Of a stretch of 45,982 nucleotides of DNA, positions 1 through 45,982 are shown in pieces (within the stretch, counting starts at the first letter, position 1; each line of letters begins with the position of its first letter). Origin of the DNA: a virus; the IMG/VR virus record IMGVR_UViG_3300021964_009275, positions 1 through 45,982 of that record; one strand, written 5' to 3'. The notes under the pieces are model-generated. The model did no database searches and was not told the DNA's origin. It saw only the letters and a program-made list of their open reading frames with translations. Position numbers and translations under genes: made by a program.

Positions 1-476
1 TAAAAGATACAAAAAATGGAAGTGAATCAAGTCCTCATTTTCAAATTAAAGGTAATGGATATGATGCATATCATTTTCTAAATACTACTGCTTATTATAT
101 AGTACAAAACTCAACAGGTCGTAGCATAAGAATAGTATCAAATTCAAATGGAGTTAAATTAGACCCAACAGCAACTGCTTGGACTTCAAATTCAGATATT
201 GCTTTAAAAGAAAACATTAAACCTTTAGAAAATGTTTTAGATAAAATTAAAGATTATAGATGTGTAGAATATAATTTAAAAACTGATGATGATAAAAAAA
301 TAGGTTTTATTGCTCAAGACTGGGAAAATGATTTTGCTCCAATAGTTAATAAAGATGAAAATGAAATGTTAGGAATGAAATATACAGAAACAATTCCTGT
401 TTTATTAAAAGCAATACAAGAACTAAAAGCAGATAACGATAGCTTGAGAACAAGAATAGAAAATTTAGAAAATTAA
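1..476 (+). CDS. Tail fibre protein, C-terminal part with S74 chaperone domain (5' end outside window)
   Basis: The frame is open from the left edge (codons in phase with position 3) and ends at TAA 474-476, so this is the 3' end of a gene that starts outside the window. The visible part carries the intramolecular chaperone (endosialidase-type, peptidase S74) signature: SDIALKENIKPLENVLDKI starting near base 192, then KKIGFIAQDW, and a C-terminal heptad-like helix. In this family the domain trimerises the fibre and then cuts itself off before the Ser, using a Ser/Lys pair; both residues are present here. The C-terminus and the bases after it are nearly identical to the end of the next fibre gene (see the repeat at 400-515). 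Host recognition is the likely job of the full protein; only the chaperone part can be seen. Confidence 0.88.
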   Translation, partial: KDTKNGSESSPHFQIKGNGYDAYHFLNTTAYYIVQNSTGRSIRIVSNSNGVKLDPTATAWTSNSDIALKENIKPLENVLDKIKDYRCVEYNLKTDDDKKIGFIAQDWENDFAPIVNKDENEMLGMKYTETIPVLLKAIQELKADNDSLRTRIENLEN

Positions 477-515
477 TAAAGTAACAGCAACAACTATAGA
501 ATATTTATAATAAAG
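400..515 (+). repeat. 116-bp direct repeat, copy 1 (fibre 3' end plus intergenic leader)
   Basis: Bases 400-515 match bases 4595-4710 with only two mismatches (in the segment 491-500). The repeat covers the last ~25 codons of an S74 fibre gene, its stop codon, the intergenic spacer and the promoter-like ATATTTATAATAAAG. It looks like a duplicated or recombination-homogenised junction between tandem fibre genes. Confidence 0.93.
501..515 (+). promoter_or_regulatory. Candidate late promoter motif ATATTTATAATAAAG
   Basis: An identical 15-mer lies upstream of 4716 and 18435, and one-base variants lie upstream of 16649 and 22385. These are all structural genes. There is no TTG box about 20 bases upstream, which sets it apart from the host-like promoters in this window. 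Its role as a late promoter is inferred from recurrence and position; AT-rich DNA raises the chance background. Confidence 0.5.
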
Positions 516-522
516 TATTAAG

Positions 523-3500
523 ATGATAATAGATAATCCTAAAATATCCGGCTCGTTAGAAGTACAGAATCATATTTCTGCTTCAGACGGTACAATAACC
601 GGGGATCTTACAGTACAAGGTAATGTAGTTGGAACTGCATCAACTGCTTCTTATGTAGAATCAGCAAATGTAGATGGATTAACTAATTTATCTTCTTCTA
701 TTGCATCTGGATTACTAAAGAATACAACAGATACTCTAACCGGCGATTTAACAGTAACAGGTAATATTACTGCACAAGAATTCCATACAGAATATGTCTC
801 CGCATCAGTAATATATGAATCAGGTTCAACTCAATTTGGAGATACCTTAGATGATACTCATAATTTTACTGGATCAATTAATCTTACTGGCTCCCTAAAT
901 GTAAACGGTGCTGAGGTAGGTACAGGTAAATTAGATGAAACTGTATTCAATTCATATACATCGTCGACAGACACGTCAATTCAAAACTTAACTGATGAAA
1001 CTTCATCATATGCTTTAAAAGCAGAGATATCAGGTTCAAATACTACCCTTAGCTCATCTGTAGCTAGTGATATTGAAGATATCTTAGACGGTACAGACAC
1101 AGTCACTTCAGCTTCCTATGCTTTAACAGCATCTTATGCAGCCAATGTACCAGAAACAGCATCTTATGCTTTATCAGCTCTTTCATCATCTTATGCTTTA
1201 ACTGCATCTTATGCTGATTCAGGAGCTGGATTTCCTTTCGATGGAGCTGCAATAATTACCGGGTCACTTTATGTATCTGGAAGCACAATTTCAGGATCTT
1301 TCGTAGGAGATGGAAGCCAACTTACAGATATAGATGTTTCTCAAGTGAGCACTGTAACTTCTTCTTTTAGTGCAGTTAATACATTAACTATTAATCATAA
1401 CTTCAACAGTAAGAACGTCTCTGTAGCAGTTTATAATTCTTCTGATGTACAAATACTACCTGCAGCTGTTACTTTAACAGATAATGATAATGTAAAAATT
1501 GATTTTGCAGGAAATACAGCTGGTTATGCAGTTGTTTCAAAAGGAGGACATATAGTATCAGGTTCACTTTCTATATCGGAAACTGGTCACATTTCAGATT
1601 CATTTACTTCTCAGACTTCTCATACAGTATTCCATGGCTTTAATACTAAAGAGGTTATTGTTTCAGTTTATGAAAATGATAGCCTTATAATACCCGATAC
1701 TATTACTACACCTAATTTAAGTAGCGTAACAGTTACTTTCCCCGAAGCCATTTCTGGTAGAGTAGTAGTTGTCAAAGGTGGACATCTAATATCAGGTTCA
1801 ATTCCTTTTGCAAATATAACTAATAAACCGACATTATTAAGCGGTTCAGCTCAAATAGCAAGCGATATATCTGGTTCATTTACTTCTTTAAGTTCTTCTT
1901 TAGAGAGTAGAGTAAGTGACCAAGAAAATTTTAGTTCATCTTTAGATGCAACATTTGCTACCGATGCAGATCTTAATTTAGTTAGTTCTTCTGTAGATTC
2001 CTTAAATGCGGCTACTTCTTCGTATGCTTTAGCAAATCAAATAAGTGGTTCATTTACTTCTTTAAGTTCTTCAATAGCATCTGAACTGTTAAAAAACACT
2101 ACAGATACATTAACTGGAGATTTAACAGTAACAGGTACGCTTACAGCACAGGATTTACATGTACAAGAAGTAACTTCAAGTATCGTATATTCAAGTGGTT
2201 CTAACGTATTTGGAGAAAATGTAAGCGATACTCAAACATTTACCGGGTCCCTTCAGGTAAGTGGTTCAACAAATTATTTGTTAGGAAACGTAGGAATTGG
2301 GCAAACAAATCCTCAATTTGGATTAAGTATGGCTCAAGGAACTGGCGATGGGAATAGAATTGGATGGAATGATGGAGCTGGAGATAAAAGAGCATCAATT
2401 ATTTGTTCAAGTTCAACAGATGCTTTACAATTTCATACTGGAACTTCTGATACAGAAAGAATGCGTATAAACAGTTCGGGAAATTTATTATTAAAAGGAA
2501 CTGGAGTAACGTCTTTATTAAAATTTGATTCAAGTGCTTATGGGCAAATATTATCTACAAGCAATATTCTATATTATGATATAGATACACAAGTGTTTAG
2601 AAATTCAGCAGGAACATCTGAACATATGCGTATAAACAGTTCAGGAAACACAACTTTTGCAGGAGATATCACTTTATCAGCAGCAGGAAGTACTGGACAA
2701 GTCATTAGAACAACTGATAATACAGAACCATATTTTGCATTACAAAGAAACAGTGGTTCAAATGGTATTGCTGTTTTAAGAGGTATTGATGGTGGCCATT
2801 TATATATAGACACCGGTGCTACAGGTGCAGGACAATCTACAAAAATGGTTGTACAAGCAGGAGGAAACGTAGGAATTGGGGAAACTAGCCCTGCTACTAA
2901 GCTGGATGTTAAAGAAACAAACAATGGTGATACTGTACGTATTTCTAATACAGGAACTTATGGAGGTACAATTGCATTTACACAAGGTTCTGGTGACACT
3001 AACATAGGCTACGTTGGTTCACTTAGGGCGTTAGAAGGGGATGCTAGTGGTGATAATGGTATTGGGCTTTATTCAAGAGATAGAATATCTTTTTATACTA
3101 ATTCCCCAACACCAGATGTAACAATAGGTGATAATGGAAACGTCGGAATTGGTGGATTGCCTAGTGTAAATTTTGAAATAGCAAAAGCTGGTGCTAGAAT
3201 GAAAATGATTGATGGAACAAATCAATTAAATATGGGACTTTGGGATGGAGCTAATTATAGATTTGAGGGTGATGCCAATAGACCTATGTTTTTTACATCT
3301 TACCAAGGTAATATAAACTTTGGTATTAGTGGCGGTACAACTATGACCGTAAAAAGTGGAGGCGTCGGGATCGGAACGACTTCGCCTAATTATTTATTGG
3401 ATTTATCTAAAACTGCTGTTGCCGTAGACACTTATTCAGGTATAAATTTACAAGCAAGTAATTATGGATATACAATAGAAGGAGGGCTTACTCAAAATAT

Positions 3501-4671
3501 TGGAGGAGAATTAATATTTAGTTCAAATAGCGTAGGTACAAAAACCCCAAGAGTTAAATTCGCGGCTAACGGAAACGTCGGGATCGGGACGACTTCGCCT
3601 ACAAATGGTAAGTTTGTGATAAACCAAAACTCATCAGCAGCTAGTTTTGGCGGTAACGTATGTCAACTTTTTGAAAACTTTAATACAACCGATGGTCAAA
3701 TGATGTCGATTGGTTTTAGAAACAATAATAGCGTTGGTACTACAGCTTATATTGATGCCGTAGCTTACGATCAAAGTATTGGAGCAACAGACATAAGATT
3801 TAGTACTTATAGTGGATCTGCTTGGAATAGTAACATGGTTACTTTTCAACATACCGGTCGAGTAGGAATCGGAACAACTTCGCCTTCGGAAATATTGCAT
3901 GTTAATAAAAACGCTACAAGTAGAATTGTAGGCGCTTATTTTACAAACTCACAAGCAAACACTGGTGCTGAGGCAGTAAGTATAGCTTTTGGATTAAACA
4001 GAAGTGGTGGTGATTTTGTAAGAAAACTTGAAGCAATAGAGTATGGTGCTGAAAATCAATGGACAGGAACACCAAGCACGGTAAATTCATATTTAGCATT
4101 TAATGTACTTAAAGGAGAAACCGCTTATGAAAGATTGCGTGTAAATTCTGTAGGTGTTAATGTTACGTCTCAAGGGGCACATGGGGTACATTTAAAACCA
4201 GACTCAGCTGACACTAATAATTCAGGTAGGCTACTTCTTACAAGAATTGGAGGATCTGGCTGGGCCGTTATGAATAATTCTACAAACTTTAGTATTAGGT
4301 CTGGTGCAATTCCAGCTAGCACAAGTGGTACTGAAAAAATAAGATTATCGGGTTATAGTGCGACATCATGGACTGCAGGTTCAGATGAAACGATAAAAGA
4401 AAATATAAAACCTATAGGTAATGTTTTAAACAAAATAAATGATTATAGGTGTGTAGAATATAATTTAATAGACGACGAAACTAAAGATAAAAAAATAGGT
4501 TTTATTGCACAGGATTGGCAAGAGGATTTTCCGCAGATTATAGAGCAAATGGAAAATGAAAAAATAGGTATGAAATACACTGAAACAATACCAATTTTAT
4601 TAAAAGCAATACAAGAACTAAAAGCAGATAACGATAGCTTGAGAACAAGAATAGAAAATTTAGAAAATTAA
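523..4671 (+). CDS. Long tail fibre protein with GNVGIG repeats and S74 autoproteolytic chaperone domain
   Basis: A 1382-residue fibre, probably the receptor-binding tail fibre of the virion. Low-complexity Ser/Thr/Ala-rich segments (ISGSFTSLSSS, TASYAL) fill residues ~1-600. Six GxVGIG-type turns follow (GNVGIGQTNP, GNVGIGETSP, GGVGIGTTSP and relatives) between ~590 and ~1125, typical of beta-helical fibre shafts. The C-terminal S74 domain starts near S1287 (SDETIKENIKP) with K1292 as the probable partner of the cleavage Ser; GFIAQDW and a terminal coiled coil follow. Self-cleavage would release about 96 residues. A ~75-residue module (LLKNTTDTLTGDLTVTG) occurs twice here and once in the next gene, indicating internal duplication. 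ATG 523 lies just after a candidate late promoter. The exact position in the virion cannot be told from sequence alone. Confidence 0.88.
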   Translation: MIIDNPKISGSLEVQNHISASDGTITGDLTVQGNVVGTASTASYVESANVDGLTNLSSSIASGLLKNTTDTLTGDLTVTGNITAQEFHTEYVSASVIYESGSTQFGDTLDDTHNFTGSINLTGSLNVNGAEVGTGKLDETVFNSYTSSTDTSIQNLTDETSSYALKAEISGSNTTLSSSVASDIEDILDGTDTVTSASYALTASYAANVPETASYALSALSSSYALTASYADSGAGFPFDGAAIITGSLYVSGSTISGSFVGDGSQLTDIDVSQVSTVTSSFSAVNTLTINHNFNSKNVSVAVYNSSDVQILPAAVTLTDNDNVKIDFAGNTAGYAVVSKGGHIVSGSLSISETGHISDSFTSQTSHTVFHGFNTKEVIVSVYENDSLIIPDTITTPNLSSVTVTFPEAISGRVVVVKGGHLISGSIPFANITNKPTLLSGSAQIASDISGSFTSLSSSLESRVSDQENFSSSLDATFATDADLNLVSSSVDSLNAATSSYALANQISGSFTSLSSSIASELLKNTTDTLTGDLTVTGTLTAQDLHVQEVTSSIVYSSGSNVFGENVSDTQTFTGSLQVSGSTNYLLGNVGIGQTNPQFGLSMAQGTGDGNRIGWNDGAGDKRASIICSSSTDALQFHTGTSDTERMRINSSGNLLLKGTGVTSLLKFDSSAYGQILSTSNILYYDIDTQVFRNSAGTSEHMRINSSGNTTFAGDITLSAAGSTGQVIRTTDNTEPYFALQRNSGSNGIAVLRGIDGGHLYIDTGATGAGQSTKMVVQAGGNVGIGETSPATKLDVKETNNGDTVRISNTGTYGGTIAFTQGSGDTNIGYVGSLRALEGDASGDNGIGLYSRDRISFYTNSPTPDVTIGDNGNVGIGGLPSVNFEIAKAGARMKMIDGTNQLNMGLWDGANYRFEGDANRPMFFTSYQGNINFGISGGTTMTVKSGGVGIGTTSPNYLLDLSKTAVAVDTYSGINLQASNYGYTIEGGLTQNIGGELIFSSNSVGTKTPRVKFAANGNVGIGTTSPTNGKFVINQNSSAASFGGNVCQLFENFNTTDGQMMSIGFRNNNSVGTTAYIDAVAYDQSIGATDIRFSTYSGSAWNSNMVTFQHTGRVGIGTTSPSEILHVNKNATSRIVGAYFTNSQANTGAEAVSIAFGLNRSGGDFVRKLEAIEYGAENQWTGTPSTVNSYLAFNVLKGETAYERLRVNSVGVNVTSQGAHGVHLKPDSADTNNSGRLLLTRIGGSGWAVMNNSTNFSIRSGAIPASTSGTEKIRLSGYSATSWTAGSDETIKENIKPIGNVLNKINDYRCVEYNLIDDETKDKKIGFIAQDWQEDFPQIIEQMENEKIGMKYTETIPILLKAIQELKADNDSLRTRIENLEN

Positions 4672-4710
4672 TAAAGTAACAGCAACAACCGTAGAATATT
4701 TATAATAAAG
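4595..4710 (+). repeat. 116-bp direct repeat, copy 2
   Basis: Second copy of the repeat at 400-515, offset by 4195 bases. It spans the last codons of the 523-4671 fibre gene, its stop and the spacer up to six bases before the ATG at 4716. The ungapped match crosses both coding and non-coding bases, so protein-level selection alone does not explain it. Confidence 0.93.
4696..4710 (+). promoter_or_regulatory. Candidate late promoter motif ATATTTATAATAAAG
   Basis: Exact copy of the 15-mer at 501-515, ending six bases before the ATG at 4716. It is part of the 116-bp repeat, so this copy is not independent of the one at 501. Confidence 0.5.
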
Positions 4711-4715
4711 AATAA

Positions 4716-7700
4716 ATGAAAATATATAACCCTACAGGATTTAGTTCAAACTTAACCGGATCGTTTTCCGGTTCAGTCAAAGGTGTGTTTGACGGTAGTT
4801 TTACATCAACAGCAACCACAGAAATTTCTGGTGCTTTTGATTCTGTTTCAAGTTCATTATCTTCTAGGGTAACTTCTCAAGAAAGTTTTTCATCTTCTTT
4901 AGATAATACTTTTGCTACAGATGCAGATCTTAATATTGTTTCTGCCTCAGTAGACGCATTGAACGCTGCTACAAGCTCTTATGCTTTAGAGAATAGCATA
5001 TCAGGTTCTTTTACTTCTACTTCACAGTCGTTAGCATCTGAATTATTAAAAAATACTACAGATACATTAACAGGTGACTTAACGGTAACTGGAACTATTA
5101 CTGCACAAGAATTTCATACGGAATTTGTAAGTGCTTCTATATTATTTGATAGCGGTTCAACAAAATTTGGAGATACTTCTGACGATAATCATGATTTTAC
5201 AGGAAGTTTAAAAGTTAGTAGTTCTATATATACTACATCACAGACTTTTACTCCACAAGATACTACTATTAATTCTACAAATACCTCTATTAATTCTACT
5301 AATATTACTGTTGGGAATAACACCAGTGATAATGTATACGTAGGAGATAGCACATTAAATGTTTTAGGAGGAAAAGTCGGAATTGGAACAACTACATTAA
5401 ATGCACTCCTTACAATTTCTGGTTCAACAAATCAGAATAGTACTAATCCCGGCATCAGTTTAACAAACAGTGACAATAGTCAAACAGTATTATTTTTAGA
5501 GAATACTACTACCAGAGGGTATGAATTAGCTGTCGGAGGCTCAAGCAATAGTGTAGATCCAGGAAGTTTTTATGTATACGATGCCACTGCTACTCTTGCA
5601 AGATTTATTATAAACTCCTCAGGAAACGTTGGTATCGGTCAAGCACCTTCATCTTTTGCAAATTGGAGAATTTTTGAAATAAAAGGTTTATCTAATGGTT
5701 CGTTATTAAACTTTGAAGATAGTGGTAGTACAAGAACAGGTGCTATTGCAATGAATGACGCTTCTAGCTTAATGAGGTTCCAAACTTTTACTGATGCTGA
5801 TATAACTTTTGAACCTAATAACTCAGAAGCAATGAGAGTTACAGGCGATGGAAAAGTAGGTATAGGAACAAATAATCCTGATGTAAATAGAAGACTACAT
5901 ATAAAAAATACTGATGATGTAAGAGGAATTTTAATAGAAAATGATTTTTCAGGAAGTTATGCTGAATTGCATCTTTCAGCTAGTAGGGAATATAGAGTAG
6001 GAACAGGAGGTTCTGCTTCAGACTCAGATGCTCAGGATAATTTTTATATATACGACCGAACTGCAGCTCAGCATAGAATAACTTTAAATAGTTCAGGAGA
6101 GGTTGGAATAGGGACTTCTTCACCTGACGGTCAGTTAACAGTAAAAGGTACTACACAAACAGTAACATTAGATTTAAATGCAAATTTAGAAGTTGGTTTA
6201 TCAATTATGGGATTACCATACACTAACCAGGTTGGTATAACTATTGGTAAAGCAAATTCAACTAAAAATAGTGGAGTTTTAAGATATCATCATAATACCG
6301 ATGGTGGTAATGATAATTATGTAGGTATAGGACATTATGCTGCTGATGATATATTAAATATAACATCTGGAGGTAATGTCGGGATCGGGACAACTAGTCC
6401 ATTTTCAACAGCAAAACTTCAAGTTAAAACAGATACAGATAGAAACGTAGCAATACAAACTGGAACTACACATACAACTGGAATAAAAATAAACGCATTT
6501 AATGATGCTGCAAATACAAACATACCTTTAGAATTAAATGGTTCTCTTTTAAGTTTAAAAACAGGTGAAACAGAAAAAATACGCATTTTAGCGAACGGCA
6601 ACGTCGGGATCGGGACGGATTCGCCTTCGCAAGAATTAGATGTAGTAGGTATTATAAAATCTTCAGGTGTTTCAAATAGTTTAATGTTTTCCGACAGAGC
6701 AACTGCCGCTAATACTTGGGAATGGTACTCTAGTGGTAATAATGCGGGATTATACAAAAATCATAATACCGCTGGAACTGTTATGACTATAGACAGTTCT
6801 GGAAACGTAGGAATAGGAACAACAAACCCATCTGGGAAGTTGGATATACAGCAGGATACTACTGGCGACCTACTAACTAGAGTTTGGAACACAAACACCT
6901 CTGGCACAGGAGATTCTATTTTACGGATCGCAAATAGCGGTAATAACGCAAATGGAAATAGAATAGAATTCTCAGATGCAAACTACTATACTGCTACTAT
7001 TTCAGGAGACAGGTCACAAGGTATCATGTTAAGAACATCTGGTACAGGTACTAATCCTAGTACTATACCTGTAAGATTGCAGATAACACCCAGCGGAATA
7101 GTAAATATTAGAGCAGCAGACGATACTCCTAATAGTACACAGTTCGCTTTAGCGATAAAAGGATACGGTAATAGAACCGCTTATTTTGACGGAGATTCAA
7201 TCGCTTCAGTTTGGTGGGGTGTAGCTAATACTCCACATTTTGCTATCGACTCTGTAAATGGAGGAGGAGCAACTTTCTGGACTCATGTTAGTGGGACGTG
7301 GTATGAAAGAATGCGTATTGAAGATCAAGGAGACATAGGAATTGGAACAAATGCCCCATCAGCAAAGCTTGATATAGTAATGCCTAATAGCAATGGTGCA
7401 ACACGACAAGATATCCTTAGATTGTTACAAGATGGTCAAAACACACTTAGTTGTTATATGTATGGAGGTACTACAGATTTAGTACAACTTCATGTTAGTG
7501 GTACAGAACAGAATTTATCCCTTACAACTGGTGGAGTAGCAACAGCAACCACAGCAACCGGTATACACTTAAGAAGCGGCGGTGACGTAGGAATAGGAAT
7601 AGTAAACCCATCAGCAACTCTTCACGTACAAACTAATTCAACCGCTGATTTAAAAGTAATCACTACAGGGGCAGCTGACGCTTCAGTAAAGATCCAAGGA

Positions 7701-8552
7701 TATGATGCAGGAGTACATATTGGAGATGCTACTAATGGATTGAGGTGGGCAGTATGGAACGATGGGCCGAGTACAAGTTCAAGTTTAAAATTTGGTAGTT
7801 ATGCATTAGGAACTTGGTATAGTGATGCTTCTCAGGTTGTAACTATGGAATCTAGCGGTCACGTAGGTATAGGTACAACTAACCCCGCTCCAAAATTACA
7901 TTTAGTATACTCCGGTGGTAGTTACGGTACTGATGCAACTAGTGGATTTATTAATCAAGCTACTACCGGTAGAGCAACGCAAAGAATTAGAAGTATCACA
8001 GACAATCCAGCAGAATTATTTTTTGACATTGATGGTGGTATTAGATGGGATATTTCTGTTAGAGATTCAAGTGGTAATTATAAAATGAACTTCTATCCTC
8101 AAGGAGCCACAGTTGGTTATGCTAATGTTAGCTCCCCCACACTTCAACTTGAACAAGATGGAGATGTATATATGCCTGTAGGTAATGTAGGGATTGGTGT
8201 AACAACTACTTCTTATAAATTAGAAGTAAATGGCAGTTTTGCAGCAACATCTATAACTGAAACTTCAGCATTAAAGTTTAAAGAAAATATTACTCCTCTT
8301 AATTCTCAACTAGAAATAATTAATAAATTAAATCCTGTTAACTTTGATTGGAAAGAAGACGGTAAAAAAGACTTTGGATTTATAGCAGATGAAGTAGAAG
8401 AAATTATACCTGAACTAGTATCTTATAAAGATGATGAAGTACATGGTTTGCATTATTCAAAATTAACTCCTATCTTAGTTAAAGCATTACAAGAGCAACA
8501 AACTCAGATTGAGGAATTAAAACAAGAAATTAAAAAGTTAAAAGAAATATAA
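4716..8552 (+). CDS. Second long tail fibre protein with GNVGIG repeats and S74 chaperone domain
   Basis: A 1278-residue paralogue of the preceding fibre. Residues ~45-165 match the middle of that protein closely (FATDADLNIVSASVDALNAA, then LLKNTTDTLTGDLTVTG). At least eleven GxVGIG/GDIGIG-type motifs follow, giving a long repetitive shaft. The S74 domain begins near S1184 (SALKFKENITPLNSQ) with K1189 in the Lys position; the Asp that usually follows the Ser is Ala here. DFGFIADEVEEIIPELV follows, then a coiled coil rich in Gln/Glu/Lys. The C-terminal domain is clearly different from those of the two upstream fibres, so the chaperone has diverged or been swapped while the N-terminal module is shared. 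ATG 4716 directly follows the repeated leader. Role: tail fibre, likely host adsorption; self-cleavage is inferred from the family. Confidence 0.87.
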   Translation: MKIYNPTGFSSNLTGSFSGSVKGVFDGSFTSTATTEISGAFDSVSSSLSSRVTSQESFSSSLDNTFATDADLNIVSASVDALNAATSSYALENSISGSFTSTSQSLASELLKNTTDTLTGDLTVTGTITAQEFHTEFVSASILFDSGSTKFGDTSDDNHDFTGSLKVSSSIYTTSQTFTPQDTTINSTNTSINSTNITVGNNTSDNVYVGDSTLNVLGGKVGIGTTTLNALLTISGSTNQNSTNPGISLTNSDNSQTVLFLENTTTRGYELAVGGSSNSVDPGSFYVYDATATLARFIINSSGNVGIGQAPSSFANWRIFEIKGLSNGSLLNFEDSGSTRTGAIAMNDASSLMRFQTFTDADITFEPNNSEAMRVTGDGKVGIGTNNPDVNRRLHIKNTDDVRGILIENDFSGSYAELHLSASREYRVGTGGSASDSDAQDNFYIYDRTAAQHRITLNSSGEVGIGTSSPDGQLTVKGTTQTVTLDLNANLEVGLSIMGLPYTNQVGITIGKANSTKNSGVLRYHHNTDGGNDNYVGIGHYAADDILNITSGGNVGIGTTSPFSTAKLQVKTDTDRNVAIQTGTTHTTGIKINAFNDAANTNIPLELNGSLLSLKTGETEKIRILANGNVGIGTDSPSQELDVVGIIKSSGVSNSLMFSDRATAANTWEWYSSGNNAGLYKNHNTAGTVMTIDSSGNVGIGTTNPSGKLDIQQDTTGDLLTRVWNTNTSGTGDSILRIANSGNNANGNRIEFSDANYYTATISGDRSQGIMLRTSGTGTNPSTIPVRLQITPSGIVNIRAADDTPNSTQFALAIKGYGNRTAYFDGDSIASVWWGVANTPHFAIDSVNGGGATFWTHVSGTWYERMRIEDQGDIGIGTNAPSAKLDIVMPNSNGATRQDILRLLQDGQNTLSCYMYGGTTDLVQLHVSGTEQNLSLTTGGVATATTATGIHLRSGGDVGIGIVNPSATLHVQTNSTADLKVITTGAADASVKIQGYDAGVHIGDATNGLRWAVWNDGPSTSSSLKFGSYALGTWYSDASQVVTMESSGHVGIGTTNPAPKLHLVYSGGSYGTDATSGFINQATTGRATQRIRSITDNPAELFFDIDGGIRWDISVRDSSGNYKMNFYPQGATVGYANVSSPTLQLEQDGDVYMPVGNVGIGVTTTSYKLEVNGSFAATSITETSALKFKENITPLNSQLEIINKLNPVNFDWKEDGKKDFGFIADEVEEIIPELVSYKDDEVHGLHYSKLTPILVKALQEQQTQIEELKQEIKKLKEI

Positions 8553-8556
8553 GTTT

Positions 8557-9660
8557 ATGGCAAATTTAAAAGCAACTACTATAACAGGATCTCTAAATAT
8601 TCCTTATGGTTCTCATACTACTAGAGCAGGTCTAACAGGTAATGTAAGTGGATCTATATTTTTAGTTACAGATACAGATACCTCAAAAAGTAAGCTATAT
8701 ATTTATTCCGGTATAGGTGGAGGACAATTTGGCGGTTGGGAAGAACTCAACCCTACTGATACACCAGCATTTTACTATACTAATTTTATAAATTATTCCT
8801 ACCTAGCAGGTGGATATAAAGATAGTTCTCCTTGGAGAGATGTACATAAAACAGTTAATGCTACAGATCAAACCTCTCACTTAGGTCAATTATTAGCAAA
8901 TCCTGCTTCATATACTTCTGGTGCAAGCAGTAAAACTATACTATATGTATGGTCTATTAATACTAACAATATATTTAACGCTGCTACTACTAGTCACGGT
9001 ACTACGACCGGTGCAATAAATATGATAGCAGATGCAGCTTATACTAATCAAACATCTCATAACTTAGTAATAGGTGCAAGAGCTGATTTAGGAACCGTAC
9101 ATAAAGAAACAGAATTTGCATGGATGTTTGGAGGAGGAACAACAGCAGTAGAAAAGTTTAACTTAACTACTGAAACAATGTATCCAAATCAAAATTTAAC
9201 TTCTATAAACGGAGCAACAGGTGCTGCAGGTTTTTCTGATAAAGACTATGGGTACGGTTGGGTTGACAATGCTGGTATGAGATGTCAGTTTGCTACTGAT
9301 ACATTTGCTTCTTCAACTCAATGGGGTGTACATGGACAGCAAAAAGGTATTTCATCTAAGGTAGGTAAGGGGTACGCCGGTAACGAAGGGTCCTATAATG
9401 GAGGGTATAATTTGAGAAGATGGCAAACATCGACAGAAACTAATTTAGGTACTGTATCTAAGCCTCATGGAAATTGCGGTGAAGAGAATTTTTCCCTCGG
9501 CCAGGATTGGCAGTACATGTTAGGTAACTACGACGGTGCACAAAACAATACTAGCTGGAAATTTACTTATGCTACAGATTCCGGTACTACTTCAGTATCT
9601 GGTCTAGCTCCCGGTGTTAACGCTGGTACTTCTTCTGGGCATGTAGGACAAAGAAGTTAA
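8557..9660 (+). CDS. Fibre-region structural protein, possible receptor-binding tip or fibre partner
   Basis: 367 residues, starting four bases after the previous stop. The first ~35 residues (ATTITGSLNIPYGS, NVSGSIFLVTDTDTSKSKLY) resemble the N-terminal attachment segments of the two large fibres. The rest is rich in Gly, Asn, Thr and aromatic residues, with short repeating elements (FGGGTTAVEKFNLTTETMYP) that recall beta-propeller or kelch-like blades. No S74 domain, catalytic motif or signal peptide is visible. Position directly after two fibre genes and the shared N-terminal style support a virion protein attached at the tail, perhaps with a host-binding role. I do not recognise a named family; the propeller reading is an inference. 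Confidence 0.68.
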   Translation: MANLKATTITGSLNIPYGSHTTRAGLTGNVSGSIFLVTDTDTSKSKLYIYSGIGGGQFGGWEELNPTDTPAFYYTNFINYSYLAGGYKDSSPWRDVHKTVNATDQTSHLGQLLANPASYTSGASSKTILYVWSINTNNIFNAATTSHGTTTGAINMIADAAYTNQTSHNLVIGARADLGTVHKETEFAWMFGGGTTAVEKFNLTTETMYPNQNLTSINGATGAAGFSDKDYGYGWVDNAGMRCQFATDTFASSTQWGVHGQQKGISSKVGKGYAGNEGSYNGGYNLRRWQTSTETNLGTVSKPHGNCGEENFSLGQDWQYMLGNYDGAQNNTSWKFTYATDSGTTSVSGLAPGVNAGTSSGHVGQRS

Positions 9661-9664
9661 TAGA

Positions 9665-9695
9665 TTTGTATATTATAAAAATTTTTACTATATTA
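9665..9695 (+). promoter_or_regulatory. Host-like promoter, TTTG-N20-TATATTA
   Basis: TTTG at 9665-9668 and TATATTA at 9689-9695 are 20 bases apart, which fits the known Bacteroidota consensus (TTTG about 19-20 bases before TAnnTTTG). It lies 17 bases before ATG 9712. Confidence 0.55.
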
Positions 9696-9711
9696 ATAAT
9701 AAAATAGTTTT

Positions 9712-10449
9712 ATGAATAAAAATAAATTAGACGAATTAAGCAACAAGTTAGTCGAACTTTCACAAGAAAGTGTTGGAAGTATGCCTGCATTTAAAATGGA
9801 GCATTTTGTTGGAGATGCACAAATTACTGATTTTTCAAAGGTAAGACAGTGGTTGATGGAGTTAAGAACTAGAGAAGACAGTTTGGAGCAAATTAGTGTT
9901 AGAGTTGAAAAATGTGAGTTAGAGATAAAAATGAAAGAAGAGCAACTTGAGGATATCGTAGTAGAAAATAGAAAAAAATTACTTGAGCTAGAAATTAGAG
10001 ACCAAAAAGTTGATTTAAGAAGATTTAAAAGATCTTGTTCTGATGCTAAAAATGAAAGAGACATAGTATTAAAATTACTTAAAGAGTTTATTGATACTAA
10101 TGAAAATAGTAAAGAAATATTAGATGCACAAACTAATTTAGAGTTAAGAGAGAAATACGAAAAGGAGTACTGGATAGTAAGATTAGCTAAACAGTCTATG
10201 TTAGATATGATTAACTACGGTAGAATTAGCACAGGTAATTTAGATGCCGTTTTAATGTTAAATCCTGAGGAACAAAGAAAGACATTAGCATTAGCAAGCA
10301 AATATACTCTAGAAGTTGATTCAAATATTAAGGAACTAATGGCAAAAGCTACAATGAACGTAGCTTTACCGGGAGTAGATGATAAATTAATTAATCAATT
10401 AAAAATTGCTAAATCAGAAACAGTAGAAGAATTTAAGAAATTAGTATAA
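9712..10449 (+). CDS. Uncharacterised coiled-coil protein of the fibre region
   Basis: 245 residues, highly charged and mostly helical by eye, with a long heptad-like stretch around residues 55-140 (LEQISVRVEKCELEIKMKEE, then LEIRDQKVDLRRFKRS). No signal peptide or membrane segment. Its stop overlaps the next start by one base (TAATG), so the two 245-residue proteins are translationally coupled and probably cooperate. A role in fibre assembly or attachment is suggested only by position. I do not recognise the family. Confidence 0.7.
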   Translation: MNKNKLDELSNKLVELSQESVGSMPAFKMEHFVGDAQITDFSKVRQWLMELRTREDSLEQISVRVEKCELEIKMKEEQLEDIVVENRKKLLELEIRDQKVDLRRFKRSCSDAKNERDIVLKLLKEFIDTNENSKEILDAQTNLELREKYEKEYWIVRLAKQSMLDMINYGRISTGNLDAVLMLNPEEQRKTLALASKYTLEVDSNIKELMAKATMNVALPGVDDKLINQLKIAKSETVEEFKKLV

Positions 10450-11186
10450 TGGTACACGTATTATTTAAACAAGGAGTCCCAGTCCCGGGGTATGTAAAAG
10501 TAATGGAAAATTACTTAGGTTATAATATAGGTAGAATAGAAGATATATACTACGATACCCGTGTAGATTTTCTTAAACTTGAAGCTATTATCATACCGGA
10601 AGATATTGTTCCTGGATATAAGTTTGCTAATATATACAAGGATTATATTAAGATGAGACAAAATTCTGCTATAATAGACGATTTTCCTTTTCTTCAATCA
10701 AGTGAAAACCCTGATGATAAAGTTTCTTATACCTTAACAGATGATGATAAAGCCTTAGGAGTTACTTTTAATAAATTTGTAATGAATAAATTTATTGAAG
10801 ATAGATTTACTCAAAAACTGAGAGAACTTACAGTTAATGCTTCAGAACTTGAATCTGCTACATGGAGACAGCAAGTAAAAGAAGCAGAGAATTATTTAGC
10901 CGACGATACATTCTCCACCCCACTTATCGATGCTTTAATAGAGGGAACTTCTTACACTAAAACTGAATATGCTAATAAAATTAAAACTAGAGAGACAGGT
11001 TATTTTTCTAAATTAGCTAATATGCTTAAATCTCAAAGAGCTATAGAGAGAAGAGTAAAAGAATGTACATCAATAGCTGATTGTCATAGACTAAGACATG
11101 AAAAATTTGGTTTTAGTGTTAGCTGGCAACAGCAAACAGATGAAAGTATAGAAACAACCCCTCTAACTTCCAAACCGGATTTTTAG
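10449..11186 (+). CDS. Uncharacterised protein, possible tail-fibre assembly factor
   Basis: 245 residues with no signal or membrane segment. A central segment, ATWRQQVKEAENYLADD followed by TPLIDALIEG, resembles from memory a pattern seen in small phage proteins next to fibre genes (fibre-assembly chaperone or DUF4376-like); this is a weak, motif-level link. The last ~40 residues contain two Cys (ECTSIADCHRLRHEKFGF) and an acidic, Thr-rich tail. Start ATG 10449 overlaps the upstream stop by one base. The gene closes the fibre block; a radical SAM gene follows after 17 bases. Confidence 0.65.
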   Translation: MVHVLFKQGVPVPGYVKVMENYLGYNIGRIEDIYYDTRVDFLKLEAIIIPEDIVPGYKFANIYKDYIKMRQNSAIIDDFPFLQSSENPDDKVSYTLTDDDKALGVTFNKFVMNKFIEDRFTQKLRELTVNASELESATWRQQVKEAENYLADDTFSTPLIDALIEGTSYTKTEYANKIKTRETGYFSKLANMLKSQRAIERRVKECTSIADCHRLRHEKFGFSVSWQQQTDESIETTPLTSKPDF

Positions 11187-11203
11187 AGTAAAATAAAGGT
11201 TAT

Positions 11204-12205
11204 ATGAATTTTGCTATTAACGGTACCTGTTCTAAAGGGTGTTCGTTTTGTTTTACTACAGAAGATGCTCGTCTCCGTCACACACTAGGAGAAATGAGTA
11301 TTTCCCAGTTAGATAAGTATTTATCTTTTTACGGCTTTTATAAAAGTAAAAGACCTGTTCATATTCTTGGAGGTGAACCAACTCAACATTCAAATTTTAC
11401 CGGAATACTAGATTTTATAATTAGTAAAAGATTAAAAATAAATTTAGTTAGCAATTTACTATTTGGTAGAAAAACATTAGAACATATAGTTAAAAATATT
11501 AAACATTTTGATTGGATACTTCCTAATGCAGCAGAATTAGATCAACGAAATAGAATAACTGTTTGGAGAAGAAACTATTTAGAAATTTATAAAGCTTTTA
11601 CAAACAATCAAGGATTTGAAAAAAGCCCTAGGTTATATCTTGCTTTAACTTTATCTAGTAATTTTAAGGAAGTCAAAATGTTCGAATATATTAAATGGCT
11701 CATAAAAGAAGCTAACTATAAAGTAAAAGCTATTAGATTAGGATTAGATTTAACAGATACATATTTAATTAACAACAAAGAGTTAGGTCAAGAAATCGTA
11801 AAAATTATTAAATTTTGTAAAATTAATAATATAATAGTACAATCTGATTGTCAAGTACCTCCCTGTCTATGGGAAGGTAAAACTAAGGAAGCAGTTTTAG
11901 AAAATTCTTTAAATTACGCTACTTTTAAAGTAGACAATTATGAAACCATATGCGGGTTTATGCCTATGGATGTCTTACCTAATGGTAGCTCTATCCACTG
12001 TTATCCTTTACAGCATAAAGTTAAAATTAATAACGTACTAAAAGTAGATGGAGTAGATACTTTAGATAGTTTATATGATAAGTACGATGAGTTATATAAA
12101 GAAAACCATAAAAATTATACATTACCCAAAGATTGTTTAGATTGTGTTTTTTATAAAGACCAATGTAACGGTATATGCGGAGGATGTTTAGAAGGAAATG
12201 AATAA
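11204..12205 (+). CDS. Radical SAM enzyme with SPASM-like C-terminal cysteine cluster
   Basis: 333 residues. The radical SAM cluster motif CX3CX2C is at C9, C13, C16 (CSKGCSFC), very close to the N-terminus, followed by the GGEPT motif at residues 56-60 that binds the SAM amino group in this superfamily. The C-terminal ~90 residues carry many Cys (CGFMPM, HCYPL, and DCLDCVFYKDQCNGICGGC), as expected of a SPASM or twitch auxiliary iron-sulfur domain. Such enzymes often modify peptides or small molecules; the substrate is unknown here. The start is preceded by AAAGGTTAT, similar to the leaders of 27930 and 32736. The stop overlaps the next gene by 8 bases. The neighbours (U32-like protein, methyltransferase) suggest a common pathway. 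Confidence 0.88.
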   Translation: MNFAINGTCSKGCSFCFTTEDARLRHTLGEMSISQLDKYLSFYGFYKSKRPVHILGGEPTQHSNFTGILDFIISKRLKINLVSNLLFGRKTLEHIVKNIKHFDWILPNAAELDQRNRITVWRRNYLEIYKAFTNNQGFEKSPRLYLALTLSSNFKEVKMFEYIKWLIKEANYKVKAIRLGLDLTDTYLINNKELGQEIVKIIKFCKINNIIVQSDCQVPPCLWEGKTKEAVLENSLNYATFKVDNYETICGFMPMDVLPNGSSIHCYPLQHKVKINNVLKVDGVDTLDSLYDKYDELYKENHKNYTLPKDCLDCVFYKDQCNGICGGCLEGNE

Positions 12206-13235
12206 AATTTTTTCCATACCACTTAACCCTAGAATGGATCAGGAGATGTTCTTTAATGAATTTCTACCTTTCTTATCTAAATATAAAGACTGGATTTACG
12301 ATATATATTTTACCTGTAGGATAGCTCCTTTCACTCAAGATGCAATGGGAGAACTAGTTGAAGGTCAATCTAAGGATATAGTATTAGATAATGCTTTTCA
12401 AATTCAGGAAAAACTAGGAATAAAAATCAGTGCCACTTTCAATAATATTAATGTATCTCCAAGTTACTCTAACTATAAACTTTTTATAGATAATTTAAAA
12501 CCTTTATACGAAAGGGGATTAAGAGGTATAACTTTAGCTCATGCTCACTGGGTTGCATTAGGAATTAAAAAATACTTTCCAGAACTGGAAATTAAAAATA
12601 CTATATTGAGAAAAGTAGCTACAGGACAAGATTTTATCTACAATGCAGAACAAGGTTTTGACTATATAAATGTAGATAGAATTTTGATGAGAGATATAGA
12701 AGAGTTAAAAAATATTAAAAGAGCACAAGATTATTTTTTAGATAAAACAGGTAAGTTAGTAAAGATAGCTCTATTGACAAACGAAGGCTGTTTAGGCAGG
12801 TGTCCGATGATGGACGAACATTATTCTTATAATAATTTAAGAGGTAAAAATGACTTACCTTATTTTAGACATGAAATTTCTAAAGTTACTTGTGAATATA
12901 AATGGGAAAATACTATCAATGCTTTTTTCTTTAAAGCAGCTACTATACCTCCTTTTAAAGATGATTATGATGAATACCTCAAACATATACAAGTATTTAA
13001 AATGCACGGCAGGGATAATATTAGTAGAATGAGAGAAACTATGGAAATTATCAGAAACTATGCGAACGATAAGGCACTGCTAGCTGATTCTTCTAAACTC
13101 TACATAGAAGGTGTACCTCATGAACAAGTTAGAGGATGGAGAAATAAGATTAAAAAATGTAAGTTTCAATGTTGGGACTGTAACTACTGCGATATTGTAG
13201 CAGATCATAAAAAAAAGCAACTTGGACTTAAATAA
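12198..13235 (+). CDS. Peptidase U32-like iron-sulfur protein
   Basis: 345 residues reading as a TIM-barrel protein (ITLAHAHWVALGIKKYFP, then FDYINVDRILMRDIEEL). It has the U32-type motif LLTNEGCLGRCPMMDEH with C198 and C202, and a C-terminal Cys cluster C321, C325, C328, C331 (CKFQCWDCNYC); C40 and C232 are further candidates. Known U32 members (RlhA, TrhP, UbiU/UbiV) are iron-sulfur proteins in hydroxylation or RNA modification, not classical proteases. It overlaps the radical SAM gene by 8 bases, so the pair is very likely co-translated. I recall related proteins in other marine phages, but the reaction is unknown. The 3' end holds a run of eight A and overlaps the next gene by 14 bases. 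Confidence 0.75.
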   Translation: MNKIFSIPLNPRMDQEMFFNEFLPFLSKYKDWIYDIYFTCRIAPFTQDAMGELVEGQSKDIVLDNAFQIQEKLGIKISATFNNINVSPSYSNYKLFIDNLKPLYERGLRGITLAHAHWVALGIKKYFPELEIKNTILRKVATGQDFIYNAEQGFDYINVDRILMRDIEELKNIKRAQDYFLDKTGKLVKIALLTNEGCLGRCPMMDEHYSYNNLRGKNDLPYFRHEISKVTCEYKWENTINAFFFKAATIPPFKDDYDEYLKHIQVFKMHGRDNISRMRETMEIIRNYANDKALLADSSKLYIEGVPHEQVRGWRNKIKKCKFQCWDCNYCDIVADHKKKQLGLK

Positions 13236-13884
13236 CTATATAGAACATATAGAAACCTCAGTTAAATACAGTAATTTAGAAGTTTCTAAGTTAACTCATG
13301 ATGTATTATCTATAGATGGTTTGACTAGTAATAAAGTAAAAATGTTTCTAAATAACTTATGTAGTTTAGACAGTAGTATTTACTTAGAATTAGGAGTTTA
13401 TAAAGGAGGAACATTCTGTAATGCTCTATACCATAACGACTGTAAAGGAATTGGTATTGACAATTGGTCTAGTAACTTAACCCCTAATACTTCTATAGTT
13501 ATCAATAATACTAATGAAAATATACAAGAAGTTTTTTTGGAAAATATAAAAAAATATACTATATTAGATAATATTAATGTTTATCAAGGTAGATTTCAAA
13601 CATTTAATTTCGATATTATAGAAAAACCTAATATTATTTTTTACGATGGAGAAATTAACCAAATAGAAATTTATTCTACCTTAGCTAATTTATTTAAAAA
13701 TATAACAGGAACATTTATTATGGTATTTGACGATTGGAACTGGACTAATAAATTAGTAAAAGCATTTTTAAAAGATAGTAAAGTAAAAGAACTCTACAGT
13801 AAAGAAATTTTTACTGAAATTGAAGACCCTGAAGATTACTGGAACGGGTTAGGAATTTTTATACTTAATAATAATAATTTATGA
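13222..13884 (+). CDS. Class I SAM-dependent methyltransferase-like protein
   Basis: 220 residues. The glycine-rich SAM-binding loop ELGVYKGGT is at residues 56-64, followed by an acidic residue at the end of the next strand (GIGIDNW, D80) and a later FYDGE segment. This matches the TylF/Methyltransf_24-type fold, whose members methylate sugars or small molecules. The reading frame allows no ATG near the overlap; TTG 13222 is the best start, with an in-frame TAG a few codons upstream. It overlaps the U32-like gene by 14 bases, so reinitiation is likely. The next ATG is at residue 41, which would remove part of the fold's N-terminus. The substrate is unknown; sugar or virion modification is possible given the context. 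Confidence 0.72.
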   Translation: MDLNNYIEHIETSVKYSNLEVSKLTHDVLSIDGLTSNKVKMFLNNLCSLDSSIYLELGVYKGGTFCNALYHNDCKGIGIDNWSSNLTPNTSIVINNTNENIQEVFLENIKKYTILDNINVYQGRFQTFNFDIIEKPNIIFYDGEINQIEIYSTLANLFKNITGTFIMVFDDWNWTNKLVKAFLKDSKVKELYSKEIFTEIEDPEDYWNGLGIFILNNNNL

Positions 13885-14747
13885 AAAACTTAATTTTAAC
13901 TATTTTATTAGTATTAACAGTTAATTTATGCTTTAGCCAAAATAGCAGCAGCGCAATCTTAAAAGGAGCTATGGAAGAAACTAAAGATAGTATTTTAGTG
14001 CAAAAGTTAAAGGAAGTAATTGTCTCAGAATCTTTGGTACCTTTACAAACTAAGGTAGGAGAATATAATCAACCCTTATGGTCTACTATGAGAATGTTTC
14101 CTTCTACTAGAATTTACGTAATGAACCCTCCCGGAACTATAATGTACGAAAAGTGGTTTGATATTAGAGATAGAAGAGACGGTCCGACTGAAATAAGAAT
14201 GAGAGATGAATTTACTTTCGGTATAGGTAAAAGATTACAGTTAGACATATACAACCATACTGTATTTGACGGAGAAAACGGAGAACATACTTTTAAATGG
14301 AAGGGATTTTCCGGTGAAGTTAGATATGCTTTGGCTGATTGGGGAGAAATATTCGGTAACCCTACGTTATACTTTGAATATAAGCTTAAAAAAGGAAGAA
14401 AAGGAATTGAACCTAAATTACTATTAGGTGATAAAGTAGGAGAAAGAGGTATTTGGGGAGTTAATTTAATTTATGAAGCAAATGTAGCAACTTTAAAAGA
14501 AGATCAAGAAAGAGAGTACGCCTACACTACTTCGTACGGTTATATAGTTAATAAATCGCTTACCGTAGGAGCATCTCATATGTTTAGATATAATGATTTT
14601 GGAGGTATAACAAGAGAATTTTATATCGGACCACTAATTCAGTATAGATTTAATAACAAAGCCTATATTAGTTTAGAATACCTACCGGGTTTAAATCAAG
14701 AAGCTAAAAAATCAAGATCAATGATTATTGCTGCATGGAGATTTTAA
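13881..14747 (+). CDS. Secreted outer-membrane beta-barrel-like protein with TonB-box-like N-terminus
   Basis: 288 residues. A signal peptide is clear (MKNLILTILLVLTVNLCFSQ, cleavage probably around residue 19-20). Right after it comes KDSILVQKLKEVIVSES (35-51), which closely matches residues 25-41 of the phage TonB-dependent receptor encoded at 42767. The remaining ~220 residues alternate polar and hydrophobic/aromatic residues in beta-strand style and end in WRF, the C-terminal aromatic signature of barrel proteins recognised by BAM. There is no plug domain and the length is far below a TonB-dependent receptor (600-1000). It overlaps the methyltransferase stop by 4 bases and the permease start by 13. 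It probably sits in the host outer membrane during infection; pore, exclusion or transport roles are all open. Confidence 0.7.
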   Translation: MKNLILTILLVLTVNLCFSQNSSSAILKGAMEETKDSILVQKLKEVIVSESLVPLQTKVGEYNQPLWSTMRMFPSTRIYVMNPPGTIMYEKWFDIRDRRDGPTEIRMRDEFTFGIGKRLQLDIYNHTVFDGENGEHTFKWKGFSGEVRYALADWGEIFGNPTLYFEYKLKKGRKGIEPKLLLGDKVGERGIWGVNLIYEANVATLKEDQEREYAYTTSYGYIVNKSLTVGASHMFRYNDFGGITREFYIGPLIQYRFNNKAYISLEYLPGLNQEAKKSRSMIIAAWRF

Positions 14748-15736
14748 TCAACAATCAGAGCTTTTTAGTTTACTTATCATTCATAATGATAGTTACAGGT
14801 ATTTTAAAAGAAAAAGGATATCTTACTGATATTTTTAGTATTTTATTAAATACTATAAAATCTAAAAAAATAGTCTTATTTTTAATTTCACTGTTTGGAG
14901 GAATACTACCAATACCCGGTAGAGTAGCTATATCAGCAGGTATTTTAGATACGATTGCACCAAAAGATAAAAAAGGAAGAGAAAATTACGGTATACTAGA
15001 TTATTTATCTACTCACCATTACTATATTTGGTCTCCATTAGAAAAAACAGTAATTATACCAATGGCTGTATTAGGTTTAACTTATATTGAATTGATTAAT
15101 ATACTTTATCCGTTACTTATAATTTCTATAGTTATTATTAGCATATTCATTTATAAATTTAAAGATACTAATATAGAAATACCTAAAATTATTAACATTA
15201 ACTATACAAATATTTACAGTGTCTTTATACCTTTTATAGTAACCTTAATATTAGCTGGACTTACTAATAGGTATATAGAGTTGTTTAGTGCTCTTACGCT
15301 ATATATTGTTAGTTATTCTAATTCTTGGGGTAATATAGTAAAATATCTAAATTGGAAATTAATTTTGAGTGTAGGAATAGTAATAATTTTTTCAAACTTA
15401 ATATCCTACTACAATGAAGTTATACAAGAGTATTTAAAAGGTGTATCTATTACTTCTAGTATTTATATTATAGGTTTATTATGTTTTCTAAGTTCTTTTG
15501 CTTTAGGATCATCCGGTAAGTATGCTGGAATAGTTTCCATTGTTAGTTCAATTGTAGGTTTAGAGTACTTTTTTTTCTTATTTACGGTATGTTATTCGGG
15601 TTATTTATTATCTCCTACACATAAATGCATCTATATAGGTCAACAGTATTTTGGTACCCCTATAAAAAAGTATATTAGTGTGGTAGGTATATGGGTTTTT
15701 ACTATGTTAACTTATAGTATATTATATCTAATGTAA
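14735..15736 (+). CDS. Integral membrane permease-like protein (DUF401-like)
   Basis: 333 residues, almost wholly hydrophobic with about nine or ten membrane segments. Family-like features: GGILPIPGRVAISAGILD near residues 55-72, a conserved-looking YLSTHHYYIWSPLEKT loop, and LLSPTHKCIYIGQQYFG near the C-terminus. These resemble the DUF401 (TIGR00529-type) membrane proteins as I remember them, which are related to ion or organic-acid permeases, though those are usually ~400 residues. The start overlaps the barrel-protein gene by 13 bases, so the outer- and inner-membrane proteins are made together and may form one transport route. A complete polytopic transporter is unusual in a phage. The substrate cannot be read from sequence. 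Confidence 0.72.
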   Translation: MEILINNQSFLVYLSFIMIVTGILKEKGYLTDIFSILLNTIKSKKIVLFLISLFGGILPIPGRVAISAGILDTIAPKDKKGRENYGILDYLSTHHYYIWSPLEKTVIIPMAVLGLTYIELINILYPLLIISIVIISIFIYKFKDTNIEIPKIININYTNIYSVFIPFIVTLILAGLTNRYIELFSALTLYIVSYSNSWGNIVKYLNWKLILSVGIVIIFSNLISYYNEVIQEYLKGVSITSSIYIIGLLCFLSSFALGSSGKYAGIVSIVSSIVGLEYFFFLFTVCYSGYLLSPTHKCIYIGQQYFGTPIKKYISVVGIWVFTMLTYSILYLM

Positions 15737-15765
15737 ATTAAGTGCTATTTATTATAGCATATTAT

Positions 15766-15773
15766 TATAAATA
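15766..15773 (+). promoter_or_regulatory. TATAAATA, exact T4 late-promoter core
   Basis: The octamer TATAAATA, the T4 late -10 consensus, lies 12 bases before ATG 15786, in a setting (TTATAAATAAAA) close to the TTATAATAAA of the recurrent motif. No TTG box is found upstream. One octamer in AT-rich DNA is weak evidence. Confidence 0.35.
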
Positions 15774-15785
15774 AAATTTAAACAA

Positions 15786-16148
15786 ATGGCAATAACCTAT
15801 ACCTGGAACTGTAAAACGGTTGACACGTACCCCACTCATTCGGATTCACAAGATCCTGCAAATGAAGAAAACGATGTAATTTTTAACGTACACTGGTCAG
15901 TAACTGGCCAATTAATAGATAGCGAAGTAACACATTCTGCTTCTAATATAGGAACACAAGCGTTATCGACTGAAGATCTGTCAAGCTTTACTTCTTGGGA
16001 CGATGTTACTCATGATGATATCATAGCATGGACAACTGGTTCAATGATAGCTGGAAATGCTGACTCAGTAGACACAATAAAAAGTTCTATATCATCTTCT
16101 ATTAATGAAAAAATTAATCCAACAATAGTAACTAAATATATTAGTTAA
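15786..16148 (+). CDS. Small conserved phage structural-type protein (DUF7936-like)
   Basis: 120 residues with no signal peptide. The pattern ITYTWNCKTVDTYP, then VIFNVHWSVTGQL, a DIIAWTTGSM helix and a NEKINP end resembles a small protein family common in T4-like marine phages (I recall it as DUF7936, from memory). Its function is not known to me. It follows the permease gene after 49 bases and opens the block of tail genes. Confidence 0.72.
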   Translation: MAITYTWNCKTVDTYPTHSDSQDPANEENDVIFNVHWSVTGQLIDSEVTHSASNIGTQALSTEDLSSFTSWDDVTHDDIIAWTTGSMIAGNADSVDTIKSSISSSINEKINPTIVTKYIS

Positions 16149-16151
16149 TAG

Positions 16152-16181
16152 TTGGATATTAGAATAATAATTACTATATTA
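16152..16181 (+). promoter_or_regulatory. Host-like promoter, TTG-N20-TATATTA
   Basis: TTG 16152-16154 and TATATTA 16175-16181 are separated by exactly 20 bases. It lies 35 bases before ATG 16216. Confidence 0.5.
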
Positions 16182-16215
16182 TTAGATATTAATCGATTAA
16201 TTTAAATTTATAATC

Positions 16216-16503
16216 ATGGCGAATCAAAAGTTAGTTCAAGAAGAACTTGACAAGTTACAGGAGATCCAGAAAAAAAACAATGCTTTAATTCAAGAATTAG
16301 GTACTATTTCTTTAGGTAAAATAAATCTAAAAGATAGATACGAAGGAGCATTAAAGTTTTTAACTGAACTTAGAGAATCTGAAACTGAGACTGCTAAAGA
16401 ACTTGAAACCAAGTACGGAGTAGGATCAATAGATTTATCTAAAGGAGAATTCATTCCTGCACCTCAAGAAGCACCTGCTGCTGAGACAAAAACTGTCGAG
16501 TAA
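16216..16503 (+). CDS. Small coiled-coil protein upstream of the sheath gene
   Basis: 95 residues. Residues 5-35 form a likely coiled coil (LVQEELDKLQEIQKKNNALI), then a helix-rich region, and an Ala/Pro/Glu-rich acidic tail (PAPQEAPAAETKTVE). It has its own host-like promoter upstream and a strong terminator directly downstream, so it may be a single-gene transcript or the end of the upstream operon. No family recognised. Confidence 0.7.
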   Translation: MANQKLVQEELDKLQEIQKKNNALIQELGTISLGKINLKDRYEGALKFLTELRESETETAKELETKYGVGSIDLSKGEFIPAPQEAPAAETKTVE

Positions 16504-16526
16504 TTCTTTAAAATGAATGGGTTTAC

Positions 16527-16554
16527 AAGGAGGATCTTTTTACATCCTCCTTTC
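16527..16554 (+). terminator. Rho-independent-type terminator
   Basis: Perfect 9-bp stem AAGGAGGAT / ATCCTCCTT with an 8-base loop (16536-16543), followed by a short T-rich stretch. It sits between 16216-16503 and the sheath gene, isolating the sheath promoter. The T-run is short. Confidence 0.75.
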
Positions 16555-16611
16555 CTATTTATATAAGTAAAGGCATACTAAAGACATTTAGTGTTTTTAG
16601 ACTTCTGTACT

Positions 16612-16626
16612 ATATTTATAATAAAC
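16612..16626 (+). promoter_or_regulatory. Candidate late promoter motif ATATTTATAATAAAC
   Basis: One-base variant of the 15-mer at 501. It lies 23 bases before the sheath ATG at 16649 and downstream of a terminator, where a new promoter is expected. Confidence 0.5.
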
Positions 16627-16648
16627 TAAAAAATTAAACAGACCTAAC

Positions 16649-18397
16649 ATGGCAGAAACTATCATCTCCCCAGGTGTATTCACAAGAGAAAATGACATCT
16701 CTTTCATACAACCATCCCCTGTAGAAGCTGGAGCGGCGATTATCGGACCAACAGTAAAAGGTCCTGTTGAAGAACCTTCAATTGTAACCTCTTATAACGA
16801 ATACGTTAGAAAATTTGGTACTACATTTGAATCTGGTTCAACTAAACAGGAATACTTTACTTCTATAGCGGTAAAAAATTACTTCCAGCAAGGAGGAAAT
16901 ACTTGTCTAGTAACAAGAGTCGTAACCGGATCATTTGCATCAGCTACTTCAACCCACATTTCATCTTCAGTAAACGACAGTGTTCAACCTTTCACTATTA
17001 AGTCGATTGGTAAAGGAGCTATTTTTAACAACGCAACTGCGTCTATTGACCCAGGAACTGAATCCACAGGTGGATCTTTAGTGTCAGGTTCTGTAGATAA
17101 TATACGTTGGGAAGTATCTAATGTAGATAATTCTAAAGGAACATTTACATTATCAGTACGTAGAGGGGATGACAATCATAATTCAAAAATCGTACTTGAA
17201 ACATTTAATAATATTTCATTAGATCCTAATTCTGATAACTACATAGAAGAAATTATCGGTACACAGTATAAAACTAAAGCAACTGACGGAACTAAGACAT
17301 ACATCAAATCAGTAGGAGATTATGTAAATAAATCATCTTACATTTATGTAGCTTCAGTTAACCCAACAGTCGACTATTTAGGTACTGATGGAGTAACTAT
17401 TGGAGAAGATTCAGATGGAAATAATTATTCAGGATCTTTACCTATAGCTGAATCAGGATCATTCTATAATGCAACAGGAGAAAATGCTGTAGCAGGAGCT
17501 AATTACTTTGATAATATTTCAAATACTAAAACTCAAGGAATGGTAGCAGGTTCTTATACTGATGCTATTTCAATATTAGAAAATAAAGACGATTATCAAT
17601 TTAATATTATTTCTGCTCCTGGATTAGTATATTCATTTGCAACTCATACAACTCCATTAGACAGTCTAGTTACTTTAGCAGAAACTAGAGGAGACTGTAT
17701 AGCAGTAGTAGACCTACAAGGATACGGAGCAACAGTATCTAACGTAACTTCTACAGGTACTTCATTAAATTCATCTTACGGTGCAGCATACTGGCCTTGG
17801 GTACAAGTATTATCTGATACAGGTAAATTAGTTTGGGCTCCGGCTTCAACAGTAATTCCAGGAGTATATGCCTTCACTGATAACAGTTCAGCACCATGGT
17901 ACGCACCAGCAGGACTAGTAAGAGGAGGAATCGTTGGAGTTATTCAAGCAGAACAAAAATTAACAAGAACACAGCGTGATACTTTATACAGTGGTAAAGT
18001 TAATCCGATTGCTACTTTCCCTGGACAAGGTATTGCAGTATTTGGACAGAAGACTTTACAAACTAAAGCATCAGCTTTAGATAGAGTAAACGTTAGACGT
18101 TTATTAATCGAACTTAAGAAATTCTTAGGAGATCAAGCTAGAAATTTAGTATTTGAACAGAATACTGTAGCTACTCGTAATCGTTTCTTAGCGACAGTAA
18201 ATCCATACTTAGAGTCAGTAGTACAACGTAACGGACTATATGCTTATAGAGTAGTAATGGACGATACAAACAACACAGCGGATGTAGTTGATAGAAATCA
18301 ATTAGTAGGTCAAGTATTTATTCAGCCAGCTAAAACAGCAGAATTCATAGTACTAGACTTTACAGTTGAGCCAACTGGAGCAACATTCGGAGCATAA
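16649..18397 (+). CDS. Tail sheath protein (T4 gp18-like)
   Basis: 582 residues, close to the T4 gp18 size. The N-terminus ISPGVFTRENDIS, then AGAAIIGPTVKGPVEEPSIV and YFQQGGNTCLVTRVV are hallmarks of contractile tail sheath proteins. The C-terminal third (VNVRRLLIELKKFL, then FLATVNPYLESVVQRNGLYA, and FIQPAKTAEFIVLDF) matches the conserved sheath core that docks on the tail tube. The middle (~100-330) is the variable surface domain. The protein forms the contractile outer tail cylinder around the tube encoded next door, showing that the phage is a myovirus. It follows a terminator and a candidate late promoter. Confidence 0.95.
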   Translation: MAETIISPGVFTRENDISFIQPSPVEAGAAIIGPTVKGPVEEPSIVTSYNEYVRKFGTTFESGSTKQEYFTSIAVKNYFQQGGNTCLVTRVVTGSFASATSTHISSSVNDSVQPFTIKSIGKGAIFNNATASIDPGTESTGGSLVSGSVDNIRWEVSNVDNSKGTFTLSVRRGDDNHNSKIVLETFNNISLDPNSDNYIEEIIGTQYKTKATDGTKTYIKSVGDYVNKSSYIYVASVNPTVDYLGTDGVTIGEDSDGNNYSGSLPIAESGSFYNATGENAVAGANYFDNISNTKTQGMVAGSYTDAISILENKDDYQFNIISAPGLVYSFATHTTPLDSLVTLAETRGDCIAVVDLQGYGATVSNVTSTGTSLNSSYGAAYWPWVQVLSDTGKLVWAPASTVIPGVYAFTDNSSAPWYAPAGLVRGGIVGVIQAEQKLTRTQRDTLYSGKVNPIATFPGQGIAVFGQKTLQTKASALDRVNVRRLLIELKKFLGDQARNLVFEQNTVATRNRFLATVNPYLESVVQRNGLYAYRVVMDDTNNTADVVDRNQLVGQVFIQPAKTAEFIVLDFTVEPTGATFGA

Positions 18398-18409
18398 TTA
18401 AATTAACAG

Positions 18410-18424
18410 ATATTTATAATAAAG
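18410..18424 (+). promoter_or_regulatory. Candidate late promoter motif ATATTTATAATAAAG
   Basis: Exact copy of the 15-mer, outside any longer repeat, 11 bases before ATG 18435. This independent exact match is the best support for the motif. Confidence 0.55.
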
Positions 18425-18434
18425 TAATACAAAC

Positions 18435-18920
18435 ATGGCAGTATTAGATCCAAACGAAATAATGTTCAAGGCGTTCGAGCCAAAAGTACAGAACAGATTT
18501 GTTATGTATATGGACAACATTCCATCTTTCATGGTAAAGAACGTGAAAGCTCCTACCTTCAGTGATAACGTAGTAAAACTAGATCACATTAACTCTTATA
18601 GAAAGATCAGAGGTAAGAGAGAGTGGGAAGATATGACTATGACACTATATGATCCGATTACACCTTCAGGTGCACAAGCGGTAATGGAGTGGGCACGTCT
18701 ATCTTACGAATCAGTAACAGGAAGAGCTGGTTATTCAGATTTCTACAAAAAAGATTTAACTCTTAACATTTTAGGTCCTGTAGGGGATATAGTTGGAGAG
18801 TGGATCATCAAAGGAGCATTCCTTACAAACGGTGATTTCGGTCAGTTTGACTGGACTTCTGATGAAGCAGTAGACGTATCAATAACAGTAGCCATGGATT
18901 ATTGCGTACTTAATTACTAA
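18435..18920 (+). CDS. Tail tube protein (T4 gp19-like)
   Basis: 161 residues, the normal size of gp19 (163 in T4). Diagnostic segments are FEPKVQNRFVMYMDNIPSFM near the N-terminus, KLDHINSYRKIRGKREWEDM in the middle and the C-terminal DWTSDEAVDVSITVAMDYC. It polymerises into the inner tail tube inside the sheath. The gene follows the sheath gene after 37 bases with its own candidate late promoter and is closed by a terminator, consistent with high and separately tuned expression. Confidence 0.95.
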   Translation: MAVLDPNEIMFKAFEPKVQNRFVMYMDNIPSFMVKNVKAPTFSDNVVKLDHINSYRKIRGKREWEDMTMTLYDPITPSGAQAVMEWARLSYESVTGRAGYSDFYKKDLTLNILGPVGDIVGEWIIKGAFLTNGDFGQFDWTSDEAVDVSITVAMDYCVLNY

Positions 18921-18945
18921 TACAATTACCTACATATATTTAAAG

Positions 18946-18968
18946 AACCCGGATTTTCCGGGTTTTTT
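18946..18968 (+). terminator. Rho-independent terminator after tail tube gene
   Basis: Stem AACCCGGA / TCCGGGTT (18946-18953 with 18957-18964), 3-base loop, running into TTTTTT (18963-18968). The strongest terminator in the window. Confidence 0.88.
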
Positions 18969-18970
18969 GT

Positions 18971-18999
18971 TTGTATAATAATTTTTTTTTCTTATATTT
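18971..18999 (+). promoter_or_regulatory. Host-like promoter, TTG-N19-TATATTT
   Basis: TTG 18971-18973 and TATATTT 18993-18999 are 19 bases apart, directly after the terminator and 35 bases before ATG 19034. The region also contains ATATTTATAAGAATAAA, a variant of the late motif, so either class could apply. Confidence 0.45.
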
Positions 19000-19033
19000 A
19001 TAAGAATAAAACCGGTTTTAAACAATAAAATTT

Positions 19034-19768
19034 ATGGAATCTAAATTTAAACTACCTACCGAAACGGTAGATTTACCCTCAAAAGGGCTTTTATACCCTG
19101 AAAATTCTCCTTTATCTAGTGGTACTGTAGAAATGAAATATATGACTGCTAGGGAAGAAGATATTCTTACTAACCGTAATTATATTTCTAACGGTACTGT
19201 AATAGATAAATTATTAAAATCCTTAATAGTAACTAAAGATTTAAACTTTAACGATTTATTAGTAGGAGATAAAAATGCTATAATGGTAGCAGCAAGGATT
19301 TTATCTTACGGTAAAGACTATACTATAACTCTGAACGGTACTCAGCATACTATTGATTTATCTACTTTAGAGCATAAGGTATTAGATGAATCTTTATACA
19401 GAGATAAAAAAAATGAATTTGAATTTACTTTACCTCACACAGGTAATAAAATTACATACAAACTATTAACTCATAATGACGAAATAGTAATAGATAAAGA
19501 GATAGCAGGTTTAAAGAAAATAGACAAACAAGCTTCTCCTGAGGTAACCACTAGATTAAAAAGAATGATTACTTCAGTTAATGGTATGGTAGAACAGAAA
19601 GATATTAGAGATTTTGTCGATAATTACTTATTGGCTAAAGACGCTAGAGCATTTAGAGCAGAATATTCCAGAGTTCAGCCAGACATTAATTTAAAATTGT
19701 CTATTGAGGACGTTGAGGAGGACGTAGATTTGCCCATTGGGCTTAACTTTTTTTGGCCTGACGCCTGA
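19034..19768 (+). CDS. Baseplate hub / tail assembly protein (T4 gp26-like)
   Basis: 244 residues. The N-terminal half (VDLPSKGLLYPENSPLSSGT, then MKYMTAREEDILTNRNYISN) and the DKLLKSLIV segment match the pattern of T4 baseplate hub protein gp26 and its relatives in marine T4-like phages (Pfam T4_baseplate, as I recall). The acidic C-terminus (SIEDVEEDVDLPIGLNFFWPDA) overlaps the next ORF. Together with that ORF it sits directly before the tape measure gene, the position where long-tailed phages encode tail assembly chaperones. Near the end the sequence holds seven consecutive T, where a +1 or -2 slip would fuse it to the next frame. Confidence 0.78.
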   Translation: MESKFKLPTETVDLPSKGLLYPENSPLSSGTVEMKYMTAREEDILTNRNYISNGTVIDKLLKSLIVTKDLNFNDLLVGDKNAIMVAARILSYGKDYTITLNGTQHTIDLSTLEHKVLDESLYRDKKNEFEFTLPHTGNKITYKLLTHNDEIVIDKEIAGLKKIDKQASPEVTTRLKRMITSVNGMVEQKDIRDFVDNYLLAKDARAFRAEYSRVQPDINLKLSIEDVEEDVDLPIGLNFFWPDA

Positions 19769-20012
19769 GTATAGAACAAATATATTCTCTCAAATACATC
19801 AAATAGTTTTTCACGGTAACGGCGGTTACGATTGGCCTACGGTTTATAATATGCCTATTTGGTTAAGAAATTTTACTTTTCATAAAATAAAAGAATGGCA
19901 CGAGAAACAAAATGAAGAACAAAGTAAAGCATCTAAACAGAATAGTAGTAATAAACCGCAAATAGCTAGACCTAATATTAAACCAAACTATACAACTAAG
20001 GCTTCTAAATAA
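19737..20012 (+). CDS. Baseplate hub assembly protein (T4 gp51-like), possible frameshift partner of gp26-like protein
   Basis: 91 residues from TTG 19737. The core PEYRTNIFSQIHQIVFHGNG, then GYDWPTVYNMPIWLRNFTF resembles the small proteins annotated as gp51 or hub assembly catalyst in T4-like marine phages. The tail is Lys/Asn/Ser-rich. No ATG is available before the conserved core, and an in-frame TAG lies a few codons before the TTG. The reading frame overlaps the gp26-like gene by 32 bases and is +1 relative to it. It may start at TTG, or be made as a fused product by slippage on the T7 run, giving NFFGLTPEYR across the junction. Both readings fit. Confidence 0.75.
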   Translation: MGLTFFGLTPEYRTNIFSQIHQIVFHGNGGYDWPTVYNMPIWLRNFTFHKIKEWHEKQNEEQSKASKQNSSNKPQIARPNIKPNYTTKASK

Positions 20013-20030
20013 CAGAGGCCTTAACTATTT

Positions 20031-20042
20031 ATACTATATAGT
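20031..20042 (+). promoter_or_regulatory. 12-bp palindrome TACTATATAGTA before the tape measure gene
   Basis: Perfect palindrome ending 6 bases before ATG 20049; it overlaps TATTTATA (20025-20032), the core of the late motif. It could be an operator or part of a promoter, but AT-rich palindromes of this size occur by chance. Confidence 0.25.
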
Positions 20043-20048
20043 ACATTT

Positions 20049-22355
20049 ATGGCTAGAACAGAAAAAGAAATTAAAGAACTAAATTTAGCAGCACAGGAGT
20101 TTCTAACTACTGTTACCTCTTTGGCTGCTTCTTTAAAAGATAATGCTAAAGCTATAGCTTCTGAAAGCGGTGAAGCACAGCAAAAATCTATAATCAATAC
20201 TTCTAAAGCTACAAAGTTAGCAGAAAAGCTTAAAACTTTTACAAAAGAACAACTAGCTGATAAAAAGACACTATCTCTATTTGAATCTCAAATAAACGAT
20301 ACTAAAAGTATACAAGCAGGTATTGAAGCAGAAATCTCAGAATTACTTAACAAACAAGTTTCTGGAGCTGAAGACCTAACTGAAGCCGAAAAAGCTAGAT
20401 TAGAAACATTAATTAATTCTAGAGTAGAGTTTAAAGGTATAGTAGGTGAAGCAGAAAAATTAAAAGATACCTTAAACGAAATAGATGAAGAAGTAGGCTT
20501 TTTTGAATCTTTAGCAGGATTTGCTAGCGATTTACCTGGAGTAGGAAAACTCTTCGGTGAATTCGAAAGAGCAGCCCAAGCATCTAGAAAAGCAGCATCA
20601 GAAGGAGGAAACTCTTTTATAGCAGGAGCAGCACAATTTACTAGTGCAGCAGGTAAACTTGCTTCTACTTTTGCTTTAGCTAAATTTGTACAAGGTATTA
20701 ATATAGGTTCTGAGCGTATAACTACATTTTCTAGACAATTAAATATGAGTAATGATGCCGCAAACGCATTAAATACTCGATTTGTTAGATTAGGAGCAAC
20801 AGTAGCAGGTATTAGACCAAAAGAACTAGAAGAATCATTACTAAATATATCTGAATACTTAGGAATTACAGCAGATTTAACTAACGATACCGCTATTGCA
20901 TTTGCAACTTTAACTGGTAAGTTAGGCTTATCTGCAGATCAAGCAGCTAATTTAACCACATTTACTTCTGCTACTGGTAAAACTTTAGGAGATTTTAATA
21001 GAGAATTAGTTGGAACAGTTTTACAGCAAAACTATGCTAATGATGCTGCTGTTAGATATCAAGACGTATTTAAAGATATCTCTCAAGCAGGAGCTGCTAC
21101 ACAGATGACTATTTCTAAGTTTCCTGGCGGGATACAAAAAGCAGCATATCAAGCAAGAAGATTAGGTTTATCTTTTTCTCAACTTGAGTCTTCTGCATCT
21201 GCATTGTTAAATTTTGAATCCTCTATTGAAGCAGAGTTAGAAGCTGAATTGCTTACAGGTAAAGAACTAAATCTAGAAAGAGCAAGGTTAGCTGCATTAA
21301 CAGGTGATCAAGCAACATTAGCAGCTGAATTAGCTAAAAACTTTGGATCTGCTGCTGAATTCTCAGAACAAAATGTATTAGCACAGGAAGCTCAAGCAAA
21401 AGCAATGGGTATGACTCGTGAAGAATTAGGAGAAACGTTAATGCGACAAGAGGCAATGCGGAACCTAGGAGCTAGTACTACAAAAGAATTTGAAGCTAAA
21501 CTAAAAGCAGAACAAGAAAATATCAAGGTATTAGAGAAAGCAGGAAAATTTGAAGAAGCTAGGTTAGCTAGACAAGAGCTTTTCAGTAAATTAGGTGATA
21601 GTGAACTTAAAAGGCAAATTGAAAATAGATCACTTGCAGAACGTCAAGCAGAAGCTATGGAGCAACTTGCAGAAGCTGCTTCTACTCTTGCAGCTCCATT
21701 TCAATTTATCGGTAAAATATTTGATAGTATAGGGACAACAGCAGGAGGAGTAATGGTCGGTATAGGTAAGATTAGTAGTAAGTTACTAGTAATGGGTAAT
21801 TTTTTTAAAGCTAATTTATTAGAACCAATTGCTAAATCAACCAGTTTTTTAGGTAAACTTTTTAGTAAACTAGGAGGAGCCGGCTTAAAAGCTACAGGAA
21901 AAACTGCAGCTATGTCGTTATTAAAAAAAATACCTGTACTTGGACTTATAGTAGGAGCCTATGCAGGTTACAAAAGATATAAAGGAGGTGATACAATTGG
22001 AGCTATAATGGAAATGGGTTCCGGTATATTTTCATTATTCCCAGGTATTGGAACCGGTATTTCAGCGGGTATAGATGCAGCAATTTTAGGGAAAGATGTA
22101 GTAACTAGAAAACAAGGAGGAGCTACAGTTTCAGAAAATCCCTCTGATTCTATAAAAGTACAGGATTTTACTATTAAAACTCACCCTAAAGATTCTCTTG
22201 TTATGGCAGGAGGTACTAGATTAAATGCAGGAGCTGAAAAAACTAATCAACTTTTAGAAAAACTAATCACCGCAGTAGAAAAAGGCGGTCATGTTTATAT
22301 GGACGGTAATAAAGTAGGACAATCATTAGTACTATCTTCTTACCAAAGCTCATAA
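20049..22355 (+). CDS. Tail tape measure protein
   Basis: 768 residues, the right place and type for a tape measure protein: long Ala/Glu/Lys-rich helices (~1-180 and ~410-580), a mid-part with AKFVQGINIGSERITTFSRQ and repeated helix-turn elements, hydrophobic segments around 585-690 (FQFIGKIFDSIGTTAGGVMV, LLKKIPVLGLIVGAYAGY), and the C-terminal VYMDGNKVGQSLVL end that I associate with tape measure proteins. It sets tail length and may pass through the host membrane during DNA ejection. The two small chaperone-like genes directly upstream fit the classical order. It differs from T4 gp29, so the name refers to role and not to a clear T4 match. Confidence 0.82.
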   Translation: MARTEKEIKELNLAAQEFLTTVTSLAASLKDNAKAIASESGEAQQKSIINTSKATKLAEKLKTFTKEQLADKKTLSLFESQINDTKSIQAGIEAEISELLNKQVSGAEDLTEAEKARLETLINSRVEFKGIVGEAEKLKDTLNEIDEEVGFFESLAGFASDLPGVGKLFGEFERAAQASRKAASEGGNSFIAGAAQFTSAAGKLASTFALAKFVQGINIGSERITTFSRQLNMSNDAANALNTRFVRLGATVAGIRPKELEESLLNISEYLGITADLTNDTAIAFATLTGKLGLSADQAANLTTFTSATGKTLGDFNRELVGTVLQQNYANDAAVRYQDVFKDISQAGAATQMTISKFPGGIQKAAYQARRLGLSFSQLESSASALLNFESSIEAELEAELLTGKELNLERARLAALTGDQATLAAELAKNFGSAAEFSEQNVLAQEAQAKAMGMTREELGETLMRQEAMRNLGASTTKEFEAKLKAEQENIKVLEKAGKFEEARLARQELFSKLGDSELKRQIENRSLAERQAEAMEQLAEAASTLAAPFQFIGKIFDSIGTTAGGVMVGIGKISSKLLVMGNFFKANLLEPIAKSTSFLGKLFSKLGGAGLKATGKTAAMSLLKKIPVLGLIVGAYAGYKRYKGGDTIGAIMEMGSGIFSLFPGIGTGISAGIDAAILGKDVVTRKQGGATVSENPSDSIKVQDFTIKTHPKDSLVMAGGTRLNAGAEKTNQLLEKLITAVEKGGHVYMDGNKVGQSLVLSSYQSS

Positions 22356-22360
22356 CACTA

Positions 22361-22375
22361 ATATTTATAATAAAA
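22361..22375 (+). promoter_or_regulatory. Candidate late promoter motif ATATTTATAATAAAA
   Basis: One-base variant of the 15-mer, 10 bases before ATG 22385, at the head of the baseplate gene group 22385-27890. Confidence 0.5.
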
Positions 22376-22384
22376 ACTAAAACT

Positions 22385-22585
22385 ATGTCATTATTAACTA
22401 AACTTAAAGAATCTGAATTAGGTTTACAAGGTGTCACACCATTAACTAGAGATGGAGCAAAGAATACATCAACTTTGCATAATCTATCTTCTATCACTGA
22501 TAGTCCTGATATCTTAAAACAACCCTCAGTATTAGATTTAGATGGAAAGACTCCTTCTAAATATATGGATAACCCACCTAAATAA
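22385..22585 (+). CDS. Small conserved baseplate-region protein
   Basis: 66 residues, no signal or membrane segment. The pattern TLHNLSSITDSPDILKQPSV followed by LDLDGKTPSKYMDN looks like a short structural peptide with extended conformation. It is the first gene after a candidate late promoter, with the next start 6 bases after its stop. Function unknown; location suggests a small virion or assembly component. Confidence 0.7.
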   Translation: MSLLTKLKESELGLQGVTPLTRDGAKNTSTLHNLSSITDSPDILKQPSVLDLDGKTPSKYMDNPPK

Positions 22586-22590
22586 ACTTT

Positions 22591-23955
22591 ATGAGTTTAT
22601 TACGGCTAAAAAGTGACTTGAAATCCTTAAAGTATGGAGATTTCCAGACTAAGGACCCGTTGATTACTAAGGATATTAATAATCCTCCAAGTAATAACAC
22701 TCTTTCTATGCAAGTTACTCGCCGGGTAGACGATACCATAAGGATTGTTAAATTACTTGCAACCAAGCCTGGAATTTCTTTTGTAGCTAAACAAGCTGCT
22801 CTAGAAATTGTAAAGCAGAATATGAATTCTGACGGAAAAGAGAAGATTTTAAAATCTCTTGCTAAGGCTGGTTTGAATACAGCTAAAATATTAGCTAGCA
22901 CTATAGCTCAGATACCTGTCAACGGAACAGGTACTCATTTTGTTAGAGGATTCGCCGAAAAAGAAGGGTACTTAGGGGTTTCTGGTGTAGAATTTTTTGG
23001 AGGTAGTAAAAAAGATTTACCCTCCGATCCCTACAAAGGAGTTATCTCTGAATTAGGTAATAGAAATAGTATTTACTCTCCTTGGAATAATCAAGGAAGT
23101 GATTTTGATCCGTCGTTCGAACCTCACCCTTTATCTGAAGATGGACTACTAAAATTAGATGCTGAGACCGGAGATAATTTTGAATTACAAAATTTAATTC
23201 GTGCTGATGAAATTAAAAAAGAAGTTAGAATTAATTTAGGGGATCAAGGTAAACGGATCAATAGACTAAGCTATACAGATACATCAGAAGATCTCTCAGA
23301 TGGAATTAATAAATTAAATCCTACAAAAGATAATATTGAGGGGACTGAAGAAGGTAGAGATTTAATAAAATTTAGATTTCATGTACTAGATTCAGAGAAC
23401 GATGAGGAAACTAACATTTTCTTTAGAGCTTTTTTAGATTCCTTTGATGATTCATATACAGGCAATTGGAATACTCATAACTATATAGGTAGAGGTGAAA
23501 ATTTCTATACTTACGGTGGCTTTGATAGAGAAATTTCACTATCTTTTAAGATAGCAGCAGCAACTAGACAGGAAATGTTTCCTTTATATAGAAAAATGGT
23601 AATGCTAGCTTCTACGACAGCACCAACTTATGGTGACGGTAATTTTATGAAAGGTACTATAGTTGGATTAACAGTAGGAGATTATATTTATAGAACTTAC
23701 GGTATTATAAAAACAGTAAATTATAGTTGGCAAACAGAGTATCCATGGGAAATAGCTATGAACAATCCTGAAAGTATTATTGACGATGATCAGCAAGAAC
23801 TACCAATGATTATGGATTGCAGTGTAAACTTTACCCCTATTCATAACTTTGTACCTCAAACAGGAATGTACCACTATATTACAAACGATAGATTATTGAA
23901 TACCGGTAAGAAAAAAGTTTTTAATGAAAATGACAAGTTTAGTAAATTTGACTAA
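22591..23955 (+). CDS. Baseplate tail-tube-cap protein (T4 gp48/gp54-like)
   Basis: 454 residues. The C-terminal half has the style of tube-like baseplate proteins: IKFRFHVLDSENDEETNIFF, then FRAFLDSFDDSYTGNWNTHN, YGGFDREISLSFKIAAATRQ and a final MDCSVNFTPIHNF strand. These resemble the tail-tube fold of T4 gp48 and gp54, which cap the baseplate and start tube polymerisation. The N-terminal ~200 residues are helical and less familiar. It sits between the tape measure and a LysM wedge gene, as expected. The following start overlaps its last base (TAATG). Assignment to gp48 versus gp54 is not possible by eye. Confidence 0.7.
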   Translation: MSLLRLKSDLKSLKYGDFQTKDPLITKDINNPPSNNTLSMQVTRRVDDTIRIVKLLATKPGISFVAKQAALEIVKQNMNSDGKEKILKSLAKAGLNTAKILASTIAQIPVNGTGTHFVRGFAEKEGYLGVSGVEFFGGSKKDLPSDPYKGVISELGNRNSIYSPWNNQGSDFDPSFEPHPLSEDGLLKLDAETGDNFELQNLIRADEIKKEVRINLGDQGKRINRLSYTDTSEDLSDGINKLNPTKDNIEGTEEGRDLIKFRFHVLDSENDEETNIFFRAFLDSFDDSYTGNWNTHNYIGRGENFYTYGGFDREISLSFKIAAATRQEMFPLYRKMVMLASTTAPTYGDGNFMKGTIVGLTVGDYIYRTYGIIKTVNYSWQTEYPWEIAMNNPESIIDDDQQELPMIMDCSVNFTPIHNFVPQTGMYHYITNDRLLNTGKKKVFNENDKFSKFD

Positions 23956-24257
23956 TGAATAGATACGAAAATATAGCGACTAGCAAAACTGAAGAAGGTA
24001 GAGACTATACTGTAAATGCTATATATCCTGAAATTGCTATTTCAGAAGAAGACACATATATTACTACTACTGCTGGAGATCGTTATGATACTTTAGCATT
24101 TCAGTTCTACGGAGACCCAAAGCTTTGGTGGATAATAGCTTCAGTAAATACTTCTGTAAGATCTTCTTTAACAGTTCAACCTGGTGTACAGCTTAGAATT
24201 CCGGCTAATAAAGAAAGAATATTACAACTATATACGGATTTAAATAAAAATAGGTAG
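23955..24257 (+). CDS. Baseplate wedge protein with LysM-like domain (T4 gp53-like)
   Basis: 100 residues. ITTTAGDRYDTLAFQFYGDP followed by KLWWIIASVNTSV and a final PGVQLRIPAN is the LysM-like module found in gp53 of T4-like phages and in P2 gpX-type proteins, where it joins wedges around the hub. T4 gp53 is longer (196 residues), so this one keeps mostly the LysM part. Overlaps the previous stop by one base and ends two bases before the next ATG, giving a tight three-gene unit. Confidence 0.82.
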   Translation: MNRYENIATSKTEEGRDYTVNAIYPEIAISEEDTYITTTAGDRYDTLAFQFYGDPKLWWIIASVNTSVRSSLTVQPGVQLRIPANKERILQLYTDLNKNR

Positions 24258-24259
24258 TT

Positions 24260-27076
24260 ATGGCAAAGGGGTACAACGAATCTTCAATTATAGGAGGTCC
24301 ACTAGATTTGACCGTAACAGATCAATTACTTGCTAGAGAAAATATTCTAAATAAGAAGACTAATAGAACTACAAAAGAACTTTCGTTCTTAAATTCAAAA
24401 ATAGGCTGGGTTAAACTTTCTTCTTCTGTAAATATAAAAGATCAGTTAGGATTTGGCTCTTCATCAGATTTAGCTAAACAAAATATACTTTTAGGAGGTG
24501 TGATAGCCGAAGGTGGTACAAAAAAAACAGGAGTTTATAAATCTTCTACTAACCCTGCATACGAAAAGTATAGCACTATGGGTATTAGGCCTATGCCTGG
24601 GATTACAGCATTTACTGTAAATTCTAAAAATCAATTTGGTACTTTAAGACAAGCTACAGTAGAATTTTCTTGCTGGTCTGTTGAACAGCTTACTGATTTA
24701 GAAAAGTTATTTATGAGACCTGGTTTTAGTATTCTTGTAGAATGGGGGAATACTATGTATGTAAACAATAAAGGAGAAATAGTTTCTAATATTGATACAA
24801 TATCAAAGTATTTTGACGGACCTATACAAAAAGAAAAAGTAGTAGCAAAAATTAAAGATAAAAAAGAAAGTAGTGGTAATAATTACGATGCTTTAATAGG
24901 ATTAATTAAAAATTTTCAATGGTCTTATAACGACCAAGGAGGTTATGACTGTAGATGTGATATTATTTCTTTTGGTGAAATAATTGAATCTATAAGATTA
25001 ATAGTTACACCTTCTATTCCTACAGATTTAGATGATTCCTTTATAGGACCTGTAACCGAAGAACAAGCTATAATAAATTACGGATATAAACCTGATAAAT
25101 TTTTAACAAGCCTGCACCGTTTTCTATACGGTATTTTAGAGCCTGACTTTATTCAAACCTCTTCTATATTTTCAGATACAACTCAACTTAGTATGATAGT
25201 AAGTGAAGAATTAAAAAAAGTTGTACCGGTACTTTTTAAAGATGTATTAGAAGATCTTAAAAAACAAGACGAATCTACATTTTCTGTAATACAGTCTACA
25301 GTAAATCAAAGTACAGTAGAAAATAAATGGGAAAAACGTGATTTTAGGTATATAAAATTAAGAGACTTTTTAGCCGTATTAAATAATAGTTTTATGATTA
25401 GTGATTCTAAAAAAACTAAACTAATTAAATTCAATACGGAAGAAATAAAATCTTTATTTTTTACTTTTAATAACCATCAACCTTTAGACCCTTCAATATG
25501 TATGGTGCCTAACTTAGGAGGTCAAATAGTTTATAGTGATAATGTAAAAATTAAAGAAGCATGTGATGTTAAGCTTAGAAATTCTATACTCAATATTAAT
25601 TTAGAAGTAGATTACCTTATAAATAAAGTAAACAGTATATTAAACTCTTACAGTATTGAAGGCCAGGTACTTATTACATTAGTTAAAAGTATTCTTTCTG
25701 ATATGCAAATTAATTTAGGAAATATAAATGATTTTGATTTACATTATGAAGAAGATCTATTTGAATACTTTGTAGTCGATAGAAAATTAACACCAAATAA
25801 AAATAATCTTAAACCTATAAATTTAACAGGTTTAAAATCTACAGTTACTAACTTATCTTTTACCAGTAAAATTACCCCTAATCTTGCCACAATGATAGCT
25901 ATATCTGCACAGGCAGGTGGAGGAGAAGATGTTGGTATAGAAGCAGAAAATATGTTTAGATGGAATGAAGGCTTACAAGATAGGGTAGTGACTAAAAAAC
26001 AAATAGGAAAATTCGATGATAGAGACCGTGAAATTATAAAAGAAACCAGAGAAGATAAATTTCAAAGGATGTTTAACGATCTTTATGCGTTGATTAATGG
26101 TACCTGGAACGGTAGAAAAGTAGTAAAAGAAAAGAATAGTTATATTACACAAGAAAGTATAGAAAGAGTTTACGATAAAAAATTAATACAGGGTAACAAA
26201 TCTTCATATGATAGCGTTATGCGTACCTTAGCTGCTCAATTTAATGATAGTAAAGCAGGTCCTGCTGGGTTGATCCCGTTTGAACTTAGTTTTACCATGG
26301 ATGGATTAGGAGGATTAAAAATTGGACAAGCATTCGTAGTAAATAAAGGAATATTACCGAAAACATACGATGATAATATAGGGTTTATTGTAACAGGTAT
26401 AGATCATAAGGTAGAAAATAATAGATGGACAACAGATATTAAAGCTCAAACTATAGGACTTAAATCCTCAGATATAAAAACAAAACCTATATTAGATGTA
26501 GCTAAACCTGATGAACAATTACCATATGATCCAAATGCAGTTCTACCAGGTCCTTTGAGAGATTTTGTAATACAGGATTTAGAACTAGGTAGTGGAGAAG
26601 AAATAACTATAGATCAACTTCTTACTCGTTTAAATAATGATCCTAAAATACAAAAAGCATTTAGAGACTTTTTTGAAGAAATTAAAGGTAACTCTAGTTT
26701 TAAAGGATATAGACTACTTTTAAACGGTACCTACAGAAGTATTAAAAGATCAGAGGAACTAAAGAAAGAAAATCCTAAAAATGCTACACCTGGTATGTCA
26801 GCACATAATTATGGAGCAGGAGTAGATTTTAATATAGTACTACCTGATAATAGTGTCTTACCTAAAAAGGCTAAAAGAGGCAATTGGATTCTTACAGGAA
26901 TACCTAAAATAGCTAATAAACACGGTATAGGATGGGGAGGAGACTTTGCAACATATAGAGATAATGTACATTTCTACTATAAGAACTATAATTATAAGGC
27001 ATTAGGTACAGTTTTATCTGATAAGTTAGCTAATTTAGATACAAAATCTAGTAAAATATTTGACAATATAACATAA
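24260..27076 (+). CDS. Baseplate hub protein with C-terminal M15 (VanY-type) peptidoglycan peptidase domain
   Basis: 938 residues. The N-terminal ~700 residues include GITAFTVNSKNQFGTLRQAT and KLFMRPGFSILVEWGNTMYV, in the style of large hub proteins (gp27/gpD-like), and a late GLGGLKIGQAFVVNKGILP segment with FIVTGIDHKVENNRWTTDI. The last ~160 residues form an M15 D-Ala-D-Ala/L-Ala-D-Glu-type peptidase: SAHNYGAGVD supplies H849 and D856, and DNVH supplies catalytic D901 and zinc ligand H904. This would let the tail tip cut peptidoglycan cross-bridges during DNA entry. In T4 that lysozyme activity is on gp5, a different fold, so the cell-puncturing enzyme has been replaced by a peptidase fused to the hub. 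Confidence 0.85.
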   Translation: MAKGYNESSIIGGPLDLTVTDQLLARENILNKKTNRTTKELSFLNSKIGWVKLSSSVNIKDQLGFGSSSDLAKQNILLGGVIAEGGTKKTGVYKSSTNPAYEKYSTMGIRPMPGITAFTVNSKNQFGTLRQATVEFSCWSVEQLTDLEKLFMRPGFSILVEWGNTMYVNNKGEIVSNIDTISKYFDGPIQKEKVVAKIKDKKESSGNNYDALIGLIKNFQWSYNDQGGYDCRCDIISFGEIIESIRLIVTPSIPTDLDDSFIGPVTEEQAIINYGYKPDKFLTSLHRFLYGILEPDFIQTSSIFSDTTQLSMIVSEELKKVVPVLFKDVLEDLKKQDESTFSVIQSTVNQSTVENKWEKRDFRYIKLRDFLAVLNNSFMISDSKKTKLIKFNTEEIKSLFFTFNNHQPLDPSICMVPNLGGQIVYSDNVKIKEACDVKLRNSILNINLEVDYLINKVNSILNSYSIEGQVLITLVKSILSDMQINLGNINDFDLHYEEDLFEYFVVDRKLTPNKNNLKPINLTGLKSTVTNLSFTSKITPNLATMIAISAQAGGGEDVGIEAENMFRWNEGLQDRVVTKKQIGKFDDRDREIIKETREDKFQRMFNDLYALINGTWNGRKVVKEKNSYITQESIERVYDKKLIQGNKSSYDSVMRTLAAQFNDSKAGPAGLIPFELSFTMDGLGGLKIGQAFVVNKGILPKTYDDNIGFIVTGIDHKVENNRWTTDIKAQTIGLKSSDIKTKPILDVAKPDEQLPYDPNAVLPGPLRDFVIQDLELGSGEEITIDQLLTRLNNDPKIQKAFRDFFEEIKGNSSFKGYRLLLNGTYRSIKRSEELKKENPKNATPGMSAHNYGAGVDFNIVLPDNSVLPKKAKRGNWILTGIPKIANKHGIGWGGDFATYRDNVHFYYKNYNYKALGTVLSDKLANLDTKSSKIFDNIT

Positions 27077-27077
27077 T

Positions 27078-27890
27078 ATGTATTTACCTAAAATAAAAAT
27101 ATCATTACCTAAATTTACATTAGGAGATTTATTTAATTTACCCAACGGTGAAGATTACTCTGGATATTATTTTGAAGACTATAAGGGGAATGCATATACC
27201 GGAAAAGAACCTTCAGCTACTTCTATTCTGCTTACACCGGTAGATGACACGGAAGCTCTGTTAGAAGAAGAGTATAATATCGTTACTCAATCTATTAAAC
27301 CTAAACCTGTAGATTATGAAAAAGGATTTATTACTAGATATTTTTTAAAGGATAACAGAAATGGGAAAATAGCCGAAGTTAAAAAAAATACTTTCACAGA
27401 AGAAGTAAAAAAATTATTTATCAAAGGAGTAACTATAGACTGGATTATTGAAAAACCTGCTAAGGATATACTAATTGAAGGAAATCTTTTTCAAGGAGCT
27501 ATAACTAGAAATAAGCTTAAGGTTCAACAAGCAGAACAACAGTTAAGAGGTATTTCACAGTATATTACTAAATATGATGAATTTGTTGAAGTAGAATCCT
27601 ACAAGGAAGGGTATTCATTCGAGGAATTGCCTTACAAACAAAAAGTAGAGGCTATAGATTTACTACCTTCTAATATACAGAAACCAGTTAGTAGTTCAAT
27701 CGAACAACCTAAAAAAGTAATAAAACCAAGTGTTAATACACTCCCAAAACCTGATACAGAGTTTATTAGAAAAAAACCAAAACCATTAAATACTAGAACT
27801 AAATTACGTGGAGGCGGCAGCGGAGAAGAAAGAATACTAGGGTTTGATGAAAACACTTTTAACAGTAATCAAGAAGAACAGTTGCTATAA
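27078..27890 (+). CDS. Uncharacterised baseplate-region protein
   Basis: 270 residues, starting one base after the hub stop, so surely co-translated with it. N-terminal residues read as a mixed fold (PKFTLGDLFNLPNGEDYSGY); residues 90-190 are helical; the C-terminal ~70 residues are Pro/Lys-rich and probably disordered (SSIEQPKKVIKPSVNTLPKP), with RGGGSGEERILGFDENTF near the end. No enzymatic motif seen. Likely a virion or baseplate assembly protein by context. Its final codons contain the TTG box of the promoter for 27930. Confidence 0.65.
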   Translation: MYLPKIKISLPKFTLGDLFNLPNGEDYSGYYFEDYKGNAYTGKEPSATSILLTPVDDTEALLEEEYNIVTQSIKPKPVDYEKGFITRYFLKDNRNGKIAEVKKNTFTEEVKKLFIKGVTIDWIIEKPAKDILIEGNLFQGAITRNKLKVQQAEQQLRGISQYITKYDEFVEVESYKEGYSFEELPYKQKVEAIDLLPSNIQKPVSSSIEQPKKVIKPSVNTLPKPDTEFIRKKPKPLNTRTKLRGGGSGEERILGFDENTFNSNQEEQLL

Positions 27891-27911
27891 CCAATATATT
27901 ATCTTATCTTA
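27882..27911 (+). promoter_or_regulatory. Host-like promoter, TTG-N20-TATCTTA
   Basis: TTG 27882-27884 and TATCTTA 27905-27911 are 20 bases apart, ending 19 bases before ATG 27930. It marks the switch from structural to replication genes. Confidence 0.5.
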
Positions 27912-27929
27912 TATAGAAAGGTTATATAA

Positions 27930-29255
27930 ATGTTTTATATTGTAGAGGAAGAACATAAGTTAGAAAGGTTACAATCATTAGCTAAATTAGGGTTATATAT
28001 AGATATTATATCCTCTAATGATTATTACCACCCTAAATTAACTTCAACCGTTGCAATTTACATTAGACCTTTAAAATCTAAACACGGTTTTATAATACCA
28101 ATAAATCATGACGAAGGATTAAATGTAGATAAAGAACGTGTCTATACACTCCTAAACTCAGCTTCAAAGCTTTATACTTTAAATAAGAAAACTCTCCTCT
28201 ATCACTTTAATCTCCAGCAAGCTATAGATATATCTTTAGTTTTCTCTATGGTAAAGTTTGATAGATTAGAATATTCTAGAGATAATAACTGTCTAAACTA
28301 CTTTTATAATAAGTTTAATGAATTTACAAATATTAATCAGTTAATTCCTATCTGTAAATTATATGAATCTTGTGAAAAAGTATATAGTACAGTTCAACAC
28401 GTATTGGATTTTACTATTCCTAAAGGTTTTGACTTTTATAATAACATAGGTACTAACGTATTCTTTTTATTAGAACAGAGTGGTATAGGTATATTTTATG
28501 AACCGTTCGTAGAAAGGTTTAAACCACGTAATACACGTTATAATATAATAGATAATAAAGTACTAACATCATATAACCTGTATAATGTTACTTCTAGACC
28601 CACTAATTCTTTCAATTCAGTTAATTTTGCTGCAATTCCTAAGACTGAAGAACATAGAAAATGCTTTAAACCTCAAAACGATTTTTTTGTTGAATTTGAT
28701 TTTGACGGCTACCACCTAAGGTTGTTAGCTGAAGAAATAGGTTACGAACTAACCTCAGAATCTGCTCATAAACAGTTAGCCAAGTATTATTTTGGAACTG
28801 AAGACATATCTGAAGAGCAGTACTTAAAAGCTAAACAAATTAATTTTCATGCTATATACGGTAAAATACCAGATGAGCATAAAGATTTAGAAATATTTAA
28901 ATTAATAAAAAGTTATATAAATTCATTATGGATTAAGTACGAGGGATTAGGAGAAGTACATAATCCTACCTCGGATAAACCATTTACAGAAGAGCTGAAA
29001 GACATGAATCCACAGAAATTAATGAATTATATGATGCAAAGCCTGGAGACTTCAAGAAATATTCTTATATTAAAAGAAGTACTAAGGTATTTAAAAGATA
29101 AAAAAACAAAAGTAGTTTTATATACCTATGATTCTTTACTTTTCGACTTTGATAAAGAAGACGGTAAAAAAACATTAGAAGAACTAAAAACAGTACTTGA
29201 AACAGGGGGGAAATACCCTGTAAAGTTCAAATATTCTAATAATCTGGTTTTATGA
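27930..29255 (+). CDS. Divergent family A DNA polymerase core
   Basis: 441 residues. The C-terminal half has family A polymerase landmarks in order: TSRPTNSFNSVNFAAIPK (222-239) matching the TGR-P..NLQNIP region; motif A EFDFDGYHLRLLAE with D257; motif B KQINFHAIYG (302-311) with the fingers Lys; a MNYMMQSLETSR helix with Q370; and motif C VVLYTYDSLLFDF with D401. Differences: motif A Glu is His, the motif B Gly is His, and HDE of motif C is YDS. The first ~110 residues may be a degenerate exonuclease-like domain; no exonuclease acidic motifs are evident. At 441 residues it is far below Pol I (928) or T7 polymerase (704). Preceded by GAAAGGTTATATAA and a host-like promoter. Activity is uncertain, but both catalytic Asp are kept. 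Confidence 0.8.
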   Translation: MFYIVEEEHKLERLQSLAKLGLYIDIISSNDYYHPKLTSTVAIYIRPLKSKHGFIIPINHDEGLNVDKERVYTLLNSASKLYTLNKKTLLYHFNLQQAIDISLVFSMVKFDRLEYSRDNNCLNYFYNKFNEFTNINQLIPICKLYESCEKVYSTVQHVLDFTIPKGFDFYNNIGTNVFFLLEQSGIGIFYEPFVERFKPRNTRYNIIDNKVLTSYNLYNVTSRPTNSFNSVNFAAIPKTEEHRKCFKPQNDFFVEFDFDGYHLRLLAEEIGYELTSESAHKQLAKYYFGTEDISEEQYLKAKQINFHAIYGKIPDEHKDLEIFKLIKSYINSLWIKYEGLGEVHNPTSDKPFTEELKDMNPQKLMNYMMQSLETSRNILILKEVLRYLKDKKTKVVLYTYDSLLFDFDKEDGKKTLEELKTVLETGGKYPVKFKYSNNLVL

Positions 29256-29277
29256 GACGAATTAATATTTATAAGAA

Positions 29278-29733
29278 ATGGTAAATGTTGTGGCCCCTAG
29301 GTTTGATTATGATATCGATCCTATATATTTAAATGATGATATGAGTAATAAACTGTTCTGTACTTTCGCTACAGAGGACACTTTAGAAGGTGTACTAGCG
29401 ACAATCCAAGAGCGTTACCGTATAATTTACAATAAGATATTTGTCTTATATTCAAAAAGTCAAGACGAGTATATCTGTACTTACAACGTTGACTTTGGTA
29501 ATGTCGGTAACTTCATAGATAACACTATATTAGTACACCGTAAAAAAGAATCTAATACCCTATACACTATTAATGCCTTAAATACGTTAATTAAAGAACT
29601 TAACGAAGGTGTTTTAGATACTTCTTATAGAATAAATTGGTCAGATTACAGAAACTGTATTCTTCTTACTAAAGGACCAGAATTAAAAAGGGTAAATACA
29701 AAATTATTTAGAATAATAGAGTTGGAAAACTAA
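29278..29733 (+). CDS. Uncharacterised protein next to the polymerase and SSB genes
   Basis: 151 residues, no signal or membrane segment; mixed alpha/beta look (FCTFATEDTLEGVLATIQER, then YRIIYNKIFVLYSKSQDEYI). The spacer before it holds ATATTTATAAGAA, a variant of the late motif. Location between a DNA polymerase-like gene and the single-strand binding protein suggests a replication role, but no family was recognised. Confidence 0.65.
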   Translation: MVNVVAPRFDYDIDPIYLNDDMSNKLFCTFATEDTLEGVLATIQERYRIIYNKIFVLYSKSQDEYICTYNVDFGNVGNFIDNTILVHRKKESNTLYTINALNTLIKELNEGVLDTSYRINWSDYRNCILLTKGPELKRVNTKLFRIIELEN

Positions 29734-29751
29734 AATATTATTCTTATATTA
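29722..29751 (+). promoter_or_regulatory. Host-like promoter, TTG-N20-TATATTA
   Basis: TTG 29722-29724 and TATATTA 29745-29751 are exactly 20 bases apart, 32 bases before ATG 29783. An exact T4 late core TATAAATA also occurs at 29763-29770, so the SSB gene may have both an early and a late promoter. Confidence 0.55.
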
Positions 29752-29782
29752 GTTTAATAAGTTATAAATAAAAATTAGTTAT

Positions 29783-30580
29783 ATGGATTTAAATGCTATA
29801 CGCGCAAAGCTTGACTCGTTAAATAATAGCGGTCAGCAAAGAGAAAAAACAGATTATTCAAAGATTTTTTGGAAACCAGAATTAGGAAAACAGACAGTAC
29901 GTATTGTACCTTCTGCTTATGATCCTGCATTCCCTTTCAAAGAACTAAAGTTCCACTACGGTATCGGAAAATACCCAATGGTAGCTTTATCAAACTTCGG
30001 TAAGCAAGACCCTATCGAAGAGTTCGTAAAAGAACTAAGAAAAACTAACGATAAAGATAATTGGTCATTATCAGGGAAGCTTAACCCTAAAACTAGAATC
30101 TTTGCTCCTGTAGTAGTTAGAGGAGAAGAAGATAAAGGAGTTAGGTTATGGGGATTCGGTATTACTATCTACAAAGCTTTATTGGCTTTAGCAGAAGATG
30201 AAGACGTAGGAGACTTTACAGACGTCATCAACGGATGGGATTTAGTAGTAGAACAACAACAAGGTAATCCTTACCCACAGACATCGGTTAGAATTAAACC
30301 AAAACAAACTCCTTTATCAGATAATAATGATTTAGTTGATTCTTGGTTAAAAACTCAACCTAATCCTACTGAAGTACATACTCAATATGATTATGAGTTT
30401 ATTAAAAAACAACTACAAAACTACTTAAACCCAGGTTCAGCTGAAGAAGAAACTCCAGTAGCAGGATCTGAAACAACGCCAGAAAGCTCTAGTCCTCAAA
30501 AGACTGACTTTACATTGGAAACAGCTACTGCTGGCAACCAAGATACAGTTAGTAAATTTGATGACCTATTTAACGAGTAA
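29783..30580 (+). CDS. Single-stranded DNA-binding protein (T4 gp32-like)
   Basis: 265 residues. The N-terminal MDLNAIRAKLDSLNNSG helix, then the FWKPELGKQTVRIVPSAYDP strand pair, KLNPKTRIFAPVVVRGEEDK and LWGFGITIYKALLALAEDED match gp32-type proteins of marine T4-like phages. The C-terminus is acidic and Ser/Thr/Pro-rich and ends VSKFDDLFNE, the tail that recruits replication partners in gp32. The zinc-binding Cys/His set of T4 gp32 is not present, as in many distant relatives. It coats single-stranded DNA at the phage fork; the UvsX gene follows after two bases, matching functional pairing in recombination. Confidence 0.87.
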   Translation: MDLNAIRAKLDSLNNSGQQREKTDYSKIFWKPELGKQTVRIVPSAYDPAFPFKELKFHYGIGKYPMVALSNFGKQDPIEEFVKELRKTNDKDNWSLSGKLNPKTRIFAPVVVRGEEDKGVRLWGFGITIYKALLALAEDEDVGDFTDVINGWDLVVEQQQGNPYPQTSVRIKPKQTPLSDNNDLVDSWLKTQPNPTEVHTQYDYEFIKKQLQNYLNPGSAEEETPVAGSETTPESSSPQKTDFTLETATAGNQDTVSKFDDLFNE

Positions 30581-30582
30581 TA

Positions 30583-31656
30583 ATGGCAAAGAAAAAAGAA
30601 GAATTAAAAGCAAGAGCGACTGCGGCTGTCCGTAAGTCGTTTAATTTAAGTAATTTTAAGAAAAAGAAGGGTTATTCTAATGCTTCTGTAAAATTTAAAG
30701 AACAAGGTTGGATACCACTTTCTAAAGCATTCCAAGATATAACATCACTTCCTGGAATACCTACAGGACACATTACTCTACTTAGAGGACATAGTGATAC
30801 TGGTAAAACTACTGCATTATTAGAAGCAGCAGTTAATGCTCAAAAATTAGGAATACTTCCAGTATTCATTATTACTGAGATGAAGTGGTCTTGGGAGCAT
30901 GCAAGAGAAATGGGACTTAAATTTGATGAAGTAAAAGATGACGACGGTAATGTACTAGATTATGAGGGTCATTTCCTATATGCAGATAGAGGCACTTTAA
31001 ATACTATAGAGGAAGTAGCAGTTTATATGGCTGATCTTCTTGATGAACAAGCAAAAGGAAACCTACCTTATGATATGTGTTTCTTCTGGGATAGTATAGG
31101 CTCAGTTCCATGTGATCTTTCAGTAAGATCTAATAAAAATAATAATGAATGGAATGCTGGAGCTATGTCTACTCAATTTGGTAATAATCTTAATCAAAAG
31201 GTACTTTTATCTAGAAAAGAAAACTCACCTTATACAAATACGTTAGTTGCTATTAATAAGGTATGGACTATGAAACCTGAATCACCAATGGGAATGCCTA
31301 AATTGCAAAATAAAGGAGGTATGTCTATGTGGTATGATTCTACTCTAGTTGTTACTTTTGGTAATATTACTAACCCCGGTACATCTAAAATTAAAGCTAT
31401 AAAAGACGGATTACAAGTAGAATTTGCTAAACGAACTAATATTCAGATAGAAAAAAACCATATCGGAGGAGTTCAGTCTAGAGGCAGAGTAGTAATGACA
31501 TCACACGGTTTTATACCGGATGATAAAAGAGCAATAGATAAATATAAAGATGCTCATAAAGAACATTGGTTAAAACTAGTCGGTAGTTTAGATTTCGATT
31601 TAATCGAAGAAGGAGATTTAGAAGAAACACCTATAGCTCCTAATCTACTAGACTAA
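30583..31656 (+). CDS. uvsX: RecA-like recombinase (UvsX)
   Basis: 357 residues. Walker A GHSDTGKT is at 69-76, the catalytic Glu region FIITEMKW at ~95-102, and Walker B FFWDSIGSV with D170. FGNNLNQKVLLSRK and the later TLVAINKVWTMKP, QNKGGMSMWYDSTLVVTFGN match the RecA/UvsX core. It drives strand exchange and recombination-dependent replication, working with the SSB encoded just upstream. The start is two bases after the SSB stop, and the 5' nuclease ATG overlaps its last base. Length fits T4 UvsX (391) with a shorter N-terminus. Confidence 0.9.
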   Translation: MAKKKEELKARATAAVRKSFNLSNFKKKKGYSNASVKFKEQGWIPLSKAFQDITSLPGIPTGHITLLRGHSDTGKTTALLEAAVNAQKLGILPVFIITEMKWSWEHAREMGLKFDEVKDDDGNVLDYEGHFLYADRGTLNTIEEVAVYMADLLDEQAKGNLPYDMCFFWDSIGSVPCDLSVRSNKNNNEWNAGAMSTQFGNNLNQKVLLSRKENSPYTNTLVAINKVWTMKPESPMGMPKLQNKGGMSMWYDSTLVVTFGNITNPGTSKIKAIKDGLQVEFAKRTNIQIEKNHIGGVQSRGRVVMTSHGFIPDDKRAIDKYKDAHKEHWLKLVGSLDFDLIEEGDLEETPIAPNLLD

Positions 31657-32669
31657 TGGGTTACGAGAATATTTTAAAGAATTTAAAGGAGACCCCACCC
31701 CGAGCTCTCAATGATCATATCCTGATTATTGATGCGATGAATACCCTTATCAGGTCATTCTCTCTGCTCAAAGCGATGAACCCATCAGGCACCCATGTAG
31801 GAGGCTTGGTGGGATTCCTTCGCTCATTAGGTTATGTAACTCGTATCTTTGATCCTACTAGAGTAATAGTGGTATGGGACGGAAAAGGTGGTTCCGGAAA
31901 CAGAAAAAATATTGATCCAAATTATAAAGCTCAAAGAGCTACTTCTAGGATAACTCATTGGGGGTTATATGATACTAGAGAACAAGAGCAGGAAGCCTTA
32001 ATAGGACAGTTATATAGAACCCAAGATTATCTGGACTGTTTACCTATGCAACAAATGGTAGTAGAGAAACTAGAAGCAGATGATATAATGGCTTATCTTG
32101 CAAAAAGAGCATCTGATGCTGGTAAAAAAGTTACTATAGTATCATCAGATAAAGATTTTTTACAATTAGTAAATAGTAATATAGAGGTTTATGCACCAGT
32201 TAAAAAGAAAACTTTTAATAAGGATAATATTTTCGAGGAATTAAAAGTACTTCCTACTAACTATAACGTAGTAAAAGCATTATTGGGAGACAACTCAGAC
32301 AATTTACAGGGTGTTAAAGGTTTAGGTATTAAGACTATAGTATCTGAATTTCCTAAACTACTAACTGAAAAAACAGATTTAAACTATATATTCAAAGTAG
32401 CAGAAGAGAAGCTTGAAGGTAAAAAAATATTTGCTAAAATTATTCATAGCTGGGATAGAGTAGAAACAAATTTTGAATTAATGGACCTACATGAAACTAG
32501 TTTAGATCAAAAAGAAGTGGAGTATGTAGAGAACGTATTTAAGGCTCCAATACCTGATTTGCAGACAGGAGCTTTTCTACATTTAATGGATCAAGATAAG
32601 ATAGAAGGAATAACAAAAAATACTGAAGGTTGGTTGGAGAATTTTAGAGGGTTAACAACGGTTTTATAA
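31656..32669 (+). CDS. rnh: 5'-3' exonuclease / RNase H (T4 Rnh-like, FEN family)
   Basis: 337 residues. FEN-type nuclease motifs: HILIIDAMNTLIRSF with D26, IVVWDGKGGSGNRKNIDPNY, the acidic cluster EADDIMAYLAK, VSSDKDFLQLV, and the helix-hairpin-helix region LLGDNSDNLQGVKGLGIKT. These residues bind two metal ions and cut RNA primers or 5' flaps. T4 RNase H (305 residues) does this during Okazaki processing. The gene overlaps the UvsX stop by one base. The first ~150 bases look unlike their surroundings, with GC-richer third positions (TCCTGATTATTGATGCGATG), possibly a sign of recombination or of local constraint. Confidence 0.88.
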   Translation: MGYENILKNLKETPPRALNDHILIIDAMNTLIRSFSLLKAMNPSGTHVGGLVGFLRSLGYVTRIFDPTRVIVVWDGKGGSGNRKNIDPNYKAQRATSRITHWGLYDTREQEQEALIGQLYRTQDYLDCLPMQQMVVEKLEADDIMAYLAKRASDAGKKVTIVSSDKDFLQLVNSNIEVYAPVKKKTFNKDNIFEELKVLPTNYNVVKALLGDNSDNLQGVKGLGIKTIVSEFPKLLTEKTDLNYIFKVAEEKLEGKKIFAKIIHSWDRVETNFELMDLHETSLDQKEVEYVENVFKAPIPDLQTGAFLHLMDQDKIEGITKNTEGWLENFRGLTTVL

Positions 32670-32687
32670 AAATAATTTAAGTTCTTC

Positions 32688-32717
32688 TTGTCTCTTCGAT
32701 TCAGAATAACTATATTA
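32688..32717 (+). promoter_or_regulatory. Host-like promoter, TTG-N20-TATATTA
   Basis: TTG 32688-32690 and TATATTA 32711-32717 are exactly 20 bases apart, 19 bases before ATG 32736. GAAAGGTTATAATAA follows, a leader similar to that of 27930. Confidence 0.57.
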
Positions 32718-32735
32718 AAAGAAAGGTTATAATAA

Positions 32736-34082
32736 ATGACATTAAAAAGTTTACAGCAGTACGGGAAAGGGTTTCAATTAAAAGTATTAGGGTCTTTACT
32801 AACCGATAAAACATTTCTTCTTAACGTTAGAGATGTATTACATGATCACTACTTTGATGCGGATTCTCATAAATGGATTATTAATCAAATTATCAGCTAT
32901 TTTGATAAGTACCATACAAATATTACAATGGATGTTCTTAAAGTTGAACTTCAAAAGTTAGAAAATGAAGTACTTCAAGTAGCATTAAAAGAGGAGTTAA
33001 GAAACTCTTATCAAGCTTCACAAGATGATCTAGATTACGTTCAGGAAGAGTTTACTACTTTCTGTAAGAATCAAGAAATGAAAAATGCTATTATTAATTC
33101 AGCAGATTTATTGAAAGAAGGCAATTTCGATGGGATTAGAAATTTAGTCGAAAAAGCAATGAAAGCCGGTATGGATAAAAATATTGGACATGAATATAAT
33201 AAAGATGTTGAAACTAGGTACAGAACTAATTATAGACCTACAATACCTAGCCCTTGGGATATCTTAAACGATGGTATTCAAGGAGGGTTCGGACCAGGTG
33301 ATTTAGCAATAGTTTTCGGAAATCCCGGTGGAGGTAAATCATGGACTATGGTGGCAATAGCAGCACATGCTGTATCACTAGGTTATAAAGTTAACTACTA
33401 TACTTTAGAATTAGGAGAAGATTATGTAGGTAAACGTTTTGACTGTTACTTTACAGGTTACTCTATAGATGAAGTAAACGAACATAGGAAAGAAGTACAG
33501 ACATACGTAGATAATCTTAAAGGTAAACTTATAGTAAAAGAATATGCACCAAAAAATGCTACTGTAAATACAATTAAATCTCATATTCAAAAATGTATTG
33601 ATATGGATCATAAACCGGATTTAGTTGTTATTGATTACGTTGATTATCTTAAAGCTCCTTCTAAAGGAAGATTTAGCGAGAGAAAAGATGAGATAGATGA
33701 TGTATTTATAGCTACTAAAGGGTTAGCAAAAGAAATGAAAATCCCTATTCTAACACCTTCTCAGGTTAATAGGATGGGAGCAAAAGATTCTGTTATTGAA
33801 GGAGATAAAGCAGCCGGGAGTTACGATAAAATGATGGTAGCCGATATTTGTTTATCTCTATCTAGACAGAAAGAAGATAAAGTACTAGGTACTGGTCGAA
33901 TCCATGTTATGAAAAATAGGTATGGACAAGACGGAATGACTTATAACATTAATATGGACACTAATAACGGTAGAATAGAGTTCTTAGAAAAAGCAGTAAT
34001 AGATACCTCAGAAGGAAAAACTGCAGATGCTAAATTTACATTCTCAAGAGCTACAGTTACTGAAGCATTTAAAAATATTTAA
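32736..34082 (+). CDS. Replicative DNA helicase, DnaB type (T4 gp41-like)
   Basis: 448 residues. The N-terminal ~150 residues are the helical primase-interacting domain. Walker A is GNPGGGKS (195-202), Walker B LVVIDYVDYL with D300, and ILTPSQVNRMGAKDSV plus DICLSLSRQKED are the DnaB sensor segments, with KNRYGQDG the arginine-finger region. It unwinds the phage fork as a hexamer. No separate primase gene is visible in the window. It has its own host-like promoter and is followed by a hairpin terminator. Confidence 0.92.
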   Translation: MTLKSLQQYGKGFQLKVLGSLLTDKTFLLNVRDVLHDHYFDADSHKWIINQIISYFDKYHTNITMDVLKVELQKLENEVLQVALKEELRNSYQASQDDLDYVQEEFTTFCKNQEMKNAIINSADLLKEGNFDGIRNLVEKAMKAGMDKNIGHEYNKDVETRYRTNYRPTIPSPWDILNDGIQGGFGPGDLAIVFGNPGGGKSWTMVAIAAHAVSLGYKVNYYTLELGEDYVGKRFDCYFTGYSIDEVNEHRKEVQTYVDNLKGKLIVKEYAPKNATVNTIKSHIQKCIDMDHKPDLVVIDYVDYLKAPSKGRFSERKDEIDDVFIATKGLAKEMKIPILTPSQVNRMGAKDSVIEGDKAAGSYDKMMVADICLSLSRQKEDKVLGTGRIHVMKNRYGQDGMTYNINMDTNNGRIEFLEKAVIDTSEGKTADAKFTFSRATVTEAFKNI

Positions 34083-34127
34083 TGAAAAAGTTTGCAGAAA
34101 TTAAAATATATAATCTATTTATAAAAG

Positions 34128-34161
34128 CGTCCTCGGTACACTTATACCTGAGGATGTTTTT
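34128..34161 (+). terminator. Terminator-like hairpin after helicase gene
   Basis: TCCTCGGTA pairs with TACCtGAGGA (one bulged T), loop CACT/TA, followed by TTTTT at 34157-34161. It separates the helicase from the ribonucleotide reductase genes. Confidence 0.65.
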
Positions 34162-34192
34162 GTCTTATTCACCTTCAAATATATAAAGATAT

Positions 34193-35170
34193 ATGAGTTT
34201 ACTAGAAGAAAGAGTCGTGTACAAGCCTTTTGAATATCCAAAAGCATATGATTACTGGTTAAAACAGCAACAAGCACATTGGTTACATACAGAAGTTCCT
34301 ATGGCACAAGATGTAAGTGATTGGAAATCTAATATGAAACCCCATGAAAAAAATGTAGTAGGTCAGATTCTAAAAGGATTTGCTCAAACTGAAACTGTAG
34401 TAAACGATTATTGGTCTACTCTAGTTACTAAATGGTTTAGAAAACCAGAAGTAATTATGATGGGTACGACTTTAGGTTCTTCAGAAACTATTCATGCTGA
34501 GGCATATTCTTTATTAAACGAACAATTAGGTTTAGATAACTTTGCTGAATTTATGGAAGATGAAGCTACAATGGCAAAGATAGAATCACTAATGAACGTA
34601 AGAGATAATCATGATGGAACACCAAATTGGCACGAAAGAGCTAAGTCTCTTGCAATTTTTTCCGCGTTTACGGAGGGTGTGAATCTATTTTCTTCTTTTG
34701 CAGTTTTACTATCTTTTAAAATGAGAAATAAACTTAAAGGTGTAGGTCAAATAGTAGAATGGTCTGTAAGAGATGAATCTCTACATTCAGAAGCAGGTTG
34801 TTGGTTATTTAGAACTCTAATGAAAGAACATCCTAAATTTAAAACTAAAAAATTAGTTAATGAAATTGAAGAAGCTGCACAATTAGCTATGAAACTTGAA
34901 TTTGATTTTATTGATAAAGTTTTTGAATTAGGAGATTTAGAAAATCTTACTAAAGATGAACTTAAAAACTTTATTAAACATAGAATAAATACAAAAATGA
35001 GTGATTTAGGATTAGATCCTATAATACCGTCCTCAGATATTGATAAAGGTGCATTAAAGACTATGAAATGGTTTGATGCAGTAATAGCTGGGAAACAGCA
35101 TACTGATTTTTTTGCTAGTAGAGTTACAAATTATAGTAAAGGACATTTAGATTGGTCTAACGCATTTTAA
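34193..35170 (+). CDS. nrdB: Ribonucleotide reductase small subunit (R2)
   Basis: 325 residues. The diiron/dimetal ligands line up with E. coli R2 spacing: E67 (at the D84 position), E98 and H101 (SSETIHAEAY), radical Tyr Y105, E161 (FTEGVNLFSSF), E195 and H198 (RDESLHSEAG). The first ligand is thus Glu instead of Asp, as in class Ic enzymes, but the Tyr that class Ic lacks is present. The protein makes the radical used by NrdA to reduce ribonucleotides, feeding phage DNA synthesis. The large subunit gene follows after 9 bases, and a thioredoxin gene lies downstream. Confidence 0.92.
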   Translation: MSLLEERVVYKPFEYPKAYDYWLKQQQAHWLHTEVPMAQDVSDWKSNMKPHEKNVVGQILKGFAQTETVVNDYWSTLVTKWFRKPEVIMMGTTLGSSETIHAEAYSLLNEQLGLDNFAEFMEDEATMAKIESLMNVRDNHDGTPNWHERAKSLAIFSAFTEGVNLFSSFAVLLSFKMRNKLKGVGQIVEWSVRDESLHSEAGCWLFRTLMKEHPKFKTKKLVNEIEEAAQLAMKLEFDFIDKVFELGDLENLTKDELKNFIKHRINTKMSDLGLDPIIPSSDIDKGALKTMKWFDAVIAGKQHTDFFASRVTNYSKGHLDWSNAF

Positions 35171-35179
35171 TTTTTTTTT

Positions 35180-36892
35180 ATGAGTATTATAGTAGATTAT
35201 TCCCAATGGGAGAAAGGGAAGGATTACCCTGATTGGATGACAGAAGTTTCATTAGCTACGATATCAAAAGGATATTTACTTCCAAATGAAACACCAAGAA
35301 AAGCATATAAAAGAGTAGCCGATAGAGTTGCTTTAAGGTTAGATAGACCGGATTTAGCTAATAAATTTTTTAGATATATATGGAAAGGATGGTTAAACCT
35401 AGCTTCTCCAGTACTGTCTAATACAGGTACTGATAAAGGTTTACCTATTTCTTGTTTTGGTATTGATACTCCAGATTCTATTAGAGGAATAGGACTTACT
35501 AATGCTGAATTAATGAGGTTAACTTCCTTAGGAGGAGGAGTTGGTATAGGTTTATCAAAAGTTAGAGGAAGAGGAGAAAAAATTGGAATGGGAATAGGTC
35601 AATCTGAAGGAGTTGTACCTTGGGCAAAGATATACGATTCTACTATCATAGCTACTAATCAAGGAGCAGTAAGAAGAGGAGCAGCTTCTGTTAATTTAGA
35701 TATAAACCACCCAGATATACATGAATATCTAGAAATTAGAAGACCTAAAGGAGATCCTAATAGACAGTGTCTAAACCTTCATCAATGCGTTGTAGTGGAT
35801 GATAACTTTATGCAAAAATTAGAGCATAGAGACGCTGAGGCTATGGAATTATGGGTTAAAATACTAAAATCTAGAGTTGAAACTGGTGAACCTTATATTA
35901 TGTATAAGGATAATGTAAATAATGCTAACCCACCTGCTTATAAAAAGAATAATTTAGAGGTTACAATGACAAATATATGTTCTGAAATAACGCTTTTCAC
36001 TGACGAAGAGCATAGTTTTATTTGTTGTTTATCATCAGTTAATCTTACAAAATGGCACGAGTGGAAAAATACAGACCTTATAGAAACCGCAATTTACTTT
36101 TTAGACGGTGTTTTAGAAGAATTTTTAGCAAAAACTTCTGGAAGGGAGTCACTAGTAAGACCACATCGTTCAGCAAAAAAAGGTAGAGCAGTAGGTTTAG
36201 GTGTTTTAGGATGGCATACTTTACTTCAAAACGAAAGAATACCGTTTGCTTCTGTTGCTGCTACGTCATTAACTCATCAAATATTTTCTAAAATTAAAAC
36301 TGAAGCTGAATCAGCATCACGTAAGCTTGCTGACGAATATGGTGAGCCTATCTGGTGTAGAGGAACAGGAATGAGAAATAGTCATTTATTAGCAATTGCT
36401 CCTACTGTTTCAAACTCTACTTTAACCGGAGGAGTTTCGGCCGGTATAGAACCCGTACCTGCTAACGTTTACACTTTTAATTCGGCTAAAGGGACCTTTA
36501 TTAGAAAAAACCCTGCTTTAGAAAAATATTTAGAAGAGAAAGGACATAATACAGAAGAGGTATGGGATCAGATTATGAAAGATAGAGGTAGTATTGCTAA
36601 TTTACCAGAGGAGATAATGCCAGCTGAAGATAAGCCGATATTTTTAACATTTGCAGAAATAAATCAGTTGCAGTTAGTAGAACAAGCTGCAGCAAGACAA
36701 AAGTATATAGACCAGACACAATCATTAAATTTAGCGTTTGATCCAACAGATTCACCAAAGTTTATTAATGAAGTACATCAGACTGCTTGGAGATTAGGTA
36801 TTAAAACCTTATATTATCTAAGAACTGACTCAGTAATAAACGGAGACATCGGTTCTAGAACGTCAGTAGATTGTTTGTCTTGTGACGGATAG
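35180..36892 (+). CDS. nrdA: Ribonucleotide reductase large subunit (R1)
   Basis: 570 residues. Catalytic residues read clearly: SCFG C92 and ICCLS C282 as the redox pair, TNICSE with N265, C267 (thiyl radical) and E269, the tyrosine pair in KTLYYLRT, and the C-terminal CLSC (565-568) that is re-reduced by thioredoxin. Length is ~190 below E. coli NrdA (761). The N-terminus begins directly at the helical domain before the barrel, so the ATP-cone is missing and dATP feedback inhibition through that domain is not expected. That suits a phage that wants high dNTP pools. Pairs with NrdB upstream and thioredoxin downstream. Confidence 0.93.
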   Translation: MSIIVDYSQWEKGKDYPDWMTEVSLATISKGYLLPNETPRKAYKRVADRVALRLDRPDLANKFFRYIWKGWLNLASPVLSNTGTDKGLPISCFGIDTPDSIRGIGLTNAELMRLTSLGGGVGIGLSKVRGRGEKIGMGIGQSEGVVPWAKIYDSTIIATNQGAVRRGAASVNLDINHPDIHEYLEIRRPKGDPNRQCLNLHQCVVVDDNFMQKLEHRDAEAMELWVKILKSRVETGEPYIMYKDNVNNANPPAYKKNNLEVTMTNICSEITLFTDEEHSFICCLSSVNLTKWHEWKNTDLIETAIYFLDGVLEEFLAKTSGRESLVRPHRSAKKGRAVGLGVLGWHTLLQNERIPFASVAATSLTHQIFSKIKTEAESASRKLADEYGEPIWCRGTGMRNSHLLAIAPTVSNSTLTGGVSAGIEPVPANVYTFNSAKGTFIRKNPALEKYLEEKGHNTEEVWDQIMKDRGSIANLPEEIMPAEDKPIFLTFAEINQLQLVEQAAARQKYIDQTQSLNLAFDPTDSPKFINEVHQTAWRLGIKTLYYLRTDSVINGDIGSRTSVDCLSCDG

Positions 36893-36953
36893 TTACTTTA
36901 AATAGCTGTTACCTTACAAGGTTATACTCCGCAATAATTTAATAATAATTAAA

Positions 36954-37124
36954 ATGGAGCAAAAATCAACTAAGATACCAGAATTAAAGGTATTAAAAGA
37001 AGTGCTAAAAGAAGAAAAGAACATACTTTGGTATAGCAGGCAACCATCATTTGAGGGACCTGAAGATAGTATTAAATACCTAAAAGAAAAAATAAAAGAT
37101 TTTAAGTTAAAATACCGTAAATAA
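36954..37124 (+). CDS. Small uncharacterised protein (56 aa)
   Basis: ATG 36954 to TAA 37122-37124, 56 residues, highly charged (MEQKSTKIPELKVLKEVLKE, then ILWYSRQPSFEGPEDSIKYL). Codon use looks coding and it fills the gap between nrdA and the next small gene. No known family; Lys/Glu-rich helices suggest a small soluble regulator or structural peptide. Confidence 0.6.
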   Translation: MEQKSTKIPELKVLKEVLKEEKNILWYSRQPSFEGPEDSIKYLKEKIKDFKLKYRK

Positions 37125-37125
37125 G

Positions 37126-37155
37126 TTTGCTTTTAATTAGAATTTTCGTATATTA
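37126..37155 (+). promoter_or_regulatory. Host-like promoter, TTTG-N19-TATATTA
   Basis: TTTG 37126-37129 and TATATTA 37149-37155 are 19 bases apart. CGTATATTATATTAATA (37147-37163) occurs again exactly at 45895-45911, and both follow TTTGCTT. It lies 22 bases before ATG 37177. Confidence 0.62.
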
Positions 37156-37176
37156 TATTAATATAAAATAAAAGTT

Positions 37177-37317
37177 ATGTCAAAAAATTCATTAAGATCA
37201 AATTTACAATCCGTCATGGGATGGATGGAATCAAAAAAAATTATTAAAAGAAATTCGAAAGGACGTTTAGAAAATCCTAAACTAGTATCGAGATTCAATA
37301 GAAGTAGAAAAAAATGA
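37177..37317 (+). CDS. Small basic protein (46 aa) coupled to thioredoxin
   Basis: ATG 37177 to TGA 37315-37317. Very basic (SKNSLRSNLQSVMGWMESKK, ending SRFNRSRKK), so it may bind nucleic acid. It overlaps the thioredoxin gene in ATGA, which supports real translation. First gene after the best host-like promoter of the region, so possibly early. No family recognised. Confidence 0.6.
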   Translation: MSKNSLRSNLQSVMGWMESKKIIKRNSKGRLENPKLVSRFNRSRKK

Positions 37318-37574
37318 AAAAAGTAATTAAATTTTATGCTGATTGGTGTGGTCCATGTAAGACATACGCCGATATATTTGATAAAGTTTCAGAAACACAT
37401 AATAGTAAAGCTGAATTTATCAATGTGAATGTAGATAAGGATACAGAAGGTCTAGCAGCAGAACATAAGGTTAGAAGTATTCCTCATACTACAGTAATTA
37501 AGGAAAACGGTACTTCAGTTAGTAAAGTAGGTCTCCTTTCTGAATCTCAATTAGAGGAATTAATATTATCTTAA
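37314..37574 (+). CDS. Thioredoxin
   Basis: 86 residues. FYADWCGPCK holds the redox pair C12 and C15 in the classic WCGPC context, and VRSIPHTTV contains the cis-Pro. It is shorter than E. coli thioredoxin (109) but of the compact phage size (T4 NrdC is 87). The likely partner is the C-terminal CxxC of the NrdA encoded upstream; it may also serve the envelope or deazaguanine enzymes. Confidence 0.93.
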   Translation: MKKVIKFYADWCGPCKTYADIFDKVSETHNSKAEFINVNVDKDTEGLAAEHKVRSIPHTTVIKENGTSVSKVGLLSESQLEELILS

Positions 37575-37585
37575 AAACTATATAA

Positions 37586-37894
37586 ATGTTACGTAGACCA
37601 GACTCAATCCCTTCAGGGGATACCATTATTAAAGACCCAGTATTAGAACCGTTTTTCATAGCTAAATCTCAATCAGGAGGTTATACTGTTTATGAAAGAG
37701 TAATAAAAGGCGAAAATAATACTGAATATATTAAAACTATTTGTTATCCTGGAAATTTTAATTATGCGTTAAAGACTGTAGCTAATGAAAAACTCAATAG
37801 CGGAGAAAACAACGTATATAGTATTAAAGAATATGTTACCCGATGGGAAAGTATTCAAAAAGAAATGCTATCACTTACAACTATTGATAGCTAG
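37586..37894 (+). CDS. Conserved-looking small phage protein
   Basis: 102 residues without signal peptide. The block DPVLEPFFIAKSQSGGYTVY, ERVIKG and YPGNFNYALKTVANEKLNSG reads as a compact alpha/beta fold, and I recall similar hypothetical proteins in other tailed phages. Eleven bases separate it from thioredoxin. Function unknown. Confidence 0.68.
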   Translation: MLRRPDSIPSGDTIIKDPVLEPFFIAKSQSGGYTVYERVIKGENNTEYIKTICYPGNFNYALKTVANEKLNSGENNVYSIKEYVTRWESIQKEMLSLTTIDS

Positions 37895-37943
37895 GATTAG
37901 CCTATATCCTTATAATACCTGGCAAATTTAATTTTTATTTACA

Positions 37944-38759
37944 ATGGCAAAAAATGTCGTAGTGTCCTTATCAGGAGGGATGGACTCCTCAACTTTATTA
38001 CTTAGATGTTTATCTGAGTATGACAATGTAACAGCTTTATCATTTGATTACGGTCAAAAGCATAGAGTGGAACTTGAAAGAGCTCAATCATTAGTAGACT
38101 ATATTAATGAAAATTGTACTGACGAAAATTGTTTTGGTGGGTGTAGAGTTAACTATCAAGTTATTAAACTTGATGGACTAGTTAACTTACTTAACTCTAA
38201 CCTTGTAGAAGGTGGGGATGATGTACCGGAAGGTCATTACGAAGAAGATAACATGAAAGCAACAGTAGTACCTAACAGAAATAAAATATTTGCTTCTTTA
38301 GTTCAAGCAGTAGCTTTATCAGCTGCTAATGCTAATGGAAACGATACTGATATTGCATTAGGTATTCATGCTGGTGATCATGCTATCTACCCTGACTGTA
38401 GACAAGAGTTTAGAGATGCTGATGATGCAGCATTTAGAATAGGTAACTGGGAATCTGATAAAGTAGGTTACTTTACACCTTATTTAGAAACTGATAAGTA
38501 TGGAATTTTACAAGATGGTCAAAAGCTTTGTGGAGAACTTGGCATTGATTTTAACAGCGTTTATAGTAGGACTAACACTTCTTATAAGCCTTACCCTAGC
38601 GGCAATAGTGATTATAAGTCCGCTTCATCTGTTGAGCGAATCGAAGCGTTCATTAAATTGGGCGTGGATGATCCTGTGCAATATGAAGATGAAACTGGAC
38701 CGGTTGATTACGGAGTTGCGAGAGATCATGTTGAAAAGCTTTTAGCTGAGTACGCATAA
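37944..38759 (+). CDS. queC: QueC-like 7-cyano-7-deazaguanine synthase lacking the zinc cysteines
   Basis: 271 residues. The PP-loop SLSGGMDSSTLLLRC (SGGMDSS at 10-16) and SFDYGQKH are typical of QueC, which turns 7-carboxy-7-deazaguanine into preQ0 with ATP and ammonia. VVPNRNKIFASLVQAVA and ALGIHAGDHAIYPDCRQEF are further family blocks. The C-terminal zinc site, normally SCY...CG.C..C.R, reads TSYKPYPSGNSDYKSASSVE (212-231): none of the four Cys remains. A Cys group at C58, C63, C67 in an insertion could bind metal instead. Upstream of tRNA-Ala; QueD and QueE genes follow within 2.5 kb. Likely feeds DNA modification, though the altered site could signal a changed product. Confidence 0.87.
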   Translation: MAKNVVVSLSGGMDSSTLLLRCLSEYDNVTALSFDYGQKHRVELERAQSLVDYINENCTDENCFGGCRVNYQVIKLDGLVNLLNSNLVEGGDDVPEGHYEEDNMKATVVPNRNKIFASLVQAVALSAANANGNDTDIALGIHAGDHAIYPDCRQEFRDADDAAFRIGNWESDKVGYFTPYLETDKYGILQDGQKLCGELGIDFNSVYSRTNTSYKPYPSGNSDYKSASSVERIEAFIKLGVDDPVQYEDETGPVDYGVARDHVEKLLAEYA

Positions 38760-38766
38760 GAAGGTA

Positions 38767-38840
38767 GGGGAATTAGCTCAGCTGGCTAGAGCACTTGATT
38801 TGCATTCAAGAGGTCATCGGTTCGACTCCGATATTCTCCA
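38767..38840 (+). tRNA. tRNA-Ala (anticodon UGC)
   Basis: Acceptor GGGGAAT / ATTCTCC (one G-U pair), D-arm GCTCAGCTGGCTAGAGC, anticodon stem CTTGA/TCAAG with loop TTTGCAT giving anticodon UGC, T-arm with GGTTCGACTCC. The discriminator A is followed by CTA, so CCA is not encoded and must be added. It starts 8 bases after the queC stop and is probably processed from the same transcript. Confidence 0.93.
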
Positions 38841-38858
38841 CTAATTTTAAATCACAAT

Positions 38859-38963
38859 GTGGAAATAGAAAAAATTAAAAAAGAATTATTAGAACTAAAA
38901 ACAAAAAAGATAATCTCAGTAGACGAGAAATATAGAATACAAAAATTACAGCAACAATTATGA
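38859..38963 (+). CDS. Possible small helical protein (34 aa, GTG start)
   Basis: An open frame from GTG 38859 to TGA 38961-38963, wholly helical and charged (EIEKIKKELLELKTKK, then VDEKYRIQKLQQQL). It fills the gap between tRNA-Ala and the glycosyltransferase gene and overlaps the latter's start in ATGA. No ATG is available, so this is tentative. Confidence 0.4.
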   Translation: MEIEKIKKELLELKTKKIISVDEKYRIQKLQQQL

Positions 38964-39613
38964 ATATAGTTTTTTGTCTACCGGGAAGGTCCTTCTCAAA
39001 TGAGTTTTTAAAGAGCTGGAGCAAATTACTTCAGTACCTTCCTCAATACGGAATCAATCCAATCCTATCTAGTCACTACAATTCAGTAGTTTACTATGTA
39101 AGAAATCAATGTTTAGGAGGAAATGTACTAAGAGGTAAAAACCAATTACCTTTTGACGGTAAAGTAGATTATGACTATATTATGTGGATAGATTCTGATA
39201 TAGTTTTCGAAGTTGATGATTTTATTAAACTTCTTAATATGAATAAAAATATTGCTTCCGGAATTTATAAAACTTCTGATAATATACATTTTGCCACTGT
39301 TGAAAAATGGGATAAAGAGAACTATATTAAGAATGGTAGTTTTAAGTTTTTAACAGAAGATGATATAAAGACTAAAATACAACCTTTCTCAGTAGACTAT
39401 ACCGGGTTTGGATGGACGTTAATTAAAAAAGGAGTTTTTGAAAGTATGAAATACCCTTGGTTTAGACCTATATGGGAAGACTTTGGTTCCGATATAACAG
39501 AATTTTCATCGGAAGATGTAGGTTTTTGTAAAACTGCTAAAGATTTAGGTTATAATATTTACGTTAACCCAGATATTATAGTAGGACATGAAAAAATGAA
39601 AATTTTAAGATAA
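38960..39613 (+). CDS. GT-A type glycosyltransferase
   Basis: 217 residues, no membrane segment. MNIVFCLPGRSFSNEFLKSW opens the nucleotide-sugar fold; YIMWIDSDIVF supplies the DxD motif (D78, D80) that binds the metal and UDP-type sugar; SVDYTGFGWTLIKKGVFE and FSSEDVGFCKTAKDLGYNIY are the acceptor and late conserved blocks. The fold matches small phage glycosyltransferases that modify DNA, virion proteins or host surface glycans. Its place inside the queuosine-type cluster raises the idea of glycosylated modified bases, but no DNA-specific feature is visible. Confidence 0.78.
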   Translation: MNIVFCLPGRSFSNEFLKSWSKLLQYLPQYGINPILSSHYNSVVYYVRNQCLGGNVLRGKNQLPFDGKVDYDYIMWIDSDIVFEVDDFIKLLNMNKNIASGIYKTSDNIHFATVEKWDKENYIKNGSFKFLTEDDIKTKIQPFSVDYTGFGWTLIKKGVFESMKYPWFRPIWEDFGSDITEFSSEDVGFCKTAKDLGYNIYVNPDIIVGHEKMKILR

Positions 39614-39616
39614 AAG

Positions 39617-39646
39617 TTGCATATAAGATATTTAATTCTTATATTT
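39617..39646 (+). promoter_or_regulatory. Host-like promoter, TTG-N20-TATATTT
   Basis: TTG 39617-39619 and TATATTT 39640-39646 are 20 bases apart, 46 bases before ATG 39692. The leader that follows (TATTAATA, then GTCGTAG and an A-rich stretch) resembles the leader before 45945. Confidence 0.55.
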
Positions 39647-39691
39647 ATTAATATAGACAATAGTGTCGTAGCACCACTTTAAAAACACACA

Positions 39692-39970
39692 ATGGTTAAT
39701 TCAACTACAGAAAAAGAACTTTACAATGACCTTTACGATGTAGAAGGTCGCAGATCTAGAAATAAAGACTATCTTCTAGATGATTTATCTAAAACATCAA
39801 AATCTGATTCAATTACTACTTACCCTGATGCTAAAATGCATCAGATAGTTTCTTTTACAAAATCAGCAATTAGAATAATAGGCTACTGTTTTATACCGTT
39901 TAATTTGGAAGTCTCAGCTATTCTTCTTATATTATCAGAAATAGTAGGTATAATAGAAGAATTAGTTTAG
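39692..39970 (+). CDS. Uncharacterised small protein with hydrophobic C-terminus
   Basis: 92 residues. The N-terminal half is polar and charged (TEKELYNDLYDVEGRRSRNK); the last ~30 residues are strongly hydrophobic (FIPFNLEVSAILLILSEIVG) and could be one membrane helix or a buried helix. It starts an operon with queD, whose ATG follows its stop by two bases. No family recognised. Confidence 0.65.
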   Translation: MVNSTTEKELYNDLYDVEGRRSRNKDYLLDDLSKTSKSDSITTYPDAKMHQIVSFTKSAIRIIGYCFIPFNLEVSAILLILSEIVGIIEELV

Positions 39971-39972
39971 TT

Positions 39973-40434
39973 ATGGGAAAATTTCAATCAACAAAAGTAT
40001 TTGACGGTTTCTCTACTGTATTTCGTCAATGGAAAGCAACAACTACTCATTGCCAATATTTACATGGTTATGGAGTATCTTTTAAACTTTGGTTTGAAGG
40101 AGAATTAGATGAAAGAAATTGGGTATGGGATTTTGGAGGAATGAAAAGAGCTGTTGGTACTATAGATGGAAAGACTCCTAAGGAATGGATGGATTATATG
40201 TTTGACCATACTTTTATAGTAGCAGAAGATGACCCTTACCTTCAATCATTTCTTAAAATGGATGGAGTAGTAGCTCAATTAAGAATTATACCCGCCACAG
40301 GAGCAGAACAGTTTGCTAAATACATTTATGATAAAGTAAATCCTTTTATACTTAAGGAAACTGATAACAGAGTAAAAATAGCAAAAGTAGAATTTAGTGA
40401 ACACGGTAAAAACTCAGCAATTTATGTCCCTTAA
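39973..40434 (+). CDS. queD: QueD-like 6-carboxytetrahydropterin synthase (variant zinc site)
   Basis: 153 residues. The fold markers are present: THCQYLHGYGVSFKLWFEGE, WVWDFGGMK, MFDHTFIVAEDDPYL and EFSEHGKNSAIY. QueD converts dihydroneopterin triphosphate to 6-carboxytetrahydropterin, the step before QueE. In standard QueD, zinc is held by three His and catalysis uses Cys27. Here Cys (C27) and one His (H31) are kept, but the HGH motif is HGY (Y33) and the first zinc His position is F17; H26 may compensate. I recall this HGY subfamily in other phages and bacteria, so it is probably a natural variant. The stop lies inside the start region of queE. Confidence 0.82.
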   Translation: MGKFQSTKVFDGFSTVFRQWKATTTHCQYLHGYGVSFKLWFEGELDERNWVWDFGGMKRAVGTIDGKTPKEWMDYMFDHTFIVAEDDPYLQSFLKMDGVVAQLRIIPATGAEQFAKYIYDKVNPFILKETDNRVKIAKVEFSEHGKNSAIYVP

Positions 40435-41200
40435 AAGAATAGAAGATTATAATAAAAACTTACCGGTATTAGAATTATATACCGCAGTACAGTCAGAAGG
40501 TAGTAGACAAGGTTATCCTACTATTGTAGTTAGAACAACAGGATGCACCCATAGATGTTATTTTGGAGAAGGAGGATGGTGTGATTCATGGTATACAAGT
40601 ATTCATCCAGAAAAAGGAACATACTGTTTTAAAGATATTATAGATATGTACAAAGAACATCCTCATATTAAAGAGATGATGTTAACAGGAGGTTCTCCTA
40701 CTATGCATCCTGCATTAGTAAATGAACTTACTCATTTTGCTCATAAAAATGATATTTTTATAACGATAGAAACAGAAGGTAGTCATTTCCTTGAAACTGA
40801 TTACCCTATAAATTTACTTTCAATATCTCCTAAGTTTTCCAACTCAGTTCCTAAATTAGGAGTACTAACTCCACAAGGTAGAGAGACTAATCAGAGAATG
40901 ATAGATAAACATAATAGCCTTAGGTTAAATAAAGAAGCTATTAAGAAATCAATAAATTATCATGATGATTATCATATTAAACCTGTATTAGATAAAGATT
41001 TATCAATGGTAGGAGAAGTAGAAGAGTTTTTAAAAGATTTAGAAATACCAGATAACAAAGTATGGGCAATGCCTGCAGGAGATGATAGAGATGCTTTATT
41101 TGAAAGTTATGGACCAGTAATGAATTTTGTGAGAGATAGAGGTTGGAGATACACTGGAAGATCCCATATTATGGCTTTCGGAACTGAAAGATGTGTATAA
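40424..41200 (+). CDS. queE: QueE-like 7-carboxy-7-deazaguanine synthase (radical SAM)
   Basis: 258 residues from ATG 40424; an in-frame GTG at 40397 would add nine residues deep inside queD, so the ATG with an 11-base overlap is preferred. The N-terminus LPVLELYTAVQSEGSRQGYP is the QueE signature. The cluster Cys are C41, C45 and C53 in GCTHRCYFGEGGWCDSW, a CX3CX7C spacing instead of CX3CX2C. EMMLTGGSPTMHP provides the SAM-binding GG motif, and ITIETEGSHF and LLSISPKFSNS are family blocks. It contracts the pterin ring to 7-carboxy-7-deazaguanine for QueC. A ferredoxin gene lies 225 bases downstream. Confidence 0.88.
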   Translation: MSLKRIEDYNKNLPVLELYTAVQSEGSRQGYPTIVVRTTGCTHRCYFGEGGWCDSWYTSIHPEKGTYCFKDIIDMYKEHPHIKEMMLTGGSPTMHPALVNELTHFAHKNDIFITIETEGSHFLETDYPINLLSISPKFSNSVPKLGVLTPQGRETNQRMIDKHNSLRLNKEAIKKSINYHDDYHIKPVLDKDLSMVGEVEEFLKDLEIPDNKVWAMPAGDDRDALFESYGPVMNFVRDRGWRYTGRSHIMAFGTERCV

Positions 41201-41218
41201 TTAATTAAAATATATAGT

Positions 41219-41425
41219 ATGACAAAAGAATTATTTATTATGTTAAAAACATCTGCAGAAGCAGATAAAGCAAAAGCACTACTCTCCCTGGAGTTATTAG
41301 GAAATAAAGCAGTAGGTATAGGAGATCACTCAACTGAAGACTTTTATAAAAATGCTGAAGAAGCGTTAACTACATTAGTAGATGCAGATGATAGATTAGA
41401 AGCTTTAGATAGGTATTTCAAATAA
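41219..41425 (+). CDS. Small uncharacterised acidic protein
   Basis: 68 residues, helical, Ala/Glu/Asp-rich (MLKTSAEADKAKALLSLELL, ending DADDRLEALDRYFK). It lies between queE and the ferredoxin and overlaps the latter by one base (TAATG), so it is co-translated. Function unknown. Confidence 0.68.
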   Translation: MTKELFIMLKTSAEADKAKALLSLELLGNKAVGIGDHSTEDFYKNAEEALTTLVDADDRLEALDRYFK

Positions 41426-41679
41426 TGAGCTACATTATCGGTAGTAAATGTATAGGAGTTAAAGATGGGGCTTGTATAGAAGTCTGCCCTATAGACGACT
41501 GTATAGTAGAGGGAGAAACCTCAATGTATATCAACCCAGAAACATGCATAGATTGTGGGGCTTGTGAGATGGAATGTCCTGTTGAAGCTATTTATGATTG
41601 TGAAGAAGCTGCTATAGAAGACGGAGAAGAAAATGCAGTTAAAATGAATTATGAATTCTTCGGATTTAAATTTAGTTAA
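41425..41679 (+). CDS. Seven-iron type ferredoxin (FdxA-like)
   Basis: 84 residues. Cys positions are C9, C17, C21 (KCIGVKDGACIEVCP) and C41, C44, C47, C51 (CIDCGACEMECP). The C9-x7-C17-x3-C21 spacing, without a central Cys in the first motif, fits the [3Fe-4S][4Fe-4S] ferredoxins such as Azotobacter FdI: C9, C17, C51 for the 3Fe cluster and C21, C41, C44, C47 for the 4Fe cluster. The C-terminus ends in an aromatic stretch (MNYEFFGFKFS). Position two genes after QueE suggests that it supplies electrons to the phage radical SAM enzymes; it could also serve the RNR or U32-like proteins. Confidence 0.88.
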   Translation: MSYIIGSKCIGVKDGACIEVCPIDDCIVEGETSMYINPETCIDCGACEMECPVEAIYDCEEAAIEDGEENAVKMNYEFFGFKFS

Positions 41680-41681
41680 CT

Positions 41682-41978
41682 ATGACATTAGAAGAAGTAA
41701 TTAATCAATCCCCAACATCAGACTTTGCTACTATAAAATTATTTGTTAATGAAAATCCTGCTTTTGATTTCAAGGATTTTAACACATCAATATCACTTAT
41801 CTCTTTTCCCATCAGCCCAGAAAATGAAATGGATATTTTAAATCTACAGGAAGTAATAAACTTCTCAAAAGATTTGGATTACCCAGATAATATTCTTACC
41901 TTTATATGTGAAGAGAAAGAAGTAAAACTAAATACAATTAAATGGAAAGAAAATCAATTAATTTTTTACTCCTCCTAG
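41682..41978 (+). CDS. Small uncharacterised protein
   Basis: 98 residues, no signal peptide; mixed alpha/beta appearance (TSDFATIKLFVNENPAFDFK, then LDYPDNILTFICEEKEVKLN). It starts two bases after the ferredoxin stop and overlaps the nuclease start by 37 bases. No known family; its place suggests co-expression with the ferredoxin or nuclease. Confidence 0.6.
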   Translation: MTLEEVINQSPTSDFATIKLFVNENPAFDFKDFNTSISLISFPISPENEMDILNLQEVINFSKDLDYPDNILTFICEEKEVKLNTIKWKENQLIFYSS

Positions 41979-42553
41979 TATTATTTTTTAGCTGTACTAA
42001 ACCTGAGGTAGTAATAGCACAAGACCTTAGAGAAAGAGTAGAATTCAATATAGATGATCTATTTTCAGGAGTTTACTCTGAGGTATTAGAACAACCGTTA
42101 GAGGTTACTTACATAGTTCCTTGCCCTAATGGAGATGCATCAAGAGATGGACTAGATTTTTATGAAGATGCAAACATTCATACATCAGACGATGATGATT
42201 ATAGGAACAATGTTTGGGATAAAGGTCATTTAGCACCAGCAGCAGCATTTTCCTGTGATAGGGAAACGATTAAAAAAACCTTTACCTTTCTTAACTCAGC
42301 CTTACAGCATCAGAGTTTAAATAGAGGAATATGGAATAGGCTAGAAACTTTCGAAAGAGATCTAGCCAATTTTTTTGAGGTAAGTGTCAAAATAGAGGTT
42401 TTATTTGAAGGTAATCCTCAAGTGTTACCTAGTGGAGCTACTGTACCGTCTGGATTTATTAAGACTATTAAATTTGCAGATCAGTCAGTTAGCTTTAAGT
42501 TTCCAAACGCTGATACTTCCGGAACGGATTGGATTGACTATCGACTTGATTAA
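41942..42553 (+). CDS. Lipoprotein DNA/RNA non-specific endonuclease (NucA/Serratia type)
   Basis: 203 residues. The N-terminus SINFLLLLVLFFSCTK is a lipoprotein signal with lipobox Cys C18, so the protein is exported and membrane-anchored. The nuclease core is intact: WDKGHLAPAAAF with general base H96 (DRGH in Serratia nuclease, here DKGH), N118 in FLNSALQ, and LNRGIWNRLE with metal ligand N127 and E135. The spacings N118-N127-E135 equal those of N110-N119-E127 in the Serratia enzyme. It would degrade DNA or RNA outside the cytoplasm, either to block incoming rival phage DNA or to scavenge nucleotides. The start is in the 3' end of the previous gene. A phage-encoded surface nuclease is unusual. 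Confidence 0.85.
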   Translation: MERKSINFLLLLVLFFSCTKPEVVIAQDLRERVEFNIDDLFSGVYSEVLEQPLEVTYIVPCPNGDASRDGLDFYEDANIHTSDDDDYRNNVWDKGHLAPAAAFSCDRETIKKTFTFLNSALQHQSLNRGIWNRLETFERDLANFFEVSVKIEVLFEGNPQVLPSGATVPSGFIKTIKFADQSVSFKFPNADTSGTDWIDYRLD

Positions 42554-42555
42554 TT

Positions 42556-42729
42556 ATGACAGAAAAAGAATTTATTAACTGGCTTAGAGGGTTTACCCAA
42601 GGAGCTCATCAATACAATATTCTCCCAAGTCAATGGGATGATTTGAAACAGAAACTATCTACTGTTGGAAAGGAATCCAAATATCCTTATAAAATTGATA
42701 AGAGTATTTGGACAACAACGATAGCGTAA
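42556..42729 (+). CDS. Small phage protein (57 aa)
   Basis: ATG 42556 to TAA 42727-42729, starting two bases after the nuclease stop. EKEFINWLRGFTQGAHQYNI and LPSQWDDLKQKLSTVGK follow the F..WL.GF pattern of small hypothetical proteins common in T4-like phages. It shows that the surrounding region, including the TonB-dependent receptor downstream, is phage DNA and not host DNA. Function unknown. Confidence 0.72.
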   Translation: MTEKEFINWLRGFTQGAHQYNILPSQWDDLKQKLSTVGKESKYPYKIDKSIWTTTIA

Positions 42730-42766
42730 AAAAGGTTATATTATTGTTTAACATAAATTTTAAAAA

Positions 42767-45286
42767 ATGAGAAAACTCGTTACGTTGCTTTTAATATTAG
42801 GAGTAACAATGGCCTTTGGTCAAGAGAGGGTACAGTACAAAGATACTATACTAACTCAAAATTTAGAAGAGGTTGTAGTCTCTTCTGGAGTAATCACAGT
42901 CGCTAAAGAAAGAAAGACACCGATTGCTTTAAGTAAGATTTCTGCAGCTGAAGTTCAATTGAAAGTTGGAAATCAAGAATTTCCAGAAATCATGAACAAC
43001 ACACCTGGAGTTTACGCAACAAAACAAGGAGGAGGATACGGAGATAGTCGTATTACCTTAAGAGGTTTTGATCAGCGTAATACTGCTTTCCTTATCAATG
43101 GCCAACCGGTTAACGATATGGAAAATGGATGGGTATACTGGTCGAATTGGCAAGGTTTAACAGACGTTGCTTCTGGTATTCAGATTCAAAGAGGGTTAGG
43201 AGCCTCAAACTTAGCAGTTCCAACAGTAGGTGGAACTGTTTCTATTTTCACTAAGAGTGCCGAAAAGGCAGAAGGTGGTTCATATTCTACTGTAGTAGGT
43301 AATGATGGGTATTTTAAAAATACTGTTGCTTACAATACAGGATTGAATGAGAACGGATGGTCTTCTTCTTTCTTGCTATCAAAATGGCAAGGAGATGGAT
43401 ACATCTACAATACTTCTGGTGAAGGATGGACTTACTTTGGAGCAATTGGATATGCACCAGTAGATTCTAAGCACTCTCTTAACTTCTCTTTACTTGGAGC
43501 AGGTCAATGGCACCATCAAAGAGACGTTTGGGTATCTATTAGAGATTATCAAAACTTCGGTAGTGAAGGTATTGATAGAAGATGGAACTCAAATGGAGGA
43601 ACTTTAAATGGAGAAGAGTTCTCTATGAGAAGAAACTTCTATAACAAACCACTAGCTACTTTTAACTGGGATTTTGACATCTCAGATAACATTAAATTAG
43701 CAACTTCTTTCTACGGTTCAGCCGGTAGAGGTGGAGGAACAGGACCAAGAGGTAGAAACTACTACAATGCGGAAACTGATATCCTACCCTTTAGAAAGGA
43801 TCTTACTGAGCACTATTTAGAAAACGGTAGAGGTTCGAGAGATGAAAACGGTTTTATAGATTATGATGCTGTAGTTAGCTATAATAGATCTAACACTGAA
43901 GGTTATTCAGGAGGTTTATCACAGTATACTGGACTTAAAATTGGTTCTAACGGATATAGAGACGATGGAGTAAATAGATCAGCTTTAATTAGAAGAGCTT
44001 CTATGAACTCACATGACTGGATTGGAGCTATTTCTAATCTAAATATTAAATCTGGTAAGATGACCTATAGTGTTGGTATCGATGTAAGAGATTACAAAGG
44101 ATATCACTACAGAGTTTTAAATAACCTAATGGGACTAGATGGATACTATTCAACTGGTAATAAAAACTCAGAAGGTCAAATTATCGAAACTACTGTCGAA
44201 GCTAATCCATTTAAGGATACTGGAATCAAAGGTCCTAAAATAGATTACTATAATGTAGGTAAAGTAGGGTGGCAAGGTATTAACGGTATGGCTGAATACG
44301 ATAATGACGGTATAACTGCCGTACTACAAGCCGGATATTCAAATAAATCATTTCAAAGAATCGATTATTTTGATCAACCAACTAATTTTGAATCAGAAAA
44401 GAAGAATGTAGGAGGAGGATATGTTAAAGGTGGTGCAAACTATAACTTTAACGAAAACTCTAACGTATTCTTTAATGCTGGATTTATTTCAAGACAGCCA
44501 AGCTTTGACGCTGTATTTCCTAACTATGCTAACTTTGTAAATCCTGATCTACAGAATGAAGAAATTCAATCAATAGAGTTAGGGTATGGATTCGTAAATG
44601 AAGCATTAAACGTTAAAGTTAATGTATACTCTACTAACTGGGGTAATAGATTTGTAACTAGATCATTATCTAACCAGCAAGGAGTAGATGGTTCAGCTCA
44701 ATTTAAAGATATCGATGTAAGACATAATGGTCTTGAAGTTGAAGCTAAATATAGACCAACTGGATACTTACAGTTTAAAGGTATGGTTTCAATCGGAGAT
44801 TGGAAGTATACAAAAGATTTCGAAGCAGAATTATTTGATGATAATCAACAATCAATTGGTACAGGTACTTTATACCTAAAAGATGCTAAAGTTGGTGATG
44901 CTGCTCAATTTGTTTCTTACCTAGAAGCAGATTGGAGAGTAAGCGACTTTAACTTCGATATAGGATATAGATTTGTAGATAATTTATATGCTGATTATTC
45001 AATTACAGATTCTGAATTTACTCAACCAGGTAATAAAGGAGCATTGAAGCTTCCTTCTTACGGTTTAGTAGACGTAGGATCAACTTGGAAATTCAAGTTA
45101 TTCGGTAACGATACAAGATTAAGATTGAATATAAATAACTTATTAGATACAGTTTACATAGCTGAATCAAATACAAATATTCATGCTGCTGATGGAGCTA
45201 CTCAATGGAACGGAGTAGACGTTAGAAACTCAGTATGGTTTGGATTTGGAAGAACATGGAACGCTTCTCTTAAGTATAGATTCTAA
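42767..45286 (+). CDS. Full-length TonB-dependent outer-membrane receptor
   Basis: 839 residues, complete. Signal peptide MRKLVTLLLILGVTMAFGQ, then a TonB-box-like segment KDTILTQNLEEVVVSSG (25-41). The plug domain follows (~45-165): FPEIMNNTPGVYATKQGGGY, DSRITLRGFDQRNTAFLING, QIQRGLGASNLAVPTVGGTV. The remaining ~670 residues form a 22-strand-type barrel, with LRLNINNLLDTVYIAES near the end and the terminal aromatic LKYRF for BAM recognition. No N-terminal carboxypeptidase-like or Sus domain. It would import a large ligand such as an iron chelate, vitamin or glycan fragment using the host TonB system. Phage-like small genes flank it on both sides and a terminator follows. Ligand and timing are unknown. 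Confidence 0.93.
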   Translation: MRKLVTLLLILGVTMAFGQERVQYKDTILTQNLEEVVVSSGVITVAKERKTPIALSKISAAEVQLKVGNQEFPEIMNNTPGVYATKQGGGYGDSRITLRGFDQRNTAFLINGQPVNDMENGWVYWSNWQGLTDVASGIQIQRGLGASNLAVPTVGGTVSIFTKSAEKAEGGSYSTVVGNDGYFKNTVAYNTGLNENGWSSSFLLSKWQGDGYIYNTSGEGWTYFGAIGYAPVDSKHSLNFSLLGAGQWHHQRDVWVSIRDYQNFGSEGIDRRWNSNGGTLNGEEFSMRRNFYNKPLATFNWDFDISDNIKLATSFYGSAGRGGGTGPRGRNYYNAETDILPFRKDLTEHYLENGRGSRDENGFIDYDAVVSYNRSNTEGYSGGLSQYTGLKIGSNGYRDDGVNRSALIRRASMNSHDWIGAISNLNIKSGKMTYSVGIDVRDYKGYHYRVLNNLMGLDGYYSTGNKNSEGQIIETTVEANPFKDTGIKGPKIDYYNVGKVGWQGINGMAEYDNDGITAVLQAGYSNKSFQRIDYFDQPTNFESEKKNVGGGYVKGGANYNFNENSNVFFNAGFISRQPSFDAVFPNYANFVNPDLQNEEIQSIELGYGFVNEALNVKVNVYSTNWGNRFVTRSLSNQQGVDGSAQFKDIDVRHNGLEVEAKYRPTGYLQFKGMVSIGDWKYTKDFEAELFDDNQQSIGTGTLYLKDAKVGDAAQFVSYLEADWRVSDFNFDIGYRFVDNLYADYSITDSEFTQPGNKGALKLPSYGLVDVGSTWKFKLFGNDTRLRLNINNLLDTVYIAESNTNIHAADGATQWNGVDVRNSVWFGFGRTWNASLKYRF

Positions 45287-45301
45287 GAATCAAAAATAAT
45301 T

Positions 45302-45333
45302 AAAGGGGGAGTTTTTTACTCCCCTTTTTTTTC
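45302..45333 (+). terminator. Rho-independent terminator after TonB-dependent receptor gene
   Basis: AAAGGGGGAGT pairs with ACTCCCCTTT (one unpaired G), loop of T, followed by a T-run to 45332. It lies 16 bases after the stop codon. Confidence 0.85.
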
Positions 45334-45345
45334 TTATATTTAAAT

Positions 45346-45480
45346 ATGGACACATTAGCAGAGCTTTGGCAATCAGGAGGGTATAAAGAACTTACTAACT
45401 GGATTGATGGTTTCATAGGTGTTAGCTTAGTGATGGGTTTATACTATTATAAAAAATGGGTTGATCACAAGTTTAAATAA
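45346..45480 (+). CDS. Small membrane peptide (44 aa)
   Basis: ATG 45346 to TAA 45478-45480. DTLAELWQSGGYKELTNWID is followed by one hydrophobic segment, GFIGVSLVMGLYYY, and a basic end (KKWVDHKFK), as in single-pass inner-membrane peptides. It starts 13 bases after the terminator and the next ATG is three bases after its stop. Function unknown. Confidence 0.62.
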   Translation: MDTLAELWQSGGYKELTNWIDGFIGVSLVMGLYYYKKWVDHKFK

Positions 45481-45483
45481 GTT

Positions 45484-45891
45484 ATGAGTAAAAAGGTTTT
45501 TATAACGTGGGAAGACGTTAATAGTTTATTGGATACTATTCATCAACAATCCAAAGGAGAGATAAGCTATGTCACAGGAATACCCAGAGGCGGTACCATA
45601 TTAGCAGTTCTCTATTCACATAGGTTTAATGTAGAGTTTATGGATTACAGAAGTAATAAGTATTCCAACCTTTTAATCCTAGACGATATTTCTGATTCTG
45701 GAGAAACTTTTACTAAACTCAAAGAAGAGTACGATATTCCAAAATATGCAGCTCTTCATTATAAGGAGACTTCTAATTTTAAACCTGATTATTTTGCGAA
45801 AAAAATAGATTCAGATTTCGGTTGGATTGTATACCCTTGGGAAAGATTAGATTCAGAAACAGTACAAGATTATTTGCTTAATCAAAAATAA
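45484..45891 (+). CDS. Phosphoribosyltransferase (xanthine/hypoxanthine type)
   Basis: 135 residues. The PRPP-binding loop LLILDDISDSGETF has the paired acids D67, D68; TGIPRGGTILAVLYSHRF is the upstream PPi-loop region; FGWIVYPWERLD is close to the end motif of xanthine-guanine PRTases. The protein would salvage a purine base to its nucleotide for phage DNA synthesis, or handle a deazaguanine base. It is slightly short compared with E. coli Gpt (152). Three bases after the small membrane peptide gene. Confidence 0.82.
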   Translation: MSKKVFITWEDVNSLLDTIHQQSKGEISYVTGIPRGGTILAVLYSHRFNVEFMDYRSNKYSNLLILDDISDSGETFTKLKEEYDIPKYAALHYKETSNFKPDYFAKKIDSDFGWIVYPWERLDSETVQDYLLNQK

Positions 45892-45903
45892 TATCGTATA
45901 TTA
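45873..45903 (+). promoter_or_regulatory. Host-like promoter, TTTG-N20-TATATTA
   Basis: TTTG 45873-45876 and TATATTA 45897-45903 are 20 bases apart. The 17-mer CGTATATTATATTAATA at 45895-45911 is identical to that at 37147-37163. It lies 42 bases before ATG 45945. Confidence 0.6.
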
Positions 45904-45944
45904 TATTAATAATGAGTCGTAGAACCTCAAAAAAAACAAATTAG

Positions 45945-45982
45945 ATGGCAAAAAAATTTATAGAAGGAACAGAATTAGTAGA
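45945..45982 (+). CDS. Start of a gene cut by the window edge
   Basis: ATG 45945 opens a frame (MAKKFIEGTELV) that runs off the right edge. The host-like promoter 42 bases upstream supports the start. Nothing can be said about function. Confidence 0.5.
   Translation, partial: MAKKFIEGTELV

What the first reader, a model, noticed from the sequence alone, without database searches (positions are those of the whole stretch)
42767..45286. Phage genome carries a complete TonB-dependent receptor
The gene has signal peptide, TonB-box-like segment, plug, full barrel and terminal Phe, and is embedded between phage-type small genes with its own terminator. Phages usually use TonB-dependent receptors as entry points and do not encode them. 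It could feed the infected cell (iron, vitamin B12 or a glycan), or replace or mask the receptor used for adsorption and so exclude rivals.
Basis: partly seen in the sequence, partly recalled or inferred. Interest (0 to 1): 0.82.

Follow-up and report, generated by a model that had tools for sequence, protein, structure and literature searches.

The report
Phage receptor-and-nuclease cassette for DNA scavenging
A marine bacterial virus carries a complete, apparently working outer-membrane nutrient importer of its host's kind; dozens of related viruses carry the same importer, often beside exported DNA/RNA-cutting enzymes and nucleotide-recycling enzymes, which suggests that infected cells are made to forage nucleic acids from outside.

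Summary
Window 42767-45286 encodes an intact 839-aa TonB-dependent receptor (TBDR): signal peptide, TonB box, plug, barrel and C-terminal Phe, with a real terminator after it. It lies in a tailed-phage genome and is not a chimeric junction: two independent contigs (86 and 191 kb) keep the same gene order, and eleven relatives show the order without the TBDR. It is not a one-off: 421 IMG/VR stretches encode relatives. A tree of 57 phage and 50 host proteins needs 17 phage/host switches, at least 11 forced by well-supported branches. A sister host allele (type B) was not found in viral contigs.
The new point is the company it keeps. In phages the TBDR recurrently sits beside exported nucleases of two unrelated families (Endonuclease_NS here, S1/P1 elsewhere) and nucleotide-salvage enzymes. 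All 17 deduplicated loci with such a nuclease have it within 2 genes of the TBDR (random centre 3.5; 0 of 5000). A gut Bacteroidales relative lies in an operon with two exported nucleases.
Best reading: a phage cassette that scavenges nucleic acid. The substrate is inferred, not shown. Superinfection exclusion and other nutrients remain possible. One earlier phage TBDR is published (Mar_Mega_1); I found no report of the cassette.

The parts
42767..45286 (+). TonB-dependent receptor, 839 aa, without the N-terminal extension that many host relatives have
42767..42820 (+). probable signal peptide of the TBDR (aa 1-18, AFG/Q)
   Evidence: read from the sequence; no predictor was available
42863..42880 (+). 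TonB-box-like segment LEEVVV (aa 33-38)
   Evidence: conserved in most phage and host relatives
42908..43204 (+). plug domain (aa 48-146)
   Evidence: Pfam PF07715 2.5e-11; region 48-165 has mean identity 91% among phage relatives against 72% for the barrel
43232..45283 (+). beta-barrel (about aa 156-839), C-terminal Phe
   Evidence: Pfam PF00593 2.7e-15; AF2 strands
41942..42553 (+). exported DNA/RNA non-specific endonuclease, 203 aa, probable lipoprotein (Cys18), DKGH catalytic motif
   Evidence: Pfam Endonuclease_NS 2e-23; Cys after the signal segment kept in most of the relatives listed
42556..42729 (+). 57-aa conserved phage ORF (c148) between nuclease and TBDR; also present in relatives that lack the TBDR
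45302..45328 (+). intrinsic terminator after the TBDR
45346..45480 (+). possible 44-aa single-TM ORF between terminator and phosphoribosyltransferase
   Evidence: read from the sequence; not tested further
45484..45891 (+). purine (xanthine-type) phosphoribosyltransferase, 135 aa
   Evidence: Pfam Pribosyltran 5.4e-7, NCBIfam xanthine PRTase model 5.1e-9, below cut-off, phrog_8995
39973..41679 (+). conserved flank queD-queE-p1811-ferredoxin that anchors the locus in relatives with and without the TBDR

Best explanation
The gene is a functional TBDR taken from marine Bacteroidota and kept by phages as part of a nucleic-acid-scavenging cassette. An exported phage nuclease (Endonuclease_NS in this phage; S1/P1 in others) cuts DNA/RNA at the cell surface or in the periplasm. 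The phage TBDR, powered by the host's TonB-ExbBD, moves the products (oligonucleotides, nucleotides, nucleosides or the phosphate in them) across the outer membrane. Phage salvage enzymes (PRTase, NMP/nucleoside-type kinase, ribonucleotide reductase) turn them into dNTPs for phage DNA synthesis. Shown by computation: an intact receptor under purifying selection, many separate phage/host transfers, and non-random linkage to exported nucleases and salvage genes. Inferred: the substrate, expression during infection, and use of host TonB.
For: (1) 17 of 17 deduplicated phage loci with an exported nuclease in view have it within 2 genes of the TBDR (random centre 3.5, 0/5000). Salvage genes lie within 3 genes in 24 of 27 (random 7.8, 0/5000). 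(2) The nucleases belong to two unrelated families, Endonuclease_NS and S1/P1 with the metal-ligand residues invariant; the S1/P1 reading frames start with signal-peptide-like segments. The salvage genes also belong to unrelated families: xanthine PRTase-like, HPRT-like, APRT-like, nucleosidase, AAA_28/thymidylate-kinase-like; IMPDH lies directly upstream in another group. (3) Starting from the nuclease, 24 of 29 informative deduplicated phage S1/P1 loci have this TBDR upstream. In one more, L258, an unrelated 658-aa BtuB-like TBDR sits upstream. (4) Relatives without the TBDR keep EndoNS next to the PRTase (L173-175, L179-186). The TBDR, or TBDR-S1P1-S14-KIN, sits exactly between them. (5) A gut Bacteroidales relative lies in an operon TBDR-lipoprotein-lipoprotein-EndoNS-EEP nuclease (L251; L326 also has EndoNS downstream), and Arcticimaribacter MAGs pair the TBDR with S1/P1. 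(6) TonB box and plug are kept, dN/dS about 0.07-0.18 in most pairs.
Against: No substrate, expression or transport data. 21 of 57 deduplicated phage TBDR loci have neither nuclease nor salvage gene within 4 genes, some because the contig ends. Most phage EndoNS genes (78 of 80 loci) have no TBDR within the flank fetched, about 6 kb at most and often cut short by contig ends, so the nuclease must also be useful without it. Phage S1/P1 is essentially one clade, so S1/P1 linkages are not all independent events. In most Flavobacteriaceae S1/P1 is not next to a TBDR, and the chromosomal orthologue usually follows pgi, with no substrate operon. Phages cluster nucleotide genes anyway; linkage to NrdA/IMPDH alone would prove little.
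Confidence: 0.58

Rival explanations
1. Superinfection exclusion: the phage TBDR replaces or titrates the receptor that rival phages use, and the exported nuclease cuts incoming DNA in the periplasm.
For: TBDRs are classical phage receptors; the PDB matches include T5 pb5-FhuA and the exclusion lipoprotein Llp bound to FhuA. The TBDR slot is exchanged: related S1/P1 genes (L007, L258) accompany unrelated TBDRs. Host alleles at the pgi locus also fall into two divergent types.
Against: Does not explain the purine PRTase, kinase and nucleosidase neighbours. Adding a receptor does not remove the host's own. The plug and TonB box, not needed for a decoy, are well kept, the plug best of all. A gut host relative has the same receptor-nuclease linkage in an operon.
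Confidence: 0.14
2. A nutrient-uptake gene for a different substrate (iron, cobalamin, glycan, phosphate ester); the nuclease/salvage neighbours reflect the usual clustering of phage metabolism genes.
For: Fold matches do not fix a substrate: PqqU, FhuA, FecA are all near. The usual chromosomal locus gives no clue. The published megaphage TBDR was read as SusC-like sugar uptake (PMC9723777).
Against: Exported nucleases are not ordinary phage nucleotide-metabolism genes, yet they lie within 2 genes of the TBDR wherever seen in the sample. No SusD-like, siderophore or B12 gene was seen beside it in phages.
Confidence: 0.2
3. Artefact: host contamination in viral contigs or a chimeric contig end.
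For: The gene is near the end of the window; IMG/VR contains some host DNA. Two 'phage' GenBank records with a relative (L251, L326) look like bacterial contigs.
Against: Same order in independent 86-kb and 191-kb contigs, with phage genes around many other copies. Type-B host alleles, common in genomes, do not turn up in viral contigs: the type-B query returns type-A phage proteins at 41-46%. The TBDR2 query returns none.
Confidence: 0.02
4. A passenger of transduction: phages move the receptor between hosts and it has no role in infection.
For: Type-A alleles are scattered over distant host groups at the pgi locus.
Against: Purifying selection in phage lineages (dN/dS 0.07-0.18 in most pairs), recurrent capture, fixed position inside functional gene clusters.
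Confidence: 0.06

Closest known systems
TonB-dependent receptors of marine Bacteroidota, pgi-linked type A (e.g. Polaribacter L096, Robiginitalea L115)
   Same: 65-77% protein identity, same plug and barrel, C-terminal Phe in most
   Different: phage copies sit in phage operons with nucleases/salvage genes; the window copy lacks the N-terminal extension that many host relatives have
Mar_Mega_1 megaphage TonB-dependent receptor 'SusC' (PMC9723777; BFVD A0A8D9FQQ5 'uncultured marine phage' is probably this protein)
   Same: phage-encoded full-length TBDR; the structural match is the only full one in BFVD
   Different: 12% identity in the structural alignment, read as sugar uptake there, single case; no nuclease link reported in the text read
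Gut Bacteroidales operon TBDR-lipoprotein-lipoprotein-Endonuclease_NS-EEP nuclease (L251, deposited as phage but looks chromosomal)
   Same: TBDR of the same broad family (about 33% identity to the window) next to an exported Endonuclease_NS
   Different: bacterial, carries an N-terminal extension and lipoprotein partners; function not established in anything I read
Phage-borne nutrient-uptake auxiliary genes (general knowledge: PstS, PnuC-NadR-type salvage)
   Same: phage reprograms uptake and salvage for its replication
   Different: those act at the inner membrane or periplasm; here an energised outer-membrane importer is coupled with an exported nuclease

Membership tests
TonB-dependent receptor | plug domain (PF07715) | tested here: met
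   2.5e-11, above cut-off
TonB-dependent receptor | beta-barrel (PF00593), TBDR fold | tested here: met
   2.7e-15; AF2 pTM 0.82 and Foldseek PqqU 1.4e-41
TonB-dependent receptor | TonB box near the N terminus | tested here: met
   LEEVVV at aa 33-38, conserved as a segment across most phage and host relatives; binding to TonB not testable
TonB-dependent receptor | signal peptide and C-terminal aromatic residue | tested here: met
   signal by inspection; Phe in 57/57 phage relatives
TonB-dependent receptor | energised transport | not testable with these tools
   needs experiment
SusC-type glycan importer | N-terminal CarboxypepD_reg-type extension and SusD partner | tested here: not met
   no such domain in the Pfam scan of the window TBDR; no SusD-like hit among the flanking ORFs scanned
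Known ligand class (siderophore, B12, PQQ) | match to a curated ligand-specific model or close solved structure | tested here: not met
   NCBIfam best 16.9 bits against a cut-off of 925; no phmmer PDB hit; structural identity 10-15%
Phage auxiliary metabolic gene | host-derived metabolic gene inside a phage genome, conserved in synteny | tested here: met
Phage auxiliary metabolic gene | expressed and useful during infection | not testable with these tools
   needs transcriptomics or deletion
Superinfection-exclusion module | small receptor-binding lipoprotein (Llp/Cor type) | tested here: not met
   neighbour is an Endonuclease_NS with its catalytic motif, not an Llp-type protein

The most novel reading that the evidence does not exclude
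Marine Bacteroidota phages carry a complete outside-in nucleic-acid foraging pathway (exported nuclease, energised outer-membrane importer, salvage enzymes). They thus turn infected cells into scavengers of DNA and RNA, possibly from neighbouring lysed cells, and keep swapping the receptor with hosts.
Probability: 0.45. Interest if true: 0.87.

Novelty: new variant of a known kind. Interest (0 to 1): 0.74.

Why it matters
If right, some marine phages do not rely only on recycling the host chromosome for nucleotides and phosphorus but fit the infected cell with an active importer for external nucleic acids. That bears on nutrient-limited phage production and on the fate of dissolved DNA in the sea. 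It would also give a first hint of a substrate for a widespread, unassigned Bacteroidota TBDR family that recurs at the pgi locus.

Tried and rejected
Chimera/contamination: rejected by synteny in independent contigs, relatives without the TBDR, and the type-B and TBDR2 controls. TBDR2 (next to an EEP nuclease and DUF5689 in hosts) as the phage form: rejected, a separate clade with no viral-contig relatives found; that query's peptides are less conserved, so this control alone is weak. S14 (small 3-helix protein of the cassette) as a SemiSWEET-like transporter: fold search gave nothing significant, so left open; the resemblance of the alternative 74-77-aa protein (L037, L039, L260) to SemiSWEET/YgjV is by eye only. 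Ligand from structure: uninformative, many TBDRs are about equally near. Ligand from the usual host neighbours: pgi, M23 peptidase, tryptophan dioxygenase-like, UvrC (named by eye); not informative. Megaphage TBDR-like ORFs (L322-L325): none of the cassette nuclease or salvage HMMs hits within 9 kb. Literature: nine searches found only Mar_Mega_1 for phage TBDRs; one query was rejected by the tool.

Full report
OBSERVATION. The ORF at 42767-45286 is intact, 839 aa. Pfam finds plug (2.5e-11) and barrel (2.7e-15) above cut-off. PHROGs places it in phrog_5687, 'unknown function'. AlphaFold2 on an alignment of 41 relatives gives pLDDT 83, pTM 0.82, and the top PDB matches are all TBDRs: PqqU, FhuA, FecA. 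The signal peptide, the LEEVVV TonB-box-like segment and the C-terminal Phe are present. The terminator at 45302-45328 is supported. The rest of the window is a contractile-tailed phage with UvsX, DnaB, NrdAB and QueC/D/E. The gene's GC3 (0.23) is within the range of its neighbours.

NOT A CHIMERA. Contigs of 86 kb (L024/L171) and 191 kb (L041/L172) from other metagenomes carry queD-queE-(p1811)-fdx-EndoNS-c148-TBDR-prtase, and the proteins are 76% (TBDR), 77-79% (EndoNS) and 84-86% (QueD) identical to the window's. In eleven relatives (L173-175, L179-186) the same locus lacks the TBDR: EndoNS is followed directly, or after c148, by the PRTase. Other relatives have TBDR-S1P1-S14-KIN in that same gap (L062, L071, L259, L261; L273 has that block without an EndoNS call).

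HOW COMMON, AND FROM WHERE. 421 viral-contig stretches encode relatives; the best 80 (67-79% identity) were kept. They lie in several unrelated phage backgrounds: que/EndoNS, dnaB-nrdB-nrdA, GroEL/IMPDH/clamp-loader, glutamine-synthetase-type. A tree of 57 phage and 50 host proteins needs 17 phage/host changes, 11 forced by starred branches (FastTree, so indicative). The window groups with L024 and L041 (82), inside a 19-row clade (99*) of 11 phage and 8 host sequences. Two host allele types occupy the chromosomal pgi locus: type A, phage-like, and type B, about 40-46% identical to the phage proteins. Querying viral contigs with a type-B protein returned type-A phage proteins only, as far as the 80 kept loci show. 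This argues against host contamination and shows that phages carry one allele type.

NEIGHBOURS. Directly upstream in the window is Endonuclease_NS (2e-23) with a probable lipoprotein signal and a DKGH motif; downstream is a purine PRTase. In other phages the TBDR is followed by S1/P1 nuclease (PF02265, 1.7e-62, ligand residues invariant), a small 3-helix protein (S14), and a P-loop kinase (AAA_28; phrog thymidylate kinase). HPRT-like, APRT-like and nucleosidase genes appear in yet others. In 43 deduplicated phage loci with at least 12 genes, an exported nuclease occurs in 17, always within 2 genes of the TBDR (random centre mean 3.5, none of 5000 as high). A salvage gene occurs in 27, in 24 within 3 genes (mean 7.8, none of 5000). 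These loci are related, so the permutation overstates independence. Against that, two nuclease families and several salvage families recur. Starting from S1/P1, 24 of 29 informative deduplicated phage loci have this TBDR upstream. L258 has an unrelated 658-aa BtuB-like TBDR, and L320 places EndoNS near a relative of that second TBDR. The S1/P1 seeds came partly from TBDR loci, so this reciprocal count is not fully independent. Phage S1/P1 is one clade (apart from two remote sequences) with Arcticimaribacter as sister (99* for the joint branch), while TBDR lineages mix with hosts. The nuclease is thus mostly inherited among phages and the receptor exchanged.

HOST CLUES. In most Flavobacteriaceae S1/P1 is alone (93 of 149 genomes have it; of the loci read, only the two Arcticimaribacter ones touch the TBDR). 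In a gut Bacteroidales contig the relative heads an operon with two lipoprotein-type genes, an Endonuclease_NS and an EEP nuclease, both with signal-like sequences (L326 similar). Forty further Bacteroidota loci show such linkage in few cases, so the host evidence is suggestive, not general.

MECHANISM. Energised import is supported by a conserved TonB box, a plug at 91% mean identity against 72% for the barrel among phages, and dN/dS 0.07-0.18 in all but one phage pair, a very close one at 0.27. The substrate is inferred from neighbours only. Exclusion remains the main non-nutritional rival; it leaves the salvage genes unexplained.

LITERATURE. The one phage TBDR I found published is in the marine megaphage Mar_Mega_1, read there as sugar uptake (PMC9723777). 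BFVD holds one full-length viral TBDR match, from an uncultured marine phage. No paper found describes the nuclease-receptor cassette, within an open-access library only.

Noticed in passing
host loci L096, L115, L124 (type A) and L137, L138, L142 (type B): Two strongly diverged TBDR alleles (about 43% identical) occupy the same chromosomal site after pgi in related genera, and type A is scattered over distant Bacteroidota and Balneolota MAGs; looks like allele replacement by horizontal transfer, perhaps through phages.
   Followed up: partly
L258:892-2868 and L320:6001-7977: A second, BtuB-like TBDR family (658 aa) in phage contigs, in the same cassette (L258: TBDR-epimerase-S14-S1P1-KIN); the 252-kb contig of L320 also carries a type-A TBDR (L034), so one viral contig has two receptors.
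   Followed up: partly
L031:12469-12714 and relatives (S14); L037, L039, L260 alternatives: Small 72-82-aa three-helix membrane-type protein with a conserved QTQ.TK.YNLSLLN motif between TBDR, S1/P1 and kinase; no Pfam, PHROG or PDB match. Some phages have a different 74-77-aa membrane protein in its place.
   Followed up: partly
window 37944-38759, 39973-41200: QueC, QueD and QueE genes (with FolE in relatives) suggest 7-deazaguanine modification of phage DNA or tRNA.
   Followed up: no
window 12198-13884: A phrog_1458-type protein is split into two overlapping ORFs (345 and 220 aa); another PHROG (36869) matches the first half alone, so the split may be natural.
   Followed up: no
L251 (MT837128), L326 (MT837399): GenBank records named 'Bacteriophage sp.'; L251 carries RadA and other bacterial genes and looks like Bacteroidales chromosome, L326 has the same TBDR-EndoNS arrangement.
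   Followed up: partly
L322-L325 (LR745206, LR756501, LR756502, Lak-A1): Megaphages carry TBDR-like ORFs of about 670-720 aa, distant from this family, with no hit to the cassette nuclease models within 9 kb.
   Followed up: partly
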